From Burkholderiales bacterium (GTDB lineage: Bacteria > Pseudomonadota > Gammaproteobacteria > Burkholderiales > Casimicrobiaceae), in contig CAJPFI010000004.1 in the NCBI GenBank assembly GCA_905339295.1, positions 1 through 64,000 on the forward strand: 64,000 nucleotides of DNA. The letters are read 5' to 3'. Below the pieces are notes generated by a model, which had not been told where the DNA came from, did no database searches, and saw only the letters and a program-made list of their open reading frames with translations. Position numbers and translations under genes: made by a program. Shown here one piece after another: positions 1-64,000 of this stretch. Position 1 is the stretch's first letter, and every line of letters begins with the position of its first letter.

Positions 1-137
1 TGGTGATGCCCGGGGACAACATCGGGATGACGGTGACGCTGATTGCGCCGATCGCGATGGAGGAGGGGCTGCGGTTCGCGATCCGCGAGGGCGGGCGGAC
101 GGTGGGCGCCGGCGTGGTGGCCAAGGTCATCGAGTAA
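1..137 (+). CDS. tuf: Elongation factor Tu, C-terminal end (partial)
   Basis: Reading frame 3 encodes the last 44 residues of EF-Tu, the GTPase that delivers aminoacyl-tRNA to the ribosome. The tail contains PGDN, the stretch [16 protein letters not shown] and the terminal KVIE, which are diagnostic of domain III. The gene is cut by the window edge, so nothing can be said about its start. A tuf gene directly before rpsJ is the usual proteobacterial str-S10 junction (rpsL-rpsG-fusA-tuf-rpsJ). Confidence 0.97.
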
Positions 138-312
138 CGGCGGCGACCGGAGACGGGAGATCGGCGGCTGCGCCCCGGGGCGCGGGCCGGCACGATCGAG
201 CAGGACAACGAAGGACGGCGCGCGACACGGACAGGACGAAGGTGCGGGACCGAGGGGCCGGGGCCCCGTCTCCCACCGCCGTTCTCCGATCGCCGCTCTT
301 GAAGGAACTTCA

Positions 313-624
313 ATGCAAAACCAGAGAATCCGCATCCGTCTCAAGGCGTTCGACTACAAGCTGATCGACCAGTCGGCGCTCGAGATCGTCGAGACGGCGA
401 AGCGCTCGGGCGCGGTCGTCCGCGGCCCGGTTCCGCTGCCGACGAGGATCGAGCGCTTCGACGTGCTGCGCTCGCCGCACGTCAACAAGACGTCGCGCGA
501 CCAGTTCGAGATCCGGACGCACCTGAGGCTGATGGACATCATCGACCCGACGGACAAGACCGTCGACCAGCTGATGAAGCTCGACCTGCCGGCGGGCGTC
601 GACGTCGAGATCAAGTTGCAGTAA
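313..624 (+). CDS. rpsJ: 30S ribosomal protein S10
   Basis: First gene of the S10 operon; S10 sits in the 30S head and doubles as NusE in antitermination. The 103-residue product matches the family length and shows [13 protein letters not shown] near the N-terminus and the central [16 protein letters not shown] block. The ATG at 313 follows GAAGGAA; the longer open frame upstream is arginine-rich read-through and not S10-like. The 175-bp gap to tuf carries a GC-rich hairpin (GGGGCC..GGCCCC, around 253-269) but no clear promoter. Confidence 0.98.
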
Positions 625-695
625 AGGCGGCAACGGTTGAGGGCAGGCAGTCGAGCCCCCAATTCGCAAGATCGGCCGGCCAATTGAAGCCGGCA

Positions 696-711
696 CCCCG
701 CGATCGCGGGG
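696..711 (+). repeat. Perfect palindrome in the rplC leader
   Basis: CCCCGCGATCGCGGGG is a perfect 16-bp palindrome ending 21 bp before the preferred rplC start codon, in the 108-bp rpsJ-rplC spacer. In RNA it would form a short GC-rich hairpin with a very small loop. It could be a regulatory or RNA-processing hairpin for L3 synthesis; the sequence alone does not say. Confidence 0.5.
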
Positions 712-732
712 CAACCAAGAAGAGAGATGACC

Positions 733-1389
733 ATGTCACTCGGACTTGTCGGTCGCAAGGTTGGCATGACCCGCGTGTTCTCGGACGACGGCAGGGCCGT
801 TCCCGTGACCGTGCTGGACGTCGCCGACAATCGCGTCACCCAGATCAAGACGAAGGAGACCGACGGCTACGCGGCCGTGCAGGTCACCTACGGCAAGCGA
901 CGCCCGTCGCGCGTGCCCAAGCCGCAGGCCGGCCACCTCGCGAAGGCGGGCGTCGAGTCGGGCGTCGTGCTGAAGGAGTTCCCGGTCGGCGAGGACGTGC
1001 TCGCGATGTTCAAGCCCGGCGACGTCGTCGGCGTGGACACGTTCGAGCCCGGCCAGCTCGTCGACGTGACGGGCACGACGAAGGGCCGCGGCTTCTCGGG
1101 AGTGGTCCGCCGGCACAACTTCGGGGGCAACCGCGCGTCGCACGGCAACTCGGTCACGACCCGCGCGCCGGGCTCGATCGGCATGGCGCAGGATCCGGGC
1201 CGCGTGTTCCCGGGCAAGCGCATGGCGGGCCAGTACGGCAACGTGACGCGCACCGTGCAGACGCTGACCGTCGTTCGCGTCGACAAGGAGCGCGGGCTCC
1301 TGCTCGTCAAGGGTTCGGTACCGGGCGCCGACGGCGGCCAGGTCGTCGTCCGCCCGTCGGTGAAGACCCCGGCGAAGAAGGGGGCGTGA
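733..1389 (+). CDS. rplC: 50S ribosomal protein L3
   Basis: L3 nucleates 50S assembly near the peptidyl-transferase centre. The product (218 aa from this start) begins [14 protein letters not shown], the typical beta/gammaproteobacterial L3 N-terminus, and carries the [13 protein letters not shown] and RAPGSIG motifs around the glutamine methylated in other bacteria. A second ATG six bases upstream (727) is in frame, but the AGAGAG purine tract at 721-726 is better spaced for 733. Confidence 0.96.
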
Positions 1390-1391
1390 CG

Positions 1392-2015
1392 ATGGAACTC
1401 AAGCTGATCGACGGGCAGGGCCAGCCGGCGGAGACGCTCGCCGCGTCCGACGCGCTGTTCGGGCGCGACTACAACGAGGCGCTCATCCACCAGGTCGTCA
1501 CCGCCTACCAGGCGAACGGCCGGCAGGGGACGCGCGCGCAGAAGTCGCGCGGCGAGATCAACAAGTCGCACAAGAAGCCGTGGCGCCAGAAGGGCACCGG
1601 CCGCGCGCGCGCGGGCCAGGCGAACAGCCCGCTGTGGCGCGGCGGCGGCAGGATCTTCCCGTCGTCCCCCGACGAGAACTTCTCGCACAAGGTCAACCGC
1701 AAGATGTACCGCGCCGGGATCGCGTCGATCCTGTCGCAGCTCGTCCGCGAGGAGCGCCTCAAGGTGATCGACGCGATCACGGTCGACACGCCGAAGACGC
1801 GCGAGTTCGCGAAGCTGGTGAAGGGGCTGGGCCTCGCGGGCACGCTGCTCGTCGTGACCGACCGCCTCGACGAGAACGTCTTCCTCGCCTCGCGCAACCT
1901 GCCCGACGTGCTGGTGCTCGAGGCGCGCGAGGTCGATCCGGTGAGCCTCGTCCGATTCAACAACGTGCTGCTCACCCGGGCGGCCGTCGGCCAGTTCGAG
2001 GAGATGCTCGGATGA
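1392..2015 (+). CDS. rplD: 50S ribosomal protein L4
   Basis: L4 lines the exit tunnel and, in E. coli, represses the S10 operon. The 207-residue product has the basic loop [23 protein letters not shown] that extends into 23S rRNA. It starts two bases after the rplC stop and its stop overlaps the rplW ATG, so translation is coupled. No E. coli-type S10 leader attenuator could be identified by eye in this window. Confidence 0.98.
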
Positions 2016-2338
2016 ACGCGCCCCGCACCCCCGCCGCCAGGTACAGCCAGGAGCGCCTGATGACGCTGCTGCTCGCGCCGATCGTGTCCGAGAAGGCGAC
2101 GTTCGTCGCCGACAGGCACGAGCAGGTGATCTTCCGCGTCGCGCAGGACGCGACCAAGCCCGAGGTCAAGGCCGCGGTCGAGCTGATGTTCAAGGTCCAG
2201 GTCGACAGCGTCCAGATCGCGAACGTGCACGGCAAGGAGAAGCGCTTCGGACGCTTCGTCGGACGCCGCCGCAACTGGAAGAAGGCGTACGTGTGCCTGA
2301 AGCCGGGCCAGGAAATCAACTTCGCGCAGGAGGCCTGA
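2012..2338 (+). CDS. rplW: 50S ribosomal protein L23
   Basis: L23 sits at the tunnel exit and docks SRP and trigger factor. The core [11 protein letters not shown] and the C-terminal [18 protein letters not shown] are typical. From the ATG at 2012 (4-bp ATGA overlap with rplD) the protein has 108 aa, slightly longer than the usual ~100 because of a [14 protein letters not shown]-terminal extension. An internal ATG at 2060 would shorten it, but the overlap favours 2012. Confidence 0.95.
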
Positions 2339-2340
2339 TC

Positions 2341-3174
2341 ATGGCACTGGTCAAAGTCAAGCCGACCTCCGCCGGGCGCCGCGCGCTCGTCAAGGTCGTC
2401 AACCCGTCCCTGCACAAGGGCCGGGCGATCGACGCGCTCACCGAGAGCCAGAAGCGCGGGTCGGGCCGCAACCACCACGGCCACATCACGGTCCGCCACA
2501 AGGGCGGCGGCCACAAGCACCACTACCGGATCGTCGACTTCCGCCGCAACAAGGACGGGATCCCGGCGAAGGTCGAGCGCCTCGAGTACGACCCGAACCG
2601 CAGCGCGCACCTCGCGCTCCTCTGCTACGCCGACGGCGAGCGCCGCTACATCATCGCGCCGCGCGGCGTGGCCGTGGGCCAGGAGCTGCTGTCCGGCGTC
2701 GAGGCCGGCATCAAGCCGGGCAACACGCTGCCGCTCCGGAACATCCCGGTCGGCACGACCGTGCACTGTGTCGAGATGAAGCCCGGCCGTGGCGCGCAGC
2801 TGGCGCGCTCGGCCGGTGCCGCGGTCCAGGTGCTGGCGCGCGAGGGCATCCACGCGCAGCTGCGCCTGCGCTCCGGCGAGATCCGCAGGGTCCATGTCGA
2901 CTGCCGCGCGACCATCGGCGAGGTCGGCAACGAGGAGCACAGCCTGCGCTCGATCGGCAAGGCGGGCGCGAACCGCTGGCGCGGCATCCGCCCGACGGTG
3001 CGCGGCATCGCGATGAACCCGGTCGACCACCCGATGGGCGGCCGCACCAACGGCGGCGGCGGCTGGCACCACCCGGTGTCGCCGTGGGGCACCCCGGCCA
3101 AGGGTTTCAAGACGCGCGCGAACAAGCGCACCGACGGGATGATCGTGCGCCGGCGGCGCGCGACGAAGGGGTAA
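2341..3174 (+). CDS. rplB: 50S ribosomal protein L2
   Basis: L2 is a primary 23S binder required for peptidyl-transferase activity. The 277-aa length fits (E. coli 273). It starts [14 protein letters not shown] and ends with [17 protein letters not shown], which contains the conserved histidine-rich loop near the catalytic centre. It begins two bases after rplW. Confidence 0.98.
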
Positions 3175-3177
3175 GCG

Positions 3178-3480
3178 ATGGCACGTTCGATCAAGAAGGG
3201 ACCGTTCGTCGACATGCACCTGCTCTCCAAGGTGGAGGCCGCGCGCGCGACCAACGACAAGAAGCCGATCAAGACCTGGTCGCGCCGCTCGACCGTCACG
3301 CCCGACTTCGTCGGCCTGACGATCGCCGTGCACAACGGCAGGCAGCACATCCCGGTCTACGTGTCCGAGAACATGGTCGGGCACAAGCTCGGCGAGTTCG
3401 CACTCACGCGAACCTTCAAGGGCCACTCGTCCGACAGGAAGGCCGCGGTGCCGGCGAAGCCGGCCGGCAAGAGGAAGTGA
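3178..3480 (+). CDS. rpsS: 30S ribosomal protein S19
   Basis: S19 is a 30S head protein that pairs with S13. It opens [12 protein letters not shown] and has [15 protein letters not shown] and [11 protein letters not shown]. At 100 aa it is about eight residues longer than E. coli S19, due to a basic tail ending PAKPAGKRK. It lies three bases after rplB. Confidence 0.98.
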
Positions 3481-3488
3481 GGAACGCG

Positions 3489-3830
3489 ATGGAAACCACA
3501 GCCACGCTGCGCGGCGTCCGCCTGTCGGCCCAGAAGGGCCGGCTCGTCGCCGACCAGATCCGCGGCCTGCCGGTCGGCAGGGCGCTCGACCTCCTGGCGT
3601 TCAGCCCGAAGAAGGGCGCGCGGATCATCCGCAAGGTCCTCGAAAGCGCGATCGCCAACGCCGAGCACAACGACGGCGCCGACATCGACGAGCTCAAGGT
3701 CACGACGATCTACATCGACAAGGCGCAGACGCTGAAGCGCATGAGCGCGCGCGCCAAGGGCCGCGGCAACACGATCGGCAAGCAGAGCTGCCACATCCAC
3801 GTCGTCGTCGGCGACGGGAAGGCCAAGTAA
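3489..3830 (+). CDS. rplV: 50S ribosomal protein L22
   Basis: L22 lines the exit tunnel; changes in its beta-hairpin give macrolide resistance in other bacteria. The 113-residue product has [15 protein letters not shown] and the hairpin region [12 protein letters not shown]. The chosen ATG ([11 protein letters not shown]) lies eight bases after rpsS and follows GAGGAACG; longer in-frame read-through upstream overlaps rpsS and is not L22-like. Confidence 0.97.
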
Positions 3831-3839
3831 GGGATCCCC

Positions 3840-4559
3840 ATGGGACAGAAAATCCATCCGATCGGCTTCCGCCTCGCGGTGAACCGCAACTGGTCGTCGC
3901 GCTGGTACGCGAACACCAAGAACTACGGCGGGACGCTGGGCGAGGACATCCGCGTGCGCGAGTACCTGAAGCGCAAGCTCTCGCACGCCTCGGTGGCGCG
4001 CATCACGATCGAGCGCCCCGCGAAGAACGCGCGCATCACGGTCCACAGCGCGCGCCCGGGCGTCGTCATCGGCAAGAAGGGCGAGGACATCGAGACGCTG
4101 CGCGCCGACCTGCGCCGCATGATGGGCGGCGACGTGGGCCTCAACATCGAGGAGATCCGCAAGCCCGAGATCGACGCGCAGCTCGTGGCCGAATCGATCG
4201 CCCAGCAGCTCGAGAAGCGGATCATGTTCCGTCGCGCGATGAAGCGCGCCATGCAGAACGCGATGCGGCTCGGCGCGCAGGGCATCAAGGTGATGAGCTC
4301 GGGACGCCTGAACGGGGCCGAGATCGCGCGGCGCGAGTGGTACCGCGAGGGACGCGTCCCGCTGCACACGCTGCGGGCCGACATCGATTACGGGTTCGCC
4401 GAGGCGCGCACGACCTACGGCAAGATCGGCATCAAGGTGTGGGTGTTCAAGGGCGAGGTGCTCGCGCACAACGCCGAGCCGGCGGCGGCGCCGGCTCCGG
4501 CCCCCGAAGCGCCCAAGCGGCCGCGCCGCGCAGGAGCGAAGAATGTTGCAGCCAGCTAG
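3840..4559 (+). CDS. rpsC: 30S ribosomal protein S3
   Basis: S3 contributes to the mRNA entry helicase activity of the 30S. It begins [12 protein letters not shown] and carries the KH-domain GKKGEDIE motif and the C-terminal domain ending [14 protein letters not shown]. At 239 aa it has a low-complexity Ala/Pro tail after residue ~213. Its 3' end overlaps the rplP start by 17 bp. Confidence 0.98.
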
Positions 4560-4956
4560 AAGGAAGTACCGCAAGGAGCAGAAGGGGCGCAACACGGGCC
4601 TCGCGACGGTCGGCGCCAAGGTGTCGTTCGGCGAGTACGGCCTCAAGGCGACGACCCGGGGACGCCTGACCGCGCGCCAGATCGAGGCCGCGCGCCGGGC
4701 GATGACGCGCCACATCAAGCGTGGCGGCAGGATCTGGATCCGGATCTTCCCGGACAAGCCCGTGAGCAAGAAGCCCGCCGAGGTCCGCATGGGCAACGGG
4801 AAGGGCAACCCCGAGTACTGGGTCGCCGAGATCCAGCCCGGCAAGGTGCTCTACGAGATGGACGGCGTCGACGAGGCGCTGGCCCGCGAGGCGTTCGCGC
4901 TCGCGGCCGCCAAGCTGCCGCTGCGCACGATGTTCGTCCACCGCCTGGTCAGCTGA
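4543..4956 (+). CDS. rplP: 50S ribosomal protein L16
   Basis: L16 organises the A-site tRNA pocket of the 50S. The 137-aa product matches the family length (E. coli 136): [16 protein letters not shown] at the start, [13 protein letters not shown] in the middle and [13 protein letters not shown] near the C-terminus. An AGGAG at 4531-4535 inside rpsC serves as its ribosome-binding site. Confidence 0.98.
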
Positions 4957-4967
4957 CGGAGGCCATG

Positions 4968-5174
4968 ATGAAGCGATCGGAAGCGAAGAAGGCGCTCAAG
5001 GCCAAGTCCGCCGCCGAGCTCGGCACCGAGCTCGCCGCGCTCTACAAGGAGCAGTTCGGCCTGCGCATGCAGAAGGCGACGCAGCAGCTCTCCAATCCGG
5101 GAAAGCTGAAGGACGTCCGGCGCGGCATCGCCCGGGTCAAGACCCTGATCGGACAGAAGGCGGGACAAGCATGA
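4968..5174 (+). CDS. rpmC: 50S ribosomal protein L29
   Basis: Small tunnel-exit protein with the typical [14 protein letters not shown] core. Two consecutive ATGs are available (4965 and 4968). The ACGGAGG Shine-Dalgarno at 4956-4962 is too close to the first, so 4968 is preferred, giving 68 aa. Its stop overlaps the rpsQ ATG. Confidence 0.95.
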
Positions 5175-5458
5175 CCGAACTAGCGACGGAAGGCGCCCCG
5201 CGCAAGGGGGCCGCCCACAAGCTGACCGGGCGCGTGGTCAGCGACAAGATGGACAAGACCGTGACGGTCCTGGTCGAGCGCCGGGTGCGGCACCCGCTGT
5301 ACGGCAAGACCGTCACACGGTCGGCCAAGTACCACGCGCACGACGAAGCCAACGAGTGCAGGGAGGGCGACCTGGTCGAGATCGAGGCGACCCGGAAGCT
5401 GTCCAAGACGAAGGCGTGGCGCGTTTCCCGGCGGATCGAGAAGGCGGACGCGGCCTGA
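5171..5458 (+). CDS. rpsQ: 30S ribosomal protein S17
   Basis: Primary 16S rRNA binder. The OB-fold core [20 protein letters not shown], the HPLYGK motif and [10 protein letters not shown] are present in 95 residues. A 13-residue N-terminal extension precedes the core, as in several betaproteobacteria. This is the last gene of the S10 block proper; a 310-bp gap follows. Confidence 0.97.
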
Positions 5459-5768
5459 CGGTGCCCGCCGCCCGGAGCGGGCGTGCCGCGAGCCTCCGCA
5501 CGGGGGCGCGGCGGCCCCGCGGGGCGGCCCCCTTGGGTGACTATGGGACGAAGGGCAGGGATTGCCGGGAACGGCGGATCCTGTCATAATTCTCGATTGC
5601 CTCCGCGCGAGGGGCCGCAGGTCGAACGAGGCCCCGCGCGCGGCACATCCCCGAACGGGGTCCAAAACTGGCCGCGCGGCCCGATGCGCGGCCGCGCGAG
5701 GCGCAGCCGGGGCTCCCGGCGCCGGACGCGGTCCGCGGGCGCGGTTCAAGTTGGAGAGACTCGAAGTC
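5459..5768 (+). other. Non-coding gap between rpsQ and rplN
   Basis: This is the only sizeable interruption in the ribosomal super-operon. No convincing gene is present; open frames across it are shadows or read-through into rplN. The first 80 bp are extremely GC-rich with GGCGGCCCC/GGGGCGG complementarity that could fold. A local AT-rich patch near 5581-5597 contains the promoter listed separately. About 150 bp of GC-rich leader, with potential for strong structure, then precede rplN. In E. coli the spc promoter lies at this same junction. Confidence 0.7.
5562..5590 (+). promoter_or_regulatory. Probable sigma70 promoter for the spc part of the operon
   Basis: A TTGCCG hexamer at 5562-5567 and a CATAAT hexamer at 5585-5590 are separated by exactly 17 bp. 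The -10 element sits in the only AT-rich patch of the rpsQ-rplN gap. The position agrees with the known spc promoter of enteric bacteria. Transcription would start near 5597, leaving a leader of about 170 nt before rplN. Confidence 0.6.
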
Positions 5769-6137
5769 ATGATCCAGATGCAGACGGTGCTGGACGTCGC
5801 CGACAACACGGGCGCGCGTTCGGTCATGTGTATCAAGGTGCTCGGCGGCAGCAAGCGCCGCTACGCGCACATCGGCGACGTGATCAAGGTCAGCGTCAAG
5901 GACGCTGCGCCCCGGGGTCGCGTCAAGAAGGGCGAGATCTACAACGCCGTCGTCGTGCGCACCCGGCAGGGCGTGCGCCGGGACGACGGCGCACGCGTGC
6001 GGTTCGACACCAACGCGGCGGTCCTGCTCAACAACAAGCTGGAGCCGATCGGCACCCGCATCTTCGGGCCGGTGACGCGGGAGCTGCGCACCGAGCGCTT
6101 CATGAAGATCGTGTCGCTCGCGCCCGAGGTCCTGTAA
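5769..6137 (+). CDS. rplN: 50S ribosomal protein L14
   Basis: Subunit-interface protein, 122 aa as expected, starting [17 protein letters not shown] and containing [12 protein letters not shown] and [12 protein letters not shown]. It is the first gene after the proposed internal promoter; TTGGAGAG before the ATG supplies the ribosome-binding site. Confidence 0.98.
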
Positions 6138-6147
6138 GGAGCGGCCC

Positions 6148-6465
6148 ATGCGCAAGATCAGGAAGGGCGACAACGTCGTCGTGCTCGCCGGGCGCGACAA
6201 GGGCAAGCGCGGCGACGTCGCGCGCGTCGTCGACGCGGAGCACGTGGTCGTCAACGGCGTCAACACGGTGAAGCGCCACACGCGCCCGAACCCGCTCAAG
6301 AACCAGCCGGGCGGGATCGTGACGAAGGAGATGCCGATCCACGTCTCGAACGTCGCGGTCTGGAACCCGGTCACGCAGAAGGCCGACCGCGTGGGCTTCA
6401 GGAAGCTCGACGACGGGCGCAAGGTCCGGTACTTCAAGTCCAACGGCGAGCAGATGGGGGCGTGA
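6148..6465 (+). CDS. rplX: 50S ribosomal protein L24
   Basis: Early 50S assembly initiator with an N-terminal KOW motif ([18 protein letters not shown]). The 105-aa length fits. TAAGGAG, overlapping the rplN stop, is its ribosome-binding site. Confidence 0.98.
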
Positions 6466-6476
6466 GGAGAATGGAT

Positions 6477-7016
6477 ATGGCCCGCCTGAAGGATGTCTAC
6501 CGCAAGGAAGTCGTTCCCGCGCTGGTGAAGCAGTTCGGCTACGCGTCGGTCATGCAGGTCCCGCGCCTCGAGAAGATCGTCCTCAACATGGGCGTCGGCG
6601 AGGCGACGGGCGACAAGAAGCTGCTCGAGAACGCCGTCGCCGACATGCAGAAGATCGGCGGCCAGAAGCCGGTGGTCACCAAGGCCCGCAAGGCCATCGC
6701 CGGCTTCAAGATCCGCGAGGGCTACCCGATCGGCTGCATGGTCACGCTGCGGCACGACCGCATGTACGAGTTCCTCGACCGCCTGATCACGATCGCGCTG
6801 CCGCGCGTCCGCGACTTCCGCGGCGTGTCGGGCCGCGGCTTCGACGGCCAGGGGAACTACAACATGGGCGTCAGGGAGCAGATCATCTTCCCGGAGATCG
6901 AGTACGACAAGATCGACAAGCTCCGCGGGATGAACATCACGATCACGACGAGCGCGAAGACCGACGCCGAGGCGAAGGCCCTGCTGGCCGCGTTCCGTTT
7001 CCCGTTCAAGAACTGA
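6477..7016 (+). CDS. rplE: 50S ribosomal protein L5
   Basis: Binds 5S rRNA and contacts the P-site tRNA. From this ATG the product is 179 aa, identical in length to E. coli L5, starting [16 protein letters not shown] and containing [18 protein letters not shown] and [11 protein letters not shown]. An ATG six bases upstream (6471) directly abuts the GAGGAGA Shine-Dalgarno (6464-6470), so 6477 is better spaced. Confidence 0.96.
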
Positions 7017-7026
7017 GAGCGAAGCC

Positions 7027-7332
7027 ATGTCGAAGCTGGCCCTGATCAACCGCAACGAGAAGCGCAAGAAGCTCGTGGCGAAGTACGCGAAGCGGAGGGT
7101 CGCGCTGGTCGCGATCGTCGAGAACCAGAAGATGTCCGAGGAGGATCGCTTCGCGGCCCGCCTCAGGCTCCAGCAGCTGCCGCGCAACGCCAACCCGACG
7201 CGCGTGCGCAACCGCTGTTCGCTGACCGGCCGCCCGCGCGGCGTGTACAGCAAGTTCGGTCTGGGCCGCAACAAGCTGCGCGATTACATCATGCGCGGCG
7301 AGGTGCCCGGCGTCGTCAAGGCCAGCTGGTAA
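7027..7332 (+). CDS. rpsN: 30S ribosomal protein S14
   Basis: Long (101 aa), zinc-independent form of S14: no CxxC pairs are present, and it ends [37 protein letters not shown] is the conserved rRNA-binding stretch. It lies 10 bases after rplE. Confidence 0.98.
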
Positions 7333-7353
7333 CGGATGCAGGTGAGGTGAAGC

Positions 7354-7749
7354 ATGAGCATGACTGATCCCATCGCCGACATGCTGACGCGCATCCGCAA
7401 TGCGCAGATGATCGAGCGGGCCACGGTCGAGATGCCCTCGTCGAAGGTCAAGATCGCGATCGCGAAGGTCCTCAAGGACGAGGGCTACATCGACGGCTTC
7501 AAGCTGGGCGGCGATACCGTCAAGCCGATGCTCGAGATCGCGCTGCGCTATCACGCGGGCCGTCCGGTGATCGAGCGCATCGAGCGCGTGTCGTCGCCCG
7601 GACTGCGCATCTACCGCGGCAAGGACGAGATCCCGCGCGTGATGAACGGCCTCGGCATCGCGATCGTCTCGACCTCGCGCGGCGTGATGACCGACCGCAA
7701 GGCGCGGGCCACCGGTGTCGGGGGCGAAGTCCTCTGCATCGTCGCCTGA
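7354..7749 (+). CDS. rpsH: 30S ribosomal protein S8
   Basis: S8 binds the central 16S domain and represses the spc operon in E. coli. The 131-aa product begins [18 protein letters not shown] and ends GGEVLCIVA with the signature [14 protein letters not shown] second ATG at 7360 is possible; GGTGAGGTGA fits the first better. Confidence 0.97.
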
Positions 7750-7760
7750 CGGAGCCCCCC

Positions 7761-8288
7761 ATGTCCCGAATCGGCAACCTGCCCATTCCGCTGCCCGCGA
7801 AGGTCGACGTGGCCATCGACGGCGGCGAGATCACCGTGAAGGGCCCGCTGGGCTCGCTGTCCCGGCGCATCGCGGACGGCGTCACGGTGGAGAGATCCGG
7901 CGAGACGCTCGTGTGCAAGTCGACCCGGCCGGACGCGCGCGCGCTGCACGGCACGACGCGCGCGCTGCTCGCGAACATGGTCCGCGGCGTGACGCAGGGC
8001 TTCGAGAAGAAGCTCACGCTCGTCGGCGTCGGCTACCGCGCGCAGGCCGCCGGCGACAGGCTCAACCTGTCGCTCGGCTTCTCGCACCCGGTGGTCCACA
8101 TGATGCCCAAGGGCGTCAAGGCCGAGACGCCGGTGCAGACCGACATCCTGATCAGGGGCGTCGACAAGCAGCAGGTAGGTCAGGTGGCCGCCGAGATCCG
8201 CGCCTACCGCCCGCCGGAGCCGTACAAGGGCAAGGGCGTGCGCTACTCGGACGAGCGCGTCGTGATCAAGCAGACGAAGAAGAAGTAG
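7761..8288 (+). CDS. rplF: 50S ribosomal protein L6
   Basis: Located near the GTPase centre of the 50S. The 175 aa begin [15 protein letters not shown], contain [20 protein letters not shown] and end with the [16 protein letters not shown] motif. It starts 11 bases after rpsH, behind ACGGAG. Confidence 0.98.
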
Positions 8289-8355
8289 GCGACCCGAGAG
8301 CCCAGACGACTTTTCGCCGGTCCGGCCGCCCGCCGGACGGGCACAAGGTGCAACG

Positions 8356-8709
8356 ATGAACAAGAAGCCAGCCCGCATCCGCCGCGCCCGCCAGACGCGG
8401 ATCCGCATCGCCGAGCAGCGCGCGACCCGACTGGTCGTCAGCCGCTCGAACTGCCACATCTACGCGCAGATCGTGGCGTCCGAAGGCGACCGCGTGCTCG
8501 CCAGCGCCTCGACGCTCGAGAGCGAGGTGCGCAAGGACGTGAAGAACGGCGGGAACACGGCGGCGGCGGCGGTGGTCGGCAAGCGCATCGCGGAACGCGC
8601 GAAGGCGCTCGGCATCGAGAGCGTCGCGTTCGACCGCTCGGGCTACCGCTTCCACGGGCGCGTGAAGGCGCTCGCCGAGGCGGCGCGCGAGGGCGGACTC
8701 AAGTTCTAG
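8356..8709 (+). CDS. rplR: 50S ribosomal protein L18
   Basis: 5S rRNA binder, 117 aa. [16 protein letters not shown], the [12 protein letters not shown] block and the terminal [26 protein letters not shown] are typical. It starts 67 bp after rplF. Confidence 0.98.
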
Positions 8710-8719
8710 GAACCCATCC

Positions 8720-9250
8720 ATGGCGAAACCACGCACCAACGCTCCCAGGCAGCAGCAGGACGACCGCGGCGACGGCCTCCGGGAGAAGATGATCAGCATC
8801 AACCGCGTCACGAAGGTCGTGAAGGGGGGCCGCATCATGGGCTTCGCCGCGCTCACCGTCGTGGGCGACGGGGACGGCCGCGTCGGCATGGGCAAGGGCA
8901 AGGCCAAGGAAGTGCCGGTCGCCGTGCAGAAGGCGATGGAGCAGGCGCGCCGCAACATGATCAAGGTGCGGCTGAAGAAGGGGACGCTGCATCACGCGGT
9001 CGAGGGCCGGCACGGGTCGACGCGCGTCCACATGCAGCCGGCCTCCGACGGCACGGGCGTGATCGCCGGCGGCGCGATGCGCGCGGTATGCGACGTCGTG
9101 GGCGTCACCAACGTGCTCGCGAAGTGCCACGGCCCGACCAACCCGTACAACGTCGTGCGCGCGACGCTGAACGCGCTCGTGGCCGGCAGCGCGCCGGCCG
9201 ACATCGCGGCGAAGCGCGGCAAGACGGTCGACGAGATCCTGGGAGCGTGA
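8720..9250 (+). CDS. rpsE: 30S ribosomal protein S5
   Basis: Decoding-fidelity protein, 176 aa. It has the [22 protein letters not shown]-binding domain and [16 protein letters not shown]. The C-terminal [19 protein letters not shown] is standard. It begins 10 bases after rplR. Confidence 0.98.
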
Positions 9251-9252
9251 CG

Positions 9253-9441
9253 ATGGCCGGGAAGAAGACGATCAGGGTCACGCAGGTCCGCGGCCTCACG
9301 TCGACGCGCGAGGACCATCGCGCGACCGTGCGCGGGCTGGGCCTCAGGTGGACCCACCACACGGTCGAGGTCGAGGACACGCCCTCGGTGCGCGGCATGA
9401 TCCAGAAGGTGAACTACCTCGTGAAGGTGGTGGCCGAGTAG
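9253..9441 (+). CDS. rpmD: 50S ribosomal protein L30
   Basis: Sixty-two residues, the normal bacterial L30 length, with [19 protein letters not shown] and [14 protein letters not shown]. It starts two bases after the rpsE stop. About 100 bp of GC-rich spacer separates it from rplO. Confidence 0.97.
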
Positions 9442-9542
9442 CGGGCGGCGCGACGGGGCCGACGTCCCGGCGCGGCCGCGGGGCGGCCCCGCGCGGGACA
9501 CCGGAACCCCGGGCGCCCGGGAACGAACACGGAAGAGCGACC

Positions 9543-9974
9543 ATGCGACTGAACACGATCAAGCCCGCTGCGGGCAGCAAGAAGCCGAGGCGCCGCGTCG
9601 CCCGCGGGATCGGCTCGGGCCTGGGCAAGACGGCGGGCCGCGGCCACAAGGGACAGAGCTCGCGCTCGGGCGGCTTCCACAAGACCGGCTTCGAGGGCGG
9701 CCAGATGCCGCTGCAGCGGCGCCTGCCCAAGCGCGGCTTCGTCTCGATGTCGCGCGACGACACGGCCGAGGTCCGCCTCTCCGACCTCGCGCGGCTGCCG
9801 ATCGCCGAGATCGACCTGCTTGCACTCAAGGCGGCGGGCATCGTCCCGGCGAAGGCGAAGACGGCGAAGGTGATCAGGACCGGCAAGCTCGAGCGCGCGG
9901 TGAAGCTCTCGGGCGTGCTCGCGACCAAGGGTGCCAGGGCGGCCATCGAAGCCGCCGGCGGCAGCGTCGACTGA
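9543..9974 (+). CDS. rplO: 50S ribosomal protein L15
   Basis: Late 50S assembly protein, 143 aa, opening [14 protein letters not shown] with the glycine/arginine-rich [17 protein letters not shown] stretch and [29 protein letters not shown] precedes the ATG. In-frame read-through upstream (including rpmD antisense-like sequence) is not part of L15. Confidence 0.97.
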
Positions 9975-10005
9975 CGGCAACAGGACGAGGAACGGGACAT
10001 TCGAC

Positions 10006-11328
10006 GTGGCAACGGTCAATCCGGCCCTGAAGAGCGGTTCGCGGTACGCCGACCTCAAGCGGCGGCTGTGGTTCCTGCTGGGCGCGCTGATCGTCTACCG
10101 GATCGGGACGCACATCCCGGTGCCGGGCATCAACTCGGCCGTGCTCGAGGACCTGTTCAAGTCGCAGCAGGACGGCATCCTCGGGCTGTTCAACGTCTTC
10201 TCGGGCGGCGCGCTGTCGCGCTTCTCGATCCTCGCGCTCGGGATCATGCCGTACATCTCGGCGTCGATCATCATGCAGCTCGCGTCGGTCGTCGTCCCGT
10301 CGCTCGAGGCGCTCAAGAAGGAAGGCGAGGCGGGCAGGCGCAAGATCACGCAGTACACGCGCTACGGGACGCTGGTGCTCGCGCTCTTCCAGGCGCTCGG
10401 CATCTCGGTCGCGCTCGAGTCGCAGCCCGGACTGGTGCTCGACCCGGGCCTCTCGTTCCGGCTCCTGTCGGCGGTGACCCTCGTCACCGGGACGATGTTC
10501 CTGATGTGGCTGGGCGAGCAGATCACCGAGCGGGGCCTGGGCAACGGCATCTCGCTGATCATCTTCGCGGGCATCGCCGCCGGGCTGCCGAACGCGATCG
10601 GGCTCACGCTCGAGCAGGCGCGCACCGGCGCGTACTCGATCCCGCTGGTGCTCGGCATCGCGCTGCTGGTCGCGGCGGTCACCGCGTTCGTCGTGTACGT
10701 CGAGCGGGCGCAGCGCAAGATCCTGGTCAACTACGCGAAGCGCCAGGTCGGCAACCGCGTCTACCAGGGGCAGAGCTCGCACCTGCCGATGAAGCTCAAC
10801 ATGGCCGGCGTGATCCCGCCGATCTTCGCGTCGTCGATCATCCTGTTCCCGGCGACGATGGCATCCTGGTTCGGCGCCGGCGAGGGCACGATCTGGCTGC
10901 GCGACATCGCCGCGGCGCTCGGGCCCGGGCAGCCGGTCCACGAGATCCTTTACGCGGCGGCGATCATATTCTTCTGCTTCTTCTACACGGGGCTGCAGTA
11001 CAACCCGAAGGAGACGGCGGACAACCTGAAGAAGAGCGGCGCGTTCATCCCGGGCTACCGGCCGGGCGAGCAGACCGCGAAGTACATCGAGAAGATCACG
11101 CTGCGGCTCACGCTGGTCGGCTCGCTGTACCTGGTGATCGTGTGCTTCATCCCCAACTTCCTGATCGCGTGGAAGAACGTGCCGTTCTACTTCGGCGGGA
11201 CGTCGCTCCTGATCATCGTGGTCGTGACGATGGACTTCATGACGCAGGTGCAGGCCTACATGATGTCGCAGCAGTACGAGAGCCTGCTCAAGAAGGCGAA
11301 TTTCAAGGGCGGAGTGCCGACGCGGTGA
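10006..11328 (+). CDS. secY: Preprotein translocase subunit SecY
   Basis: Channel-forming subunit of the SecYEG inner-membrane translocon. The 440-aa product has about ten membrane segments, beginning with [20 protein letters not shown] after a short cytosolic N-terminus and including the plug region [15 protein letters not shown]. The GTG start at 10006 (MATVNPAL when initiated) fits other betaproteobacterial SecY N-termini; the frame remains open upstream into rplO. Its place after rplO is conserved across bacteria. Confidence 0.97.
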
Positions 11329-11355
11329 GCGCGACCCTCCCCCGGCGCGGATCGG

Positions 11356-11392
11356 CCCCTCACCCCGGTCCCTCGGCCGCCGGAAGAGGGGG
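11356..11392. repeat. Degenerate copy of the CCCTCACCCCGG..GGGAGAGGG palindromic repeat
   Basis: The 95-bp secY-infA spacer contains CCCCTCACCCCGGTCCCTC followed by GGCCGCCGGAAGAGGGG. This is the reverse-complement form of the repeat present twice inside hsdM at 54.7-55.0 kb, with a more degenerate stem. Repeats of this consensus are scattered in intergenic regions of many proteobacterial genomes. Here it could form a hairpin between secY and infA. Confidence 0.6.
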
Positions 11393-11424
11393 GATACAGG
11401 CGTCGCTCCGCGACTGAAAGACGC

Positions 11425-11643
11425 ATGGCCAAGGAAGACACGATCCAGATGCAGGGCGAGGTGGTCGAGATGCTGCCCAATGCGACGTTCCGCGTGAAGC
11501 TCGAGAACGGCCATGTGGTGCTCGGCCACATCTCAGGGAAGATGCGGATGCACTACATCAAGATCCTGCCGGGCGACAAGGTGACGGTGGAGCTGACGCC
11601 ATACGACCTGTCACGGGCGCGGATCACGTTCCGCGCCAAGTGA
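11425..11643 (+). CDS. infA: Translation initiation factor IF-1
   Basis: OB-fold initiation factor that occupies the 30S A site. It has 72 aa and begins [17 protein letters not shown], with [18 protein letters not shown]. infA between secY and rpmJ is the arrangement of many betaproteobacteria, unlike E. coli, where infA lies elsewhere. Confidence 0.98.
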
Positions 11644-11733
11644 TCGGGATCGGGAACCAGGGAACGGGAACAGGACGCGGCGCAGTGGCCGGTGGCGCGC
11701 CATCGGGGCGCGGCGGCCGTCGAGGAGAATGAG

Positions 11734-11847
11734 ATGAAGGTACAGGCATCCGTGAAGAAGATGTGCCGCAACTGCAAGATCATCCGGCGAAACGGAGTCG
11801 TGCGCGTGATCTGCTCCGACCCGCGCCACAAGCAGCGGCAGGGCTGA
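11734..11847 (+). CDS. rpmJ: 50S ribosomal protein L36
   Basis: A 37-codon gene reading [19 protein letters not shown] and ending PRHKQRQG. The zinc-binding residues of the C-plus L36 form are all present (CxxC at positions 11 and 14, a later Cys, and His in PRHK). CGAGGAGAATGAG provides the ribosome-binding site. It is one of the smallest genes in the window and easily missed. Confidence 0.95.
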
Positions 11848-11929
11848 CGGATGCCGGATGGCGGATTCCGGCGTTCGGTGACGATGTCGCCGCCGGCGGC
11901 GTGTCCCGGCACCTGACACCCGGCATCCG
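11848..11929. repeat. Inverted repeat spanning the rpmJ-rpsM spacer
   Basis: CGGATGCCGG at 11848-11857 is repeated exactly as its reverse complement CCGGCATCCG at 11920-11929, bracketing about 62 bp that is itself rich in smaller inverted repeats (GCCGCCGGCGGC). The first arm starts on the base after the rpmJ stop. A 10-bp perfect stem at the ends of an ~80-bp element resembles a REP-type or attenuator-like structure; function unknown. Confidence 0.5.
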
Positions 11930-11958
11930 ACGAGAGAGACGAGCGCAGCGAGGAACGA

Positions 11959-12339
11959 ATGGCACGAATTGCAGGCGTCAACATCCCGAACCACCAGCAC
12001 GCGGTCATCGCGCTGCAGGCGATCTACGGCATCGGCCCCGCGCGCGCCAAGGCGATCTGCGCGTCGACCGGCGTCGTGCCGTCGGCCAAGATCAAGGACC
12101 TGTCCGACACGCAGATGGACAAGCTGCGCGAGCAGGTCGCGCGGTTCGCCGTCGAGGGCGACCTGCGCCGCGAGACGACGATGAACATCAAGCGGCTGAT
12201 GGACCTCGGCTGCTACCGCGGCGTGCGCCACCGCAAGGGGCTGCCCGTGCGCGGCCAGCGCACGCGGACCAACGCCCGCACGCGCAAGGGGCCGAAGAAG
12301 GGCCGCACCGTCGCGCTGTCCAAGGGCGTGACCAAGTAA
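11959..12339 (+). CDS. rpsM: 30S ribosomal protein S13
   Basis: First gene of the alpha-operon part. S13 sits in the 30S head and bridges to the 50S. The 126 aa start [20 protein letters not shown] and include [12 protein letters not shown] and [16 protein letters not shown]. It is slightly longer than E. coli S13 (118) because of the basic tail ending ALSKGVTK. Confidence 0.98.
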
Positions 12340-12357
12340 CCGGAAGGATCAGCGACG

Positions 12358-12768
12358 ATGGCACAGCAACCGTCACAGAAGCAGGCCGCCGCGGCACGAG
12401 CGCGCAAGAAGGTCAAGAAGAGCGTCTCGGAAGGGATCGCGCACATCCACGCGTCGTTCAACAACACGATCATCACGATCACCGACCGCCAGGGCAACGC
12501 GCTGTCGTGGGCGACGTCCGGCGGCGCCGGGTTCAAGGGCTCGCGCAAGTCGACGCCGTTCGCGGCGCAGGTGGCCGCCGAGTCGGCGGGGCGCGCGGCG
12601 CTGGAATGCGGCGTGAAGAACCTCGAGGTGCGCATCAAGGGGCCGGGCCCCGGCCGCGAGTCCGCGGTCCGCGCGCTCAACGCGCTCGGCTTCAAGATCG
12701 CGTCGATCTCGGACGTGACGCCGGTGCCGCACAACGGCTGCAGGCCGCCGAAGCGCCGCCGCGTCTGA
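12358..12768 (+). CDS. rpsK: 30S ribosomal protein S11
   Basis: Platform protein of the 30S. The 136 aa contain [20 protein letters not shown] and end PPKRRRV; the [14 protein letters not shown] motif is intact. It lies 18 bases after rpsM behind GGAAGGA. Confidence 0.98.
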
Positions 12769-12801
12769 CCGAATACGAACACTACACACTGGATAGCTAC
12801 C

Positions 12802-13425
12802 GTGGCTCGATACACCGGACCCAAGTGCAAGCTGGCGCGACGGGAGGGGACCGACCTCTTCCTGAAAAGCGCGCGTCGATCGCTCGACTCCAAGTGCAAG
12901 CTGGATGTGAAGCCGGGGCAGCACGGACAGAAGTCCGGGATGCGCATGTCCGACTACGGCAACCAGCTGCGCGAGAAGCAGAAGCTGCGCCGCATCTACG
13001 GCGTGCTCGAGCGCCAGTTCCGCCGCTATTTCGTCGAAGCGGCCCGCCGCAAGGGCTCGACCGGCGAGAACCTGCTGAAGCTGCTCGAGTCGCGGCTGGA
13101 CAACGTCGTGTACCGGATGGGCTACGGCTCGACGCGCGCCGAGGCGCGCCAGCTCGTGTCGCACGGCTCGGTCATGGTCAACGGCAAGCGCGTCAACATC
13201 CCGTCGGCGCTGTGCCGCACGGGCGACGTGGTGTCGATCGCGGAGAAGTCGAAGGCGCAGCTGCGCATCGTCGATGCACTGCAGCTCGCCGAGAAGGTCG
13301 GCTTCCCGGCATGGGTCGAGGTCGACCCGAAGAAGATGCAGGGCACGTTCAAGGGCGCGCCGGAACGCTCGGAGTTCGGCCAGGACATCAACGAGAGCCT
13401 GGTCGTCGAGCTGTATTCGAAGTAG
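12802..13425 (+). CDS. rpsD: 30S ribosomal protein S4
   Basis: S4 initiates 30S assembly and represses the alpha operon in E. coli. The 207-aa product uses a GTG start ([16 protein letters not shown]). It lacks the full four-cysteine zinc motif, so it is a C-minus S4. The S4 RNA-binding fold spans roughly residues 95-160 ([20 protein letters not shown]). Confidence 0.98.
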
Positions 13426-13507
13426 GAGCCGGTCGCGCGGGGCAGCGGCCGGCCGTTCCTGCCCGCCGCTGCCGCGTCCCGTTCCCGGAAACGCATAAGG
13501 GATACGC

Positions 13508-14485
13508 ATGCAAAGCAACGTACTGTTGAAACCGCGCATCATCGACGTGCAGAGCATGTCGCCGTTCCACGCCAAGGTGGTGATGGAGCCGTTCGAGCGC
13601 GGCTACGGGCACACGCTCGGCAACGCGCTGCGCCGCGTGCTGCTCTCCTCGATGCCGGGATACGCGCCGACCGAGGTCCGCATCTCGGGCGTGCTGCACG
13701 AGTACTCGGCGCTCGACGGCGTGCAGGAGGACGTGGTCGACGTGCTCCTCAACCTGAAGGGCGTCGTGCTCAAGCTGCACAACCGCGACCACGTCGTGCT
13801 CAAGCTCGCGAAATCGGGCGAGGGTCCGGTCACGGCCGCCGACATCGAGCCCAACCACGACGTCGAGATCATCAATCCCGAGCACCTGATCGCGCACCTC
13901 ACCGCGGGCGGCAAGATCGAGATGGAGATCCGCGTCGACAAGGGCCGCGGGTACCAGCCGGCGACGGCGCGGCTGAAGCCCGAGGGCGGGCGCACGATCG
14001 GCTCGATCCTGCTGGACGCGTCGTTCTCGCCCGTGCGTCGCGTGAGCTACGCGGTCGAGAGCGCGCGGGTCGAGCAGCGCACCGACCTCGACAAGCTGGT
14101 GCTCGACATCGAGACGAACGGCGTCGTCGAGCCGGAGCAGGCGGTGCGCTACGCGGCCAGCGTGCTGGTCGAGCAGCTGTCGGTGTTCGCCGACCTGAAG
14201 GGCACCGACGTGCCGGTCACCGAGCGCAGCTCGCCGCAGGTCGACCCGATCCTGCTGCGTCCGGTGGACGACCTCGAGCTCACGGTGCGCTCGGCCAACT
14301 GCCTCAAGGCCGAGAACATCTACTACATCGGCGACCTGATCCAGCGCACCGAGACCGAGCTCCTCAAGACGCCGAACCTCGGCCGCAAGTCGCTGAACGA
14401 GATCAAGGAAGTGCTTGCCTCGCGCGGACTGTCGCTCGGCATGAAGCTCGAGAACTGGCCGCCGGCGGGGCTCGACCGGCCGTAG
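13508..14485 (+). CDS. rpoA: RNA polymerase alpha subunit
   Basis: Alpha nucleates RNA polymerase assembly. The 325-aa length is typical. The N-terminal domain has [20 protein letters not shown] and DVLLNLKGV; the C-terminal domain (from about residue 245) has [16 protein letters not shown] and [13 protein letters not shown] for UP-element and activator contact. The ATG follows AAGGGATACGC. Confidence 0.98.
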
Positions 14486-14626
14486 AAGGCGGACTCCTGC
14501 GTTCCACGGGAACAGGTGCCCGGAAATCGCCGGCGTGGCCGGCCGAATCCTGGCGGACTGGACAAGCAAAGAACAAGAACCGAGCGCCGTGCGAAGCGGC
14601 GCCGCGACACTGAAGGGAAGTGAGCC

Positions 14627-15022
14627 ATGCGCCACCGACACGGCCAGCGCAAGCTGAACCGCACCAGCAGCCATCGCGTCGCGATGCTGCGCAACATGAC
14701 CAACTCGCTGTTCACGCACGAGGCGATCAAGACCACGCTCCCGAAGGCGAAGGAGCTGCGCCGCGTCGCCGAGCCGCTGATCACGCTGGGCAAGGAAGCG
14801 ACGCTCGCGAACCGCCGGCTCGCGTTCGACCGCCTGCGCGACCGCGACGTGGTGACCAAGCTCTTCAACGAGCTCGGTCCGCGCTACAAGGCGCGTCCGG
14901 GCGGGTACCTGCGCATCCTCAAGTTCGGCTTCCGCCAGGGCGACAATGCGCCGATGGCGCTGGTCGAGCTGGTCGACCGGCCGGCGCCCGCCGAGGCGAC
15001 CGAGGGCGGCAAGGGCGAATAG
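14627..15022 (+). CDS. rplQ: 50S ribosomal protein L17
   Basis: Last gene of the ribosomal super-operon, at the 50S tunnel exit. The 131 aa begin [17 protein letters not shown] and contain [20 protein letters not shown]. It is preceded by a 141-bp spacer after rpoA with no evident promoter; GAAGGGAAGTGAG is the ribosome-binding site. Confidence 0.98.
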
Positions 15023-15040
15023 CGGGACGTCGCGCGTGAA

Positions 15041-15070
15041 CGAAGGCCGGGCAACGCGCCCGGCACTTCG
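15041..15070 (+). terminator. Hairpin terminator after rplQ
   Basis: GCCGGGC (15046-15052), a 5-nt loop and GCCCGGC (15058-15064) form a perfect 7-bp stem. It is extended by CGAAG/CTTCG flanks across one bulged A, 24 bp after the rplQ stop. The tail is CTTTCC rather than a long U-run, so it may act as a weak intrinsic or boundary hairpin at the end of the 15-kb operon. Confidence 0.6.
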
Positions 15071-15231
15071 CTTTCCGCGGACGAGACTGACGACGGCGGG
15101 CGGGAGATCGCTCCGGCGAACCTGACGCCGGCGACCCGGCGCGGCTCCGGTCGCGCGTCGCCGATTTCCCGCCGCCGGTCGCAGGCATCCGCCTGCGGGC
15201 GGCACGGTCCCGTCGTGTACGATTCGGGGCC

Positions 15232-16242
15232 ATGGACGGCAGGATCCTCGTCACCGGAGGCGCGGGCTACATCGGCTCGCACGTCGTCGTCGCGATCGCC
15301 GAGGCGGGATACGCGCCGATCATCCTCGACAACTTCTCGACCAGCTCGCACGACGTGATTCCGAGGCTCGCCGCGCTGACGGGCGGGGCGGTCGACGTGA
15401 TCGAGGCGGACGTTCGCGACGCCGGCGCGCTGCGCCGGACCTTCCACGACCACCCGATCTCCGGCGTGATCCACTGCGCCGGTCTCAAGCTCGTCGGGGA
15501 GGGCGAGGAGCGCCCGCTGGCCTACTGGGACGTCAACGTCGGCGGCACGATCGCGCTCGCCGAGGTGATGGGCGAGGCGGGCGTGGCGCGGCTCGTGTTC
15601 TCGAGCTCGGCGACGGTGTACGGACAGCCGGACGTGCTCCCCGTGGCCGAGTCCGCGCCGCTCAAGCCGCAGAGCGTCTACGGACGCACCAAGCGCGCCG
15701 CCGAGGAATTCCTGCGCGACCTCGCGCGCGCGAACGCGAACTGGCGAATCGCGATCCTGCGCTACTTCAATCCGGCCGGCGCGCATGTGTCCGGCCGCAT
15801 CGGCGAGGCGCCGACCGGGCGGCCTGGCAACCTCGTGCCGCTCCTGTGCCGCGTCGCCGCCGGCGAGATCGGCGAGCTCGCGATCTACGGCAGCGACTGG
15901 CCCACCGAGGACGGCACCGGCGTGCGCGACTACCTGCACGTGCAGGACCTCGCGGACGGGCACGTCGCCGCGCTGCGCCGCCTCGCGTCCGTACCAGGGG
16001 CAACGACGCTCAACCTCGGCATCGGCCGGGGATGGTCGGTGCTCGAGGTCGTGAGGGCGTTCGAGCGCGCCTGCGGACGCAGGATCGCGCGGACCTTCGC
16101 GCCGCGCCGCCCCGGCGACGTCGCGTGCTACTACGCGGACCCCTCGCGTGCCGAGGCGATGCTCGGCTGGCGCGCGATGCGCGACCTCGACACGATCTGC
16201 GCCGACGCCTGGCGTTGGCAGCGGACCGGCGCGGGCTCCTGA
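15232..16242 (+). CDS. galE: UDP-glucose 4-epimerase
   Basis: Short-chain dehydrogenase-type epimerase interconverting UDP-glucose and UDP-galactose for surface polysaccharides. The 336-aa product has the NAD-binding GGAGYIG (residues 9-15), SSSATVY with the catalytic Ser near 126, and the Y150-x3-K154 pair (YGRTK). The RYFNPAGAH stretch is typical of GalE. It stands alone between the ribosomal operon and a convergent gene set. A related 4-epimerase specificity (UDP-GlcNAc) cannot be excluded from sequence alone. Confidence 0.92.
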   Translation: MDGRILVTGGAGYIGSHVVVAIAEAGYAPIILDNFSTSSHDVIPRLAALTGGAVDVIEADVRDAGALRRTFHDHPISGVIHCAGLKLVGEGEERPLAYWDVNVGGTIALAEVMGEAGVARLVFSSSATVYGQPDVLPVAESAPLKPQSVYGRTKRAAEEFLRDLARANANWRIAILRYFNPAGAHVSGRIGEAPTGRPGNLVPLLCRVAAGEIGELAIYGSDWPTEDGTGVRDYLHVQDLADGHVAALRRLASVPGATTLNLGIGRGWSVLEVVRAFERACGRRIARTFAPRRPGDVACYYADPSRAEAMLGWRAMRDLDTICADAWRWQRTGAGS

Positions 16243-16306
16243 GCGCGCGGCATCCCGCCGCTTCCCGCCGGCGACGATGCGCGAAGCGCGAGCCCGGGCG
16301 GAAGGG

Positions 16307-16672
16307 CTAGCGGGGCGTGCGCCGGTAGCGCTCGAGCTCCGCGTGCAACCAGGCCTTCGCCGCGGCCTCGTGCGCGCCGCAGCGCACGCGATAGGGCTCG
16401 CCGCTCACGCTGCTCGCGCTCGCGACGTGATCGATGAACGCGTCCGCGCTGCCGATCAGCGGCCGCGCGACCGCGTACTTGCGGGCGAGGTGGTCGCGCG
16501 CCTTTTCCGGCGCGTGGTCGACGCCGCCGCGCACGAACTGGCATCCCGATGACGCGACGTACGCGAGCAGGTGGTCGATCTCGCGCTGTCCGCGCGCGTC
16601 CGGCGCCGCGGACGCGCCGGCCGACAGCGCGAGCGCGAGCATCGCGTACCAGGGTCGAAGGCGCCGCGTCAT
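16307..16672 (-). CDS. DUF5329-type exported protein
   Basis: A 121-aa protein with a likely signal peptide (MTRRLRPWYAMLALALSAGA, cleavage after SAA). The mature part resembles the DUF5329 family: EIDHLLAYVASSGCQF, DHLARKY, ADAFIDHVAS and VRCGAHEA with two cysteines (Cys44, Cys98) that could form a disulfide. Function unknown. Its ATG overlaps the stop of the upstream EEP-family gene by 4 bp, so the two are co-translated. Confidence 0.75.
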   Translation of the reverse strand: MTRRLRPWYAMLALALSAGASAAPDARGQREIDHLLAYVASSGCQFVRGGVDHAPEKARDHLARKYAVARPLIGSADAFIDHVASASSVSGEPYRVRCGAHEAAAKAWLHAELERYRRTPR

Positions 16673-17535
16673 GGATCGGCGAAACGCAGCGTCGCGCGGA
16701 TCGGCGCGTGGTCGGAGGAGTCGACGCTCTCGACCCACACGTCGTTCACCAGGAGGCCGCGAACGAACAGGTAGTCGGCGGGAAGGCCGAGGAAGCGGCT
16801 GCGCTCGCCGCGCCGCGGCACCGCTTCGGCGAGGCCCAGCCGCGCGGCCACGTCGGACAGGACCGCCCTGCGCAGCGGCGTCCACGTGTTGAAGTCGCCG
16901 GCGAGGATCGCCGGGCCGCGATGCGTCGAGAGCACGTCGGCGACGGCGTCGAGCTGCCGTCCGTACGCGCCGAGGTCGAACGTGAAGTTGATCGAGTGCA
17001 CGTTGGCGACCGCGAGCGTGTCGGCGCGCCCGTCGATACGGTACCACGTGACGAGCGCGGACTTGGGCAGGCCGAGGAGCGGCTCCGCCTGGCGCCGGAC
17101 GCAGGCGTCCGAGGGCAGGACGGACGATGCCGTGAGCACGCCGCTGACGACGCCGTCGAACTCCCATGCGTCGGCGTGCGCCCATTGCCGGCCCGCGCGC
17201 CAGAGGAGGTCGCGCAGCTCCGTCGTCAACGTCGCCTCTTGGAGGATCACGAGGTCGCTCGCGGCGGCGAACGTCGCGAGATCCTGCTCCCATCCGGGGT
17301 CGCCGTTGCGATGGATGTTCCAGCTGACGACCGACAGCGCGCGATCGGCGGCGAGCGCCCCCGGGATCCCCGGAACCGCGGCAAGCGGCGGGCAACCGAG
17401 CGACATCGCGACGGGCTCGCCGGCCGCGTCGAACCATGCGCGGTCGACGGCGGCGATGTTCGCGCAACCCGCCGCGCCGATCGCGAGCAGTGCCGCGAGC
17501 GCCGCGGCGGCGGTGCGGGTGCGCGGGTCAGCCAC
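16669..17535 (-). CDS. Endonuclease/exonuclease/phosphatase-family lipoprotein
   Basis: A 288-aa EEP-fold protein with a lipobox (LAIGAAGC, Cys24), suggesting an outer-membrane or periplasmic lipoprotein. Catalytic signatures are in order: SWNIH, the metal-binding Glu in ILQEAT, GDFNTW, DYLFVRG and the terminal SSDHAPI. Members hydrolyse phosphodiesters of nucleic acids, lipids or signalling molecules; the substrate here is unknown. It partially overlaps the ABC ATPase gene upstream by 8 bp, so it may be cotranscribed with the transporter. Confidence 0.8.
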   Translation of the reverse strand: MADPRTRTAAAALAALLAIGAAGCANIAAVDRAWFDAAGEPVAMSLGCPPLAAVPGIPGALAADRALSVVSWNIHRNGDPGWEQDLATFAAASDLVILQEATLTTELRDLLWRAGRQWAHADAWEFDGVVSGVLTASSVLPSDACVRRQAEPLLGLPKSALVTWYRIDGRADTLAVANVHSINFTFDLGAYGRQLDAVADVLSTHRGPAILAGDFNTWTPLRRAVLSDVAARLGLAEAVPRRGERSRFLGLPADYLFVRGLLVNDVWVESVDSSDHAPIRATLRFADP

Positions 17536-18325
17536 CTGGCAGCACCACGCCTTCGACCTTGAGCGCCTCGGCGCGGATCTCCTCGGTGAGCCGCGCCTTG
17601 AGCGCCGAGAATCCGGGTGTCGTTTTGACCGTGTAGTGGCGCGGATGCGGAAGCGTCACCGCGACGTCGGCCTTGATCCGGCCGGGGCGCGCGCTGATCA
17701 CGAGGACGCGGCTCGCCATGAAGATCGCCTCCTCGATGTCGTGCGTGACGAACAGCACGGTCGTCTTCTCGCTCTCCCAGATCCCGAGCAGGAGCTCCTG
17801 CATGAGCCCGCGCGTCTGGTGGTCGAGCGCGCCGAACGGCTCGTCGAGCAGCAGGATCTTCGGCGCGTTGGCGAGCGCCCGCGCGATCGCCGTGCGCTGC
17901 TGCATGCCGCCCGACAGCATCTTCGGGTAGTGGCGCGCGAAGCCGTCGAGCCCCACCTTGTGGATCCAGTGGCGCGCGACGTCGGCCTGCTCGGCCGCGG
18001 GCATCCGCTTCTCGCGCAGCCCGAAGCGCACGTTCTCCTCCACCGTGAGCCACGGGAACAGCGTGTAGCTCTGGAACACCATGCCGCGGTCGGCGCCCGG
18101 TCCCGAGACGTCGGCGCCGTCGAGGCAGACGCGGCCCGCGGTCGGGCGGTCGAGCCCCGCCACGATGCGCAGCAGGGTCGATTTTCCGCAGCCCGAGGGT
18201 CCCAGGATCGTGATGAAGTCGTTGTCGGCGACGTCGAACGAGATCGGCGTGAGCGCGAGCGTCGGCGCGCCGCCGTTCACGCCGGGAAACGTCCGGCCGA
18301 CGCCGTCGATGACGAGCTTGCTCAC
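17528..18325 (-). CDS. ABC transporter ATP-binding protein (NitT/TauT type)
   Basis: ATPase of a nitrate/sulfonate/taurine-class importer, 265 aa from a GTG start (MSKLVIDGVGRTF). Walker A is GPSGCGKST (about residues 42-50), the signature is LSGGMQQR, Walker B is ILLLDEPFGALD and the H-loop is VTHDIEEA. The start codon overlaps the upstream M61 peptidase gene by 4 bp. The partner permease and binding protein lie beyond that peptidase gene on the same strand. Confidence 0.93.
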   Translation of the reverse strand: MSKLVIDGVGRTFPGVNGGAPTLALTPISFDVADNDFITILGPSGCGKSTLLRIVAGLDRPTAGRVCLDGADVSGPGADRGMVFQSYTLFPWLTVEENVRFGLREKRMPAAEQADVARHWIHKVGLDGFARHYPKMLSGGMQQRTAIARALANAPKILLLDEPFGALDHQTRGLMQELLLGIWESEKTTVLFVTHDIEEAIFMASRVLVISARPGRIKADVAVTLPHPRHYTVKTTPGFSALKARLTEEIRAEALKVEGVVLPGG

Positions 18326-20133
18326 GATCGGACGCCCCGGCGCGGCGGCGGCGCGGGCTCGCCGATCCACCGCGTGCATGCCTGGGTCGCGCGCGCCGTC
18401 GCGTCGACGCGGTAGACCGGCACCTCGATCGACCCGGACCCGACGGGGAGGTAGCGCAGCGTGCGGCCCGCGCCGTCCGCGCCGCGGATGTCGAGCCGGA
18501 CCGGCTTCGTCACCTCGTCGCGCTCGATGCCGTACCCGTCGATCCGGTCGCCGTCGCGCAGTCCGGCGGCGTAGGCGGGACCCGTCGGGTCCACGCCCAG
18601 CGCCGTGCGCGCGGCGAGCGAGCGCGGATCGAACCCGAGCGTCCACATCGGCCGCGTCGCCATGCTCATCGCGAAGCACGGCCCGAGGAGGCCGGGCGTG
18701 AACGCGATCGTCTGGCCCTGCTCGACATAGCGCTCGACATCCTCGTCGACGCGACCGCCGAGGTGCGTCGAGAGCGCGACGATCAGGCGACGGTGCGCGT
18801 AGCGGTCGGCCGGCGCGTCGGGCCCCAGGCGCTCCAGCCGGTCCGCCTCGTCGCGCGTGACGAGCAGCGTGCGCACGACGGCGTCGAGGTCCGTGCCGGC
18901 CTCGCGCAGCATCGCGTCCCAGCGGAGCGCGAGGAACTCGCCGCGCTGGTAGGGCAGGTCGCCCAGCGCCGGGCTCTCGAAGAACGCGTCGCGCACGCGC
19001 GCATTGGGCGTGTTGCGCTCGGGCGACGCGAGATAGCGCGCGATCTTCGCATTGAGCGCGGCGGCGTAGTCGTCGAGCGTCCACAGCCCCGCCCGAAGCA
19101 GCAGACGGTGCGTGTAGTGGTCGGTCAGGCCCTCGGAATACCAGTAGTACTCCGCCTCGCCGGCCTCGCCGCCCATCGCGCCCATGCGGCCGGGGATCCA
19201 CGTGTGCAGGTGCTCGTGACCGACGAGGAAGTCGAACGCGCTGCCCGGCACCGTGAAGTCGTCCGCCGCGTTCATCGCGAACGCCTGGTGGACCGCGGTG
19301 CCGCCGTAGCTGCCGGACGGATGGCCGTTGGGCACGAGCGTCACGAGCAGGTACGGAAACGCCTCGTCGTTCCAGAACGCGCGGTGCGCGGCGACGACGC
19401 GTGCGGTGGCGTCGGCCAGCGCGGACAGCGGGAAGTTCCAGCGGCCGCGGCGCGCGACGACGAGCCGTCCGCCGCGCATCGCGCGCTCGGCGACGTCGAT
19501 GCGGCCGCCGAGGTAGGCCGCGTGGCGCAGGCGGTCGGGCGAGCCGACGACGGTGGTTTGCCAGGACGTCCCGCCCGCGGTGCCGTGGCTCGTCACGATC
19601 GTTCCCGGCGGCGCGCCCTCGATCGACAGGCACAGGCGCGCGCGCGGCAGCGCATCGAGCGTGGCGGGCACCGCGAGGACCGCGTAGCCGAAGAACTGGA
19701 ACGCATCGCGGCCGAGCAGGACGCGGTAGCTGTCGCGAGGGTCCGGGAGAGGCGCCTGTCCGGGGTCGTCGACGCTCGACGTCACGCGGTAGCGCACGCT
19801 CACGCGCTCGCCGGGGCGATGCACGACCCTGACCGTCAGTGCGTCGGGCGCCGGCTCGACACGCTGGTGCGCGGCCGCGACGCGCCAAGCGCCGAACGCG
19901 TCGGCGAAATCGCGCACGCCGCCCCACTCGCGCGTCAGCGCGAGCTCGGTCGACGTCCGCGTGTCCGCGTCGAACGCGAGATCGACGTCGAGCGCGCGCG
20001 GCGACGCGTCGAGCCGCGGCACGATCCTCCACGACGCGTCGCAGCGCGCCGGCGCGGCCGCGTGCGCCTCGACGGGCACGCCGGCCGCGCACGCGAGCGC
20101 CGCGGCGAGGGCGAGCGAGGCGGCGGTCCTCAC
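18322..20133 (-). CDS. M61-family (glycyl aminopeptidase-like) metallopeptidase with PDZ domain
   Basis: A 603-aa exported protein with a signal peptide ending near AEAHA. The zinc motif HEHLH is at residues 306-310 and the third ligand Glu334 lies in WYSEGLTDHYT, the arrangement of M61 peptidases. A PDZ-like segment (GPAYAAGLRDGDRIDGYGI) lies near the C-terminus. The GTG start overlaps the stop of the ABC permease gene by 4 bp, and its own stop overlaps the ATPase start, so it is firmly inside the transporter operon. The open frame extends upstream but overlaps the permease gene, so the GTG at 20133 is preferred. Confidence 0.85.
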   Translation of the reverse strand: MRTAASLALAAALACAAGVPVEAHAAAPARCDASWRIVPRLDASPRALDVDLAFDADTRTSTELALTREWGGVRDFADAFGAWRVAAAHQRVEPAPDALTVRVVHRPGERVSVRYRVTSSVDDPGQAPLPDPRDSYRVLLGRDAFQFFGYAVLAVPATLDALPRARLCLSIEGAPPGTIVTSHGTAGGTSWQTTVVGSPDRLRHAAYLGGRIDVAERAMRGGRLVVARRGRWNFPLSALADATARVVAAHRAFWNDEAFPYLLVTLVPNGHPSGSYGGTAVHQAFAMNAADDFTVPGSAFDFLVGHEHLHTWIPGRMGAMGGEAGEAEYYWYSEGLTDHYTHRLLLRAGLWTLDDYAAALNAKIARYLASPERNTPNARVRDAFFESPALGDLPYQRGEFLALRWDAMLREAGTDLDAVVRTLLVTRDEADRLERLGPDAPADRYAHRRLIVALSTHLGGRVDEDVERYVEQGQTIAFTPGLLGPCFAMSMATRPMWTLGFDPRSLAARTALGVDPTGPAYAAGLRDGDRIDGYGIERDEVTKPVRLDIRGADGAGRTLRYLPVGSGSIEVPVYRVDATARATQACTRWIGEPAPPPRRGVRS

Positions 20134-20903
20134 TGGAGTCCCCACGGGAACAGCCGCTGGTTCGCCCACTTGAATGCGAAGTCGGACACCAGCCCGATCA
20201 GGCCGATCATGATGATGCCGAAGATGATCTGGCCCGTGTTGAGCAGCGCCTGGCTGTCGGTGATCATGTGGCCGATGCCGGACGACGCGCCGATCAGCTC
20301 GGCGACGATCACGTAGGTCCATGCCCAGCCGAGCACGAGTCGCAGCGTCTCCGCGATCTGCGGTGCCGCGTTGGGCAGCAGCACGCGGCGCACGATGCCG
20401 TGCGCGCCCGCACCGAGCGTGTAGGCGGCCTCGACCAGGTCGCGCCGCGTCGAGCCCACCGTGACGGCGACCATCAGCACGATCTGGAAGAACACGCCGA
20501 TGAAGATGACGAGGAGCTTCTGCGCCTCGCCGATGCCGGCCCACAGGATCAGGAGCGGAATGAACGCGGAGGCCGGCAGGTAGCGTGCGAACGAGACGAA
20601 CGGCTCGAAGAACGCCTCGACCGGCTTGAACGCGCCCATCGCGATCCCGAGCGGCACGCCCAGCACCGCCGCGAGCACGAAGCCGCCGAGCACGCGCCAC
20701 ACGGTGATGCCGACGTCCTTCGCGAAGCCGTGCTCCGCGAACAGCCCCCAGCCTTCGGCGAGCATCGTCAGCGGGTCGGCCAGGAACGTCTTCGACACGA
20801 AGCCGCCCAGCGTCGCCGCGCTCCACGCGGCGACGAAGAGCACGAAGAACGCGACACCGAGCGCGACCTTGCGCGCCCGGCCGACAGGCTTGAGCGGCGT
20901 CAC
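20130..20903 (-). CDS. ABC transporter permease (NitT/TauT type)
   Basis: A 257-aa inner-membrane protein of the SsuC/TauC/NrtB family with about six membrane segments. The EAA loop motif is recognisable in EAAYTLGAGAHGIVRRVLLPNAAPQI. It is separated from the upstream binding-protein gene by 96 bp that carry a strong hairpin. The substrate cannot be assigned. Confidence 0.92.
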   Translation of the reverse strand: MTPLKPVGRARKVALGVAFFVLFVAAWSAATLGGFVSKTFLADPLTMLAEGWGLFAEHGFAKDVGITVWRVLGGFVLAAVLGVPLGIAMGAFKPVEAFFEPFVSFARYLPASAFIPLLILWAGIGEAQKLLVIFIGVFFQIVLMVAVTVGSTRRDLVEAAYTLGAGAHGIVRRVLLPNAAPQIAETLRLVLGWAWTYVIVAELIGASSGIGHMITDSQALLNTGQIIFGIIMIGLIGLVSDFAFKWANQRLFPWGLQ

Positions 20904-20939
20904 GGTTGGCGGCGCAGCGTCCGGCAGCCTCGCGGGCGA

Positions 20940-20972
20940 GGCTTCAGCCCGGCTTCCCGCCGGGCCGAAGCC
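20940..20972. repeat. Strong hairpin between binding-protein and permease genes
   Basis: GGCTTCAGCCCGGC (20940-20953) and GCCGGGCCGAAGCC (20959-20972) pair over 14 bp with one mismatch and a 5-nt loop. Such hairpins after the binding-protein gene often cap and stabilise its mRNA so that it is made in excess over the permease. The arm also contains the GGCTTCAGCCCG core shared with the palindromes at 26.4-26.8 kb, so it may belong to the same repeat family. Confidence 0.65.
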
Positions 20973-20999
20973 CGTCCCGCAAGGGAGCGCCCGACCGCG

Positions 21000-21941
21000 C
21001 TATTGGATGAACCGGGTGTCGGCGAGCTTCGACAGGTCGGGGATCTGCCTGATGATCCCGACCTCGAGCAGGAGGTCGGCCGCCTCCTTGCTGAAGCGCG
21101 CGTGCTCGCCGGCGAAGAACGCCTTGTTCGCTGCGCGGTCCTGCCAGCGCAGGTACTTCTGCGACGCTTCGAACTGCTCGGCGGACTGCTTCACGTCGGC
21201 GCCCATGATCGCGAAGCTCCTCGCCGGCTCCTTCGCGATCATGTCGACCGCCTCGAAGTAGCTGTCGGCGAGCGCCTTCGCGGCCTTCGGGTTCTCGGCG
21301 AGGAACTTGGGCGTACAGCCGAACGTGTCCATGATCATCGGGTAGTCGAGCGTCGTCGCGATGATCTTCCCGGACTGCGGCGCGGCACGGACCGTCGACA
21401 GGTACGGCTCGTAGGTCATCGCCGCGTCGTTCTGCCCGGCGACGAAGGCCTGGGCGGCGGGTCCCGGCTCGAGGTTGACGACGGTGACGTCCTTGACCGA
21501 CAGCCCGTTCTTCTTGAGGAACCAGGCGAGCGTGAAGTACGGCGCCGTGCCGGGGGACGACGCCGCGACCGTCTTGCCCTTGAGTTCGGCGATGCGCTGG
21601 ACGCTGTTGCGCACGGCCATGCCGTCGGCGCCGTAGCTCTTGTCCATCTGGAAGATCTGCGTCGTCGGCACGCCGTTCGCGTTCCAGACGATCCAGGTCT
21701 CGACCGTCGTCGCCGCGCATTGCACGTCGCCCGACGCGATGGCGAGGTGGCGGTCCTTCTGCGGGATCTTCCTGAGCGAGACGTCGAGGCCGTTCTTCTT
21801 GTAGATGCCGGCCTCCTTCGCGAGCGTGAGCGGGGCAAATCCGGTCCAGCCGGACAGGCCGATCGCGACCTTGGTCTCCTGCGCGGCGGCGGGCTGCGCC
21901 AGCACCAGGGCGGCGGCGAGGGAGAGGAGAGAGCGACGCAT
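21000..21941 (-). CDS. ABC transporter substrate-binding protein (NMT1/THI5-like)
   Basis: Periplasmic binding protein of the nitrate/sulfonate/pyrimidine class, 313 aa from the ATG at 21941 (MRRSLLSLAAALVLA signal peptide, cleavage near AAAQE). The motif LSGWTGFAPLTLAKEAGIYKKNGL near the mature N-terminus and PAAQAFVAGQNDAAMTYEP are typical. It is the first gene of a four-cistron operon followed by the permease, M61 peptidase and ATPase genes, and is divergent from hutD. The ligand is unknown. Confidence 0.9.
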   Translation of the reverse strand: MRRSLLSLAAALVLAQPAAAQETKVAIGLSGWTGFAPLTLAKEAGIYKKNGLDVSLRKIPQKDRHLAIASGDVQCAATTVETWIVWNANGVPTTQIFQMDKSYGADGMAVRNSVQRIAELKGKTVAASSPGTAPYFTLAWFLKKNGLSVKDVTVVNLEPGPAAQAFVAGQNDAAMTYEPYLSTVRAAPQSGKIIATTLDYPMIMDTFGCTPKFLAENPKAAKALADSYFEAVDMIAKEPARSFAIMGADVKQSAEQFEASQKYLRWQDRAANKAFFAGEHARFSKEAADLLLEVGIIRQIPDLSKLADTRFIQ

Positions 21942-22087
21942 CGGGGTGCTCCGTGGCGGGAGGGAAAACGGCAATGGTCGCCGCGCATACGGGCGCTGTC
22001 AATGGCGCCGTTCCGGGGGCGGGCGATGGCATACAATGCGGCGTCCCGTCGCGGACCGTTCGGCGGGCGACGAGGGCTCCGGTCACG

Positions 22088-22672
22088 ATGACGATCCATC
22101 GCCTGCTCTCGCCCCGCGACTTCCGGCGCGTGCCCTGGAGGAACGGCGCGGGCCACACGTCGGAGATCGCGGCCGGCCCGGATGCCGAGGCGTTCGCGTG
22201 GCGCGTCTCGATCGCCGAGATCGAGCGGGACGGCCCGTTCTCGGATTGGCCCGGCGTCGATCGCACGCTCGTGCTGCTCGACGGCCGGGGCGTCGTGCTC
22301 GCGCAGGACGACGTCGAGGTCGCGATGCTGGCGCAGCACGAGCCCTACCGGTTCGCCGGCGATCGCGCCTGCTCGTGCCGGCTCGTCCGCGGTCCGGCGC
22401 GCGCGTTCAACCTGATGGTCCGGCGCACGCGCGCGCGCGGCGACGTCGTGGTCGTCGAGGGCGCCGCGGCGATCGCGGGGCCGTTCCGCCACGGCGTCTG
22501 CTACGCCGCGCAGGGGGCGAGCGAATGCCTGCTGCCCGGGCACGCGCCGATCGGCGTCGCGCCGGGGCACGCACTGGTCGTCGACGCGGGCGAGCGCATC
22601 GCGTCGATGCACGTCAACCCGATCGATGCCGGCGCCGTCGCGATCGTCGCGGCGGTCGTCGCCGGCGAGTGA
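22088..22672 (+). CDS. hutD: HutD family protein
   Basis: Cupin-like protein of the histidine-utilisation operon, 194 aa. The family motif VPWRNGAGHTSEIA follows MTIHRLLSPRDFRR. HutD is thought to limit hut expression by binding urocanate or formylglutamate in Pseudomonas; that role is carried over by homology only. It leads the hutD-F-I-G operon. A TACAAT hexamer lies at 22032-22037, about 50 bp upstream, but no convincing -35 accompanies it. Confidence 0.88.
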   Translation: MTIHRLLSPRDFRRVPWRNGAGHTSEIAAGPDAEAFAWRVSIAEIERDGPFSDWPGVDRTLVLLDGRGVVLAQDDVEVAMLAQHEPYRFAGDRACSCRLVRGPARAFNLMVRRTRARGDVVVVEGAAAIAGPFRHGVCYAAQGASECLLPGHAPIGVAPGHALVVDAGERIASMHVNPIDAGAVAIVAAVVAGE

Positions 22673-22686
22673 CCGGGGAGAGCGCG

Positions 22687-24060
22687 ATGTCGATCCGGCT
22701 CTTCGCGTCGCGGGCACTGCTTCCGACCGGATGGTCGCGCGACGTGACGGTGGACGTCGCCGACGACGGCACGATCGCGACCGTGACGCCGGACTCGCGC
22801 CGGGACGCGGCCGAGGATGCCGGCGGCCCGCTCGTCCCGGCGATGCCGAACCTGCACTCGCACGCGTTCCAGCGCGGCGTGGCCGGGCGCACCGGTCTCG
22901 CGGGCGCGGACGGCGAGGACAGCTTCTGGACCTGGCGCCGCGCGATGTACATGTTCCTCGAGCGGCTCGACCCCGAAGGCAGCGAGGCGATCGCCGCGCA
23001 GGCGTACGTCGAGATGGCCAAGGCGGGCTACGGGACGGTCGCCGAGTTCCACTACGTGCATCACGACGCAACGGGGCGGCCCTACGCGGATCGCGCCGAG
23101 ATGTCGAAGCGCATACTCGCGGCCGCGCGCACCGCCGGGATGCCGCTCACGCTGCTTCCCGTGTACTACGCGCACGGCGGATTCAACGCCGTGCCGCCGT
23201 TGGCCGCGCAGCGGCGGTTCGTCATGACGACCGACGAGTTCGCGGCGTTGCTCGCCGCGCTGGCGCCGCTCGCTCGCGCGGACGGCGCGGCGCTCGGCGT
23301 CGCGCCGCACAGCCTGCGCGCGGTGACGCCTGACGAGCTGGACCGCGTGATCACCGCCGCACCGCCGGGCGCCCCGGTGCACATGCACGTCGCCGAGCAG
23401 ACGCAGGAAGTCGAGGAGTGCGTCGCGTGGTGCGGGAAGCGCCCGGTCGAGTGGCTGCTCGCGCGCGAGTCGGTCGACGCGCGCTGGTGCCTCGTGCACG
23501 CGACCCACATGCTCGAGCGCGAGACGCGCGCGCTCGCGGCGAGCGGCGCCGTCGCGGGGCTCGCGCCGACGACCGAGGCCGACCTGGGCGACGGGACGTT
23601 CCCCGGCGTCGTCTACGCCGCGTCGGGGGGGCGCTGGGGCGTGGGCAGCGACTCGAACGCGATCGTCGATCCGTTCGTCGAGCTGCGCCAGCTCGAGTAC
23701 TCGCAGCGCCTGTTCTGGCGCCGCCGCAACCTGATGCAGCATGCGCCGCACGAGAGCCTCGGCACGGCGATGTGGCAGTCGGCGGCGCGCGCGGGCGCAC
23801 AGGCGTGCGGACGCCGGACCGGGGCGATCGAGGCCGGCGCGCACGCGGATCTCGTCGTGCTCGACGAGGACGATCCCGCGCTCGCGGGCCACACGGACAC
23901 CTTGCTCGACGCCGCGATCTTCGGGCCGTGCCGCCGCCCGGTGCGCCACACGATGCTCGCGGGACGATGGGTCGTGCGCGACGGCCGGCATCGCGACGAG
24001 GATGCCGTGCTGTCCGCCTACCGCCACGCGATGGCGAGGATGGGCGGCGGTCCGGCATGA
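22687..24060 (+). CDS. hutF: Formimidoylglutamate deiminase
   Basis: Amidohydrolase that converts N-formimidoyl-L-glutamate to N-formyl-L-glutamate plus ammonia in the five-step histidine pathway. The 457-aa product has the metal-binding HSH in [22 protein letters not shown], and the late [13 protein letters not shown]. HutF rather than a formimidoylglutamase fits the adjacent hutG deformylase. Its stop overlaps hutI by 4 bp. Confidence 0.92.
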
Positions 24061-25289
24061 GCGCACCGGCGCGCTTCGACGTCCTGCTGGCCGGCCTGCA
24101 TCTCGCGACGCTCGACGGAGACGACTGGGGCGTCGTGCGCGACGGCGCGATCGGCGTCGTCGCGGACCGCCTCGCGTGGGTCGGCGCGGCTCGCGACCTG
24201 CCGGCCGGCGTGGCGGCGACGCGGCGCGTCGATTTCGCCGGTGCATGGGCGACGCCGGGCCTGGTCGATTGCCACACGCACCTGGTCTACGCCGGCAACC
24301 GCGCGAGCGAGTTCGAGCGGCGGCTGCGCGGCGCGACCTACGCGGAGATCGCGCGCGAAGGCGGCGGCATCCTGTCGACGGTGCGCGCGACGCGCGCCGC
24401 GGACGCCGACGCGCTCGCGGACGAGAGCCTCCCCCGGCTGGCCGCGATCGTCGCCGAGGGTGCGACGACCGTCGAGATCAAGTCGGGCTACGGCCTCGAA
24501 CGCGAGACCGAGCTGAAGCAGCTGGCGGTCGCGCGCCGGATCGGCCAGGACGTCGGCATCGACGTGCGCACGACGCTGCTCGCGGCGCACGCCGTGCCGC
24601 CCGAGTACGCTGGACGTCCCGACGCATGGATCGACGCGGTGTGCGGCGACATCGTGCCCGCGGCGGCGCGGGCCGGCCTCGCCGACGCGGTCGACGCGTT
24701 CTGCGACACGATCGGCTTCACGCGCGAGCAGACGCGGCGCGTCTTCGAGGCGGCTCGTGCGCAGCGCCTGCCAGTGAAGCTGCATGCCGAGCAGCTCTCC
24801 GACCAGGACGGTGCGGCCCTCGCCGCGGAGCACGGCGCGCTGTCGGCGGACCACCTCGAGTGGCTTTCGCCGCGAGGGATCGACGCGATGGCGGCGGCCG
24901 GCACCGTCGCCGTGCTTCTCCCGGGCGCGTACTATGCGTTGCGCGAGACGCGGATGCCGCCGGTCGACGCGCTGCGCGCGCGCGGCGTGCCGATGGCGGT
25001 GGCGACCGACTGCAATCCGGGCACCTCGCCGACGACCTCGCCGCTGCTCATGCTCAACATGGCGTGCACGCTCTTCCGCCTGACGCCGCAGGAGGCGCTC
25101 GCCGGCATGACCCACGTCGCGGCGCGCGCGCTGGGGCTCGCCGACCGCGGGCGGCTGCGCGCGGGGATGCGCGCGGACGTGGCCGTCTACGCGATCGGCG
25201 AACCCGCCGAGCTCGCCTGGCGCTTCGGCGGCAACCCGTGCCTCGGCACGCTGCGCGCGGGCGTGCCGCATTTCGTGAGCGCGCGATGA
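24057..25289 (+). CDS. hutI: Imidazolonepropionase
   Basis: Zinc/iron amidohydrolase that opens 4-imidazolone-5-propionate to formimidoylglutamate. The 410-aa product shows [18 protein letters not shown], the [15 protein letters not shown] block, [13 protein letters not shown] and [13 protein letters not shown] with the metal-binding Asp. ATGA overlaps link it to hutF and hutG. Confidence 0.95.
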
Positions 25290-26086
25290 ACCTGTGGACG
25301 CTGCATCGCGGGGAATCGCCGCTGCTGGTCGACGTTCCGCACGCGGGCACGCACGTGCCCGACGCGATCGCGATGCGATTGACCGAGGCGGGCCGGACGC
25401 TGCCCGACACCGACTGGCATGTCGAGAAGCTCTACGCGTTCGCGCGCGACGCGGGCGCGACGCTGATGGCCGCGACGCACTCGCGCTATGTCGTCGACCT
25501 CAATCGCGATCCCGCCGGCGTGGCGCTCTACGCGGGAGCGGACAACACCGAGCTCGTGCCGACGCGCACGTTCGACAACGCGCCGATCTGGCGCGAGGGT
25601 GGCGTCCCCGATCCGGGCGAGGTCGCCGCGCGGACGCAGGCGTACTTCACGCCGTACCACGACGCGTTCGCGGACGAGGTCGAGCGCGTGCGCCTGCGCC
25701 ACGGCTTCGCGATCGTCCTCGACGGGCACTCGATCCGCGCCGAGGTGCCGCGCTTCTTCGCCGGCCGGTTGCCGGACTTCAACCTCGGCACCGCGGACGG
25801 CGCGAGCGCCGATTCCGCGATCGAACGGCTCGCCGCCGGCATCGTCGCGGAGGACAGCGCGTTCACGTCGGTCGTCAACGGCCGCTTCAGGGGCGGCTGG
25901 ATCACGCGTCGCTACGGGCGGCCGCGCGCGGGCGTCCACGCGCTGCAGCTCGAGGTGGCGCAGGCCGCGTACATGGACGAGGCGCCGCCGTACCGCTGGG
26001 ACGCGCGGCGCGCGGCGCCGCTGGAGGCGGTGCTGCGGCGGCTCGTCGCGGCGCTCGTCGCGTGGCGCCCGGGGCGTGCGTCGTGA
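25286..26086 (+). CDS. hutG: N-formylglutamate deformylase
   Basis: Hydrolyses N-formylglutamate to glutamate and formate, the last step of the HutF branch. The 266-aa protein has the family motif [34 protein letters not shown] and [13 protein letters not shown]. It overlaps hutI upstream and the DUF2007 gene downstream by 4 bp each. hutH, hutU and the hutC regulator are not in this window. Confidence 0.94.
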
Positions 26087-26385
26087 AGCGGCTGTTCAGC
26101 GGCGACACGCGCTTCGAGGCGTGGCTGTTGCGCGACCGGTTGCTGCACGCGAACATCGTGGCGCACGTGTTCAACCAGCACATGCAGTCGATCGTGGGCG
26201 ACGTGCCGCCCGACGTCGCGGGTCCGCAGGTGTGGGTCGACGACGAGGACTACGCGCGCGCCCGCGAGGTCCTCGAGGCGTTCCGGGCCGAGCGCGAGCG
26301 GCCGGGCAACGTCGGTTGCCTCCGCTGCGGCGAGGTCAACCCGGCGACGTTCGAGCTGTGCTGGAAGTGCGGCGGATCGCTCTGA
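26083..26385 (+). CDS. DUF2007 protein with C-terminal zinc ribbon
   Basis: A 100-aa protein from a GTG start that overlaps the hutG stop. Residues 1-70 resemble the DUF2007 putative signal-transducing domain ([36 protein letters not shown]). Residues 79-96 form a CxxC-x10-CxxC zinc ribbon (CLRCGEVNPATFELCWKC). The role is unknown; its coupling to hutG is probably incidental, since family members occur in many contexts. The 3' end of the gene is copied 220 bp downstream. Confidence 0.82.
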   Translation: MKRLFSGDTRFEAWLLRDRLLHANIVAHVFNQHMQSIVGDVPPDVAGPQVWVDDEDYARAREVLEAFRAERERPGNVGCLRCGEVNPATFELCWKCGGSL

Positions 26386-26475
26386 CGGCGTCGGGCTGAA
26401 GCCCGACCCACGGCACGGGCATGCGGCGCCGGAACCTTGCGCGCGGTCTTCTGCGGCTCGGGCTTCGGCGGGATT
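26326..26475 (+). repeat. Duplicated segment, copy 1 (end of DUF2007 gene plus flank)
   Basis: About 150 bp running from the zinc-ribbon codons through the stop and about 90 bp of flank recurs with few changes at 26546-26695, an offset of exactly 220 bp. Shared landmarks include CGAGGTCAACCCGGCGACGT and GCGCGGTCTTCTGCGG. The palindrome GTCGGGCTGAAGCCCGAC (26390-26407) lies inside it. Confidence 0.85.
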
Positions 26476-26506
26476 TTCTGTGGGGCCGGCCCAAGGGGGG
26501 CTGTGG

Positions 26507-26524
26507 GTCGGGCTTCAGCCCGAC
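26507..26524. repeat. GTCGGGCTTCAGCCCGAC palindrome
   Basis: Near-perfect palindrome with 8-bp arms GTCGGGCT/AGCCCGAC, lying between the two duplicated segments. Further copies sit at 26390-26407, 26610-26627 and 26784-26801. Together with the truncated GTCGGGCTTCAG units they make up most of the 400-bp non-coding stretch between the DUF2007 gene and ccmH. Confidence 0.8.
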
Positions 26525-26545
26525 GACCTGTTTCGGCTGCGCCGC

Positions 26546-26605
26546 CGCGGCGAGGTCAACCCGGCGACGTTCGAGCTGTGCCGGAAGTGCGGCGGATCGC
26601 TCTGA
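26546..26605 (+). pseudogene. Orphan zinc-ribbon tail of the DUF2007 gene
   Basis: The duplicated segment preserves the last 19 codons of the DUF2007 gene in frame (RGEVNPATFELCRKCGGSL, then TGA at 26603-26605), including the second CxxC. No start codon or N-terminal domain accompanies it, so it is a fragment generated by the local duplication and is not expected to be translated. Confidence 0.75.
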
Positions 26606-26695
26606 CGGCGTCGGGCTGAAGCCCGACCCACGGCACGGGCATGCCGCGCCGAAACTTTGCGCGCGGTCTTCTGCGGCTCGGGCTTCGGCGGGGTC
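26546..26695 (+). repeat. Duplicated segment, copy 2
   Basis: Second copy of the 150-bp segment described for 26326-26475, differing at scattered positions (for example TGCCGG for TGCTGG and AAACTTT for GAACCTT). The scattered differences indicate the duplication is not very recent. It carries the orphaned 3' end of the DUF2007 gene. Confidence 0.85.
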
Positions 26696-26701
26696 TTCCG
26701 T

Positions 26702-26812
26702 CGGTCGGGCTTCAGAGGGAGTTCTGTGGGTCGGGCTTCAGAGGGGGGTTCTGCGGGTCGGGCTTCAGAGGGGGGTTCTGTGGGTCGGGCTTCAGCCCGA
26801 CGACTTCTCGTC
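26702..26812. repeat. Tandem array of 26-27 bp GGTCGGGCTTCAG units
   Basis: Four units begin with GGTCGGGCTTCAG at 26703, 26729, 26756 and 26783. The first three continue GAGGGRGTTCTGYG and lack the second palindrome arm; the last completes the palindrome (AGCCCGACGACTTCTCG). The final unit overlaps the ccmH 3' end: the ccmH stop codon (complement of 26792-26794) and its last three codons are made of repeat sequence. Confidence 0.8.
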
Positions 26813-27265
26813 AAGCAGGTCGCGCGCCCGCGTCGCCGCGTCCGGCGCGAGCGCAGGTCCGCCCGCGTCCGTCCCGAGCTCCGCGCGGCGCCTCCTGCGC
26901 ACGATGGCGAGCCACGCCCCGACGCCGCCGGCGAGCAGCAGGAACGGCCCGAACCACAGGAGCCAGGTCGACTCCTTGACCGGCGGCCGGTAGAGGACGA
27001 AGTCTCCGTAGCGCGCGACCAGGAACGCGCGGATCTCGTCGTCGGACTTGCCGGAGAGCGCGAGCGTTCGCACCTCGCGGCGCAGGTCCTCGGCGAGCGG
27101 AGCGTTCGAATCGGCGAGCGTCTGGTTCTGGCAGACGAGGCAGCGCAGGTCGGCTTCGAGCCGCTTCAGCCGGTCCTCGAACGCGAGATCGGGCGAGACC
27201 TGCGCCGACGCGACGCCGGCGGCGAACGCGAGCGCGGCGGCGAGCAGACGGGCGTGGCGGTGCAT
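26792..27265 (-). CDS. ccmH: Cytochrome c maturation protein CcmH
   Basis: Periplasm-facing thiol-redox protein that reduces apocytochrome c for haem ligation. The 157-aa product has a signal peptide (ASAQVS), the catalytic LRCLVCQNQTLADSNA motif (Cys42, Cys45) and a C-terminal membrane segment (STWLLWFGPFLLLAGGVGAW). It is the short one-domain CcmH; the TPR domain is encoded separately by ccmI at 39.8 kb. The gene starts two bases from the ccmG stop. Its C-terminus reads into a palindromic repeat. Confidence 0.95.
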   Translation of the reverse strand: MHRHARLLAAALAFAAGVASAQVSPDLAFEDRLKRLEADLRCLVCQNQTLADSNAPLAEDLRREVRTLALSGKSDDEIRAFLVARYGDFVLYRPPVKESTWLLWFGPFLLLAGGVGAWLAIVRRRRRAELGTDAGGPALAPDAATRARDLLDEKSSG

Positions 27266-27267
27266 GG

Positions 27268-27801
27268 TCACGATTGCTGCAGCCTGCGCACGAGCGGCAG
27301 GATCGTCTGCTGCAGCGCCTCGGGCGACACCGGCCCGATGTGCTTGTAGCGGATCATGCCGGCCTTGTCGACGACGAAGGTCTCCGGCACGCCGTACACG
27401 CCCCAGTCGATGCCGACGCGCCCGTCGCCGTCGACGACCGACAGCGTGTACGGGTCGCCGTGCTGCGCGAGCCAGGCGATCCCTTCGTCGGGCTTGTCCT
27501 TGTAGTTCAGGCCGACGATCGGCACGACCTTCGACTTCGCGAGCTCGACGAGCACCGGATGCTCGACGCGGCAGGCCACGCACCAAGACGCCCAGACGTT
27601 GAGCAGCCAGACCTGCCCGAGGTAGTCCGCGCCGGCGACCTTGCGCTCGGGCTGGTGCAGCACGGGCAGCGCGAACGCCGGCGCGGCCTTGTCGATCAGC
27701 GGCGACGGCACCTCGCGCGGGTCGCGGAACAGCCCGACGAACAGGAACCCGACCAGCACCGCGAAGATCGCGAGCGGCAGTCCCCAGCGCAGCGCCCTCA
27801 T
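27268..27801 (-). CDS. ccmG: Thiol:disulfide interchange protein DsbE/CcmG
   Basis: Membrane-anchored thioredoxin-like reductant for CcmH and apocytochrome c. The 177 aa comprise an N-terminal anchor (LPLAIFAVLVGFLFVGLF), then a thioredoxin fold with active site WCVAC (residues 73-77) and the cis-Pro region GVPETFVVD. Part of the ccmABCDEFGH operon. Confidence 0.96.
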   Translation of the reverse strand: MRALRWGLPLAIFAVLVGFLFVGLFRDPREVPSPLIDKAAPAFALPVLHQPERKVAGADYLGQVWLLNVWASWCVACRVEHPVLVELAKSKVVPIVGLNYKDKPDEGIAWLAQHGDPYTLSVVDGDGRVGIDWGVYGVPETFVVDKAGMIRYKHIGPVSPEALQQTILPLVRRLQQS

Positions 27802-27817
27802 CGCCGGCGTCCCCCGC

Positions 27818-29803
27818 TCACGCGCGCGCCGCCGCGAACACCGCGCCGGCGCGCTGCTTCACCGCGATCCGGTAGCGGCGGTCGGCGATCGCGAGGAAGC
27901 CGCCGAGCGCCATCAGCACGCAGCCGCCCCAGATCCAGTCGATGAATGGCTTCACGTAGATGCGCACGCCCCATGCGCCGGCGTGGCCGTCGGCCGTGAC
28001 CGGCTCGCCCAGCGAGACGTAGAGGTCGCCGGTGATCCGCGGGGAGATCGCCGCCTCGGTCATCGACTGTCCGCTCGCGGTGTACACGCGCTTCTCCGGA
28101 CGGAGGACCTCGCGCAGCGTGCCGTCGCGCCGCACCTCGACCGTCCCGACCAGCGCGCGATAGTTGGGACCGGGCCGCTCATCGATGCCCTTGAACGTGA
28201 AGGTCCAGCCGCCCACGTCGACACCCTGTCCCGGGTCGAGGCGCACGTCGCGCTCGACCTCGTAGCCCTTCACGAGCGTCACGCCGACGATGAACACCGC
28301 GATGCCGACGTGCGCGAGCAGCATGCCGTACCACGACGATGGGTTCGCGCGGAGCTTGCCCGCGAGCGTCGGTTGCGGCGAGCCGCGCAGGCGCTGGACG
28401 ACCGCCGTCACGGTCGCCCCGACGACCCACGTCGCGAGGAACATGCCCACCGCGACCCACGGCGACCAGCGTCCCATCGCGAACGGCAGCGCGACCGAGA
28501 GCAGGATCGCGAGAACGAGCGCCCATTTCAGGCGCGTCCACAGGTCGGCCACCTCCGCGCGCCGCCAGCTCGAGATCGGGCCGATGCCCATCAGGAACAC
28601 GAGCGGTGCCATCAGCGGGCCGAACACGGACTCGAAGTAGGGCGGGCCCACCGAGATCTTGCCGGCGTTGAGCGCGTCGAGGAACAGCGGGTAGAGCGTG
28701 CCGAGCAGCACGCTCGCCATCGCGACGACGAGCAGGATGTTGTTCGCGAGCAGCATCGACTCGCGCGACACCGGCGCGAAGGACGCGCCGCCGCCCACGG
28801 CGCCCGCGCGCGCGGCGTAGAGCGCGAGCGACCCGCCGATCACGATCACGAGGAACGCGAGCACGTAGACGCCGCGCGCCGGGTCGGTCGCGAACGCATG
28901 CACCGACGTGAGGACGCCGGAACGCACGAGGAACGTGCCGAGCAGCGAGAGGGAGAACGCCATGATCGCGAGCAGCACGGTCCAGCTCCTGAACGTGCCG
29001 CGCTTCTCGGTCACGGCGAGCGAGTGGATGAGCGCCGTGCCGACGAGCCAGGGCATGAACGACGCGTTCTCGACCGGGTCCCAGAACCACCAGCCTCCCC
29101 AGCCCAGCTCGTAGTACGCCCACCAGCTGCCGAGCGCGATGCCGACGGTCAGGAAGCACCATGCGACCGTCGTCCACGGCCGCGACCAGCGCGCCCAGGT
29201 CGCGTCGAGCCGGCCGCCGATGAGCGCCGCGATCGAGAACGCGAACGCGACCGCGAAGCCGACGTAGCCCATGTACAGGAGCGGCGGGTGCATCACCATC
29301 CCCGGGTCCTGCAGCAACGGGTTCAGGTCGCGCCCCTCGGGCGCCGGCGGCACGAGGCGCTCGAACGGGTTCGACGTGAACAGCAGGAACGACAGGAAGC
29401 CGATGGCGACCAGTCCCATCACCGCCAGCACGCGCGCGAGCATCGGCGCGGGCAGGTTGCGCGAGCGCAGCGCGACCGCGGCCGACCAGCCGGCGAGCAT
29501 CAGCGCCCACAGGAGCAGCGATCCCTCGTGCGATCCCCACGAGGCCGCGAGCTTGTACTGCGCGGGCAGCGCCGAGAACGAGTTCTGCGCGACGTTGAGG
29601 ACCGAGAAGTCGCTCCTGAGGAAGCTCGTCGCGAGGCAGCCGAACGCGATCGCGACGAGCGCGAACTGCGTGATCGCCGCCGGGCGCGCGAACGACATCA
29701 GCGCGGCGTCGCGGCGCGCGGCGCCGACCAGCGGCACAACGCCCTGCGCGGTCGCCACGAGGAGCGCGAGGACCAGCGCGAACTGGCCGAGTTCGGGAAT
29801 CAT
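27818..29803 (-). CDS. ccmF: Haem lyase CcmF
   Basis: Polytopic haem-attachment protein, 661 aa with about 15 membrane segments. The WWD haem-handling motif is GWGGWWFWDPVENASFMPW, and conserved histidines occur in HEGSLLLW and MVMHPPLLYMGYVG. It ends with a large periplasmic domain (VERDVRLDPGQ, KRVYTASGQSMTEAAI) and a final membrane helix. It lies between ccmG and ccmE as in most proteobacteria. Confidence 0.97.
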   Translation of the reverse strand: MIPELGQFALVLALLVATAQGVVPLVGAARRDAALMSFARPAAITQFALVAIAFGCLATSFLRSDFSVLNVAQNSFSALPAQYKLAASWGSHEGSLLLWALMLAGWSAAVALRSRNLPAPMLARVLAVMGLVAIGFLSFLLFTSNPFERLVPPAPEGRDLNPLLQDPGMVMHPPLLYMGYVGFAVAFAFSIAALIGGRLDATWARWSRPWTTVAWCFLTVGIALGSWWAYYELGWGGWWFWDPVENASFMPWLVGTALIHSLAVTEKRGTFRSWTVLLAIMAFSLSLLGTFLVRSGVLTSVHAFATDPARGVYVLAFLVIVIGGSLALYAARAGAVGGGASFAPVSRESMLLANNILLVVAMASVLLGTLYPLFLDALNAGKISVGPPYFESVFGPLMAPLVFLMGIGPISSWRRAEVADLWTRLKWALVLAILLSVALPFAMGRWSPWVAVGMFLATWVVGATVTAVVQRLRGSPQPTLAGKLRANPSSWYGMLLAHVGIAVFIVGVTLVKGYEVERDVRLDPGQGVDVGGWTFTFKGIDERPGPNYRALVGTVEVRRDGTLREVLRPEKRVYTASGQSMTEAAISPRITGDLYVSLGEPVTADGHAGAWGVRIYVKPFIDWIWGGCVLMALGGFLAIADRRYRIAVKQRAGAVFAAARA

Positions 29804-29822
29804 CGGGGTTTTCCTCCGCGCG

Positions 29823-30275
29823 TCAGTTGGCCGACGACTTCATCTGTCCGCCCTTGTGCGCCTGCTCGATCGCAGCGGCGGCCTCGGGCGGCATGTAGTT
29901 CTCGTCGTGCTTCGCCAGCACCTCGGTCGCCGTGAACACGCCGTCGGGGCCGAGCGAGCCCTGCGCGACCACGCCCTTGCCTTCCTTGAACAGGTCGGGC
30001 AGGAGTCCCGTGTAGCGGACCGGCACCTTCTGCGCGGTGTCGGTGACGACGAAGCTCATCGTGAGCGTTTCCCGCTCGCGCTTCAGGCTCCCGGCCTCGA
30101 CCATCCCGCCGATGCGGAACGAGCGGCCGACCGGCGCCTCGTTCGCCAGCACCTGCGACGGCGAGTAGAAGAACACGAGGTTCGACTGGAACGCGTTGAG
30201 CACGAGGCCGACCGCGACCGCGAGCGCGGCGAGCCCCGCGGCGATCCAGGCGAAGCGGCGGTGGCGGGCCTTCAT
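29823..30275 (-). CDS. ccmE: Haem chaperone CcmE
   Basis: Periplasmic haem carrier that binds haem covalently through a histidine. The 150-aa product has an N-terminal anchor and an OB-fold with the haem-binding KHDENY motif (His123, Tyr127). The terminal MKSSAN tail is short. It overlaps ccmD by 4 bp (ATGA). Confidence 0.97.
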
Positions 30276-30451
30276 CGGGCGGCTCCCGCGCGCAGCGGTT
30301 CGGCGTCGACCCCCGACGCCTGCGCATCGTCGAGCGCGCGGCGGCGCCGCGCGCGCAGCGCGACGAACTCGGCGGCGATCGCCACCGCGCACGCGCCGTA
30401 GGACATCCAGACATACCAGCCGTAGCCGCCCATCGACAGGAACTCGCCCAT
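30272..30451 (-). CDS. ccmD: Haem exporter protein CcmD
   Basis: Small single-pass membrane protein of 59 aa that joins the CcmABC haem-loading complex and releases holo-CcmE. It has the typical [16 protein letters not shown] followed by a hydrophobic stretch and a basic RARRRRAL segment. ATGA overlaps on both sides tie it to ccmC and ccmE. The longer frame containing it antisense to ccmC is a shadow. Confidence 0.92.
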
Positions 30452-31200
30452 CACGCCGCCCTCAGGTTCGTTTCCGGAAGCGCGGCGACCCACGCGGAAC
30501 CGCGCTCGCGCTCGAGGATGATCGCGCGGACGCGCCACAGCGCGGCCGCGATGCACCAGAACCACGCCGCGAACGACATCACCAGCATGCCGGCGAGCAT
30601 CAGGCTCGCCATCTTCGGCGCGGCCGTCAGGCTCACCGTGGCGCCCTGGTGCAGCGTGTTCCACCACTGCACGGAGAAGTAGATGATCGGCACGTTGACC
30701 GCGCCGACCAGCGCGAGCACCGCGCAGGCGCGGTCCGCGCGGCGCGGGTCGTCGATCGCGCCGCGCAGCGCGATCACGCCGAGATAGAGGAACAGCAGGA
30801 TCAGCGTCGAGGTCATCCGCGCGTCCCATGCCCAGTACGTTCCCCACGTCGGCCGGCCCCAGAACGCCCCGGTCCACAGCGCGAGCGCCGCCATCAGCGC
30901 GCCGGTCGGCGCGAGCGCCTGCGCCATCATCGCGGAGAGCCGTGCGTTGAACGCGAGCGCGAGCGCGCTCCAGAACGCCATCACGAGGTAGACGAACATC
31001 GCCATCCAGGCGGTCGGCACGTGGACGAAGATGATCCGGTAGGCCTCGCCCTGCGTCGCGTCGGTCGGCGCGAGCGCGAAGCCGATCCACAGGCCCGCCG
31101 CGGCGAAGATCGCCGCCAGCGCGCCGAAGGCCGGCGCGAGCCTGCCCGCGACCGGGTAGAACGTCGCCGGCGAAGCGTAGCGGTACCAGTTGATGGCCAT
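30451..31200 (-). CDS. ccmC: Haem exporter protein CcmC
   Basis: Six-helix membrane protein that loads haem onto CcmE. The 249-aa product carries the tryptophan-rich WWD-type motif [13 protein letters not shown] and conserved histidines in [11 protein letters not shown] and NTLHQGA. It starts two bases from the ccmB stop. Confidence 0.97.
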
Positions 31201-31202
31201 GG

Positions 31203-31913
31203 TCAGTCAAGCGCGATGCGAACCGCCGACGCCGCCGCGAACGGCGCGCCCAGCGCCGCCACGATCAGTCCCGCCCCCAGCAGCGACAGGTTCGCGTCCG
31301 CCCCGAGCCCGGCCCGCACCGCGTCGACCGCTCCCGCCCCGAAGATCAGCACGGGCACGTAGAGCGGCAGCACGAGCAGCGCCAGGAGCCCGCCGGCTCC
31401 GCGCACCCCCAGCGTCAGCGCGGCGCCGATCGCGCCCAGGAGCGAGAGGATCGGCGTGCCGAGCGCGAGTCCCGCGACCAGCACGGCGATCGCCTCGCCG
31501 TCGAGGCCGTACTGCAGCGCCGCCAGCGGCGCGAGCAGCACGACCGGAAGGCCCGTCGTCAGCCAATGCGCGAGTATCTTACCGGACACGATCGCCGGCA
31601 GCGGCCACGGCGACAGCGCCATCTGCTCGAGCGTGCCGTCCGCTTGATCGAGCGCAAACATTCGCGGCAGCGACAGCAGCGACGCGAGCAGCGCCGCCAC
31701 CCAAAGCACTCCCGGCCCCATGGTCATCAGCAGCGTGCGCTCGGGGGTCGTCGCGAGCGGGAAAAGGGTCACCACGATGGCATAGAACAGGAGCTGGACG
31801 GCGAGTTCCGAGCGCGTCCGGACGGCGAGGCGCAGGTCGCGCGCGAGCGCCCAGCCGAGGCCCGCGAGGACGCCTCCCGGCTCGCCGTCGTCGCCTTCGC
31901 GTCGACCGGCCAT
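31203..31913 (-). CDS. ccmB: Haem exporter protein CcmB
   Basis: Permease of the CcmAB ABC complex, 236 aa with about six membrane helices. Recognisable stretches are LAVRTRSELAVQLLFYAIVV, LLASLLSLPRMFALDQADGTLEQ and LPLYVPVLIFGAGAV. It starts 5 bp after ccmA. The product is about 15 residues longer than usual at the N-terminus (MAGRREGDDGEP); a later start within the gene is possible. Confidence 0.93.
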   Translation of the reverse strand: MAGRREGDDGEPGGVLAGLGWALARDLRLAVRTRSELAVQLLFYAIVVTLFPLATTPERTLLMTMGPGVLWVAALLASLLSLPRMFALDQADGTLEQMALSPWPLPAIVSGKILAHWLTTGLPVVLLAPLAALQYGLDGEAIAVLVAGLALGTPILSLLGAIGAALTLGVRGAGGLLALLVLPLYVPVLIFGAGAVDAVRAGLGADANLSLLGAGLIVAALGAPFAAASAVRIALD

Positions 31914-31918
31914 CGGCG

Positions 31919-32533
31919 TCAGTCCAGCGACAGGCCGGAGACGCGGCCGGCCGGCAGCGCGAGCGGTGCGTGCGTCGCCGCGACGGCGATGCCGCCGCCC
32001 TCGAGGTGGCCGGCGACGAGCTCGCCGAGCAGCGCGGCGCCCGCGGCATCGAGCGCGGTGACCGGCTCGTCGAGGATCCAGATCCGGCGGCGCGATAACG
32101 CGAGCCGCGCGAGCCCGACGCGGCGGCGCTGCCCCTGCGACAGCACGCGCGCGGGCAGCGCCTTGCGCGAGCCGAGCGCGACGCGGTCGAGCGCGGCGTC
32201 GAGTTCCGCGCCGGACGCCCGGCCACCCGACAGCGCGACCAGCGACGCCAGGTTCTCGCGCGCCGAGAACTCGTCCTTGAGCGCCAGGGCATGCCCGGCG
32301 AACGTGACCGACGAGCGCAGCGCCGGCGAGAACGGCGCGACGCGCGCGCCGTCGACGCGGATCTCGCCCGCGTCGGGCATCGACAGCCCGGCGAGCATGC
32401 GCAGGAGCGTCGTCTTGCCGCGTCCGTTCGCGCCGGTTACGACGAGCGCGCGACCCGCATCGACGGCGAGGTCGAGACCGGTGAAAAGGCGCGCGGTACC
32501 GCGTCGCGCGGCGAGGTCGAGCGCTTCGAGCAT
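31919..32533 (-). CDS. ccmA: Haem exporter ATP-binding protein CcmA
   Basis: ATPase of the CcmABCD complex that drives release of holo-CcmE. The 204 aa have Walker A GANGRGKTT (residues 34-42), signature LSQGQRRRV and Walker B IWILDEPVTALD. First gene of the - strand ccmABCDEFGH operon; promoter elements would lie in the 170-bp region shared with the divergent IPTL-CTERM gene, where an AT-richer patch (ATTATAGC, near 32604) is visible. Confidence 0.95.
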   Translation of the reverse strand: MLEALDLAARRGTARLFTGLDLAVDAGRALVVTGANGRGKTTLLRMLAGLSMPDAGEIRVDGARVAPFSPALRSSVTFAGHALALKDEFSARENLASLVALSGGRASGAELDAALDRVALGSRKALPARVLSQGQRRRVGLARLALSRRRIWILDEPVTALDAAGAALLGELVAGHLEGGGIAVAATHAPLALPAGRVSGLSLD

Positions 32534-32702
32534 GAGCGTCGGAAGGGAGCGGCGGGCAGCGCCGGGCGAGGGTGCGGCCAGGGCGGCTCCGGCGGGTGGC
32601 GGCCATTATAGCGGCCGGCGCACGCGCGTCCGGCAGACGGATGCGCGCGTCGAGGCTATCATGCGCCTTGCCCGCGGCCAGCCGGCCGCCGATCGACTGC
32701 CC

Positions 32703-34475
32703 ATGACGTCCTTCCTCCGCCGCCTGCGCCCGACTTCGGGTTCCCGCCATCCCGGTGCCGCGTCGTGGCTCGCCGTCCTGGGCGTCGCCCTGGGAGTCGC
32801 GCTTTGCGCGCCCGCCGCGGCGCAGTCGAATCTCAACGCCAGCATGCTCTTCGCGCCCACGGCGATCGCGTCGGGCAAGCCGACGCTGCTGCGCGTCCGG
32901 CTGGGCAACTCGAACAGCGACGCGCAGATCGCCGGGATCGCGTACGACGTGCCGTTCCCTGCCGGGATGCGACTGGTCGGGACGCTCGACGCGTCCCAGT
33001 GCGGCGGCACGATCACGCCCGTCGACGGCGGCTACCGGTTCCGCGACGGCTCGCTCGGCCTGGGGTCCGCCTGCCTGGTCGACACGGAGGTGACGGTCGA
33101 TTCGGACGTCAACGCCATCGTGACGCTGACGGTCGGGCCGATCACCTCGCGCAACGGCGGATCGGTCGGCTCGATCTCGGCGGCGCTGACGGTGCAGGGC
33201 GGCATCGCGCCGGCGATCACGTCGCTGCCGCTGCCCACGCCAGGGTTCCTCGGCCTCGACTATGCGCACCAGGTCACGGTGACCGGCACCGCGCCGGTCG
33301 TCGTCACCGCCGAGGGCCTGCCTCCGGGGCTCGTCTACGACCCCGCGACGCGCAGGATCTCCGGCAGGCCGACGCTCGTGGGCTTCTACACGGTGACGCT
33401 GCGTGCCATCAACGGCTTCGCGCCGCCCGCCGCGCAGGTGTCGATCGTCGAGGTCCGCAATCCGGCGCTGCAGATCATCACGCCGCCGCCGCTCGTTCCC
33501 GACCGCCTCCTCGTCGGCGCGCCGATCGCGCTCCTGATCGAGGCGACGGGCGGGCTCAAGCCCTACATCTTCGAGATCGTCGGCGGCGCGCTGCCGCCGG
33601 GACTCACGCTCGCCACGGACGGCCGCATCGTCGGATCGCCGACGACGGCCGGCGTCTATCCGTTCACCGTGCGCGTGCGCGACGTGCTGTTCCAGCAGGA
33701 CGCGCGGACCTTCGAGCTCGTCGTCGGCGGCATCGCGACGACGCTCGCCGTCGGTCTTGCGCCGAACCCCGCCGTCGCCGGGCAGGAGGTCGTGCTGAAC
33801 GCGACGGTCGTCGCGGAGTCGGGCGCGCCGCCCGCGGGCACGCTCGAGGCGTGGGTCGCCGGGCCCGGCACGCGCTGCCCCGCGCCGTTCGAGGGCGGCG
33901 CGGACCCGGTGACGACGTACTCGCGGACCGCGGCCGTGGCGGGAGGCGTCGCGCAGATCGCGTTCGCGGACCTCGCGATCGGACATTTCCGCGTCTGCGC
34001 GCGCTTCGCCGGCACGCCGTTGCACCTGCCTTCGACGTTCGGGCCGGTCGACCTGTTCGTGATCAAGGGAATCCTGCTGCAGGCGCCGAAGCTGACGCTG
34101 AAGGCCCCGTCGCGCGCGAATCCGGGCGCGACCGTGCAGGGCAGCGTCGTCGTCGAGGCGGAAGGATCGCCGGCGACACCAGGCGGCACGGTGCGCGTTC
34201 GCGCCGGCGCACGCGACGTGGGCGAGATCCCGATCGTGAACGGCCGGGCGCCGTTCTCGGTGGCGGCGCCGGTCGAGCCGGGCGTGATGACGCTGACGGC
34301 GAGCTATGCCGGCGATCCCGCGTTCGCGCCCGCCACGTCGGCGCCGGTGTACGTGACCGTGGCGAAGGCCAACGGGGACGGCGAGCCGATCCCGACGCTC
34401 GGCGAGGCCGCGTCAGCGTTGCTCGCGCTGCTGCTCGCGGCGCTCGCCGCCGCCCGCCTGCGGCGCCGCGGCTGA
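32703..34475 (+). CDS. Exported Ig-like domain protein with IPTL-CTERM sorting signal
   Basis: A 590-aa surface or periplasmic protein. A signal peptide (LAVLGVALGVALCAPAAAQ) is followed by an N-terminal beta-rich region. Two putative-Ig repeats follow, each with the LPPGLxxxxxxxxIxGxPT signature (residues ~205-225 and ~296-325). Two further Ig-like segments end VYVTVAKA. The C-terminus is GEPIPTLGEAASALLALLLA plus AARLRRRG: an IPTL motif, a hydrophobic helix and a basic tail, the IPTL-CTERM architecture handled by exosortase-type enzymes. The usual WG after IPTL is absent. An ATG at 32661, behind GAGG, is an alternative start. Confidence 0.75.
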   Translation: MTSFLRRLRPTSGSRHPGAASWLAVLGVALGVALCAPAAAQSNLNASMLFAPTAIASGKPTLLRVRLGNSNSDAQIAGIAYDVPFPAGMRLVGTLDASQCGGTITPVDGGYRFRDGSLGLGSACLVDTEVTVDSDVNAIVTLTVGPITSRNGGSVGSISAALTVQGGIAPAITSLPLPTPGFLGLDYAHQVTVTGTAPVVVTAEGLPPGLVYDPATRRISGRPTLVGFYTVTLRAINGFAPPAAQVSIVEVRNPALQIITPPPLVPDRLLVGAPIALLIEATGGLKPYIFEIVGGALPPGLTLATDGRIVGSPTTAGVYPFTVRVRDVLFQQDARTFELVVGGIATTLAVGLAPNPAVAGQEVVLNATVVAESGAPPAGTLEAWVAGPGTRCPAPFEGGADPVTTYSRTAAVAGGVAQIAFADLAIGHFRVCARFAGTPLHLPSTFGPVDLFVIKGILLQAPKLTLKAPSRANPGATVQGSVVVEAEGSPATPGGTVRVRAGARDVGEIPIVNGRAPFSVAAPVEPGVMTLTASYAGDPAFAPATSAPVYVTVAKANGDGEPIPTLGEAASALLALLLAALAAARLRRRG

Positions 34476-34496
34476 CCGCGGCGGACCGTCGCGAAC

Positions 34497-36716
34497 GTGA
34501 CGCGACCGTTCGCCGGACGGCTCGCGCGCACGCTGGCCGGCGCGCCGCGCTGGGCGGTCGGACTGCTGATCGTCGCGCTGGCGGCGTTCGTGCCGCTCGT
34601 CGGCGTGGAGCGCGTGCCGGTGATCGCGAAGCTCGAGGCGATGGCCTACGATGCGCGGCTCCTGCTCTCGCAGCGCCGCACGGCCGACCCGCAGGTCGCG
34701 ATCGTCGACATCGACGAGGCGAGCCTCGACCGCGTCGGGCGCTGGCCCTGGCCGCGCGACACGCTCGCGCGCCTCACGGCGACGCTGTTCGACCGCCATC
34801 AGGCGCGGCTCGTCGCGTTCGACGTCCTGTTCCCCGAGCCCGACCTGTCCGGCAACGCCGCCGCGCTCGACGAGCTCGCGCGCCGCGGGTTGCGCGACAC
34901 GCCGGAGGCGCGCGCCGCGCTCGCCGAGCTGAAGTCGCGCGCCGACCACGACGGCCAGTTCGCGACCGCGCTGTCGGGGCGCGCCACCGTGCTCGCGTTC
35001 GGATTCACCGCGAGCGCGCAGGCGTCCGGGATGCTGCCCGCGCCGGCGTTCACGCAATCCGACCTTCGCGCGCGCGCGATCCCGATCGCGCCGGAGTCGG
35101 GCTACACGGCGAACCTGCCGGCGCTGCAGCGTGCGGCGGCGACCGGCGGCCACCTCGACCCGACGTTCGACCCGGACGGCGTCGTGCGGCGCGTGCCGAT
35201 GGTCAAGCGCTTCCGGGACGGCTTCTATCCGGCGCTGTCGCTCGCGACGGTGGCCGTGGCGGTCGAGGCGAAGGCGATCCGCCCGGTGTTCGACGCGAAC
35301 GGCGACCTCGAGGCGATCGACGCCGGGGGGCTGCGCGTGCCGGTCGCGCACGACGGCACCGCGCTGGTTCCGTACCGCGGTCCGTCCGGCACCTACCGGT
35401 CGTTCCCCGCGGCCGACATCCTCGACGGCCGGATCGCCCCCGACGCGTTCGCGGGCGCGATCGTGCTGATCGGCACCTCGGCCAAGGGCCTGCAGGACCT
35501 GCGCTCGGCGCCGTTCGCGCCGGACTTTCCCGGCGTCGAGATCCACGCGAGCCTCGTGTCCGGGATGCTCGACGGCGACATGAAGAACGTGCCGGCGGGC
35601 GCGCGCGAGATCGCGGCCCTCCTCGTCCTCGTGGCGGGAATCGTGGCGGTGCTCGTGCTGCCGTGGCGCCGTCCGGTCGCGAGCCTCGCCGGCATCGTCG
35701 TGCTCGCCGCGGCGGTCGTCGGGATCGCGATCTACTTCTGGTGGCGGCACGACGCCGTGGTCGCGATCGCGCCCGCGCTCGTGATGCTGCTCGCGCTCCT
35801 CGTCTGGAACCTGCTTTCGGGATTCCTGCGCGAGGCGCAGGAGACCCGCACGCTCGCCGACATGTTCGGCGAGTACGTCCCGCCCGAGCGCGTCGCGCAG
35901 ATGCGCGCGAGCGGCGAGCGCTTCTCGATGGAGGGCGAGAGCCGCGAGATGAGCGTGCTGTTCTCCGACGTGCGCGACTTCACCGCGCTGTCCGAGCGCC
36001 TGCCGCCGCGCGAGCTGTCGGCGATGCTGAACGACTACCTGTCGGCGATGACCTCGGCGATCCACGCGTCGCACGGCACCGTCGACAAGTACGTCGGCGA
36101 CGCGATCATGGCGTTCTGGGGCGCGCCGCTCGCCAATCCGGCGCACGCCGCGAGCGCCGTGCGGGCGGCGCTCGCGATGCAGCGCGCGATCCCCGCCATG
36201 CGCGACGCGTATGCCGCGCGCGGGTGGCCGCCGCTGGCGATGGGCGTGGGCATCAACTCCGGCATGATGAACGTCGGCGACATGGGTTCGCGCTTCCGCA
36301 AGGCCTACACGGTGCTGGGCGACGCGGTGAACCTCGCCTCGCGCCTCGAGGGCCTCACGAAGGTCTACGGCGTGGGCATCCTGTGCGGCGAGGCCACGCG
36401 CGCGGCGGTGGACGGCATCGTGTGGCGCGAGATCGACCGCGTGCGAGTCAAGGGCCGCCAGCAGGCGCTGGCGATCTTCGAGCCGCTCGCCGAGTCGGGC
36501 GACGCGGCGGCGCAGGCGCGCGCGGCGCGCTTCGCGGAGGCGCTCGGCGCCTACCGCGCGCGGCGCTTCGAGGACGCGCGCCGCGCGTTCGACGCGATCG
36601 CGGAGGACGCGTCGGACCGCGCGCTCGCGTCGGTGTTTCGCGTGCGCTGCATCGCGTACTGCGCCGCACCGCCCGCGACCGACTGGGACGGCGCGTGGAG
36701 CTTCGTCGAGAAGTGA
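34497..36716 (+). CDS. CHASE2-domain class III adenylate cyclase
   Basis: A 739-aa membrane receptor cyclase. After a first helix (residues ~20-36), residues ~45-365 form a periplasmic CHASE2 sensor (PQVAIVDIDEASLDRVGRWP, IVLIGTSAKGLQDLRSAPF). Three helices follow at ~370-440. The catalytic domain starts near residue 480: MSVLFSDVRDFTALSERLPP holds the first metal Asp and DKYVGDAIMAFWGAP the second, with VNLASRLEGLTKVYG after. Both metal aspartates are present, so cAMP synthesis is likely. The GTG start is the best available. It converges on a FecR/outer-membrane pair that often accompanies CHASE2 cyclases. Confidence 0.9.
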   Translation: MTRPFAGRLARTLAGAPRWAVGLLIVALAAFVPLVGVERVPVIAKLEAMAYDARLLLSQRRTADPQVAIVDIDEASLDRVGRWPWPRDTLARLTATLFDRHQARLVAFDVLFPEPDLSGNAAALDELARRGLRDTPEARAALAELKSRADHDGQFATALSGRATVLAFGFTASAQASGMLPAPAFTQSDLRARAIPIAPESGYTANLPALQRAAATGGHLDPTFDPDGVVRRVPMVKRFRDGFYPALSLATVAVAVEAKAIRPVFDANGDLEAIDAGGLRVPVAHDGTALVPYRGPSGTYRSFPAADILDGRIAPDAFAGAIVLIGTSAKGLQDLRSAPFAPDFPGVEIHASLVSGMLDGDMKNVPAGAREIAALLVLVAGIVAVLVLPWRRPVASLAGIVVLAAAVVGIAIYFWWRHDAVVAIAPALVMLLALLVWNLLSGFLREAQETRTLADMFGEYVPPERVAQMRASGERFSMEGESREMSVLFSDVRDFTALSERLPPRELSAMLNDYLSAMTSAIHASHGTVDKYVGDAIMAFWGAPLANPAHAASAVRAALAMQRAIPAMRDAYAARGWPPLAMGVGINSGMMNVGDMGSRFRKAYTVLGDAVNLASRLEGLTKVYGVGILCGEATRAAVDGIVWREIDRVRVKGRQQALAIFEPLAESGDAAAQARAARFAEALGAYRARRFEDARRAFDAIAEDASDRALASVFRVRCIAYCAAPPATDWDGAWSFVEK

Positions 36717-36833
36717 TCGATGCGTCGCGGGGCCGGACGCCGTTGCTCCCGGGTCCGGCCGTGCGCGTCGGTGCGGAGGAGCGGCTCTGCCCGCGTGCCG
36801 TCGCCGGGGAAAGCGGGTCTTCCGGCGCCAGGT

Positions 36834-38360
36834 TCAGCAGCTGCCCGGCGCCGCGCAGCGCCGATAGCCCGCGACGCCTTCGATGACGCCGGTGCGCGTG
36901 TTGAAGTAGTAGTCGAGGCCGAGCCCCGCGCCCCCCGGCCCGGCGAGGAATCCCGCGAAGTTGCCGGCGACGAGCGGCTGGCACGCCGCGCCGGCGCACG
37001 TCGCCGTCGCGCCGGTGCCGCCGGTCGAGAACAGCGGGCCCACGAGGCCCGCGGTGCCGCTCAGCGAATAGGTCGCGTCGGTGAAGCCGACCTGCAGGTT
37101 GTTGAGGCTCACCTGCGCGATCGTGAAGTTCACCGCGACGCGGCCGCCCGACAGGAGCGTTCCGACCGCGCCGCTCGCCGAGTCGGTCGGCCGCGTGCCG
37201 CCGACCAGCGCGTACTCGACGATGCCGGCGGTCGGCAGGTCGTTCGCGACGACGCCGTAGACGTAGTGCAGGTTGCCGCCGTCGTTGTGGATGACGTCGC
37301 CGTTCGGCAGCTGCTGCGCGATGGACGAGCCCGCGCCGGCCCAGCGGCCCCAGTTGAGGCTCGCGTTCTGCGCCGGATGGTTGCCGGTGTCGACGATGCC
37401 CGCGGTCCCGATCGACGCGACGAGCGTTCCGGTGTCGACCGCGACGAGCCGGCCCAGCGGGTCGAGCTGCGCGTGGTCGGCGCCCATGTTGAACGCGAAC
37501 TCGAGCGTCGCCTCGTCGGAGCCTATGATGCCGATGACCGGCGTCGCGACGGGGTTGCCGTGCGCGATGTCGTCGGTGGACTGGAACGGGTCCTTGAGGA
37601 AGCGGTCGAGCGTGCGCAGCTCGTCGGTCGGGAAGTCGGGCACCTTGCGGAAGCCGAGCTCCGTCGAGTCGGACGTCGCGGCGGCCTGCTTGCCGATGAG
37701 CCGCGTCGCGAGGAACGAGGGCGGAGCGAGCAGGCGCGACGGCATGCCGCCGTCGGGCACCACGAAGAACTCGCGCGCGCCGAAGATCTCCGACCTGCCG
37801 GGCGCGATCGCGATCACGCGGCCGTCGTAGATGCCGCCATACAGGCCCGGCACCGCCGGCGGGTCGTTGTCCGATTCGCGGCACTCGTCCTTGCCGCAGA
37901 CCTCGAGCTGGAAGTGCGTGCCGCGGATCCCGATCGTCGCCTGCGTCGTGAGGACCTGGTAGGTGTCGCGGTTCACCTGGCCGATCTGGCCGGTCAGCGT
38001 GCGGAAACCGCCGCGCACGAGCCGGAACACTGCGCGCTCGCTCCCGTCGGTGCGCCCCGCGAAGTTGTAGGACTCGATGCGGAACTCGGTGCCCGGCTTG
38101 ATCGCGACGAGCGCCTCGTCGGAGAAGCGGATCTGCGCGTGGCCGTCCGCGCCGGTGACGATGGCGTCGCCGACGCCGACGTTCGCGCCGGCGGCGAGCC
38201 GGACGCGCTCGGCGCCGCGCACGGCGGCGACGTCGCCGACGGCGAGCACGACGCGGCCCGCCTGCGCGAGCGCGGCGGCGGACGCGAGCGTCGCGGCGAG
38301 GGCGATCAGCCATGCGGCGACGGCGCTCGCGCGGGAACGGTGTCGGCGGTCGGCGGTCAT
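36834..38360 (-). CDS. FecR-domain periplasmic protein
   Basis: A 508-aa exported protein (signal peptide ending ALAQA). Residues ~50-150 form a FecR domain: VGDAIVTGADGHAQIRFSDE, IKPGTEFRIESYNF and VRGGFRTLTGQI. A CGKDEC dicysteine follows. The C-terminal half is beta-rich and glycine/threonine-rich. Such FecR proteins lack a sigma-factor partner here and instead occur with CHASE2 cyclases and beta-barrel proteins. It starts 11 bp from the stop of the upstream outer-membrane gene, so the two form an operon. Confidence 0.8.
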   Translation of the reverse strand: MTADRRHRSRASAVAAWLIALAATLASAAALAQAGRVVLAVGDVAAVRGAERVRLAAGANVGVGDAIVTGADGHAQIRFSDEALVAIKPGTEFRIESYNFAGRTDGSERAVFRLVRGGFRTLTGQIGQVNRDTYQVLTTQATIGIRGTHFQLEVCGKDECRESDNDPPAVPGLYGGIYDGRVIAIAPGRSEIFGAREFFVVPDGGMPSRLLAPPSFLATRLIGKQAAATSDSTELGFRKVPDFPTDELRTLDRFLKDPFQSTDDIAHGNPVATPVIGIIGSDEATLEFAFNMGADHAQLDPLGRLVAVDTGTLVASIGTAGIVDTGNHPAQNASLNWGRWAGAGSSIAQQLPNGDVIHNDGGNLHYVYGVVANDLPTAGIVEYALVGGTRPTDSASGAVGTLLSGGRVAVNFTIAQVSLNNLQVGFTDATYSLSGTAGLVGPLFSTGGTGATATCAGAACQPLVAGNFAGFLAGPGGAGLGLDYYFNTRTGVIEGVAGYRRCAAPGSC

Positions 38361-38371
38361 GGGGCCCCCAC

Positions 38372-39697
38372 TCACTTGAAGTCGTAGCGCAGCTTGCCGG
38401 CGACGACGTAACGGTCGTATTCGTACAGCGCGAGGTTCGAGTCGTTGCGGTAGTACTGCGCCTCGACGCGGGCGGACAGCTCGCGCGTGATGAAGTACAG
38501 CGCGCCGACGCTGGCGCTGTAGTTGTCGTCGCGCCGCGTGAACCCGAGCAGCGGGATCGGCCCCATGTAGGTGCTGCGCTGGAACGCGAACGCGGCGTTG
38601 AGCGCCCACTGCGGCGCCGGCGACACCGTGACGTCCGCCGAGCCGCCGTAGACGTCGCGGCCGAGGTCGTCGCGGTCGCGCCGGTTCTCCTCGCGGGCGC
38701 CCACGGCCGACAGGTTGAGCACCGGCTGCCACGTCGTGAGCCACGCCTTCCGCAGCGTGACGCCGAGCGCGTAGAAGTCGCTGTCGCGCACCGCGTTCTC
38801 GCCCGGGTAGCCGATGCGCGCGTACTGCGGCGCGACGCTCAGCGTCGCCAGGTCCGACACGGCGTGGCGCCATTCGAGCGTGACGCCGTCCGACCGGCGG
38901 TAGCGGTCGCCGCCGACCGAGAGTTCGCCGTGCGAGTAGGTGCCGAAGAACGTGTGGCGGCCGGTCTGCCAGCTCGCGCCCAGCGTCGCCGCGCCCTGCG
39001 CGATGTCGAAGTCGCTCTCGCTCGCGTTGAACTGGCCGTTCGCCACCAGCCCGCCATACGCGGCGACGCCCGGCGCCACCGGGTGGTTGACCTGCACGCT
39101 GCCCGCGAGCCATCCGAAGCCGGCGCGCTTTTCGACGCCGAAGTCGACGACCGTCACCGGCCCGAGCACCGGCAGCGCGATGTCCGCCTGCGCGACGCCG
39201 GCGTTGACGTTGCTGTCGTAGCCGCCGCCAGCCTCGACGTAGCCTCGCACCCGAGTGCGGTACTGCGCCTCGCGCGCGGAGAGCGCCTCGAGGTAGCGGT
39301 CGATGCCGGCGCGCACCGGCACGGGCGGCTCGCCCGCGCGCACCGACTCGAATTCGCGGCGGGCGGACACGTCGTCGCCCGCGTAGAAGTACGCGCGGGC
39401 GAGCTCGAGCCGCCCGCGCAGGTCGTCCGGCGTGCGCAGCACGTAGCGCTCGATCGAGAGCACGCCTTCGCCGGTGCGGCCGACGTCGACCGCCGCGACG
39501 CCGCACCACAGGTCGGCCTGCGGCACCGCGTCGCGATCGATCTGCGCGCACAGCGGATAGGCCTCGTCGGAGCGCCCGATGTCGACGAGGCGGCGGACCT
39601 CGTCGACCGCGCTTCCCTGCGCGTGGGCCGCGCCCGCGAATGTCCATGCCGCGAAGGCGGCGGCGAACGTGCAGCGAGTGGTTCGGAGTATCGCCAT
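38372..39697 (-). CDS. TPR / beta-barrel outer-membrane protein (Slam/DUF560-like)
   Basis: A 441-aa protein with signal peptide (AGAAHAQ). Residues ~25-125 are helical TPR-like repeats (RGRLELARAYFYAGDDVSARREF). The rest is alternating amphipathic strands ending with the aromatic tail YVVAGKLRYDF, the hallmark of an outer-membrane barrel. The layout resembles surface lipoprotein assembly modulators (DUF560), but no cargo lipoprotein is adjacent. Operonic with the FecR gene. Confidence 0.72.
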   Translation of the reverse strand: MAILRTTRCTFAAAFAAWTFAGAAHAQGSAVDEVRRLVDIGRSDEAYPLCAQIDRDAVPQADLWCGVAAVDVGRTGEGVLSIERYVLRTPDDLRGRLELARAYFYAGDDVSARREFESVRAGEPPVPVRAGIDRYLEALSAREAQYRTRVRGYVEAGGGYDSNVNAGVAQADIALPVLGPVTVVDFGVEKRAGFGWLAGSVQVNHPVAPGVAAYGGLVANGQFNASESDFDIAQGAATLGASWQTGRHTFFGTYSHGELSVGGDRYRRSDGVTLEWRHAVSDLATLSVAPQYARIGYPGENAVRDSDFYALGVTLRKAWLTTWQPVLNLSAVGAREENRRDRDDLGRDVYGGSADVTVSPAPQWALNAAFAFQRSTYMGPIPLLGFTRRDDNYSASVGALYFITRELSARVEAQYYRNDSNLALYEYDRYVVAGKLRYDFK

Positions 39698-39760
39698 GTC
39701 AGGTGTCGCGGGGCGCCGCGATCATAGCACGCACCCCCGGGCGCGACGCCCGCGACGGGC

Positions 39761-41002
39761 TCAGGGCACGACGCGGTCGATCGTGATGCTGAGGCCGGTC
39801 GCGCCGGGCGCCACGACGCCGCTCTGGCCGGAAAGGTCGCCCGACGACGGCGTCGCGCCGCCGGTGACCGAGATGCGCGCCTCGACGACGACCTCGCGCG
39901 CGGCGGACAGCGTCGCACCCGGCGCCATCGCCATCGAGTCGTCGAGCTCGAACGAGAGCGGCAGGTCGCGCGCGCTCGCCCGCACGATCGCGAGCGGCAT
40001 GCGCGGACCCTGCGCGGCGCGCGCGTACACGAACAGCGTCGCGTCGGGCGAGACGCGCGACGCGAGCGCGGGCGCGATCGCGACGCGTCCGGCGATGCGG
40101 CTCGACGCGGGCGCCGTCGCCGGCGGCGCGGGGGCGGCGCCCGCGCTCGCGGACGGCGCACCCGGCGCTCCGCCTTCGAGCTGCGCGATCGTCGCCTCGA
40201 TGCCCTTCGCGTCCTCGCCGCCGGGCGGGACGACCGCGAGCAGCGCCCGCCAGTAGCGCACCGCCGTCCTGTCGTCGTTGCGCTCCATCGCCGCGGACGC
40301 CGCGAGCGCGAGCGCCTTCGGATGCGCGGGATCGGCGGCGAGCGCCTGGCCGATGATCTCGGTCGGCCTGCCGGCGAGCTTGCGTCCCTGCGCCATGGCG
40401 AGCGCGTCCGCCCAGTCGGCGAGCACGTCGGCATTGCCGGGCAGCAGCCGCGCCGCGGCCGCATACGCGTCGGCGGATTCCGGGAAGCGCTCGAGCGCCG
40501 ACCACGAGCGACCGAGCAGCAGCCAGCCCTGCGGATCGGACGGGTTCTCCCTCATGCGCTGGGCGAGGCGCTCGACCATCGAGACGATTTCGGTGTCGCT
40601 CATGCGCGGGTGCGTGGCGCCGGCCTCGAGCGCCTGCGGATTGCCGACCGCGAGGTAGGCGACGAGCGCCGTCGCCGGCACGATCGCGACCATCGCGATC
40701 GCCGCGATCCACGGCCACCGGCTCGCGGACGCCGACGCGGGGGCCGGCGTCGCCGACAGCTCGGCGCCCAGCCGCGCGACGATCTCGGTCTCGGCGGCGT
40801 CGCGCTCCTCCGCGCCGATCGCGCCCGACGCGAACTCGGCGTCGATCTGGCGCTTCTGGTCGCGGTAGACCGCGGCCGACGCGTCGACGTCCTCCGGCCG
40901 CTCGCGTTGCCCGCGCGAGCGCAGCAGCGGGACGACGAGCGCCGCGAGCGTCGCGAGGACAAGGGCGAGCGCGATCGCCCAGAAGGTCGTGCCGGTCGAC
41001 AT
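39761..41002 (-). CDS. ccmI: Cytochrome c maturation protein CcmI (CycH)
   Basis: Apocytochrome chaperone of the haem ligation complex, 413 aa. Two membrane helices (residues ~7-27 and ~95-118) flank a cytoplasmic loop with YRDQKRQIDAEFASGAI. A periplasmic TPR region follows (DPQGWLLLGRSWSALERFPE, ALAADPAHPKALALAASAAM). The C-terminal domain (GRVAIAPALASRVSPDATLF, MPLAIVRASARDLPLSFELD) is typical of CycH. It is separated from ccmH by about 12.5 kb, although on the same strand. Confidence 0.92.
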   Translation of the reverse strand: MSTGTTFWAIALALVLATLAALVVPLLRSRGQRERPEDVDASAAVYRDQKRQIDAEFASGAIGAEERDAAETEIVARLGAELSATPAPASASASRWPWIAAIAMVAIVPATALVAYLAVGNPQALEAGATHPRMSDTEIVSMVERLAQRMRENPSDPQGWLLLGRSWSALERFPESADAYAAAARLLPGNADVLADWADALAMAQGRKLAGRPTEIIGQALAADPAHPKALALAASAAMERNDDRTAVRYWRALLAVVPPGGEDAKGIEATIAQLEGGAPGAPSASAGAAPAPPATAPASSRIAGRVAIAPALASRVSPDATLFVYARAAQGPRMPLAIVRASARDLPLSFELDDSMAMAPGATLSAAREVVVEARISVTGGATPSSGDLSGQSGVVAPGATGLSITIDRVVP

Positions 41003-41185
41003 GGATCGGGTCGGGCTGCGGGAGGGATGCCCCGCATGGGGGAATCGGCGGATTATAGGGGGAGGGCGCGCCCGGTCCCGTCGCCGGTTGCAAATCGCCC
41101 TCGCCCCGATACACTGGCACGCTCCGTTCCACGCGTCGCTGCGAGGCGACGCTACTCCTGCCGCGCACCGGCGCGCCCCCTCCCC

Positions 41186-43483
<2,298 letters not shown>

Positions 43484-43541
43484 GGCGGGCGCCGCCGGGG
43501 CCGCGCCTCGCGGACCCCGGGCAGGGGCGCGTCGCGTCGGA

Positions 43542-43557
43542 TGGCACGCGTTTCGCT
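43542..43557 (+). promoter_or_regulatory. Near-consensus sigma54 (RpoN) promoter upstream of the ABC-urease operon
   Basis: TGGCACGCGTTTCGCT matches the TGGCACR-N4-TTGCW consensus with a single mismatch (C for the second T of TTGC) and the invariant GG-N10-GC spacing. It points toward the substrate-binding protein gene, whose ATG is 115 bp downstream. Nitrogen-regulated urease and ABC transporter operons are commonly RpoN/NtrC controlled, which fits this location. No NtrC site was found upstream by eye. Confidence 0.6.
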
Positions 43558-43671
43558 AAACTCCGGTCCGGGACCCGCGGGAGGCCGCGCGAGGGGTCCG
43601 CGTGCGCCGGGCTGGTGCACAATGCGCGGGTCCGGCACCGGTCGGGTGCGAATCCACGAGGAGCGGGGAAC

Positions 43672-44718
43672 ATGCGGGATGTCGGGTCGGGTTGGCGGCG
43701 CGCGGTCGCCGTCGCGCTGGTCGCGGTTGCCGGCGGGATGCCGGGGTCCGCACTCGCGCAGGACACGAAGGTCAAGTTCCAGCTCGACTGGCGCTTCGAG
43801 GGGAACGCCGCGCCGTTCCTGCTCACCAAGGCCAAGGGCTATTTCGCGCAGGAGAAGCTCGACGTCGAGATCGACGCCGGCAGCGGCTCGGGCAACGCGG
43901 TCAACCGCGTGGCGTCGGGCGCCTACCAGATGGGCTTCGCCGACCTCGCCTCGCTGATCGAGTTCGTCGGCAACAACCCGACGGCGCCGAACAAGCCGGT
44001 CGCCGTGATGATGGTCTACGACGCGACCCCGGCGGCAGTGTTCTCGCTCAGGAAGACCGGCATCAGGTCGCCGGCCGACCTCCAGGGCAGGAAGATGGGC
44101 GCGCCGCTGTTCGACGCGGGACGCCGCGCGTTCCCGATCTTCGTCAAGGCGAACAATCTCGACGCGTCGAAGATCGCCTGGACCGCGATGGATCCGCCGT
44201 TGCGCGAGACGATGCTCCTGCGCGGCGACGTCGACGCGATCACCGGCTTCTACTTCACCAGCCTGCTCAACCTGAACCGCGGCGGCGCGAAGGACGAGGA
44301 CATCGACGTGATGCTGTACCCGCAGCACGGCGTCGACGTCTACAGCAACGCGATCATCGTCTCGGAGCCGTTCCTGAAGGAGAAGCCCGAGGCGGTGCGC
44401 GGGTTCCTGCGCGCGATGGCGAAGGGCCTGCGCGACGTGCTCGCCGATCCCGACGCGTCGATCCGCTACGTCAAGGAGCGCGACGCGCTGATCGACGAGG
44501 CGCTCGAGAAGCGCAGGATGCGGCTCGCGATCACGAGCGCGATCTCGACGCCGACCGCGAGGGCCGACGGCATCGGCGACGTGCGGCCGCAGCGGCTCGC
44601 GAACATGGTGACGCAGGTGTCGGCGGCGTTCGAGCTCAAGAACCCGGTCAGGCCCGAGCAGATCTGGAACGGCAGCTTCCTGCCGCCGAAGAACGACCGC
44701 ATGGTGTTCCCGAAGTAG
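43672..44718 (+). CDS. ABC transporter substrate-binding protein (NMT1/ThiY-like)
   Basis: A 348-aa periplasmic binding protein: signal peptide MRDVGSGWRRAVAVALVAVA ending ALAQD, then FQLDWRFEGNAAPFLLTKAK and GSGNAVNRVASGAYQMGFAD. The fold class covers nitrate, sulfonate and formyl-aminopyrimidine ligands. It sits behind the sigma54 site and directly before the ATPase, permease and urease genes, so a nitrogen-containing ligand is plausible. GAGGAG precedes the ATG. Confidence 0.9.
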   Translation: MRDVGSGWRRAVAVALVAVAGGMPGSALAQDTKVKFQLDWRFEGNAAPFLLTKAKGYFAQEKLDVEIDAGSGSGNAVNRVASGAYQMGFADLASLIEFVGNNPTAPNKPVAVMMVYDATPAAVFSLRKTGIRSPADLQGRKMGAPLFDAGRRAFPIFVKANNLDASKIAWTAMDPPLRETMLLRGDVDAITGFYFTSLLNLNRGGAKDEDIDVMLYPQHGVDVYSNAIIVSEPFLKEKPEAVRGFLRAMAKGLRDVLADPDASIRYVKERDALIDEALEKRRMRLAITSAISTPTARADGIGDVRPQRLANMVTQVSAAFELKNPVRPEQIWNGSFLPPKNDRMVFPK

Positions 44719-44778
44719 GGAGGCCGTGCCGCGCGCCGTCCCGCCGCGGACGGCGGCGGCGCGCCAGGGGGAATCCGC

Positions 44779-45597
44779 GTGACCGCAGCCGCCACGGCGG
44801 CGAACGCCGCCAGCCCGCCGTTCGTCGACTTCCGCCACGTCTGGCTCGCCTACGAAGAGCAGGACTCGTTCGCGGTCGAGGACATCACGCTCTCGATCGC
44901 GGCGGGCGAGTTCGTCGCGATCGTCGGTCCGTCCGGGTGCGGCAAGAGCACGTTCATGAAGCTCGCGACCGGCCTGAAGCCCCCGACGCGCGGCGAGATC
45001 GACGTCGGCGGCGCGCGCGTCACGCGCACGCTCAAGATCGCCGGCATGGCGTTCCAGGCGCCGACGCTCCTGCCGTGGCGCACGACGCTCGACAACGTGC
45101 TGCTCCCGCTCGAGATCGTCGAGCCGTACCGCTCGACGTTCAAGCGCGACCGCGACAGGTACGCCGCGCGCGCGAAGGCGCTGCTCGCCACCGTCGGCCT
45201 CGAGGGCTACGAGGACAAGTTCCCGTGGCAGCTGTCGGGCGGCATGCAGCAGCGGGCGTCGATCTGCCGCGCGCTCGTCCACCAGCCGAAGATGCTGCTC
45301 CTCGACGAGCCGTTCGGCGCGCTCGACGCCTTCACGCGCGAGGAGCTGTGGTGCGTGCTGCGCGACCTGTGGGCGGCGCAGCGGTTCACCGTCGTCCTGG
45401 TGACGCACGACCTGCGCGAGGCGGTGTTCCTCGCCGACACCGTCTACGTGATGAGCAAGCGGCCCGGACGCATCCTCGGCCGGCGCGCGATCGACCTGCC
45501 GCGTCCGCGCGACCTCGAGGTCACCTACACCGACCACTTCACCGACCTCGTGCACGAGATGCGCGAGCGCATCGGCATGGTGCGCAAGGGGGGCTGA
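44779..45597 (+). CDS. ABC transporter ATP-binding protein (NitT/TauT type)
   Basis: A 272-aa ATPase with Walker A GPSGCGKSTF (near residue 51), an unusual Q-loop AFQAPTLLPWR, signature LSGGMQQRAS and Walker B MLLLDEPFGALD. The GTG start follows AGGGGGAA. It lies between its binding-protein and permease partners. Confidence 0.94.
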   Translation: MTAAATAANAASPPFVDFRHVWLAYEEQDSFAVEDITLSIAAGEFVAIVGPSGCGKSTFMKLATGLKPPTRGEIDVGGARVTRTLKIAGMAFQAPTLLPWRTTLDNVLLPLEIVEPYRSTFKRDRDRYAARAKALLATVGLEGYEDKFPWQLSGGMQQRASICRALVHQPKMLLLDEPFGALDAFTREELWCVLRDLWAAQRFTVVLVTHDLREAVFLADTVYVMSKRPGRILGRRAIDLPRPRDLEVTYTDHFTDLVHEMRERIGMVRKGG

Positions 45598-45598
45598 G

Positions 45599-46378
45599 GT
45601 GGCGGGCGCACGGGATCGAAGGCTCGAGGCGTGGGCGCCGTGGATCGTGAGCGCCGCGATCCTCGTCGTCTGGCAGTTCGTCTGCTGGGCGCTCGACGTC
45701 TCCGAGTTCATCTTCCCGACGCCGGTCCAGATCGTCCAGTCGCTCGTGCAGCACGCGGGCGCGATCGCCGGCCACGCGTGGAAGACGCTGTGGACGACGA
45801 TGGCGGGGTTCGCGATCGGCGTGGCGGTCGGCGTCCTGCTCGGCGTGATCGTCGGCAGCTCCCGCTTCGTCTACAACGCGCTCTACCCGCTGCTCGTCGC
45901 GTTCAACAGCGTGCCGAAGTCGGCGTTCGTGCCGATCCTCGTCGTGTGGTTCGGGATCGGGACGCTGCCCGCGATCCTGACGGCGTTCCTGATCTGCTTC
46001 TTTCCGATCGTCGTCAACGTCGCGACCGGGCTCGCGACGCTCGAGCCGGAGCTCGAGGACGTGCTGCGGGCCCTCGGGGCGACGCGCTACGACGTGCTGA
46101 CCAAGGTCGGGCTGCCGCGCTCGCTGCCGTATTTCTTCGCGTCGCTCAAGGTCGCGATCACGCTCGCGTTCGTCGGCACCGTCGTGTCGGAGACCGTCGC
46201 GTCGAACGACGGGATCGGCTACCTGATGATGGCCGCCGCCTCGTCGATGCGCATGTCGCTCGTGTTCGCCGGCCTGTTCGTCATCGGCGCGATGGCGATG
46301 GTGATGTACGTGTTCTTCGCGGTGCTCGAGAGCAGGATGACCGGCTGGGCGCACCGCGGGCAGGCGGCGGCCGGATGA
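45599..46378 (+). CDS. ABC transporter permease (NitT/TauT type)
   Basis: A 259-aa inner-membrane protein with about six helices and the EAA loop [29 protein letters not shown]. The GTG start directly follows the ATPase stop, and the 3' end overlaps ureD by 4 bp, coupling the importer to urease. Confidence 0.93.
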
Positions 46379-47280
46379 CGCCGCGCGCGCACCTGGCGAT
46401 CCCCCGGGCGGCGACGCGCGCGCGGGGCGATGCGCCGCCGCCGCCGGGGCTCGCCGGCCACGGATGGGCCGCGCGCCTCGAGCTCGCGTTCGAGCGCCGC
46501 ATGCATGGTTGCGTGCTCGCGCACGTGCGGCACGAGGGCCCGCTCACGGTCCAGCGCGCGCTCCATCCCGAAGGGCGCGACGTCTGCCACGTCGTTGTCG
46601 TGCACCCTCCCGGCGGCGTGGCGGGCGGCGACACGCTCGACGTCGACGTCGACGTGCGCGCGGGGGCGCACGCCGTGCTGACGATGCCGGGCGCCGCGAA
46701 GTTCCACCGCTCGGACGGCCGGACATCGCGTCAGGCGGTGCGCATCCGCGCCGGCGCCGGCGCGATCGTCGAGTGGCTGCCGCCGGAGACCATCGTGTTC
46801 GACGGGGCGATCGCGTCGGCCGTCCTGGAGATCGACCTCGCCGACGAGGCGACGGCGATCGGCTGGGACGTGCTCGCGCTGGGCCGGCGCGCGCGAGGCG
46901 AGGCGTTCCGCGACGGGCGCTGGCGCCAGCGCCTCGCGATCCGGCGCGCCGGGCGTCTCCTCGCCGAGGACACGCTCGACCTCGCGGGCGGCGACGCGTG
47001 GATGCGCTCGCGCGCCGGGCTCGCCGGCGCCCCGGTGTGCGCGACGCTGTTCGCCGCGGGTCGCGCCGTCGACGCCGCCGTCGTCGCGGGCTGTCGCGAG
47101 GCGAATCGCGCCACGCGCGCCGCGATCGGCGTTACGATGCCGCTGCCGGGGCTCGTGATGGCGCGCTGCCTCGCCTCCGGGGTCGAGGAGGCGCGCGATG
47201 CTTTCGTCGCGATGTGGTCGCGACTGCGGCCGGCGCTCGCCGGGCTCGACGCGCGCCCGCTGCGGCTCTGGGCGACCTGA
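46375..47280 (+). CDS. ureD: Urease accessory protein UreD
   Basis: Scaffold for the UreD-UreF-UreG nickel-delivery complex. The 301-aa protein contains [35 protein letters not shown] and [13 protein letters not shown], the characteristic UreD blocks. The N-terminal ~40 residues are low-complexity. Its ATG overlaps the permease stop. Confidence 0.93.
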
Positions 47281-47294
47281 CCGACGGAGCAGGC

Positions 47295-47597
47295 ATGGAC
47301 CTCACGCCGCGCGAGAAGGACAAGCTGCTGATCTTCACCGCCGCGCTCGTCGCCGAGCGGCGCAGGGCGCGCGGGCTGAAGCTCAACCATCCGGAGGCCG
47401 TCGCGTACATCAGCGCGGCGATCCTCGAGGGCGCGCGCGACGGCCGCACGGTCGCCGAGCTGATGCATCACGGCACGACGCTGCTCGCGCGCGACGACGT
47501 GATGGACGGCGTTCCCGAGATGATCCCGGACATCCAGGTCGAGGCCACGTTCCCCGACGGCACGAAGCTCGTCACCGTCCACCAACCGATCCCGTGA
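47295..47597 (+). CDS. ureA: Urease gamma subunit
   Basis: Small structural subunit, 100 aa: [40 protein letters not shown] and the terminal VTVHQPIP. It is a separate polypeptide as in most proteobacteria and is followed by hupE rather than directly by ureB. Confidence 0.97.
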
Positions 47598-47605
47598 GGT
47601 GCCCC

Positions 47606-48208
47606 ATGCGCAAGTCCCGCTTCCCGTCGACGATGAGCGTGCTCGTGGCGTTTGCGTGCGCGCCCGTCGCGGCGCTCGCCCACGCCGGCCACGGCGACAT
47701 CGCCGGGCTGGGCGACGGCATCCTGCACGTGACCTCGGGCATCGATCACATGCTGGCGGCGGTCGCGGTCGGCGTGTGGAGCATGGCCTATCCGTGGCGG
47801 CGCGCGTGGCTCCTGCCGCTGGCGTTCGTGGCCGCGATGGCGGCCGGCGCGTGGTACGGGCTCGGCCAGTCCAAGTTCGACGCCACCGAGGCGATGATCG
47901 TCGCGTCGATCGTGATCCTCGGCGTGCTGATCATGCGCGCCAAGGCGTTCTCGGTGCCGGCCGCGGTCGCGATCGGCCTCGTGTTCGGCGCGTTCCACGG
48001 CTACGCGCACGGCACCGAGGCGGGAACGAGCGGGAACATGCAGGCGTTCGTCGGCGGGCTCGTCATCGCGACCGCGATCCTGCACCTCGCGGGAATGGGG
48101 ATCGGCCTCATGCTGCGCGTGTCGACGCGCTACGGCCTGCGCGTCGCGGGCGCGCTGACCTCGGCCGCGGGCGTCTGGTTCGCGGTCGGGCAGCTGATCG
48201 TCCCCTGA
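47606..48208 (+). CDS. hupE: HupE/UreJ family membrane protein (probable nickel permease)
   Basis: A 200-aa protein with signal sequence and about six membrane segments. The HupE/UreJ motif [22 protein letters not shown] near residues 26-55 and [14 protein letters not shown] are present. The histidines line a proposed nickel path. An insertion between ureA and ureB is a known arrangement in Burkholderiales-type clusters and supports nickel supply to urease. Confidence 0.9.
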
Positions 48209-48219
48209 GGGCGCGGGCG

Positions 48220-48531
48220 ATGATCCCGGGCGAACTCCTCGTCGACGACGGCGAGATCGAGCTGAACGCCGGGCGCGAGCGCGTGACGCTCGCGGTCGCG
48301 AACACCGGCGACCGCCCGGTCCAGGTCGGCTCGCACTACCACTTCTTCGAGGTGAACGACGCGCTCGCCTTCGACCGCGCGAAGGCGCGCGGCTTCCGGC
48401 TCGACATCGCCGCGGGCACCGCCGTGCGCTTCGAGCCGGGGCAGTCGCGCACCGTCACGCTGGTCGCGCTCGCCGGCGCCCGCATCGTGCACGGCTTCAA
48501 CGGCCGCGTCGCCGGGCCGCTCGGAGGCTGA
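48220..48531 (+). CDS. ureB: Urease beta subunit
   Basis: Structural subunit of 103 aa: [38 protein letters not shown] and [12 protein letters not shown]. It ends two bases before ureC. Confidence 0.97.
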
Positions 48532-48533
48532 CG

Positions 48534-50236
<1,703 letters not shown>

Positions 50237-50237
<1 letters not shown>

Positions 50238-50851
50238 TGCTCGAGCTCGACCGCCGCGCCTCGCGCGACGCACGGCCCGCGTCCACGCTGACGCTGCCGT
50301 GGGAGCGGCGCGGCGTCACGCGGCAGAAGGTGCGGCTCGACGACGGCCGCGAGGCGGGGCTGTTCCTGCCGCGCGGCGAGACCCTGCGCGGCGGGGATCG
50401 CGTCGCGTCGGCGGCGGGCGAGGTCGTCGAAATCGTCGCCGCGAGCGAGCCGGTGATGGTCGCGCGCGCGGCGGATCCGCAGGCGCTCGCTCGCGCCGCC
50501 TACCACCTGGGCAACCGCCATGTCGCGGTCGAGGTGGGCGAGGGCTTCCTCGCGCTCGAGCGCGACCACGTGCTGCGCGCGATGCTCGAAGGGTTGGGCC
50601 TCACGGTCGAGGACGCGGAGCGGCCGTTCGAGCCGGAGGGCGGCGCGTACGCGCACGGGCATGCCCATGACCAGGGGCAGGGACACGGTCACGGTCATGG
50701 CCGAGCGGACGAAGGCGGACACGGTCACGGCAACGCGAGCGGAGGCGGATACGATCACGGGCACGACCACGCGCACGATCCGGCCGGTCCGCTCGCCGCG
50801 CGCATCGCGTCGCCCGCGCGTCGGCATCGCCACGGCGGCTCGCATGGCTGA
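50237..50851 (+). CDS. ureE: Urease accessory protein UreE with histidine-rich tail
   Basis: Nickel metallochaperone, 204 aa. The core has LPWERRGVTRQKVRLDDGRE, HLGNRHVAVEVGEG and DHVLRAMLEGLGL. From about residue 135 the tail is a long His/Gly run (HGHAHDQGQGHGHGHG and more), a nickel store. The last 17 codons lie inside a 70-bp tandem duplication that also spans the ureF start. Confidence 0.95.
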
Positions 50852-50934
50852 CCCACGCGTACTCGCCGTGCGCATCGCGTCGCCCGCGCGTCGGCATCGG
50901 CATGGCGGCTCGCATGGCTGATGCGCGCGCGCTC
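50795..50934 (+). repeat. 70-bp tandem duplication at the ureE-ureF junction
   Basis: Units 50795-50864 and 50865-50934 are near-identical: both contain CGCATCGCGTCGCCCGCGCG and GGCGGCTCGCATGGCTGA. The unit holds the ureE 3' codons and stop together with the ureF start codon. In the ancestral arrangement ureE and ureF would have overlapped by 8 bp (ATGGCTGA); the duplication separates a working ureE stop from a working ureF start by about 60 bp. Confidence 0.9.
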
Positions 50935-51597
50935 GCCGCGCTGCTGCAGCTCGCGAGTCCCGCGCTGCCGGTCGGCGCGTACAGCTACTCGCAGGGGCTC
51001 GAGGGCGCGATCCACGAGGGCGCCGTGCACGACGAGGCATCCGCACGCGAATGGATCGTCGACGCCGTCGCCGGGCCGCTCGCGCACTTCGACGCGCCGG
51101 CGATCGCGCGCATGCACGCCGCGTGGCGCGACGGGGACCTGGAAACGGCCGCGCGCTGGAACGAGCGCGTGCTCGCGACGCGCGAGACCGCCGAGCTGCG
51201 GGCCGAGACGCTGCAGATGGGCGCTTCGCTCGCAAAGCTCGTCGTGGCGTGGGGGAGGGGGCCCGACGCGCTGCGCCGCGACGTCGCCGCGCTCGCCGAA
51301 CCGACGTTTCCGTGCGCGTTCGCGGCGGCGGCGGTCGCGCTCGACGTCGCGCCGGAGGACGCGGTCGTCGCGTTCCTGTGGAGCGCGGCCGAGAATCTCG
51401 TCGCGGCGGCGTTGAAGGCGGGGCCGTTCGGCCAGCTCGCCGGCCAGCGCATCCTGCTCGCCGCGCACGGCGCCATCGACCATGCCGCCGCGATCGCCTC
51501 GTCGATCGGCGACGACGACATGTGGTCGTCCGCGCCCGGCCTGGCGATCCTCTCGTCGCGGCACGAGACGCAGTACTCGAGGCTTTTCCGCTCGTAG
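50914..51597 (+). CDS. ureF: Urease accessory protein UreF
   Basis: Regulates UreG GTPase activity in the nickel-insertion complex. The 227-aa protein has [31 protein letters not shown] and the C-terminal [16 protein letters not shown]. The ATG at 50914 ([11 protein letters not shown]) corresponds to the ATG in the first copy of the 70-bp duplication; an ATG four codons upstream (50902) exists only in the second copy and is probably not native. Confidence 0.92.
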
Positions 51598-51600
51598 CGG

Positions 51601-51665
51601 TCCCGGGGTCAGACCCGAGTCCCGGGGTCAGACCCCGGGCCTCATCGGGGTCTGATCCCGGGGTC
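51601..51665. repeat. Cluster of CCCGGGGTCAGACCC palindromic repeats
   Basis: The ureF-ureG spacer has two direct copies of TCCCGGGGTCAGACCC (51601 and 51620) and one inverted copy (CGGGGTCTGATCCCGGGGTC, 51646-51665). The unit is itself palindromic (GGGGTCAGACCCC), and repeats of this type are dispersed in many proteobacterial genomes. The array starts three bases after the ureF stop and could form a stable hairpin reducing transcription into ureG. Confidence 0.8.
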
Positions 51666-51725
51666 GATCGATGTCGATCCGACGAACGAACCGAACTTCT
51701 TGACCAGGCCCACCGCCCCCGCCCC

Positions 51726-52364
51726 ATGACCTTCCGCCCCTCCCCACTCCCACCCAAACGCCCGCCGCTCCGCGTCGGCGTCGGCGGCCCGGTCGGCTCC
51801 GGCAAGACGACGCTCGTCGAGATGCTGTGCAAGGCGATGCGCGACCGCTGGAACCTCGCGGTCGTCACCAACGACATCTACACGAAGGAGGACGAGCGCC
51901 TGCTCGTCGTCGCGGGCGCGCTCGCGCCCGAGCGCATCATGGGCGTCGAGACGGGGGGCTGCCCGCACACCGCGATCCGCGAGGACGCGTCGATCAACCT
52001 CGAGGCGATCGACGCGATGAGCGCGCGCTTTCCCGGCCTCGACCTGATCTTCGTCGAGAGCGGCGGCGACAACCTCGCCGCGACGTTCTCGCCGGAGCTC
52101 GCCGACCTGTGCCTCTACGTGATCGACGTCGCGGCCGGCGAGAAGATCCCGCGCAAGGGCGGCCCCGGCATCACGCGCTCGGACCTGCTCGTCATCAACA
52201 AGACCGACCTCGCCCCCCACGTCGGCGCGTCGCTCGAGGTGATGGAGCGCGACGCGAAGCGCATGCGCGGCGAGCGACCGTTCGTGTTCACCAACCTGAA
52301 GACGAGGGACGGCCTCGACACCGTCGTGCGCTTCATCGAGGAGCGCGGGATGCTCGGGCGGTGA
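51726..52364 (+). CDS. ureG: Urease accessory GTPase UreG
   Basis: SIMIBI-class GTPase that powers nickel insertion. The 212 aa contain P-loop GPVGSGKTT (residues 21-29), the metal-binding CPH in [34 protein letters not shown] and [11 protein letters not shown]. It is separated from ureF by 128 bp of repeats, the largest gap in the cluster, and ends it. Confidence 0.97.
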
Positions 52365-52451
52365 GCGTTTCCGCGCGGCGCGCGGAGGCGCCGGCACCGT
52401 CGCCGCGATTCGGACGTGATGCGCCGACGCTGCCGCGTCGCAGGACCGGCG

Positions 52452-53093
52452 TCAGGGATTGGGCGTGGTGACGCGCCCGGCGAGCCCGATGATCGACAGG
52501 AACTCGCGGCGCGTCATCGCGTCGTCGCGGAACGCGCCGACCATCCGGCTCGTCACCATCGAGACGCCGGGCTTGTGGACGCCGCGCGTGGTCATGCACT
52601 CGTGCGAAGCCTCGACGACGACCGCGACGCCGCGCGGCTTCAGCACCTCCTGCAGCGTGTCGGCGATCTGCGCCGTCATCTTCTCCTGGATCTGCAGCCG
52701 CTTCGCGTAGACGTCGACCAGCCGCGCGAGCTTCGAGATGCCCACGACGCGCCGATTCGGCAGGTAGCCGAGGTGCACCTTGCCGATGATCGGCGCCATG
52801 TGGTGCTCGCAGTGGCTCTCGAAGCGGATGTCGGAGAGCACGATGATCTCGTCGTATCCGTCGACCTCCTCGAACGTGCGGGCGAGCACGAGCCGCGGGT
52901 CGTGACCGTAGCCGGCGTAGAACTCGTCGTACGAGCGCACCACGCGCGACGGCGTGTCGAGCAGGCCCTCGCGCGCCGGGTCGTCGCCGGCCCAGCGGAT
53001 CAGCGTGCGGACCGCGTCCTCGGCCTCCTCGCGGCTCGGGCGGGCGGGGGCGGCGGCGGCGCGTCGAGGGGTCTTGCGGGGGGACTTGGCCAT
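52452..53093 (-). CDS. folE: GTP cyclohydrolase I
   Basis: Converts GTP to 7,8-dihydroneopterin triphosphate, the first step of folate and pterin synthesis. The 213-aa product has zinc and catalytic motifs [20 protein letters not shown] and [16 protein letters not shown], and [14 protein letters not shown]. The N-terminal ~20 residues are a low-complexity basic stretch. It converges on ureG and is divergent from the tRNA gene. Confidence 0.95.
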
Positions 53094-53200
53094 GCGGGGC
53101 TCCCTGGAACGTTGTCGGCGGCTCTGCGGGACGGACGCCACCCGTGCGCCGCGCGTTCCCGCAAGGGTAGCCCATCCCGGCGAGGCACCCGCCCCTCGGG

Positions 53201-53206
53201 TAAAAT
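53201..53206 (+). promoter_or_regulatory. Possible -10 element for tRNA-Ser
   Basis: TAAAAT lies 10 bp upstream of the mature tRNA 5' end, in a GC-rich background, at a distance suited to a start site a few bases before the tRNA. No recognisable -35 hexamer sits at 16-18 bp spacing. Confidence 0.35.
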
Positions 53207-53216
53207 TGGCCCCCAC

Positions 53217-53306
<90 letters not shown>

Positions 53307-53307
53307 G

Positions 53308-53335
53308 CGCAAAGGGCCCTGCAAGGGGCCTTTCG
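53308..53335 (+). terminator. Hairpin after tRNA-Ser
   Basis: AAAGGGCCC and GGGGCCTTT form an imperfect ~9-bp stem beginning a few bases after the CCA end and finishing with TTT. It probably terminates the tRNA transcript. The remainder of the 228-bp tRNA-hsdM spacer shows a GCCGGCGCAGCGCCGG palindrome (near 53391-53404) and no gene. Confidence 0.5.
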
Positions 53336-53534
53336 CATTGGCGGAGGCCTTGGCGACGATCCGCACACTTCGCTCAGGCCCTTCCGAGCCGGCGCAGCGC
53401 CGGAACCCCGGGCTCGTCTGCTGAGCCACTGCCGGGCGAACATCCATGGCTCCGGCCGGCGTTTTGCTACCCTTTGGCACGCTGTCGAGTACGGCGGCAG
53501 CGACCTTCCACCGGCACTCGAACCTGTGTTTCCT

Positions 53535-56537
<3,003 letters not shown>

Positions 56538-56541
<4 letters not shown>

Positions 56542-57947
56542 GCGGCACCGATAGCCTCTTTGACAAGAGCGACCACTTTGAGATCGGCGGCGAAGACCTT
56601 CTGGCGCCGTTTCACGCCGAATCTGTTGACGCTGTTACTGATACACAGAAGGGAGAAGCTGAGCGCCTGGAGCGCGAAGTGCTTAATGACATGCGTGCTC
56701 GGATTGGGACCTTGCTCAAGACGGAGACCGTTTCGTTCCTACTTGGCGCCGGTGCCTCAGTCGATAGTGGCGGACAACTGATCGGCTCTATCCCGCCTGT
56801 AGTTGAGCGGGAATTGCAGAGCGACGGCATCACCGGCGCGGAGCCGCAGCAAATTGAGAGCTGGCTGAACGTATTCTATCTCGCTGTCCGCTGGACCGCC
56901 GGTGGGAACAGCACCCCCCGGACTCGTGAAGAGATTCTCGCCCGTCGGGCAATGCTGGACCGCGAAAGCCCGGAACCGCTCAGAGTCAACTTCGAGCTGG
57001 TGTTGGGGACGCTTCACCGTTGGCGCTCAGCCCTGCTGGAGTCGGGCGGACGGTTGCACTTGGACGGTCCAGCATCGGTCGATACCACTGCTAATGATCT
57101 CGACGAAAGCCTCAGGCGCGCAACGCGCGCTTTAGCAGGGGTCTGCGATTTGCCGGTCGCCGGCAGCGAAGGCAGTCTCATAACGCACAAGAACTTCCTC
57201 CGCAAACTACTGACGCGCCCGCTCAACCTAAAGCGGGTCAACGTCTTCACGCTCAACTATGACACGCTCGTCGAGCAGGCATCCGATGCGGAGGGCGTTG
57301 TCTTGCTGGATGGCTTCGTTGGAACGCAACGCCGAGTATTGCGGCCCGAGAGCTATGAGCAGGATCTCTATTTCCCTGCGGAGACTACCGAGGGCCGCGT
57401 TCACCGGTTCGATCGAGTCCTCCACCTCTACAAGCTGCACGGGTCCGTCACCTGGGTCGCGGGCTCTCCTACGCTCGACAACCCCTATGGTGTGCAGTCC
57501 ACAGCCTTCGACCCGGATGGCGCCCAGCCGCTACTCATTTATCCGACGCCTGCCAAGTACGGCGAGACGCTTGGCATGCCCTATTCCGAGCTATTCCGTC
57601 GATTCTCCGGCGCCCTCACTCGTCCCCAGTCGGTTCTATTCGTGATCGGCTACGGATTCGGCGATGAACACGTGAACACAATCATCCGCCAGGCGCTCGC
57701 CGTACCGAGTTTCACCGTTGTCATCGTGGATCCTGCGCCAAAGAGTGCCTTCGTGAGGGCGCTCCGGGAGCAGAAAGACCGCCGAATCTGGATTGGCGAA
57801 GGTCCAACGCTGGGAACGCTGGCGGGATTCGTTGAACACGTTCTCCCCGACCTTCGGGACGAGGATATCCGGAAGAAGGTGCTGGCCACCCACCGCGCGC
57901 TCGCGAAGGCCAGTCCCGCAGTAGGAGAAACCTCTGATGGCGACTGA
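56538..57947 (+). CDS. sir2: SIR2-family NADase effector (SIR2-HerA system)
   Basis: A 469-aa SIR2-fold protein with the NAD-binding motif FLLGAGASVDSGG (~residues 66-78), TLNYDTL with the conserved Asn240, KLHGS with catalytic His301, and VIGYGFGDEHVNTII. The ~55-residue N-terminal segment before the fold is unassigned. Directly followed by, and overlapping, a HerA gene, it forms the SIR2-HerA antiphage pair, in which the complex degrades NAD+ and/or DNA on infection. ATGA overlap with hsdS makes it part of the restriction-modification operon. Confidence 0.88.
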
Positions 57948-60114
57948 CTCCGAAATCGGTCGCATCGTTGCTGTTGACACTGCTCAGGTCAGCATCGAGC
58001 TGAACCGCGATCTCAAGGGAATGAGCCGGAGCACCTACGAAGGACCCCAAGAAGTCGGGCGAATCAACTCCTACATAACGATCCCGGTCGGCGCGCGGCG
58101 GTTGGTCGCCATGGTGACGCGCGTCGTCCTGGTGGAAGAGGCGGAGATGAAGGCGGACCGGACGATGGTGGCACTCCCCGCGGCCCGGCGCTTGATGAAG
58201 GCCACGCTCATAGGGACGATCGACGGCGACTCGTTCCGGCAGGGAGTCTCGCTTTTCCCCGTGCTTGACAACCCGGTCCACTTGGCTGGGCGTGCCGACT
58301 TGGATGCGATCTTCGGTCCCATCGAGCAGGGCAACAACGCCAACTCCGACCCTAACGATCCAGGCTACTGTATTCCGATCGGGGAGTCTGCCGTTGTGCA
58401 GGGTCGGCCAATTCGAATCGACCCGAATGCTTTTTTCGGAAAGCACGCTGCCATTCTGGGAAGTACGGGCTCGGGCAAGTCGTGCACTATCGCGAGTCTG
58501 CTTCAGTCGATCCGCGAACACAAAGCGGTGAAGCGTATGACCTGCGTGATTCTGGACACAAACGGTGAGTATCGAACGGCGTTTCAGAGACAAAAGCAAG
58601 ATGAAAGTTGGGAGGACGTCGGCGCGGGTAAGGCGCTCTATATCCCGTCTGATCCCGGCAAACAAACTGATCGGCTGGTGATCCCATATTGGTTCATGAA
58701 CGCCGACGACTTCGTGAGGCTCTTCCAGGCTTCCAAGGGCGTGCAGCGCCCGGTCTTGCTGGAGACATTGCGACTCGCGCGAAATGATTCCGGCACTGCT
58801 TCGCCGCTTGCCATTCTGCGAGAGGATCTGATTCTTGAGATCAACCGCATCTGGTCGCTATCGGGCAAGGACGAGAAGACATCGAAAGATGTGCGGGAAG
58901 TCGCGAACGGAGCAAAGGCGCGTATCGGCCAAGATGATCTGACTGCGGCATGGGCAGAGGCCACAACCAAATACGAGTTGAGCAAGGACGACGTGACAGC
59001 TGCACTTGAGACAGTTGCGACCACAGCTGCAAAGCACATCGACAACAATACCTACCCCAAGGTACTTCCGGCGGACGCGAGAAAGGCGATTCGAGATGCT
59101 ATCGAGCCGGTCTACGCGAAGCTGACCGGGACGCACTTCGGCGATGGTGGCGGCAGCACAGGGCGCTCGGCGGATGCTCCTTCGCACTTCGACAAGCTGA
59201 AGTTTCGCACTCGCCACATTGAGCAGATCCTGCGTCGGGAGGAGTCGGGCGGAACGCGTGCCCGCGATTTCTCCGGGACGATGCTGCTGCGTATCGACCG
59301 CTTGCTGGCTGACCGGCGGTTCGACTTCTTGTTCGGCCCCGTCGGCGAGGCGCTACCAAATCCGGCGCATGCGCTGGCCACGTTCCTTCGCGACACACTC
59401 GGCATTGGCGCGGCCACATCGGCGGCTCTTTCGGACGAAATGGATGTTCCGAGGTCACGCCTTCCCTTCTACGATCGGCAGCGCGACAAGAGTAGCGCAG
59501 TCGACGTCGTAATTCTTGACCTTAGTTTGTTGGCAGCGGAAGTGCTGGAGAACGTAACGGCGCTAATTGGCCGGCTGATCCTCGAGTTTCTCCAGCGTTT
59601 GGGCGAGCACGGCGGTGAAGGAGCACGGGGGTCACTCCCTGTCGTGCTCGTCCTGGAGGAGGCCCAGAACTACATTCGACAGCCACGATTCGCCGAGGAG
59701 GAATCGATCGCCCGTGTGGTGTTCGAGCGGATTGCTCGCGAGGGGCGGAAATTCGGGCTGAGTCTTGTAGTCGCCTCGCAGCGGCCGAGCGAGCTATCGA
59801 AGACGGTGCTGTCACAGTGCAGCAGCTTCATCGTGCACCGGCTGCAAAACCCCGAGGACTTGCGCTACTTCAAAGAGATCGTTCCCGGCATCTACGGACC
59901 GATGCTGGAGCAGATCCCCGTCCTCGCGCCGCAGACGGCTATCGTGCTCGGCGAGTGCGTTCCGGCGCCCGCGCTCGTCAAAATTCGCGAGGCCCGACCG
60001 GTCCCCAGGAGCCGTGACCCGCAGTTCTACCGGCATTGGGTAGACGATTCGGCGCCGCCCGTGGATGTCGAAGGCATCTGCAAGAAATGGGAAGGACGGG
60101 ACTCTCAAGGGTAA
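57937..60114 (+). CDS. herA: HerA-family ATPase (SIR2-HerA system)
   Basis: A 725-aa hexameric-type DNA translocase/ATPase. An N-terminal HAS-barrel (IGRIVAVDTAQVSIELNRDL) is followed by Walker A GSTGSGKSCT (near residue 175), Walker B VVLVLEEAQNYI (near 570) and the RPSELSKTVLSQCSSFIVHR arginine-finger region. The insert between the Walker motifs is large and alpha-helical. It overlaps the sir2 gene by 11 bp. In known systems HerA scaffolds and controls the SIR2 effector. Confidence 0.9.
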   Translation: MATDSEIGRIVAVDTAQVSIELNRDLKGMSRSTYEGPQEVGRINSYITIPVGARRLVAMVTRVVLVEEAEMKADRTMVALPAARRLMKATLIGTIDGDSFRQGVSLFPVLDNPVHLAGRADLDAIFGPIEQGNNANSDPNDPGYCIPIGESAVVQGRPIRIDPNAFFGKHAAILGSTGSGKSCTIASLLQSIREHKAVKRMTCVILDTNGEYRTAFQRQKQDESWEDVGAGKALYIPSDPGKQTDRLVIPYWFMNADDFVRLFQASKGVQRPVLLETLRLARNDSGTASPLAILREDLILEINRIWSLSGKDEKTSKDVREVANGAKARIGQDDLTAAWAEATTKYELSKDDVTAALETVATTAAKHIDNNTYPKVLPADARKAIRDAIEPVYAKLTGTHFGDGGGSTGRSADAPSHFDKLKFRTRHIEQILRREESGGTRARDFSGTMLLRIDRLLADRRFDFLFGPVGEALPNPAHALATFLRDTLGIGAATSAALSDEMDVPRSRLPFYDRQRDKSSAVDVVILDLSLLAAEVLENVTALIGRLILEFLQRLGEHGGEGARGSLPVVLVLEEAQNYIRQPRFAEEESIARVVFERIAREGRKFGLSLVVASQRPSELSKTVLSQCSSFIVHRLQNPEDLRYFKEIVPGIYGPMLEQIPVLAPQTAIVLGECVPAPALVKIREARPVPRSRDPQFYRHWVDDSAPPVDVEGICKKWEGRDSQG

Positions 60115-60212
60115 AAGGGGACAGTATGACCGGGCGCGTCGTCACGGAATCCGACCGCAAGGCCAAGCCCGCTAGAGTTATTTAGGCCCCTCTATTCGTT
60201 CGGACTCGACAC

Positions 60213-62351
60213 GTGAAGCCATCAGTTCAAGCGCTCGGTCAGATCCTCTACTCCCCGAGCCAATACGTCATCCCGGTCTTCCAGCGCAACTATCGCTGGG
60301 AGGAGAAGGAATGGTCGAAGCTTTGGGAGAGCCTCGAGGCCATCCAGGCCCCGGACAAGCGCGGCAATCACTTCATGGGGTTCCTGGTCTTCGTCGCCGG
60401 ACTCGCCCAACCCGGCCACCACACGCAATTCCATCTGATCGATGGGCAGCAGCGGCTCACCACCCTCTCGCTGCTGCTTATCGCGCTTCGGGACGTCTCA
60501 CGCACCGCGTCGTTGCGGGACCTAGCCACGGAGATTCATGACTACAGCCTGGTCCATGGCAACAAGCGGCAGCTCGAGCACTATCGATTGCTGCCAAAGG
60601 CCGCTGATCAGGAGCGGTTTCTCGCGCTCGTCGATTCGAGGACCTCGCCTTCCGGGTACGGACGAATGGCCAGCGCACATGCATTTTTCAAGGAGCGCAT
60701 CGCCCTTCTCGGCGACGACGAGACGAAGCTACGCACGTTGTACGACGTCGTCTGCCAGCGGCTGGAGTTCATGTGCGCGACGCTGGAGAGCGAGAACGCG
60801 TACAACATCTTCAAGAGCCTCAATTCCACCGGCATCCCGCTCGGTCCATCGGACCTGATCCGCAACTTCGTGTTCATGCACGTCCGGCCCGAGGAACATG
60901 ACGAGTTCGATCAGGATCTTTGGGCGCCGCTGGAGCGGCATTTCGCGTCTACGAGCGCTGCGCTCGATGAAGAGCGCTTCTCCCGGTTCTTCCGCGATTT
61001 TCTGATGGCTCGGGGGCGGTATGTCGCGCCAAAGGACACGTTCGCCAGCTTCGAGGCAGCCTACGAGGCAACTGATTTCGAGCCGCGCGAGCTTGCTGCC
61101 GAGCTGAAGCGGGCGTCGGCGTGGTACGACGTCATCCGAAGCGAGGCTTCGGACGCGTCGCCCAACGTTTCGCGCGGATTGAAAGCGTTAAACGCGCTGG
61201 ACAGCTCGACGACGTATCCGTTGCTCGTCAACCTATTCGAGCGGCGAGCGAAGGGGCTGATCGACGACGACGAGTTAGCCACATGCGTCGAGATGCTCAA
61301 CGGCTTCATCCTGCGGCGATTTGTCTGCGGGGAGAGTTCACGTGGCTACGGGCAGATCTTCGTGCGTGCCTGCCAAGCATCGGAGAGCGCTACCGTCGAC
61401 GAGCTTAGGAAGTACCTCCAGGAGAAGGGCTGGCCGGACGTGCTGCGTTTCCGGGCAGCGTTCGAGAGCCTGCCCCTCTATTCGCGCGGGTACGCCCGAC
61501 ACATCCTGGAAACGCTGGAACGGGCCCAAGGTCACAGAGAGCAGGCAGATCTGGCCCTTGCGCAGATCGAACATGTCCTCCCGCAAACGCTGAGCGAGGC
61601 ATGGCAGCGCGACCTCGGACCGGGGGCGGATGCCATCCATGCCGAGTGGCTTGATCGCCCCGGCAACCTGACGCTGAGCGCCTACAACCAGACGCTCTGG
61701 AATCACCCGTTCGCGCAGAAACGTGCGCATTACGCCGACAGCAACATCACGATAACGCGAGCGCTGGCAGCCGAGGACCGATGGGGTGTCGAGCAGATTC
61801 GCCGGCGCGGCCAATGGCTATCCGAGCTTGCCGCCCGCATCTGGATCGGGCCCGACCTCCCTCCCGACGAGGACGCCGACGATGATCGCGATTCGGACCT
61901 CGACACCGACGAGCGGCGCGAACGACGTCGACGCTTCTGGGGAGGCCTTTCCGAATACCTGAAGGATCGGGGGTGGAACCGCCGGCTCCCCGGCCGATAT
62001 CCGTATTCGACGACCCGCCTGTCATCGGGAATCGAACATATCGGCTACGAAACACGGGTGCGGTTCTTCCGCGAGCGCGTCGGCATCGACGTCTGGTTCT
62101 GGCGCGCCGAGTCGATGCCCGCCTGGGAAGCCTTGCGGGCTCAGCCGGCGCAGATCGAGGCAATGATGGGCGGGAGCTGGGAATTCCACCGCATTCCGGG
62201 GCGCGAGAAAGGTCGGATGTCATTGGAGCGGCCTGCGCCCGGCATCGCCAATGAGGCGACGTGGCCTGCGCTCTACGAGTGGTTTCACGCGAAGCTCGAG
62301 GTGCTGTATCGGTCGATCAGTCCGCTCATCGAGGCGAAGATCCGGGGATGA
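60213..62351 (+). CDS. DUF262/DUF1524 protein with C-terminal DUF4268 (GmrSD-like)
   Basis: A 712-aa putative modification-dependent restriction or defence nuclease. The N-terminal DUF262 nucleotidase motif is LIDGQQRLTTLSLL (DGQQR near residues 77-81). The DUF1524 HNH-type region has QIEHVLPQTLSEAW (His near 453) and RPGNLTLSAYNQTLWNHPFA. An acidic linker (DEDADDDRDSDLDTDERRE) leads to a DUF4268-like domain from about residue 580. It starts with GTG, 98 bp after herA. GmrSD proteins cleave phage DNA carrying modified cytosines; the target of this variant is unknown. Confidence 0.85.
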   Translation: MKPSVQALGQILYSPSQYVIPVFQRNYRWEEKEWSKLWESLEAIQAPDKRGNHFMGFLVFVAGLAQPGHHTQFHLIDGQQRLTTLSLLLIALRDVSRTASLRDLATEIHDYSLVHGNKRQLEHYRLLPKAADQERFLALVDSRTSPSGYGRMASAHAFFKERIALLGDDETKLRTLYDVVCQRLEFMCATLESENAYNIFKSLNSTGIPLGPSDLIRNFVFMHVRPEEHDEFDQDLWAPLERHFASTSAALDEERFSRFFRDFLMARGRYVAPKDTFASFEAAYEATDFEPRELAAELKRASAWYDVIRSEASDASPNVSRGLKALNALDSSTTYPLLVNLFERRAKGLIDDDELATCVEMLNGFILRRFVCGESSRGYGQIFVRACQASESATVDELRKYLQEKGWPDVLRFRAAFESLPLYSRGYARHILETLERAQGHREQADLALAQIEHVLPQTLSEAWQRDLGPGADAIHAEWLDRPGNLTLSAYNQTLWNHPFAQKRAHYADSNITITRALAAEDRWGVEQIRRRGQWLSELAARIWIGPDLPPDEDADDDRDSDLDTDERRERRRRFWGGLSEYLKDRGWNRRLPGRYPYSTTRLSSGIEHIGYETRVRFFRERVGIDVWFWRAESMPAWEALRAQPAQIEAMMGGSWEFHRIPGREKGRMSLERPAPGIANEATWPALYEWFHAKLEVLYRSISPLIEAKIRG

Positions 62352-62537
62352 TGGGATTGCAGTCGTTCCGCCGTCCTCTTGTCGCCCGGGTGACCGACGT
62401 TCGGGTGCCGCCCAGCTGGGCCGCAAGACGTTTCAAGTGGCCGCTGCCAAACTTGCGATTGGCCGGACCCCGACCTGACGATCCCTCGGCCGGGGCGTGG
62501 GGGCATCTCAAGCGGCGCCCCAACTCGCCATGGGGCT

Positions 62538-62583
62538 GTTCCGATATTGCGGTAGTTATTTACAATTACCGAAACATCGGAAC
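62538..62583 (+). promoter_or_regulatory. Nested inverted repeat, probable AbiEi operator
   Basis: Perfect outer arms GTTCCGAT (62538-62545) and ATCGGAAC (62576-62583) enclose inner arms CGGTAGTTAT and ACAATTACCG (8 of 10 paired) around a TTT centre. The element ends three bases before the abiEi ATG and is the most AT-rich stretch in the region. AbiEi antitoxins autorepress by binding inverted repeats in their own promoter, so this is the likely operator/promoter. The preceding ~185 bp after the DUF262 gene hold no convincing gene. Confidence 0.7.
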
Positions 62584-62586
62584 AAA

Positions 62587-63195
62587 ATGCCCTCCATGCC
62601 CCCGGCCGATCCCCGACTGACAAGGCTGTTCCGGCGCAACGCAGCCGTCCGCTCCCGGGACTTCGTAGCGGCGGGCATCAGCCGCAGCGAGCTCTCCCGC
62701 ATGACGGCGAGCGGGCAACTCGAACGCATCGCTCGGGGCCTGTACGCACTCCCCGGTTACCGAGGCTCCGAACACGAAACGCTGGCGACCGTCGCTCGAC
62801 GATCTCCTGGAGTCGTGTTCTGCCTGCTCACCGCCCTCCGGCTTCACGGGCTCACCACGCAGGCCCCCTTCGAGGTCTGGATCGGGATCGGCAACAAATC
62901 CCATCCGCCCCGCATCGACTACCCGAAGCTCCGAGTCGTGCGGTTCTCCGATGCGGGCCTGAAGCAGGGCGTGGAGACGCGGAAAGTGGATGGCGTCCCG
63001 ATCAAGGTGACAGGCGTTGCACGCACCGTAGCCGACTGCTTCAAGTTTCGTGGCAAGGTGGGACTCGATGTCGCGCTCGAAGCACTCCGCGACGCCCTGC
63101 GTTCCAGGCAGACGACCTCCGACGAACTCTGGCATTACGCAACGCTCGACCGCGTGGCGAACGTGATGCGCCCGTATCTCGAGGCCGTTGCGTGA
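62587..63195 (+). CDS. abiEi: AbiEi family antitoxin
   Basis: A 202-aa antitoxin of the type IV AbiE toxin-antitoxin system. The N-terminal winged-helix reads RDFVAAGISRSELSRMTASG then LERIARGLYALPG. The C-terminal domain has the conserved VKVTGVARTVADCFKFRGKVGLDVALEAL. It neutralises the AbiEii nucleotidyltransferase without direct binding in known systems. An ATG three codons later (62596) is also possible. GTGA overlap with abiEii. Confidence 0.88.
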   Translation: MPSMPPADPRLTRLFRRNAAVRSRDFVAAGISRSELSRMTASGQLERIARGLYALPGYRGSEHETLATVARRSPGVVFCLLTALRLHGLTTQAPFEVWIGIGNKSHPPRIDYPKLRVVRFSDAGLKQGVETRKVDGVPIKVTGVARTVADCFKFRGKVGLDVALEALRDALRSRQTTSDELWHYATLDRVANVMRPYLEAVA

Positions 63196-64000
63196 GCGCC
63201 AACCGCGCAGCCTCGATTCGCGCACGACTGCGCGACGTGGCGCGCGAGCGGGGCGAGGAATTCAACCTGACGCTCAACCGCTATGCCGTGGAGCGCTACC
63301 TCTATCGCCTGTCCGTCTCGCGTTGGGCCGAGCAGTTCGTGCTCAAGGGAGCATTGCTCTTCGACCTCTGGTTCGACGAGCCCCACCGCCCGACGCGCGA
63401 CGCCGACTTCCTCGGCTTCGGACCCGACGACGCGGCGACGGCGAAGGTGATCGTGACAGATATTTGCGCAATCGACGTCGACGACGGCATCGAGTTCGAC
63501 CCCGCCGCGGCCAAGGTCGAGGAGATTCGCGAGGACGCGCGTTACGGTGGCTTGCGTGTTCGAATCTCGGGTAGGTTGGACGGCGCGCTTTGCACGGCTC
63601 AGATCGACATCGGATTCGGCGATGCTGTGACGCCCGGGCCATTGGTCGTCGACTACCCGACCATACTCGACGACGTTCCCGCGCCTCGTCTGCGCGTCTA
63701 CCCCCGCGAGTCCGTGATGTCGGAGAAGCTCGAATCAATCGTCAGCCTGGGGATGGGCAACAGCCGCATGAAGGACTACTACGACCTGCGCGCGCTGATA
63801 CGTGACGAAAGGGTCGACGAAAGATGTCTCGTCGACGCCATTCGAGCGACCTTCGACCGGAGACGCACCCGGATACCCGGGACAATACCGGTGGGCTTGA
63901 GTGACGAGTTCGCCAACAGCCCGACGAAGATCGCGCAGTGGAGGGCGTTCCTCGATCGCAACCGTCTCGAGGGGCCGGCACTTGCCGACGTGGTTACCGA
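63192..64000 (+). CDS. abiEii: AbiEii nucleotidyltransferase toxin (partial at window end)
   Basis: At least 269 residues are visible, truncated by the window edge. The nucleotidyltransferase core KGALLFDLWFDEPHRPTRDADFLG contains the TRDxD motif. SEKLESIVSLGMGNSRMKDYYDL is the family's second signature. The GTG start overlaps the abiEi stop. The toxin is thought to transfer nucleotides to tRNA in related systems. Later C-terminal sequence and any hsdR gene would lie beyond the window. Confidence 0.88.
   Translation, partial: MSANRAASIRARLRDVARERGEEFNLTLNRYAVERYLYRLSVSRWAEQFVLKGALLFDLWFDEPHRPTRDADFLGFGPDDAATAKVIVTDICAIDVDDGIEFDPAAAKVEEIREDARYGGLRVRISGRLDGALCTAQIDIGFGDAVTPGPLVVDYPTILDDVPAPRLRVYPRESVMSEKLESIVSLGMGNSRMKDYYDLRALIRDERVDERCLVDAIRATFDRRRTRIPGTIPVGLSDEFANSPTKIAQWRAFLDRNRLEGPALADVVT

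Follow-up and report, generated by a model that had tools for sequence, protein, structure and literature searches.

A convergent three-gene locus

The window, by which we mean the whole 64,000-nucleotide stretch of DNA analysed, carries a gene for a CHASE2 adenylate cyclase lying tail to tail with a pair of genes that encode a FecR-domain protein (P0002) and a TPR-barrel protein (P0003). This three-gene set had been put forward in the original prediction, and both the coordinates and Pfam bear it out. The features concerned are as follows.

32703-34475, forward strand: Ig-domain surface protein with IPTL-CTERM sorting signal (Big_3_5, He_PIG, IPTL-CTERM, TIGR04174)
34497-36716, forward strand: CHASE2 adenylate cyclase, GTG start, 739 aa
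36834-38360, reverse strand: FecR-domain protein P0002, 508 aa (PF04773, E 2e-10)
36837-37535, reverse strand: predicted C-terminal TbpB-like beta domain of P0002, about residues 276-508
37536-37730, reverse strand: low-confidence linker of P0002, about residues 211-275 (pLDDT <50 at 220-275)
37899-38168, reverse strand: FecR domain of P0002, residues 65-154 (PF04773)
38372-39697, reverse strand: TPR-barrel protein P0003, 441 aa
39266-39619, reverse strand: TPR-like helical domain of P0003, residues 27-144

The stop codons of the convergent cyclase and FecR genes are 117 bp apart, and the ATG of P0002 lies 11 bp past the stop codon of the P0003 gene. The Ig-domain/IPTL-CTERM gene ends 21 bp upstream of the cyclase (start codon uncertain), with which it is probably co-transcribed. 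A sister genome (locus L135) retains the triad in its convergent layout, at 67-72% identity and between the same flanking genes, its cyclase being likewise preceded by a gene of the Ig-domain/IPTL-CTERM kind. A promoter scan gave a single weak promoter-like sequence, which falls within the cyclase gene; a terminator scan at the locus found none, and a plasmid search with P0002 gave no match.

The receptor cyclase

The cyclase has the layout of a CHASE2 receptor adenylate cyclase, comprising a TM-like stretch at residues 13-44, CHASE2 at 35-380 (PF05226, E 2e-55), three TM-like stretches at 365-446 (all assigned by hydropathy) and a class III cyclase domain at 482-656 (Guanylate_cyc, PF00211, E 7e-20). 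Judged by family, the CHASE2 part would be periplasmic. Among proteins of solved structure, the nearest in sequence are adenylate cyclases (phytochrome-cyclase chimera 6fht and CyaB 3r5g), and the protein carries D491, K531, D535, T605, N612 and R616 where class III adenylate cyclases have their catalytic residues; on its sequence, it should make cAMP. The genome has 12 places with a cNMP-binding domain. Class II cAMP phosphodiesterase (PF02112, the family searched) was not found in the genome, nor is there a phosphodiesterase among the genes beside the cyclase; in one relative (L095) a class II cAMP phosphodiesterase adjoins the cyclase. Two E. coli-type CRP sites (up to two mismatches) occur in the window against 9.5 expected from shuffles, both far from the genes, the consensus being that of E. 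coli, from which the host's own site may differ.

A T11SS-like barrel beside a cargo-like FecR protein

The AlphaFold model of P0003 (mean pLDDT 88) consists of helices up to residue 144 followed by 14 long strands at 149-440, which is the layout, an N-terminal TPR domain and a 14-stranded barrel, described for DUF560 proteins of the type 11 secretion system (T11SS), including Slam (PMC8406197). Pfam returned BBP2_2 (PF10082, E 2e-6) above its cut-off and SlipAM (PF04575) at 17.2 bits, below the cut-off of 22; because of the latter score we name P0003 T11SS-like and do not count it as a T11SS member. Among 29 members of the P0003 family (matches with E up to 0.1), TPR_19 is found in 27 and SlipAM in 19; the families listed do not include PF24575 (TPR_Slam). 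A whole-genome search for SlipAM found none, its controls giving no match either. P0003 has a distant relative (26% identity, E 4e-12) that is annotated as a Slam (SlipAM 2e-26, TPR_Slam 1e-11) and adjoins a TbpB_B_D (PF01298) protein, and an HMM of the P0002 C-terminus matches this Slam neighbour (9.5e-8 when iterated, 1.9e-4 before iteration, these E-values referring to a small set, the reading frames of 22 loci).

In structure searches the best Foldseek match of P0003 was the cellulose exporter BcsC, and the barrels that VIA-align placed closest were two 14-stranded porins, CymA (Z 21.6) and OmpG (Z 20.8). No solved Slam barrel is among the best 50 matches listed by Foldseek and VIA-align, which tells nothing either way. 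A PDB sequence search with the barrel alignment returned only TPR proteins, the TonB receptor FhuE and a few others. Assignment of P0003 to a named PEP-CTERM barrel family was rejected, scores for TIGR03016 and EpsL lying far under cut-off.

P0002 begins with what appears by eye to be an ordinary signal peptide, leading straight into the FecR region; it has no lipobox cysteine, and no Cys at all in the first 40 residues. In its AlphaFold model (mean pLDDT 74) the N-terminal part resembles the PupR cell-surface signalling domain 6ovk (Z 15.2, 135 aligned, rmsd 3.0), the linker is probably disordered, and the C-terminal domain is matched by VIA-align to TbpB (5kkx, Z 14.1, 192 aligned, rmsd 3.7), NHBA (Z 13.6, 149/152 residues, rmsd 2.5), HpuA (13.0), HphA or hemophilin (11.8) and fHbp (11.8), with LbpB also among the matches listed. 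Foldseek agrees on this TbpB-like fold. The structural matches listed are mostly known Slam cargo, as had been predicted in a statement put down before the structure search. P0003 thus has a neighbour with a C-terminal TbpB-like domain, the mark of T11SS cargo, as judged by predicted fold and the HMM link. None of 18 FecR proteins has PF01298 among its listed families, P0002 itself giving no match, and a PDB sequence search with the FecR-protein alignment returned nothing up to E 1.

A TbpB-like C-terminus is present in 57 of 76 named loci, at one to four copies in those fetched regions that have it; it was not found in the other 19, some of which are cut by contig ends, nor in two (L157 and L179) of the three named loci that carry the cyclase. 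As regards the N-terminal retention module of LapA-type adhesins, NF033682 matches six of 18 relatives (best E 0.00017; 31.5 bits in L095 against a cut-off of 50) and does not match the window protein, and the P0002 model has a structural match to 5ix9, "Cell surface anchoring domain" (Z 11.4, 74/76 residues).

That no sigma factor accompanies the set, as originally proposed, agrees with our search for ECF-type sigma factors (one family, Sigma70_r4_2), which located 17 places in the genome and none on this contig. The classing of P0002 with FecR proteins of the FecR/FecI type did not survive, nor did its candidacy as a classical anti-sigma factor: it starts, judged by eye, with a signal peptide, has no cytoplasmic anti-sigma domain before a transmembrane helix, and ends in a TbpB-like domain. 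In the models, the pair of P0003 and P0002 has the look of a translocon with its cargo and not that of an anti-sigma factor.

Association of the families within the order

The original prediction called for co-occurrence statistics of the three families, and an association was found. The present genome holds only two CHASE2 and two FecR domains (genome search), and these form two pairs. Across 100 genomes of the order, CHASE2 and FecR domains come within 3 kb of each other at least 30 times, where uniform placement would give 0.78; the count uses 150 listed matches of each domain, and the expectation ignores kinship. Among the matches listed, 72 of 79 barrels have a FecR domain no more than 1.5 kb away, which in 68 cases is downstream on the same strand. 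These 79 barrels are the best of 98 (one second fragment, in G059, and 18 weaker than E 2e-12 were dropped), and the FecR side comprised 145 listed matches, those left out being apparently repeats of proteins already included. FecR was found in 76 of the 80 named barrel loci.

The barrel lies within 6 kb of at least nine of 87 cyclase orthologs (the best 87 of a longer series, G139 and G091 being partial), against a chance expectation of about 0.35, calculated with all genomes set at 3.7 Mb and kinship ignored. The claimed recurrence of the combination is upheld. No listed barrel lies within 6 kb of 78 of the 87 cyclase orthologs, and 77 of the 80 named barrel loci have no relative of the window cyclase in the DNA covered, so that cyclase and barrel can each be present with no sign of the other in the vicinity. 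On a quickly built barrel tree (111 rows after filtering on length and stops, with L179 dropped out and G094 not included), presence of the cyclase neighbour needs five changes, at least four of them forced by starred branches, and the nearest relatives of the window barrel, L135 excepted, are not beside such a cyclase. Barrel-FecR pairs near to that of the window (L107, L108, L111, L112) adjoin a shared set of unrelated genes, which in L108 includes, by Pfam, an aminotransferase, a tetrahydrodipicolinate succinyltransferase-like protein, an M20 peptidase and others.

Loci outside the order

Twenty barrel regions were inspected from genomes outside the order, one of which (L231) spans only 3 kb. 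FecR adjoins the barrel in 17, on the same strand in 14 and on the opposite strand in three (L253, L262, L263). A CHASE2 receptor is present in nine of the 20 (a weak cyclase-model match in L262, at 41.8 bits, not being counted), encoded in the same direction as barrel and FecR, and CHASE2 receptors are enriched beside the barrel-FecR pair in Proteobacteria. In other classes the one-strand order is barrel, FecR, CHASE2, with histidine kinases among the receptors: a Pfam scan of eight of the nine (L251 was left out for length) identified six hybrid histidine kinases and two cyclases. None of the nine CHASE2 loci yielded a TbpB-like domain; of eight FecR proteins examined from them, seven have Pro/Gly-rich or acidic tails instead. 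Most FecR proteins found outside the order show no such domain, although L249 does.

Comparison with described systems

The combination had been termed uncharacterised, a view at odds with a Campylobacterota cluster of a CHASE2 cyclase, a phosphodiesterase, a FecR-domain protein and a TPR protein, for which one pathway has already been proposed (PMC9239204, mBio 2022). The present locus differs in having no phosphodiesterase beside the cyclase, in its convergent layout and in its secretion-like pair, of which the cited portions of the Campylobacterota description make no mention. In Sinorhizobium meliloti, according to the portions cited, the outer-membrane barrel NsrA, through which a plant protein is sensed (PMC13001267), acts through CHASE2 cyclases in a cascade of CyaD1/CyaD2/CyaK and Clr (PMC13001267, PMC5498481). 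Close to cyaD1, which encodes one of the CHASE2 cyclases, lies the FecR gene smc02177. Its induction ex planta runs by way of cyaD1D2K and clr, its expression in nodules is essentially independent of clr, and its product is not needed for signal perception (PMC5498481). The likeness lies in an outer-membrane barrel that acts through CHASE2 cyclases and in a FecR gene near one of these; the difference from what we propose here is that the S. meliloti FecR gene is a cAMP target, dispensable for perception.

Like T11SS/Slam systems with TbpB-family cargo, as outlined in the portions cited (PMC8406197, PMC12282271), the locus sets a TPR protein with a 14-stranded barrel beside a signal-peptide protein with a C-terminal TbpB-like domain; unlike them, P0002 has an N-terminal FecR domain and P0003 falls below the SlipAM cut-off. 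A text search counted the word FecR zero times in the seven papers that it listed. With FecA-FecR-FecI the locus shares the FecR/PupR-type fold; it differs in its 14-stranded TPR barrel, which replaces the TonB receptor, and in having neither an anti-sigma part nor Sigma70_r4_2 on the contig. The BiofilmReg operon of Burkholderia contaminans, as described in the part cited, combines a LysM-FecR protein with a CHASE2 histidine kinase (PMC5192318); here, too, a FecR-domain envelope protein stands beside a CHASE2 receptor, with LysM in place of barrel and cargo-like domain and a kinase in place of the cyclase. The CHASE2 signal was called unknown in that 2016 account (PMC5192318).

Interpretation

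Most likely, the cyclase would serve as the inner-membrane reader of the barrel-FecR pair. Building on the gene content, the predicted folds, the barrel-FecR pairing and the enrichment of CHASE2 receptors beside this pair in Proteobacteria, we propose a trans-envelope sensing module, which we consider about evenly poised between right and wrong, in which a T11SS-like barrel and its FecR cargo report the state of the surface to the CHASE2 cyclase. P0003 would act as a T11SS/Slam-like outer-membrane translocon with P0002 as its partner; the signal peptide would take P0002 across the inner membrane, and the barrel would receive the TbpB-like domain of P0002, to be displayed at, or released from, the cell surface. 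The FecR domain, on its long flexible linker, would be retained in the periplasm at least part of the time and there meet the CHASE2 sensor, so that occupancy or release of the surface part would be converted into cAMP. The outside-in direction is suggested by the precedent of NsrA feeding CHASE2 cyclases. The module is weakened by the frequent separation of cyclase and barrel, by the subthreshold SlipAM score and the unlisted TPR_Slam and PF01298, by the loci in which the TbpB-like domain was not found, by the dispensability of SMc02177 for perception and by the failure to find PF02112 in the genome. Of the outer-membrane-to-cAMP chain originally envisaged, the action of a barrel on CHASE2 cyclases is an established idea, from NsrA (PMC13001267, in the part cited), and cAMP as the general output is not supported, six of eight receptors scanned outside the order being kinases. 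The direction of the chain may differ from that envisaged: smc02177 is switched on via cyaD1D2K and clr and is dispensable for perception.

That S. meliloti gene, as a cAMP target, favours a reversed scheme in which the cyclase senses something of its own and cAMP, via a Crp-like regulator, turns on the barrel-FecR pair as a secreted or surface product and not a sensor. The cNMP-binding domains of the genome are in keeping with this, and the convergent layout would allow cyclase and pair to be regulated separately; we nevertheless regard it as unlikely in view of the one-strand order of barrel, FecR and CHASE2 in other classes, seen with histidine kinases also, and of the lack of an E. coli-type CRP site near the genes, the host's own site possibly differing. 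Still less probable is that a stand-alone secretion unit and a stand-alone sensor share no task and adjoin by chance in this lineage. The many cyclase orthologs without a listed barrel within 6 kb, and the close barrel-FecR pairs set among unrelated genes, speak for such independence; against it stand the excess of cyclase-barrel adjacency over expectation, its gain or loss several times on the tree, its retention in L135, and the CHASE2 receptors in nine of 20 regions outside the order. An arrangement confined to the periplasm, in which the barrel is a porin or a BcsC/PelB-like polymer exporter that secretes nothing of the pair and the FecR protein is a periplasmic adaptor on its TPR domain, would accommodate the BcsC, CymA and OmpG matches and the fact that most FecR proteins found outside the order show no TbpB-like domain (L249 being one that has it). 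It seems to us quite improbable, since the TbpB-like C-terminus of 57 of 76 named loci is the distinguishing feature of Slam cargo, with no evident function in the periplasm.

Extending the sensing module, we tentatively suggest, as a possible if rather doubtful elaboration, that a T11SS-like barrel permanently holds its FecR partner, with FecR as a folded periplasmic plug and the tail or TbpB-like domain threaded to the surface. When the surface part is pulled, bound or lost, the plug would signal this to interchangeable inner-membrane CHASE2 receptors, an adenylate cyclase here and a hybrid histidine kinase elsewhere, making this a new class of trans-envelope receptor. It would then be the secretion-barrel counterpart of FecA-FecR, for TonB receptors, and of retained LapA, for type 1 secretion.

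The combination may thus represent a so far undescribed route for telling the cell interior about events at the surface. If a translocon-cargo pair were the general upstream partner of CHASE2 receptors, their signal would become testable and FecR would acquire a role away from sigma factors; type 11 secretion, if the proposal is true, would extend from nutrient capture and adhesion to signalling.

Organization of the gene set

The original prediction of a CHASE2 cyclase converging on a FecR-domain gene and a TPR-barrel gene proved exact in its coordinates, and its domain assignments were upheld by our analysis:

34497-36716, + strand: CHASE2-adenylate cyclase, from domain matches
39697-38372, - strand: barrel gene (product P0003), converging on the cyclase
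38360-36834, - strand: FecR-domain gene (product P0002), starting 11 bp after the barrel gene
21 bp upstream of the cyclase, + strand: Ig-domain protein with an IPTL-CTERM sorting signal

The reported lack of an ECF sigma factor, the usual partner of FecR, also held: contig C4 of this 4.03-Mb genome, which carries the window, has no match to Sigma70_r4_2. The four-gene block lies between ccmI (TIGR03142) and the remaining ccm genes (the latter identified by eye), splitting a ccm set whose parts occupy 27818-32533 and 39761-40996. A sister genome (locus L135) keeps this gene order, including ccmI, malic enzyme and the Ig gene (flanks identified by eye), with identities to the window of 72% for the barrel, 69% for FecR and 67% for the cyclase.

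Association of the families

By the genome searches, CHASE2 and FecR domains each occur twice in the window's genome and make up two CHASE2-FecR pairs. Among 100 genomes of the order Burkholderiales, CHASE2 occurs in at least 70 and FecR in at least 65, and at least 30 pairs lie within 3 kb of one another, against 0.78 expected under uniform placement of the 150 listed places of each domain; 23 of the 30 listed pairs are on the same strand and seven on opposite strands. The P0003-type barrel is present in 70 of 200 genomes searched. A FecR protein lies within 1.5 kb of it at no fewer than 72 of the 79 places used, on the same strand and downstream at 68, and FecR is present in 76 of 80 named barrel loci. 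Cyclase orthologs number 87 among the matches listed, in 86 of the 200 genomes, and at least nine of these 87 lie no more than 6 kb from a barrel, where chance placement predicts about 0.35. By the matches listed, and ignoring kinship and genome size, 49 genomes have both barrel and cyclase ortholog, 37 the cyclase only, 12 the barrel only and 102 neither. These proximity counts bear out the proposed association for CHASE2-FecR, barrel-FecR and barrel-cyclase, and rule out its absence.

The second pair of the window's genome (L002/L134, contig C5; CHASE2 at 103102-104136) has a different setting, in which STAS, metallo-beta-lactamase-fold and CHASE2 proteins encoded on one strand converge on OmpA-family and FecR genes. 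Opposite-strand CHASE2-FecR pairs no more than 3 kb apart also occur in G070, G046, G023, G022 and G056.

A translocon-like barrel and a cargo-like FecR protein

The AlphaFold model of P0003 (mean pLDDT 88) combines 14 long strands with a TPR domain; among solved structures, CymA and OmpG (Z about 21) are its closest barrels, and its top Foldseek match is the TPR-barrel exporter BcsC. This predicted layout is shared with the DUF560 proteins of the type 11 secretion system (T11SS), described as TPR plus 14 strands (PMC8406197). As P0003 falls below the cut-off of the Slam family SlipAM, we term it T11SS-like and do not count it as a T11SS member. Pfam classes a P0003 relative from a Novosphingobium plasmid as a Slam; the neighbor of this relative, a TbpB_B_D protein, is matched by an HMM of the P0002 C-terminal domain, a second link, drawn from sequence only.

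In the P0002 model (mean pLDDT 74), a disordered linker joins a FecR region to a C-terminal beta domain. The FecR part matches PupR (Z 15.2) and 5ix9, "Cell surface anchoring domain" (Z 11.4), which we take to be the retained end of a giant adhesin. The C-terminal sequence was judged TbpB-type ahead of the structure search, in which its PDB matches were TbpB (Z 14.1, 192 residues), NHBA (Z 13.6, 149/152 residues), LbpB, HphA and fHbp. NHBA and HpuA count among T11SS cargo. For TbpB, LbpB, fHbp and hemophilins, this cargo role is described in PMC12282271.

Besides the window, the TbpB-like domain was found in 57 of 76 named FecR-bearing loci. Each of the seven fetched loci of the order that adjoin a complete or partial cyclase (L095-L101) has it too, L097 in a different frame. 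Of the three named cyclase-bearing loci, two (L157 and L179) did not yield it, nor did the nine CHASE2 loci outside the order; seven of eight FecR proteins viewed from the latter loci have Pro/Gly-rich or acidic tails.

Variant architectures were also seen. Barrel-adjoining FecR proteins of L252, L254-L260 and L267 carry long low-complexity tails, Pro/Gly-rich or acidic, and no TbpB-like domain; FecR proteins bear three tandem TbpB-like domains in L108 and four in L120. In L097, L190 and L198 the FecR domain and TbpB-like copies occupy two overlapping frames, representing a frameshift, sequencing error or split gene.

Larger clusters and dispersal beyond the order

Loci L095 and L096 (genomes G014 and G080) carry a row encoding a CHASE2 Ser/Thr kinase, PP2C phosphatase, FHA protein, CHASE2 cyclase, class II cAMP phosphodiesterase, barrel and FecR, with an additional GAF-T2SSE ATPase in L095; family names in rows of this type are taken from single representatives. 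This row is a compact signalling island. In L102, L104, L105, L106 and L133, a largely matching row that closes with a GAF-HD-GYP protein lacks both barrel and FecR. Cyclase, barrel and FecR stand consecutively on one strand, with no other row members, in L097 (G124) and L098 (G182), and converge as in the window in L101 (G115).

A phylum-wide profile search of 200 genomes (E up to 1e-15) retrieved the barrel from 21, including the window's own. Among the 20 other barrel regions, all outside the order, FecR adjoins in 17 (same strand in 14) and a CHASE2 receptor is present in nine, these CHASE2 loci having the one-strand order barrel, FecR, receptor. Scans of eight of these receptors identified six hybrid histidine kinases, which carry receiver and Hpt domains, and two cyclases.

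A candidate outside-in signalling chain

The best reading is an outside-in chain, in which a signal would pass from a surface part through the barrel to the periplasmic FecR domain, thence to CHASE2, and be converted to cAMP; the evidence extends as far as the parts and their linkage. Twelve cNMP-binding-domain places occur in the window's genome, and the proteins concerned could act as cAMP readers; a genome search gave no match to PF02112, the class II cAMP phosphodiesterase. The strongest counter-evidence comes from Sinorhizobium meliloti, where the FecR gene smc02177 has cyaD1 (SMc02176) and clr (SMc02175) nearby, is switched on ex planta via cyaD1D2K and clr and is dispensable for perception (PMC5498481). 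Perception in this bacterium runs via NsrA, an outer-membrane barrel (PMC13001267). There is thus precedent for placing a barrel upstream of CHASE2, but none was seen for a FecR protein in that position.

Association of a CHASE2 cyclase, FecR and a TPR protein was already published for Campylobacterota (PMC9239204), as was that of FecR with a CHASE2 kinase in Burkholderia (PMC5192318); the literature searched, two T11SS papers by main text, yielded no link between type 11 secretion and FecR. Within the scope of these searches, what is new is the translocon-cargo nature of the barrel and FecR proteins, the fusion of FecR to a TbpB-like domain, and how the barrel-FecR-CHASE2 order is spread with differing receptor outputs.
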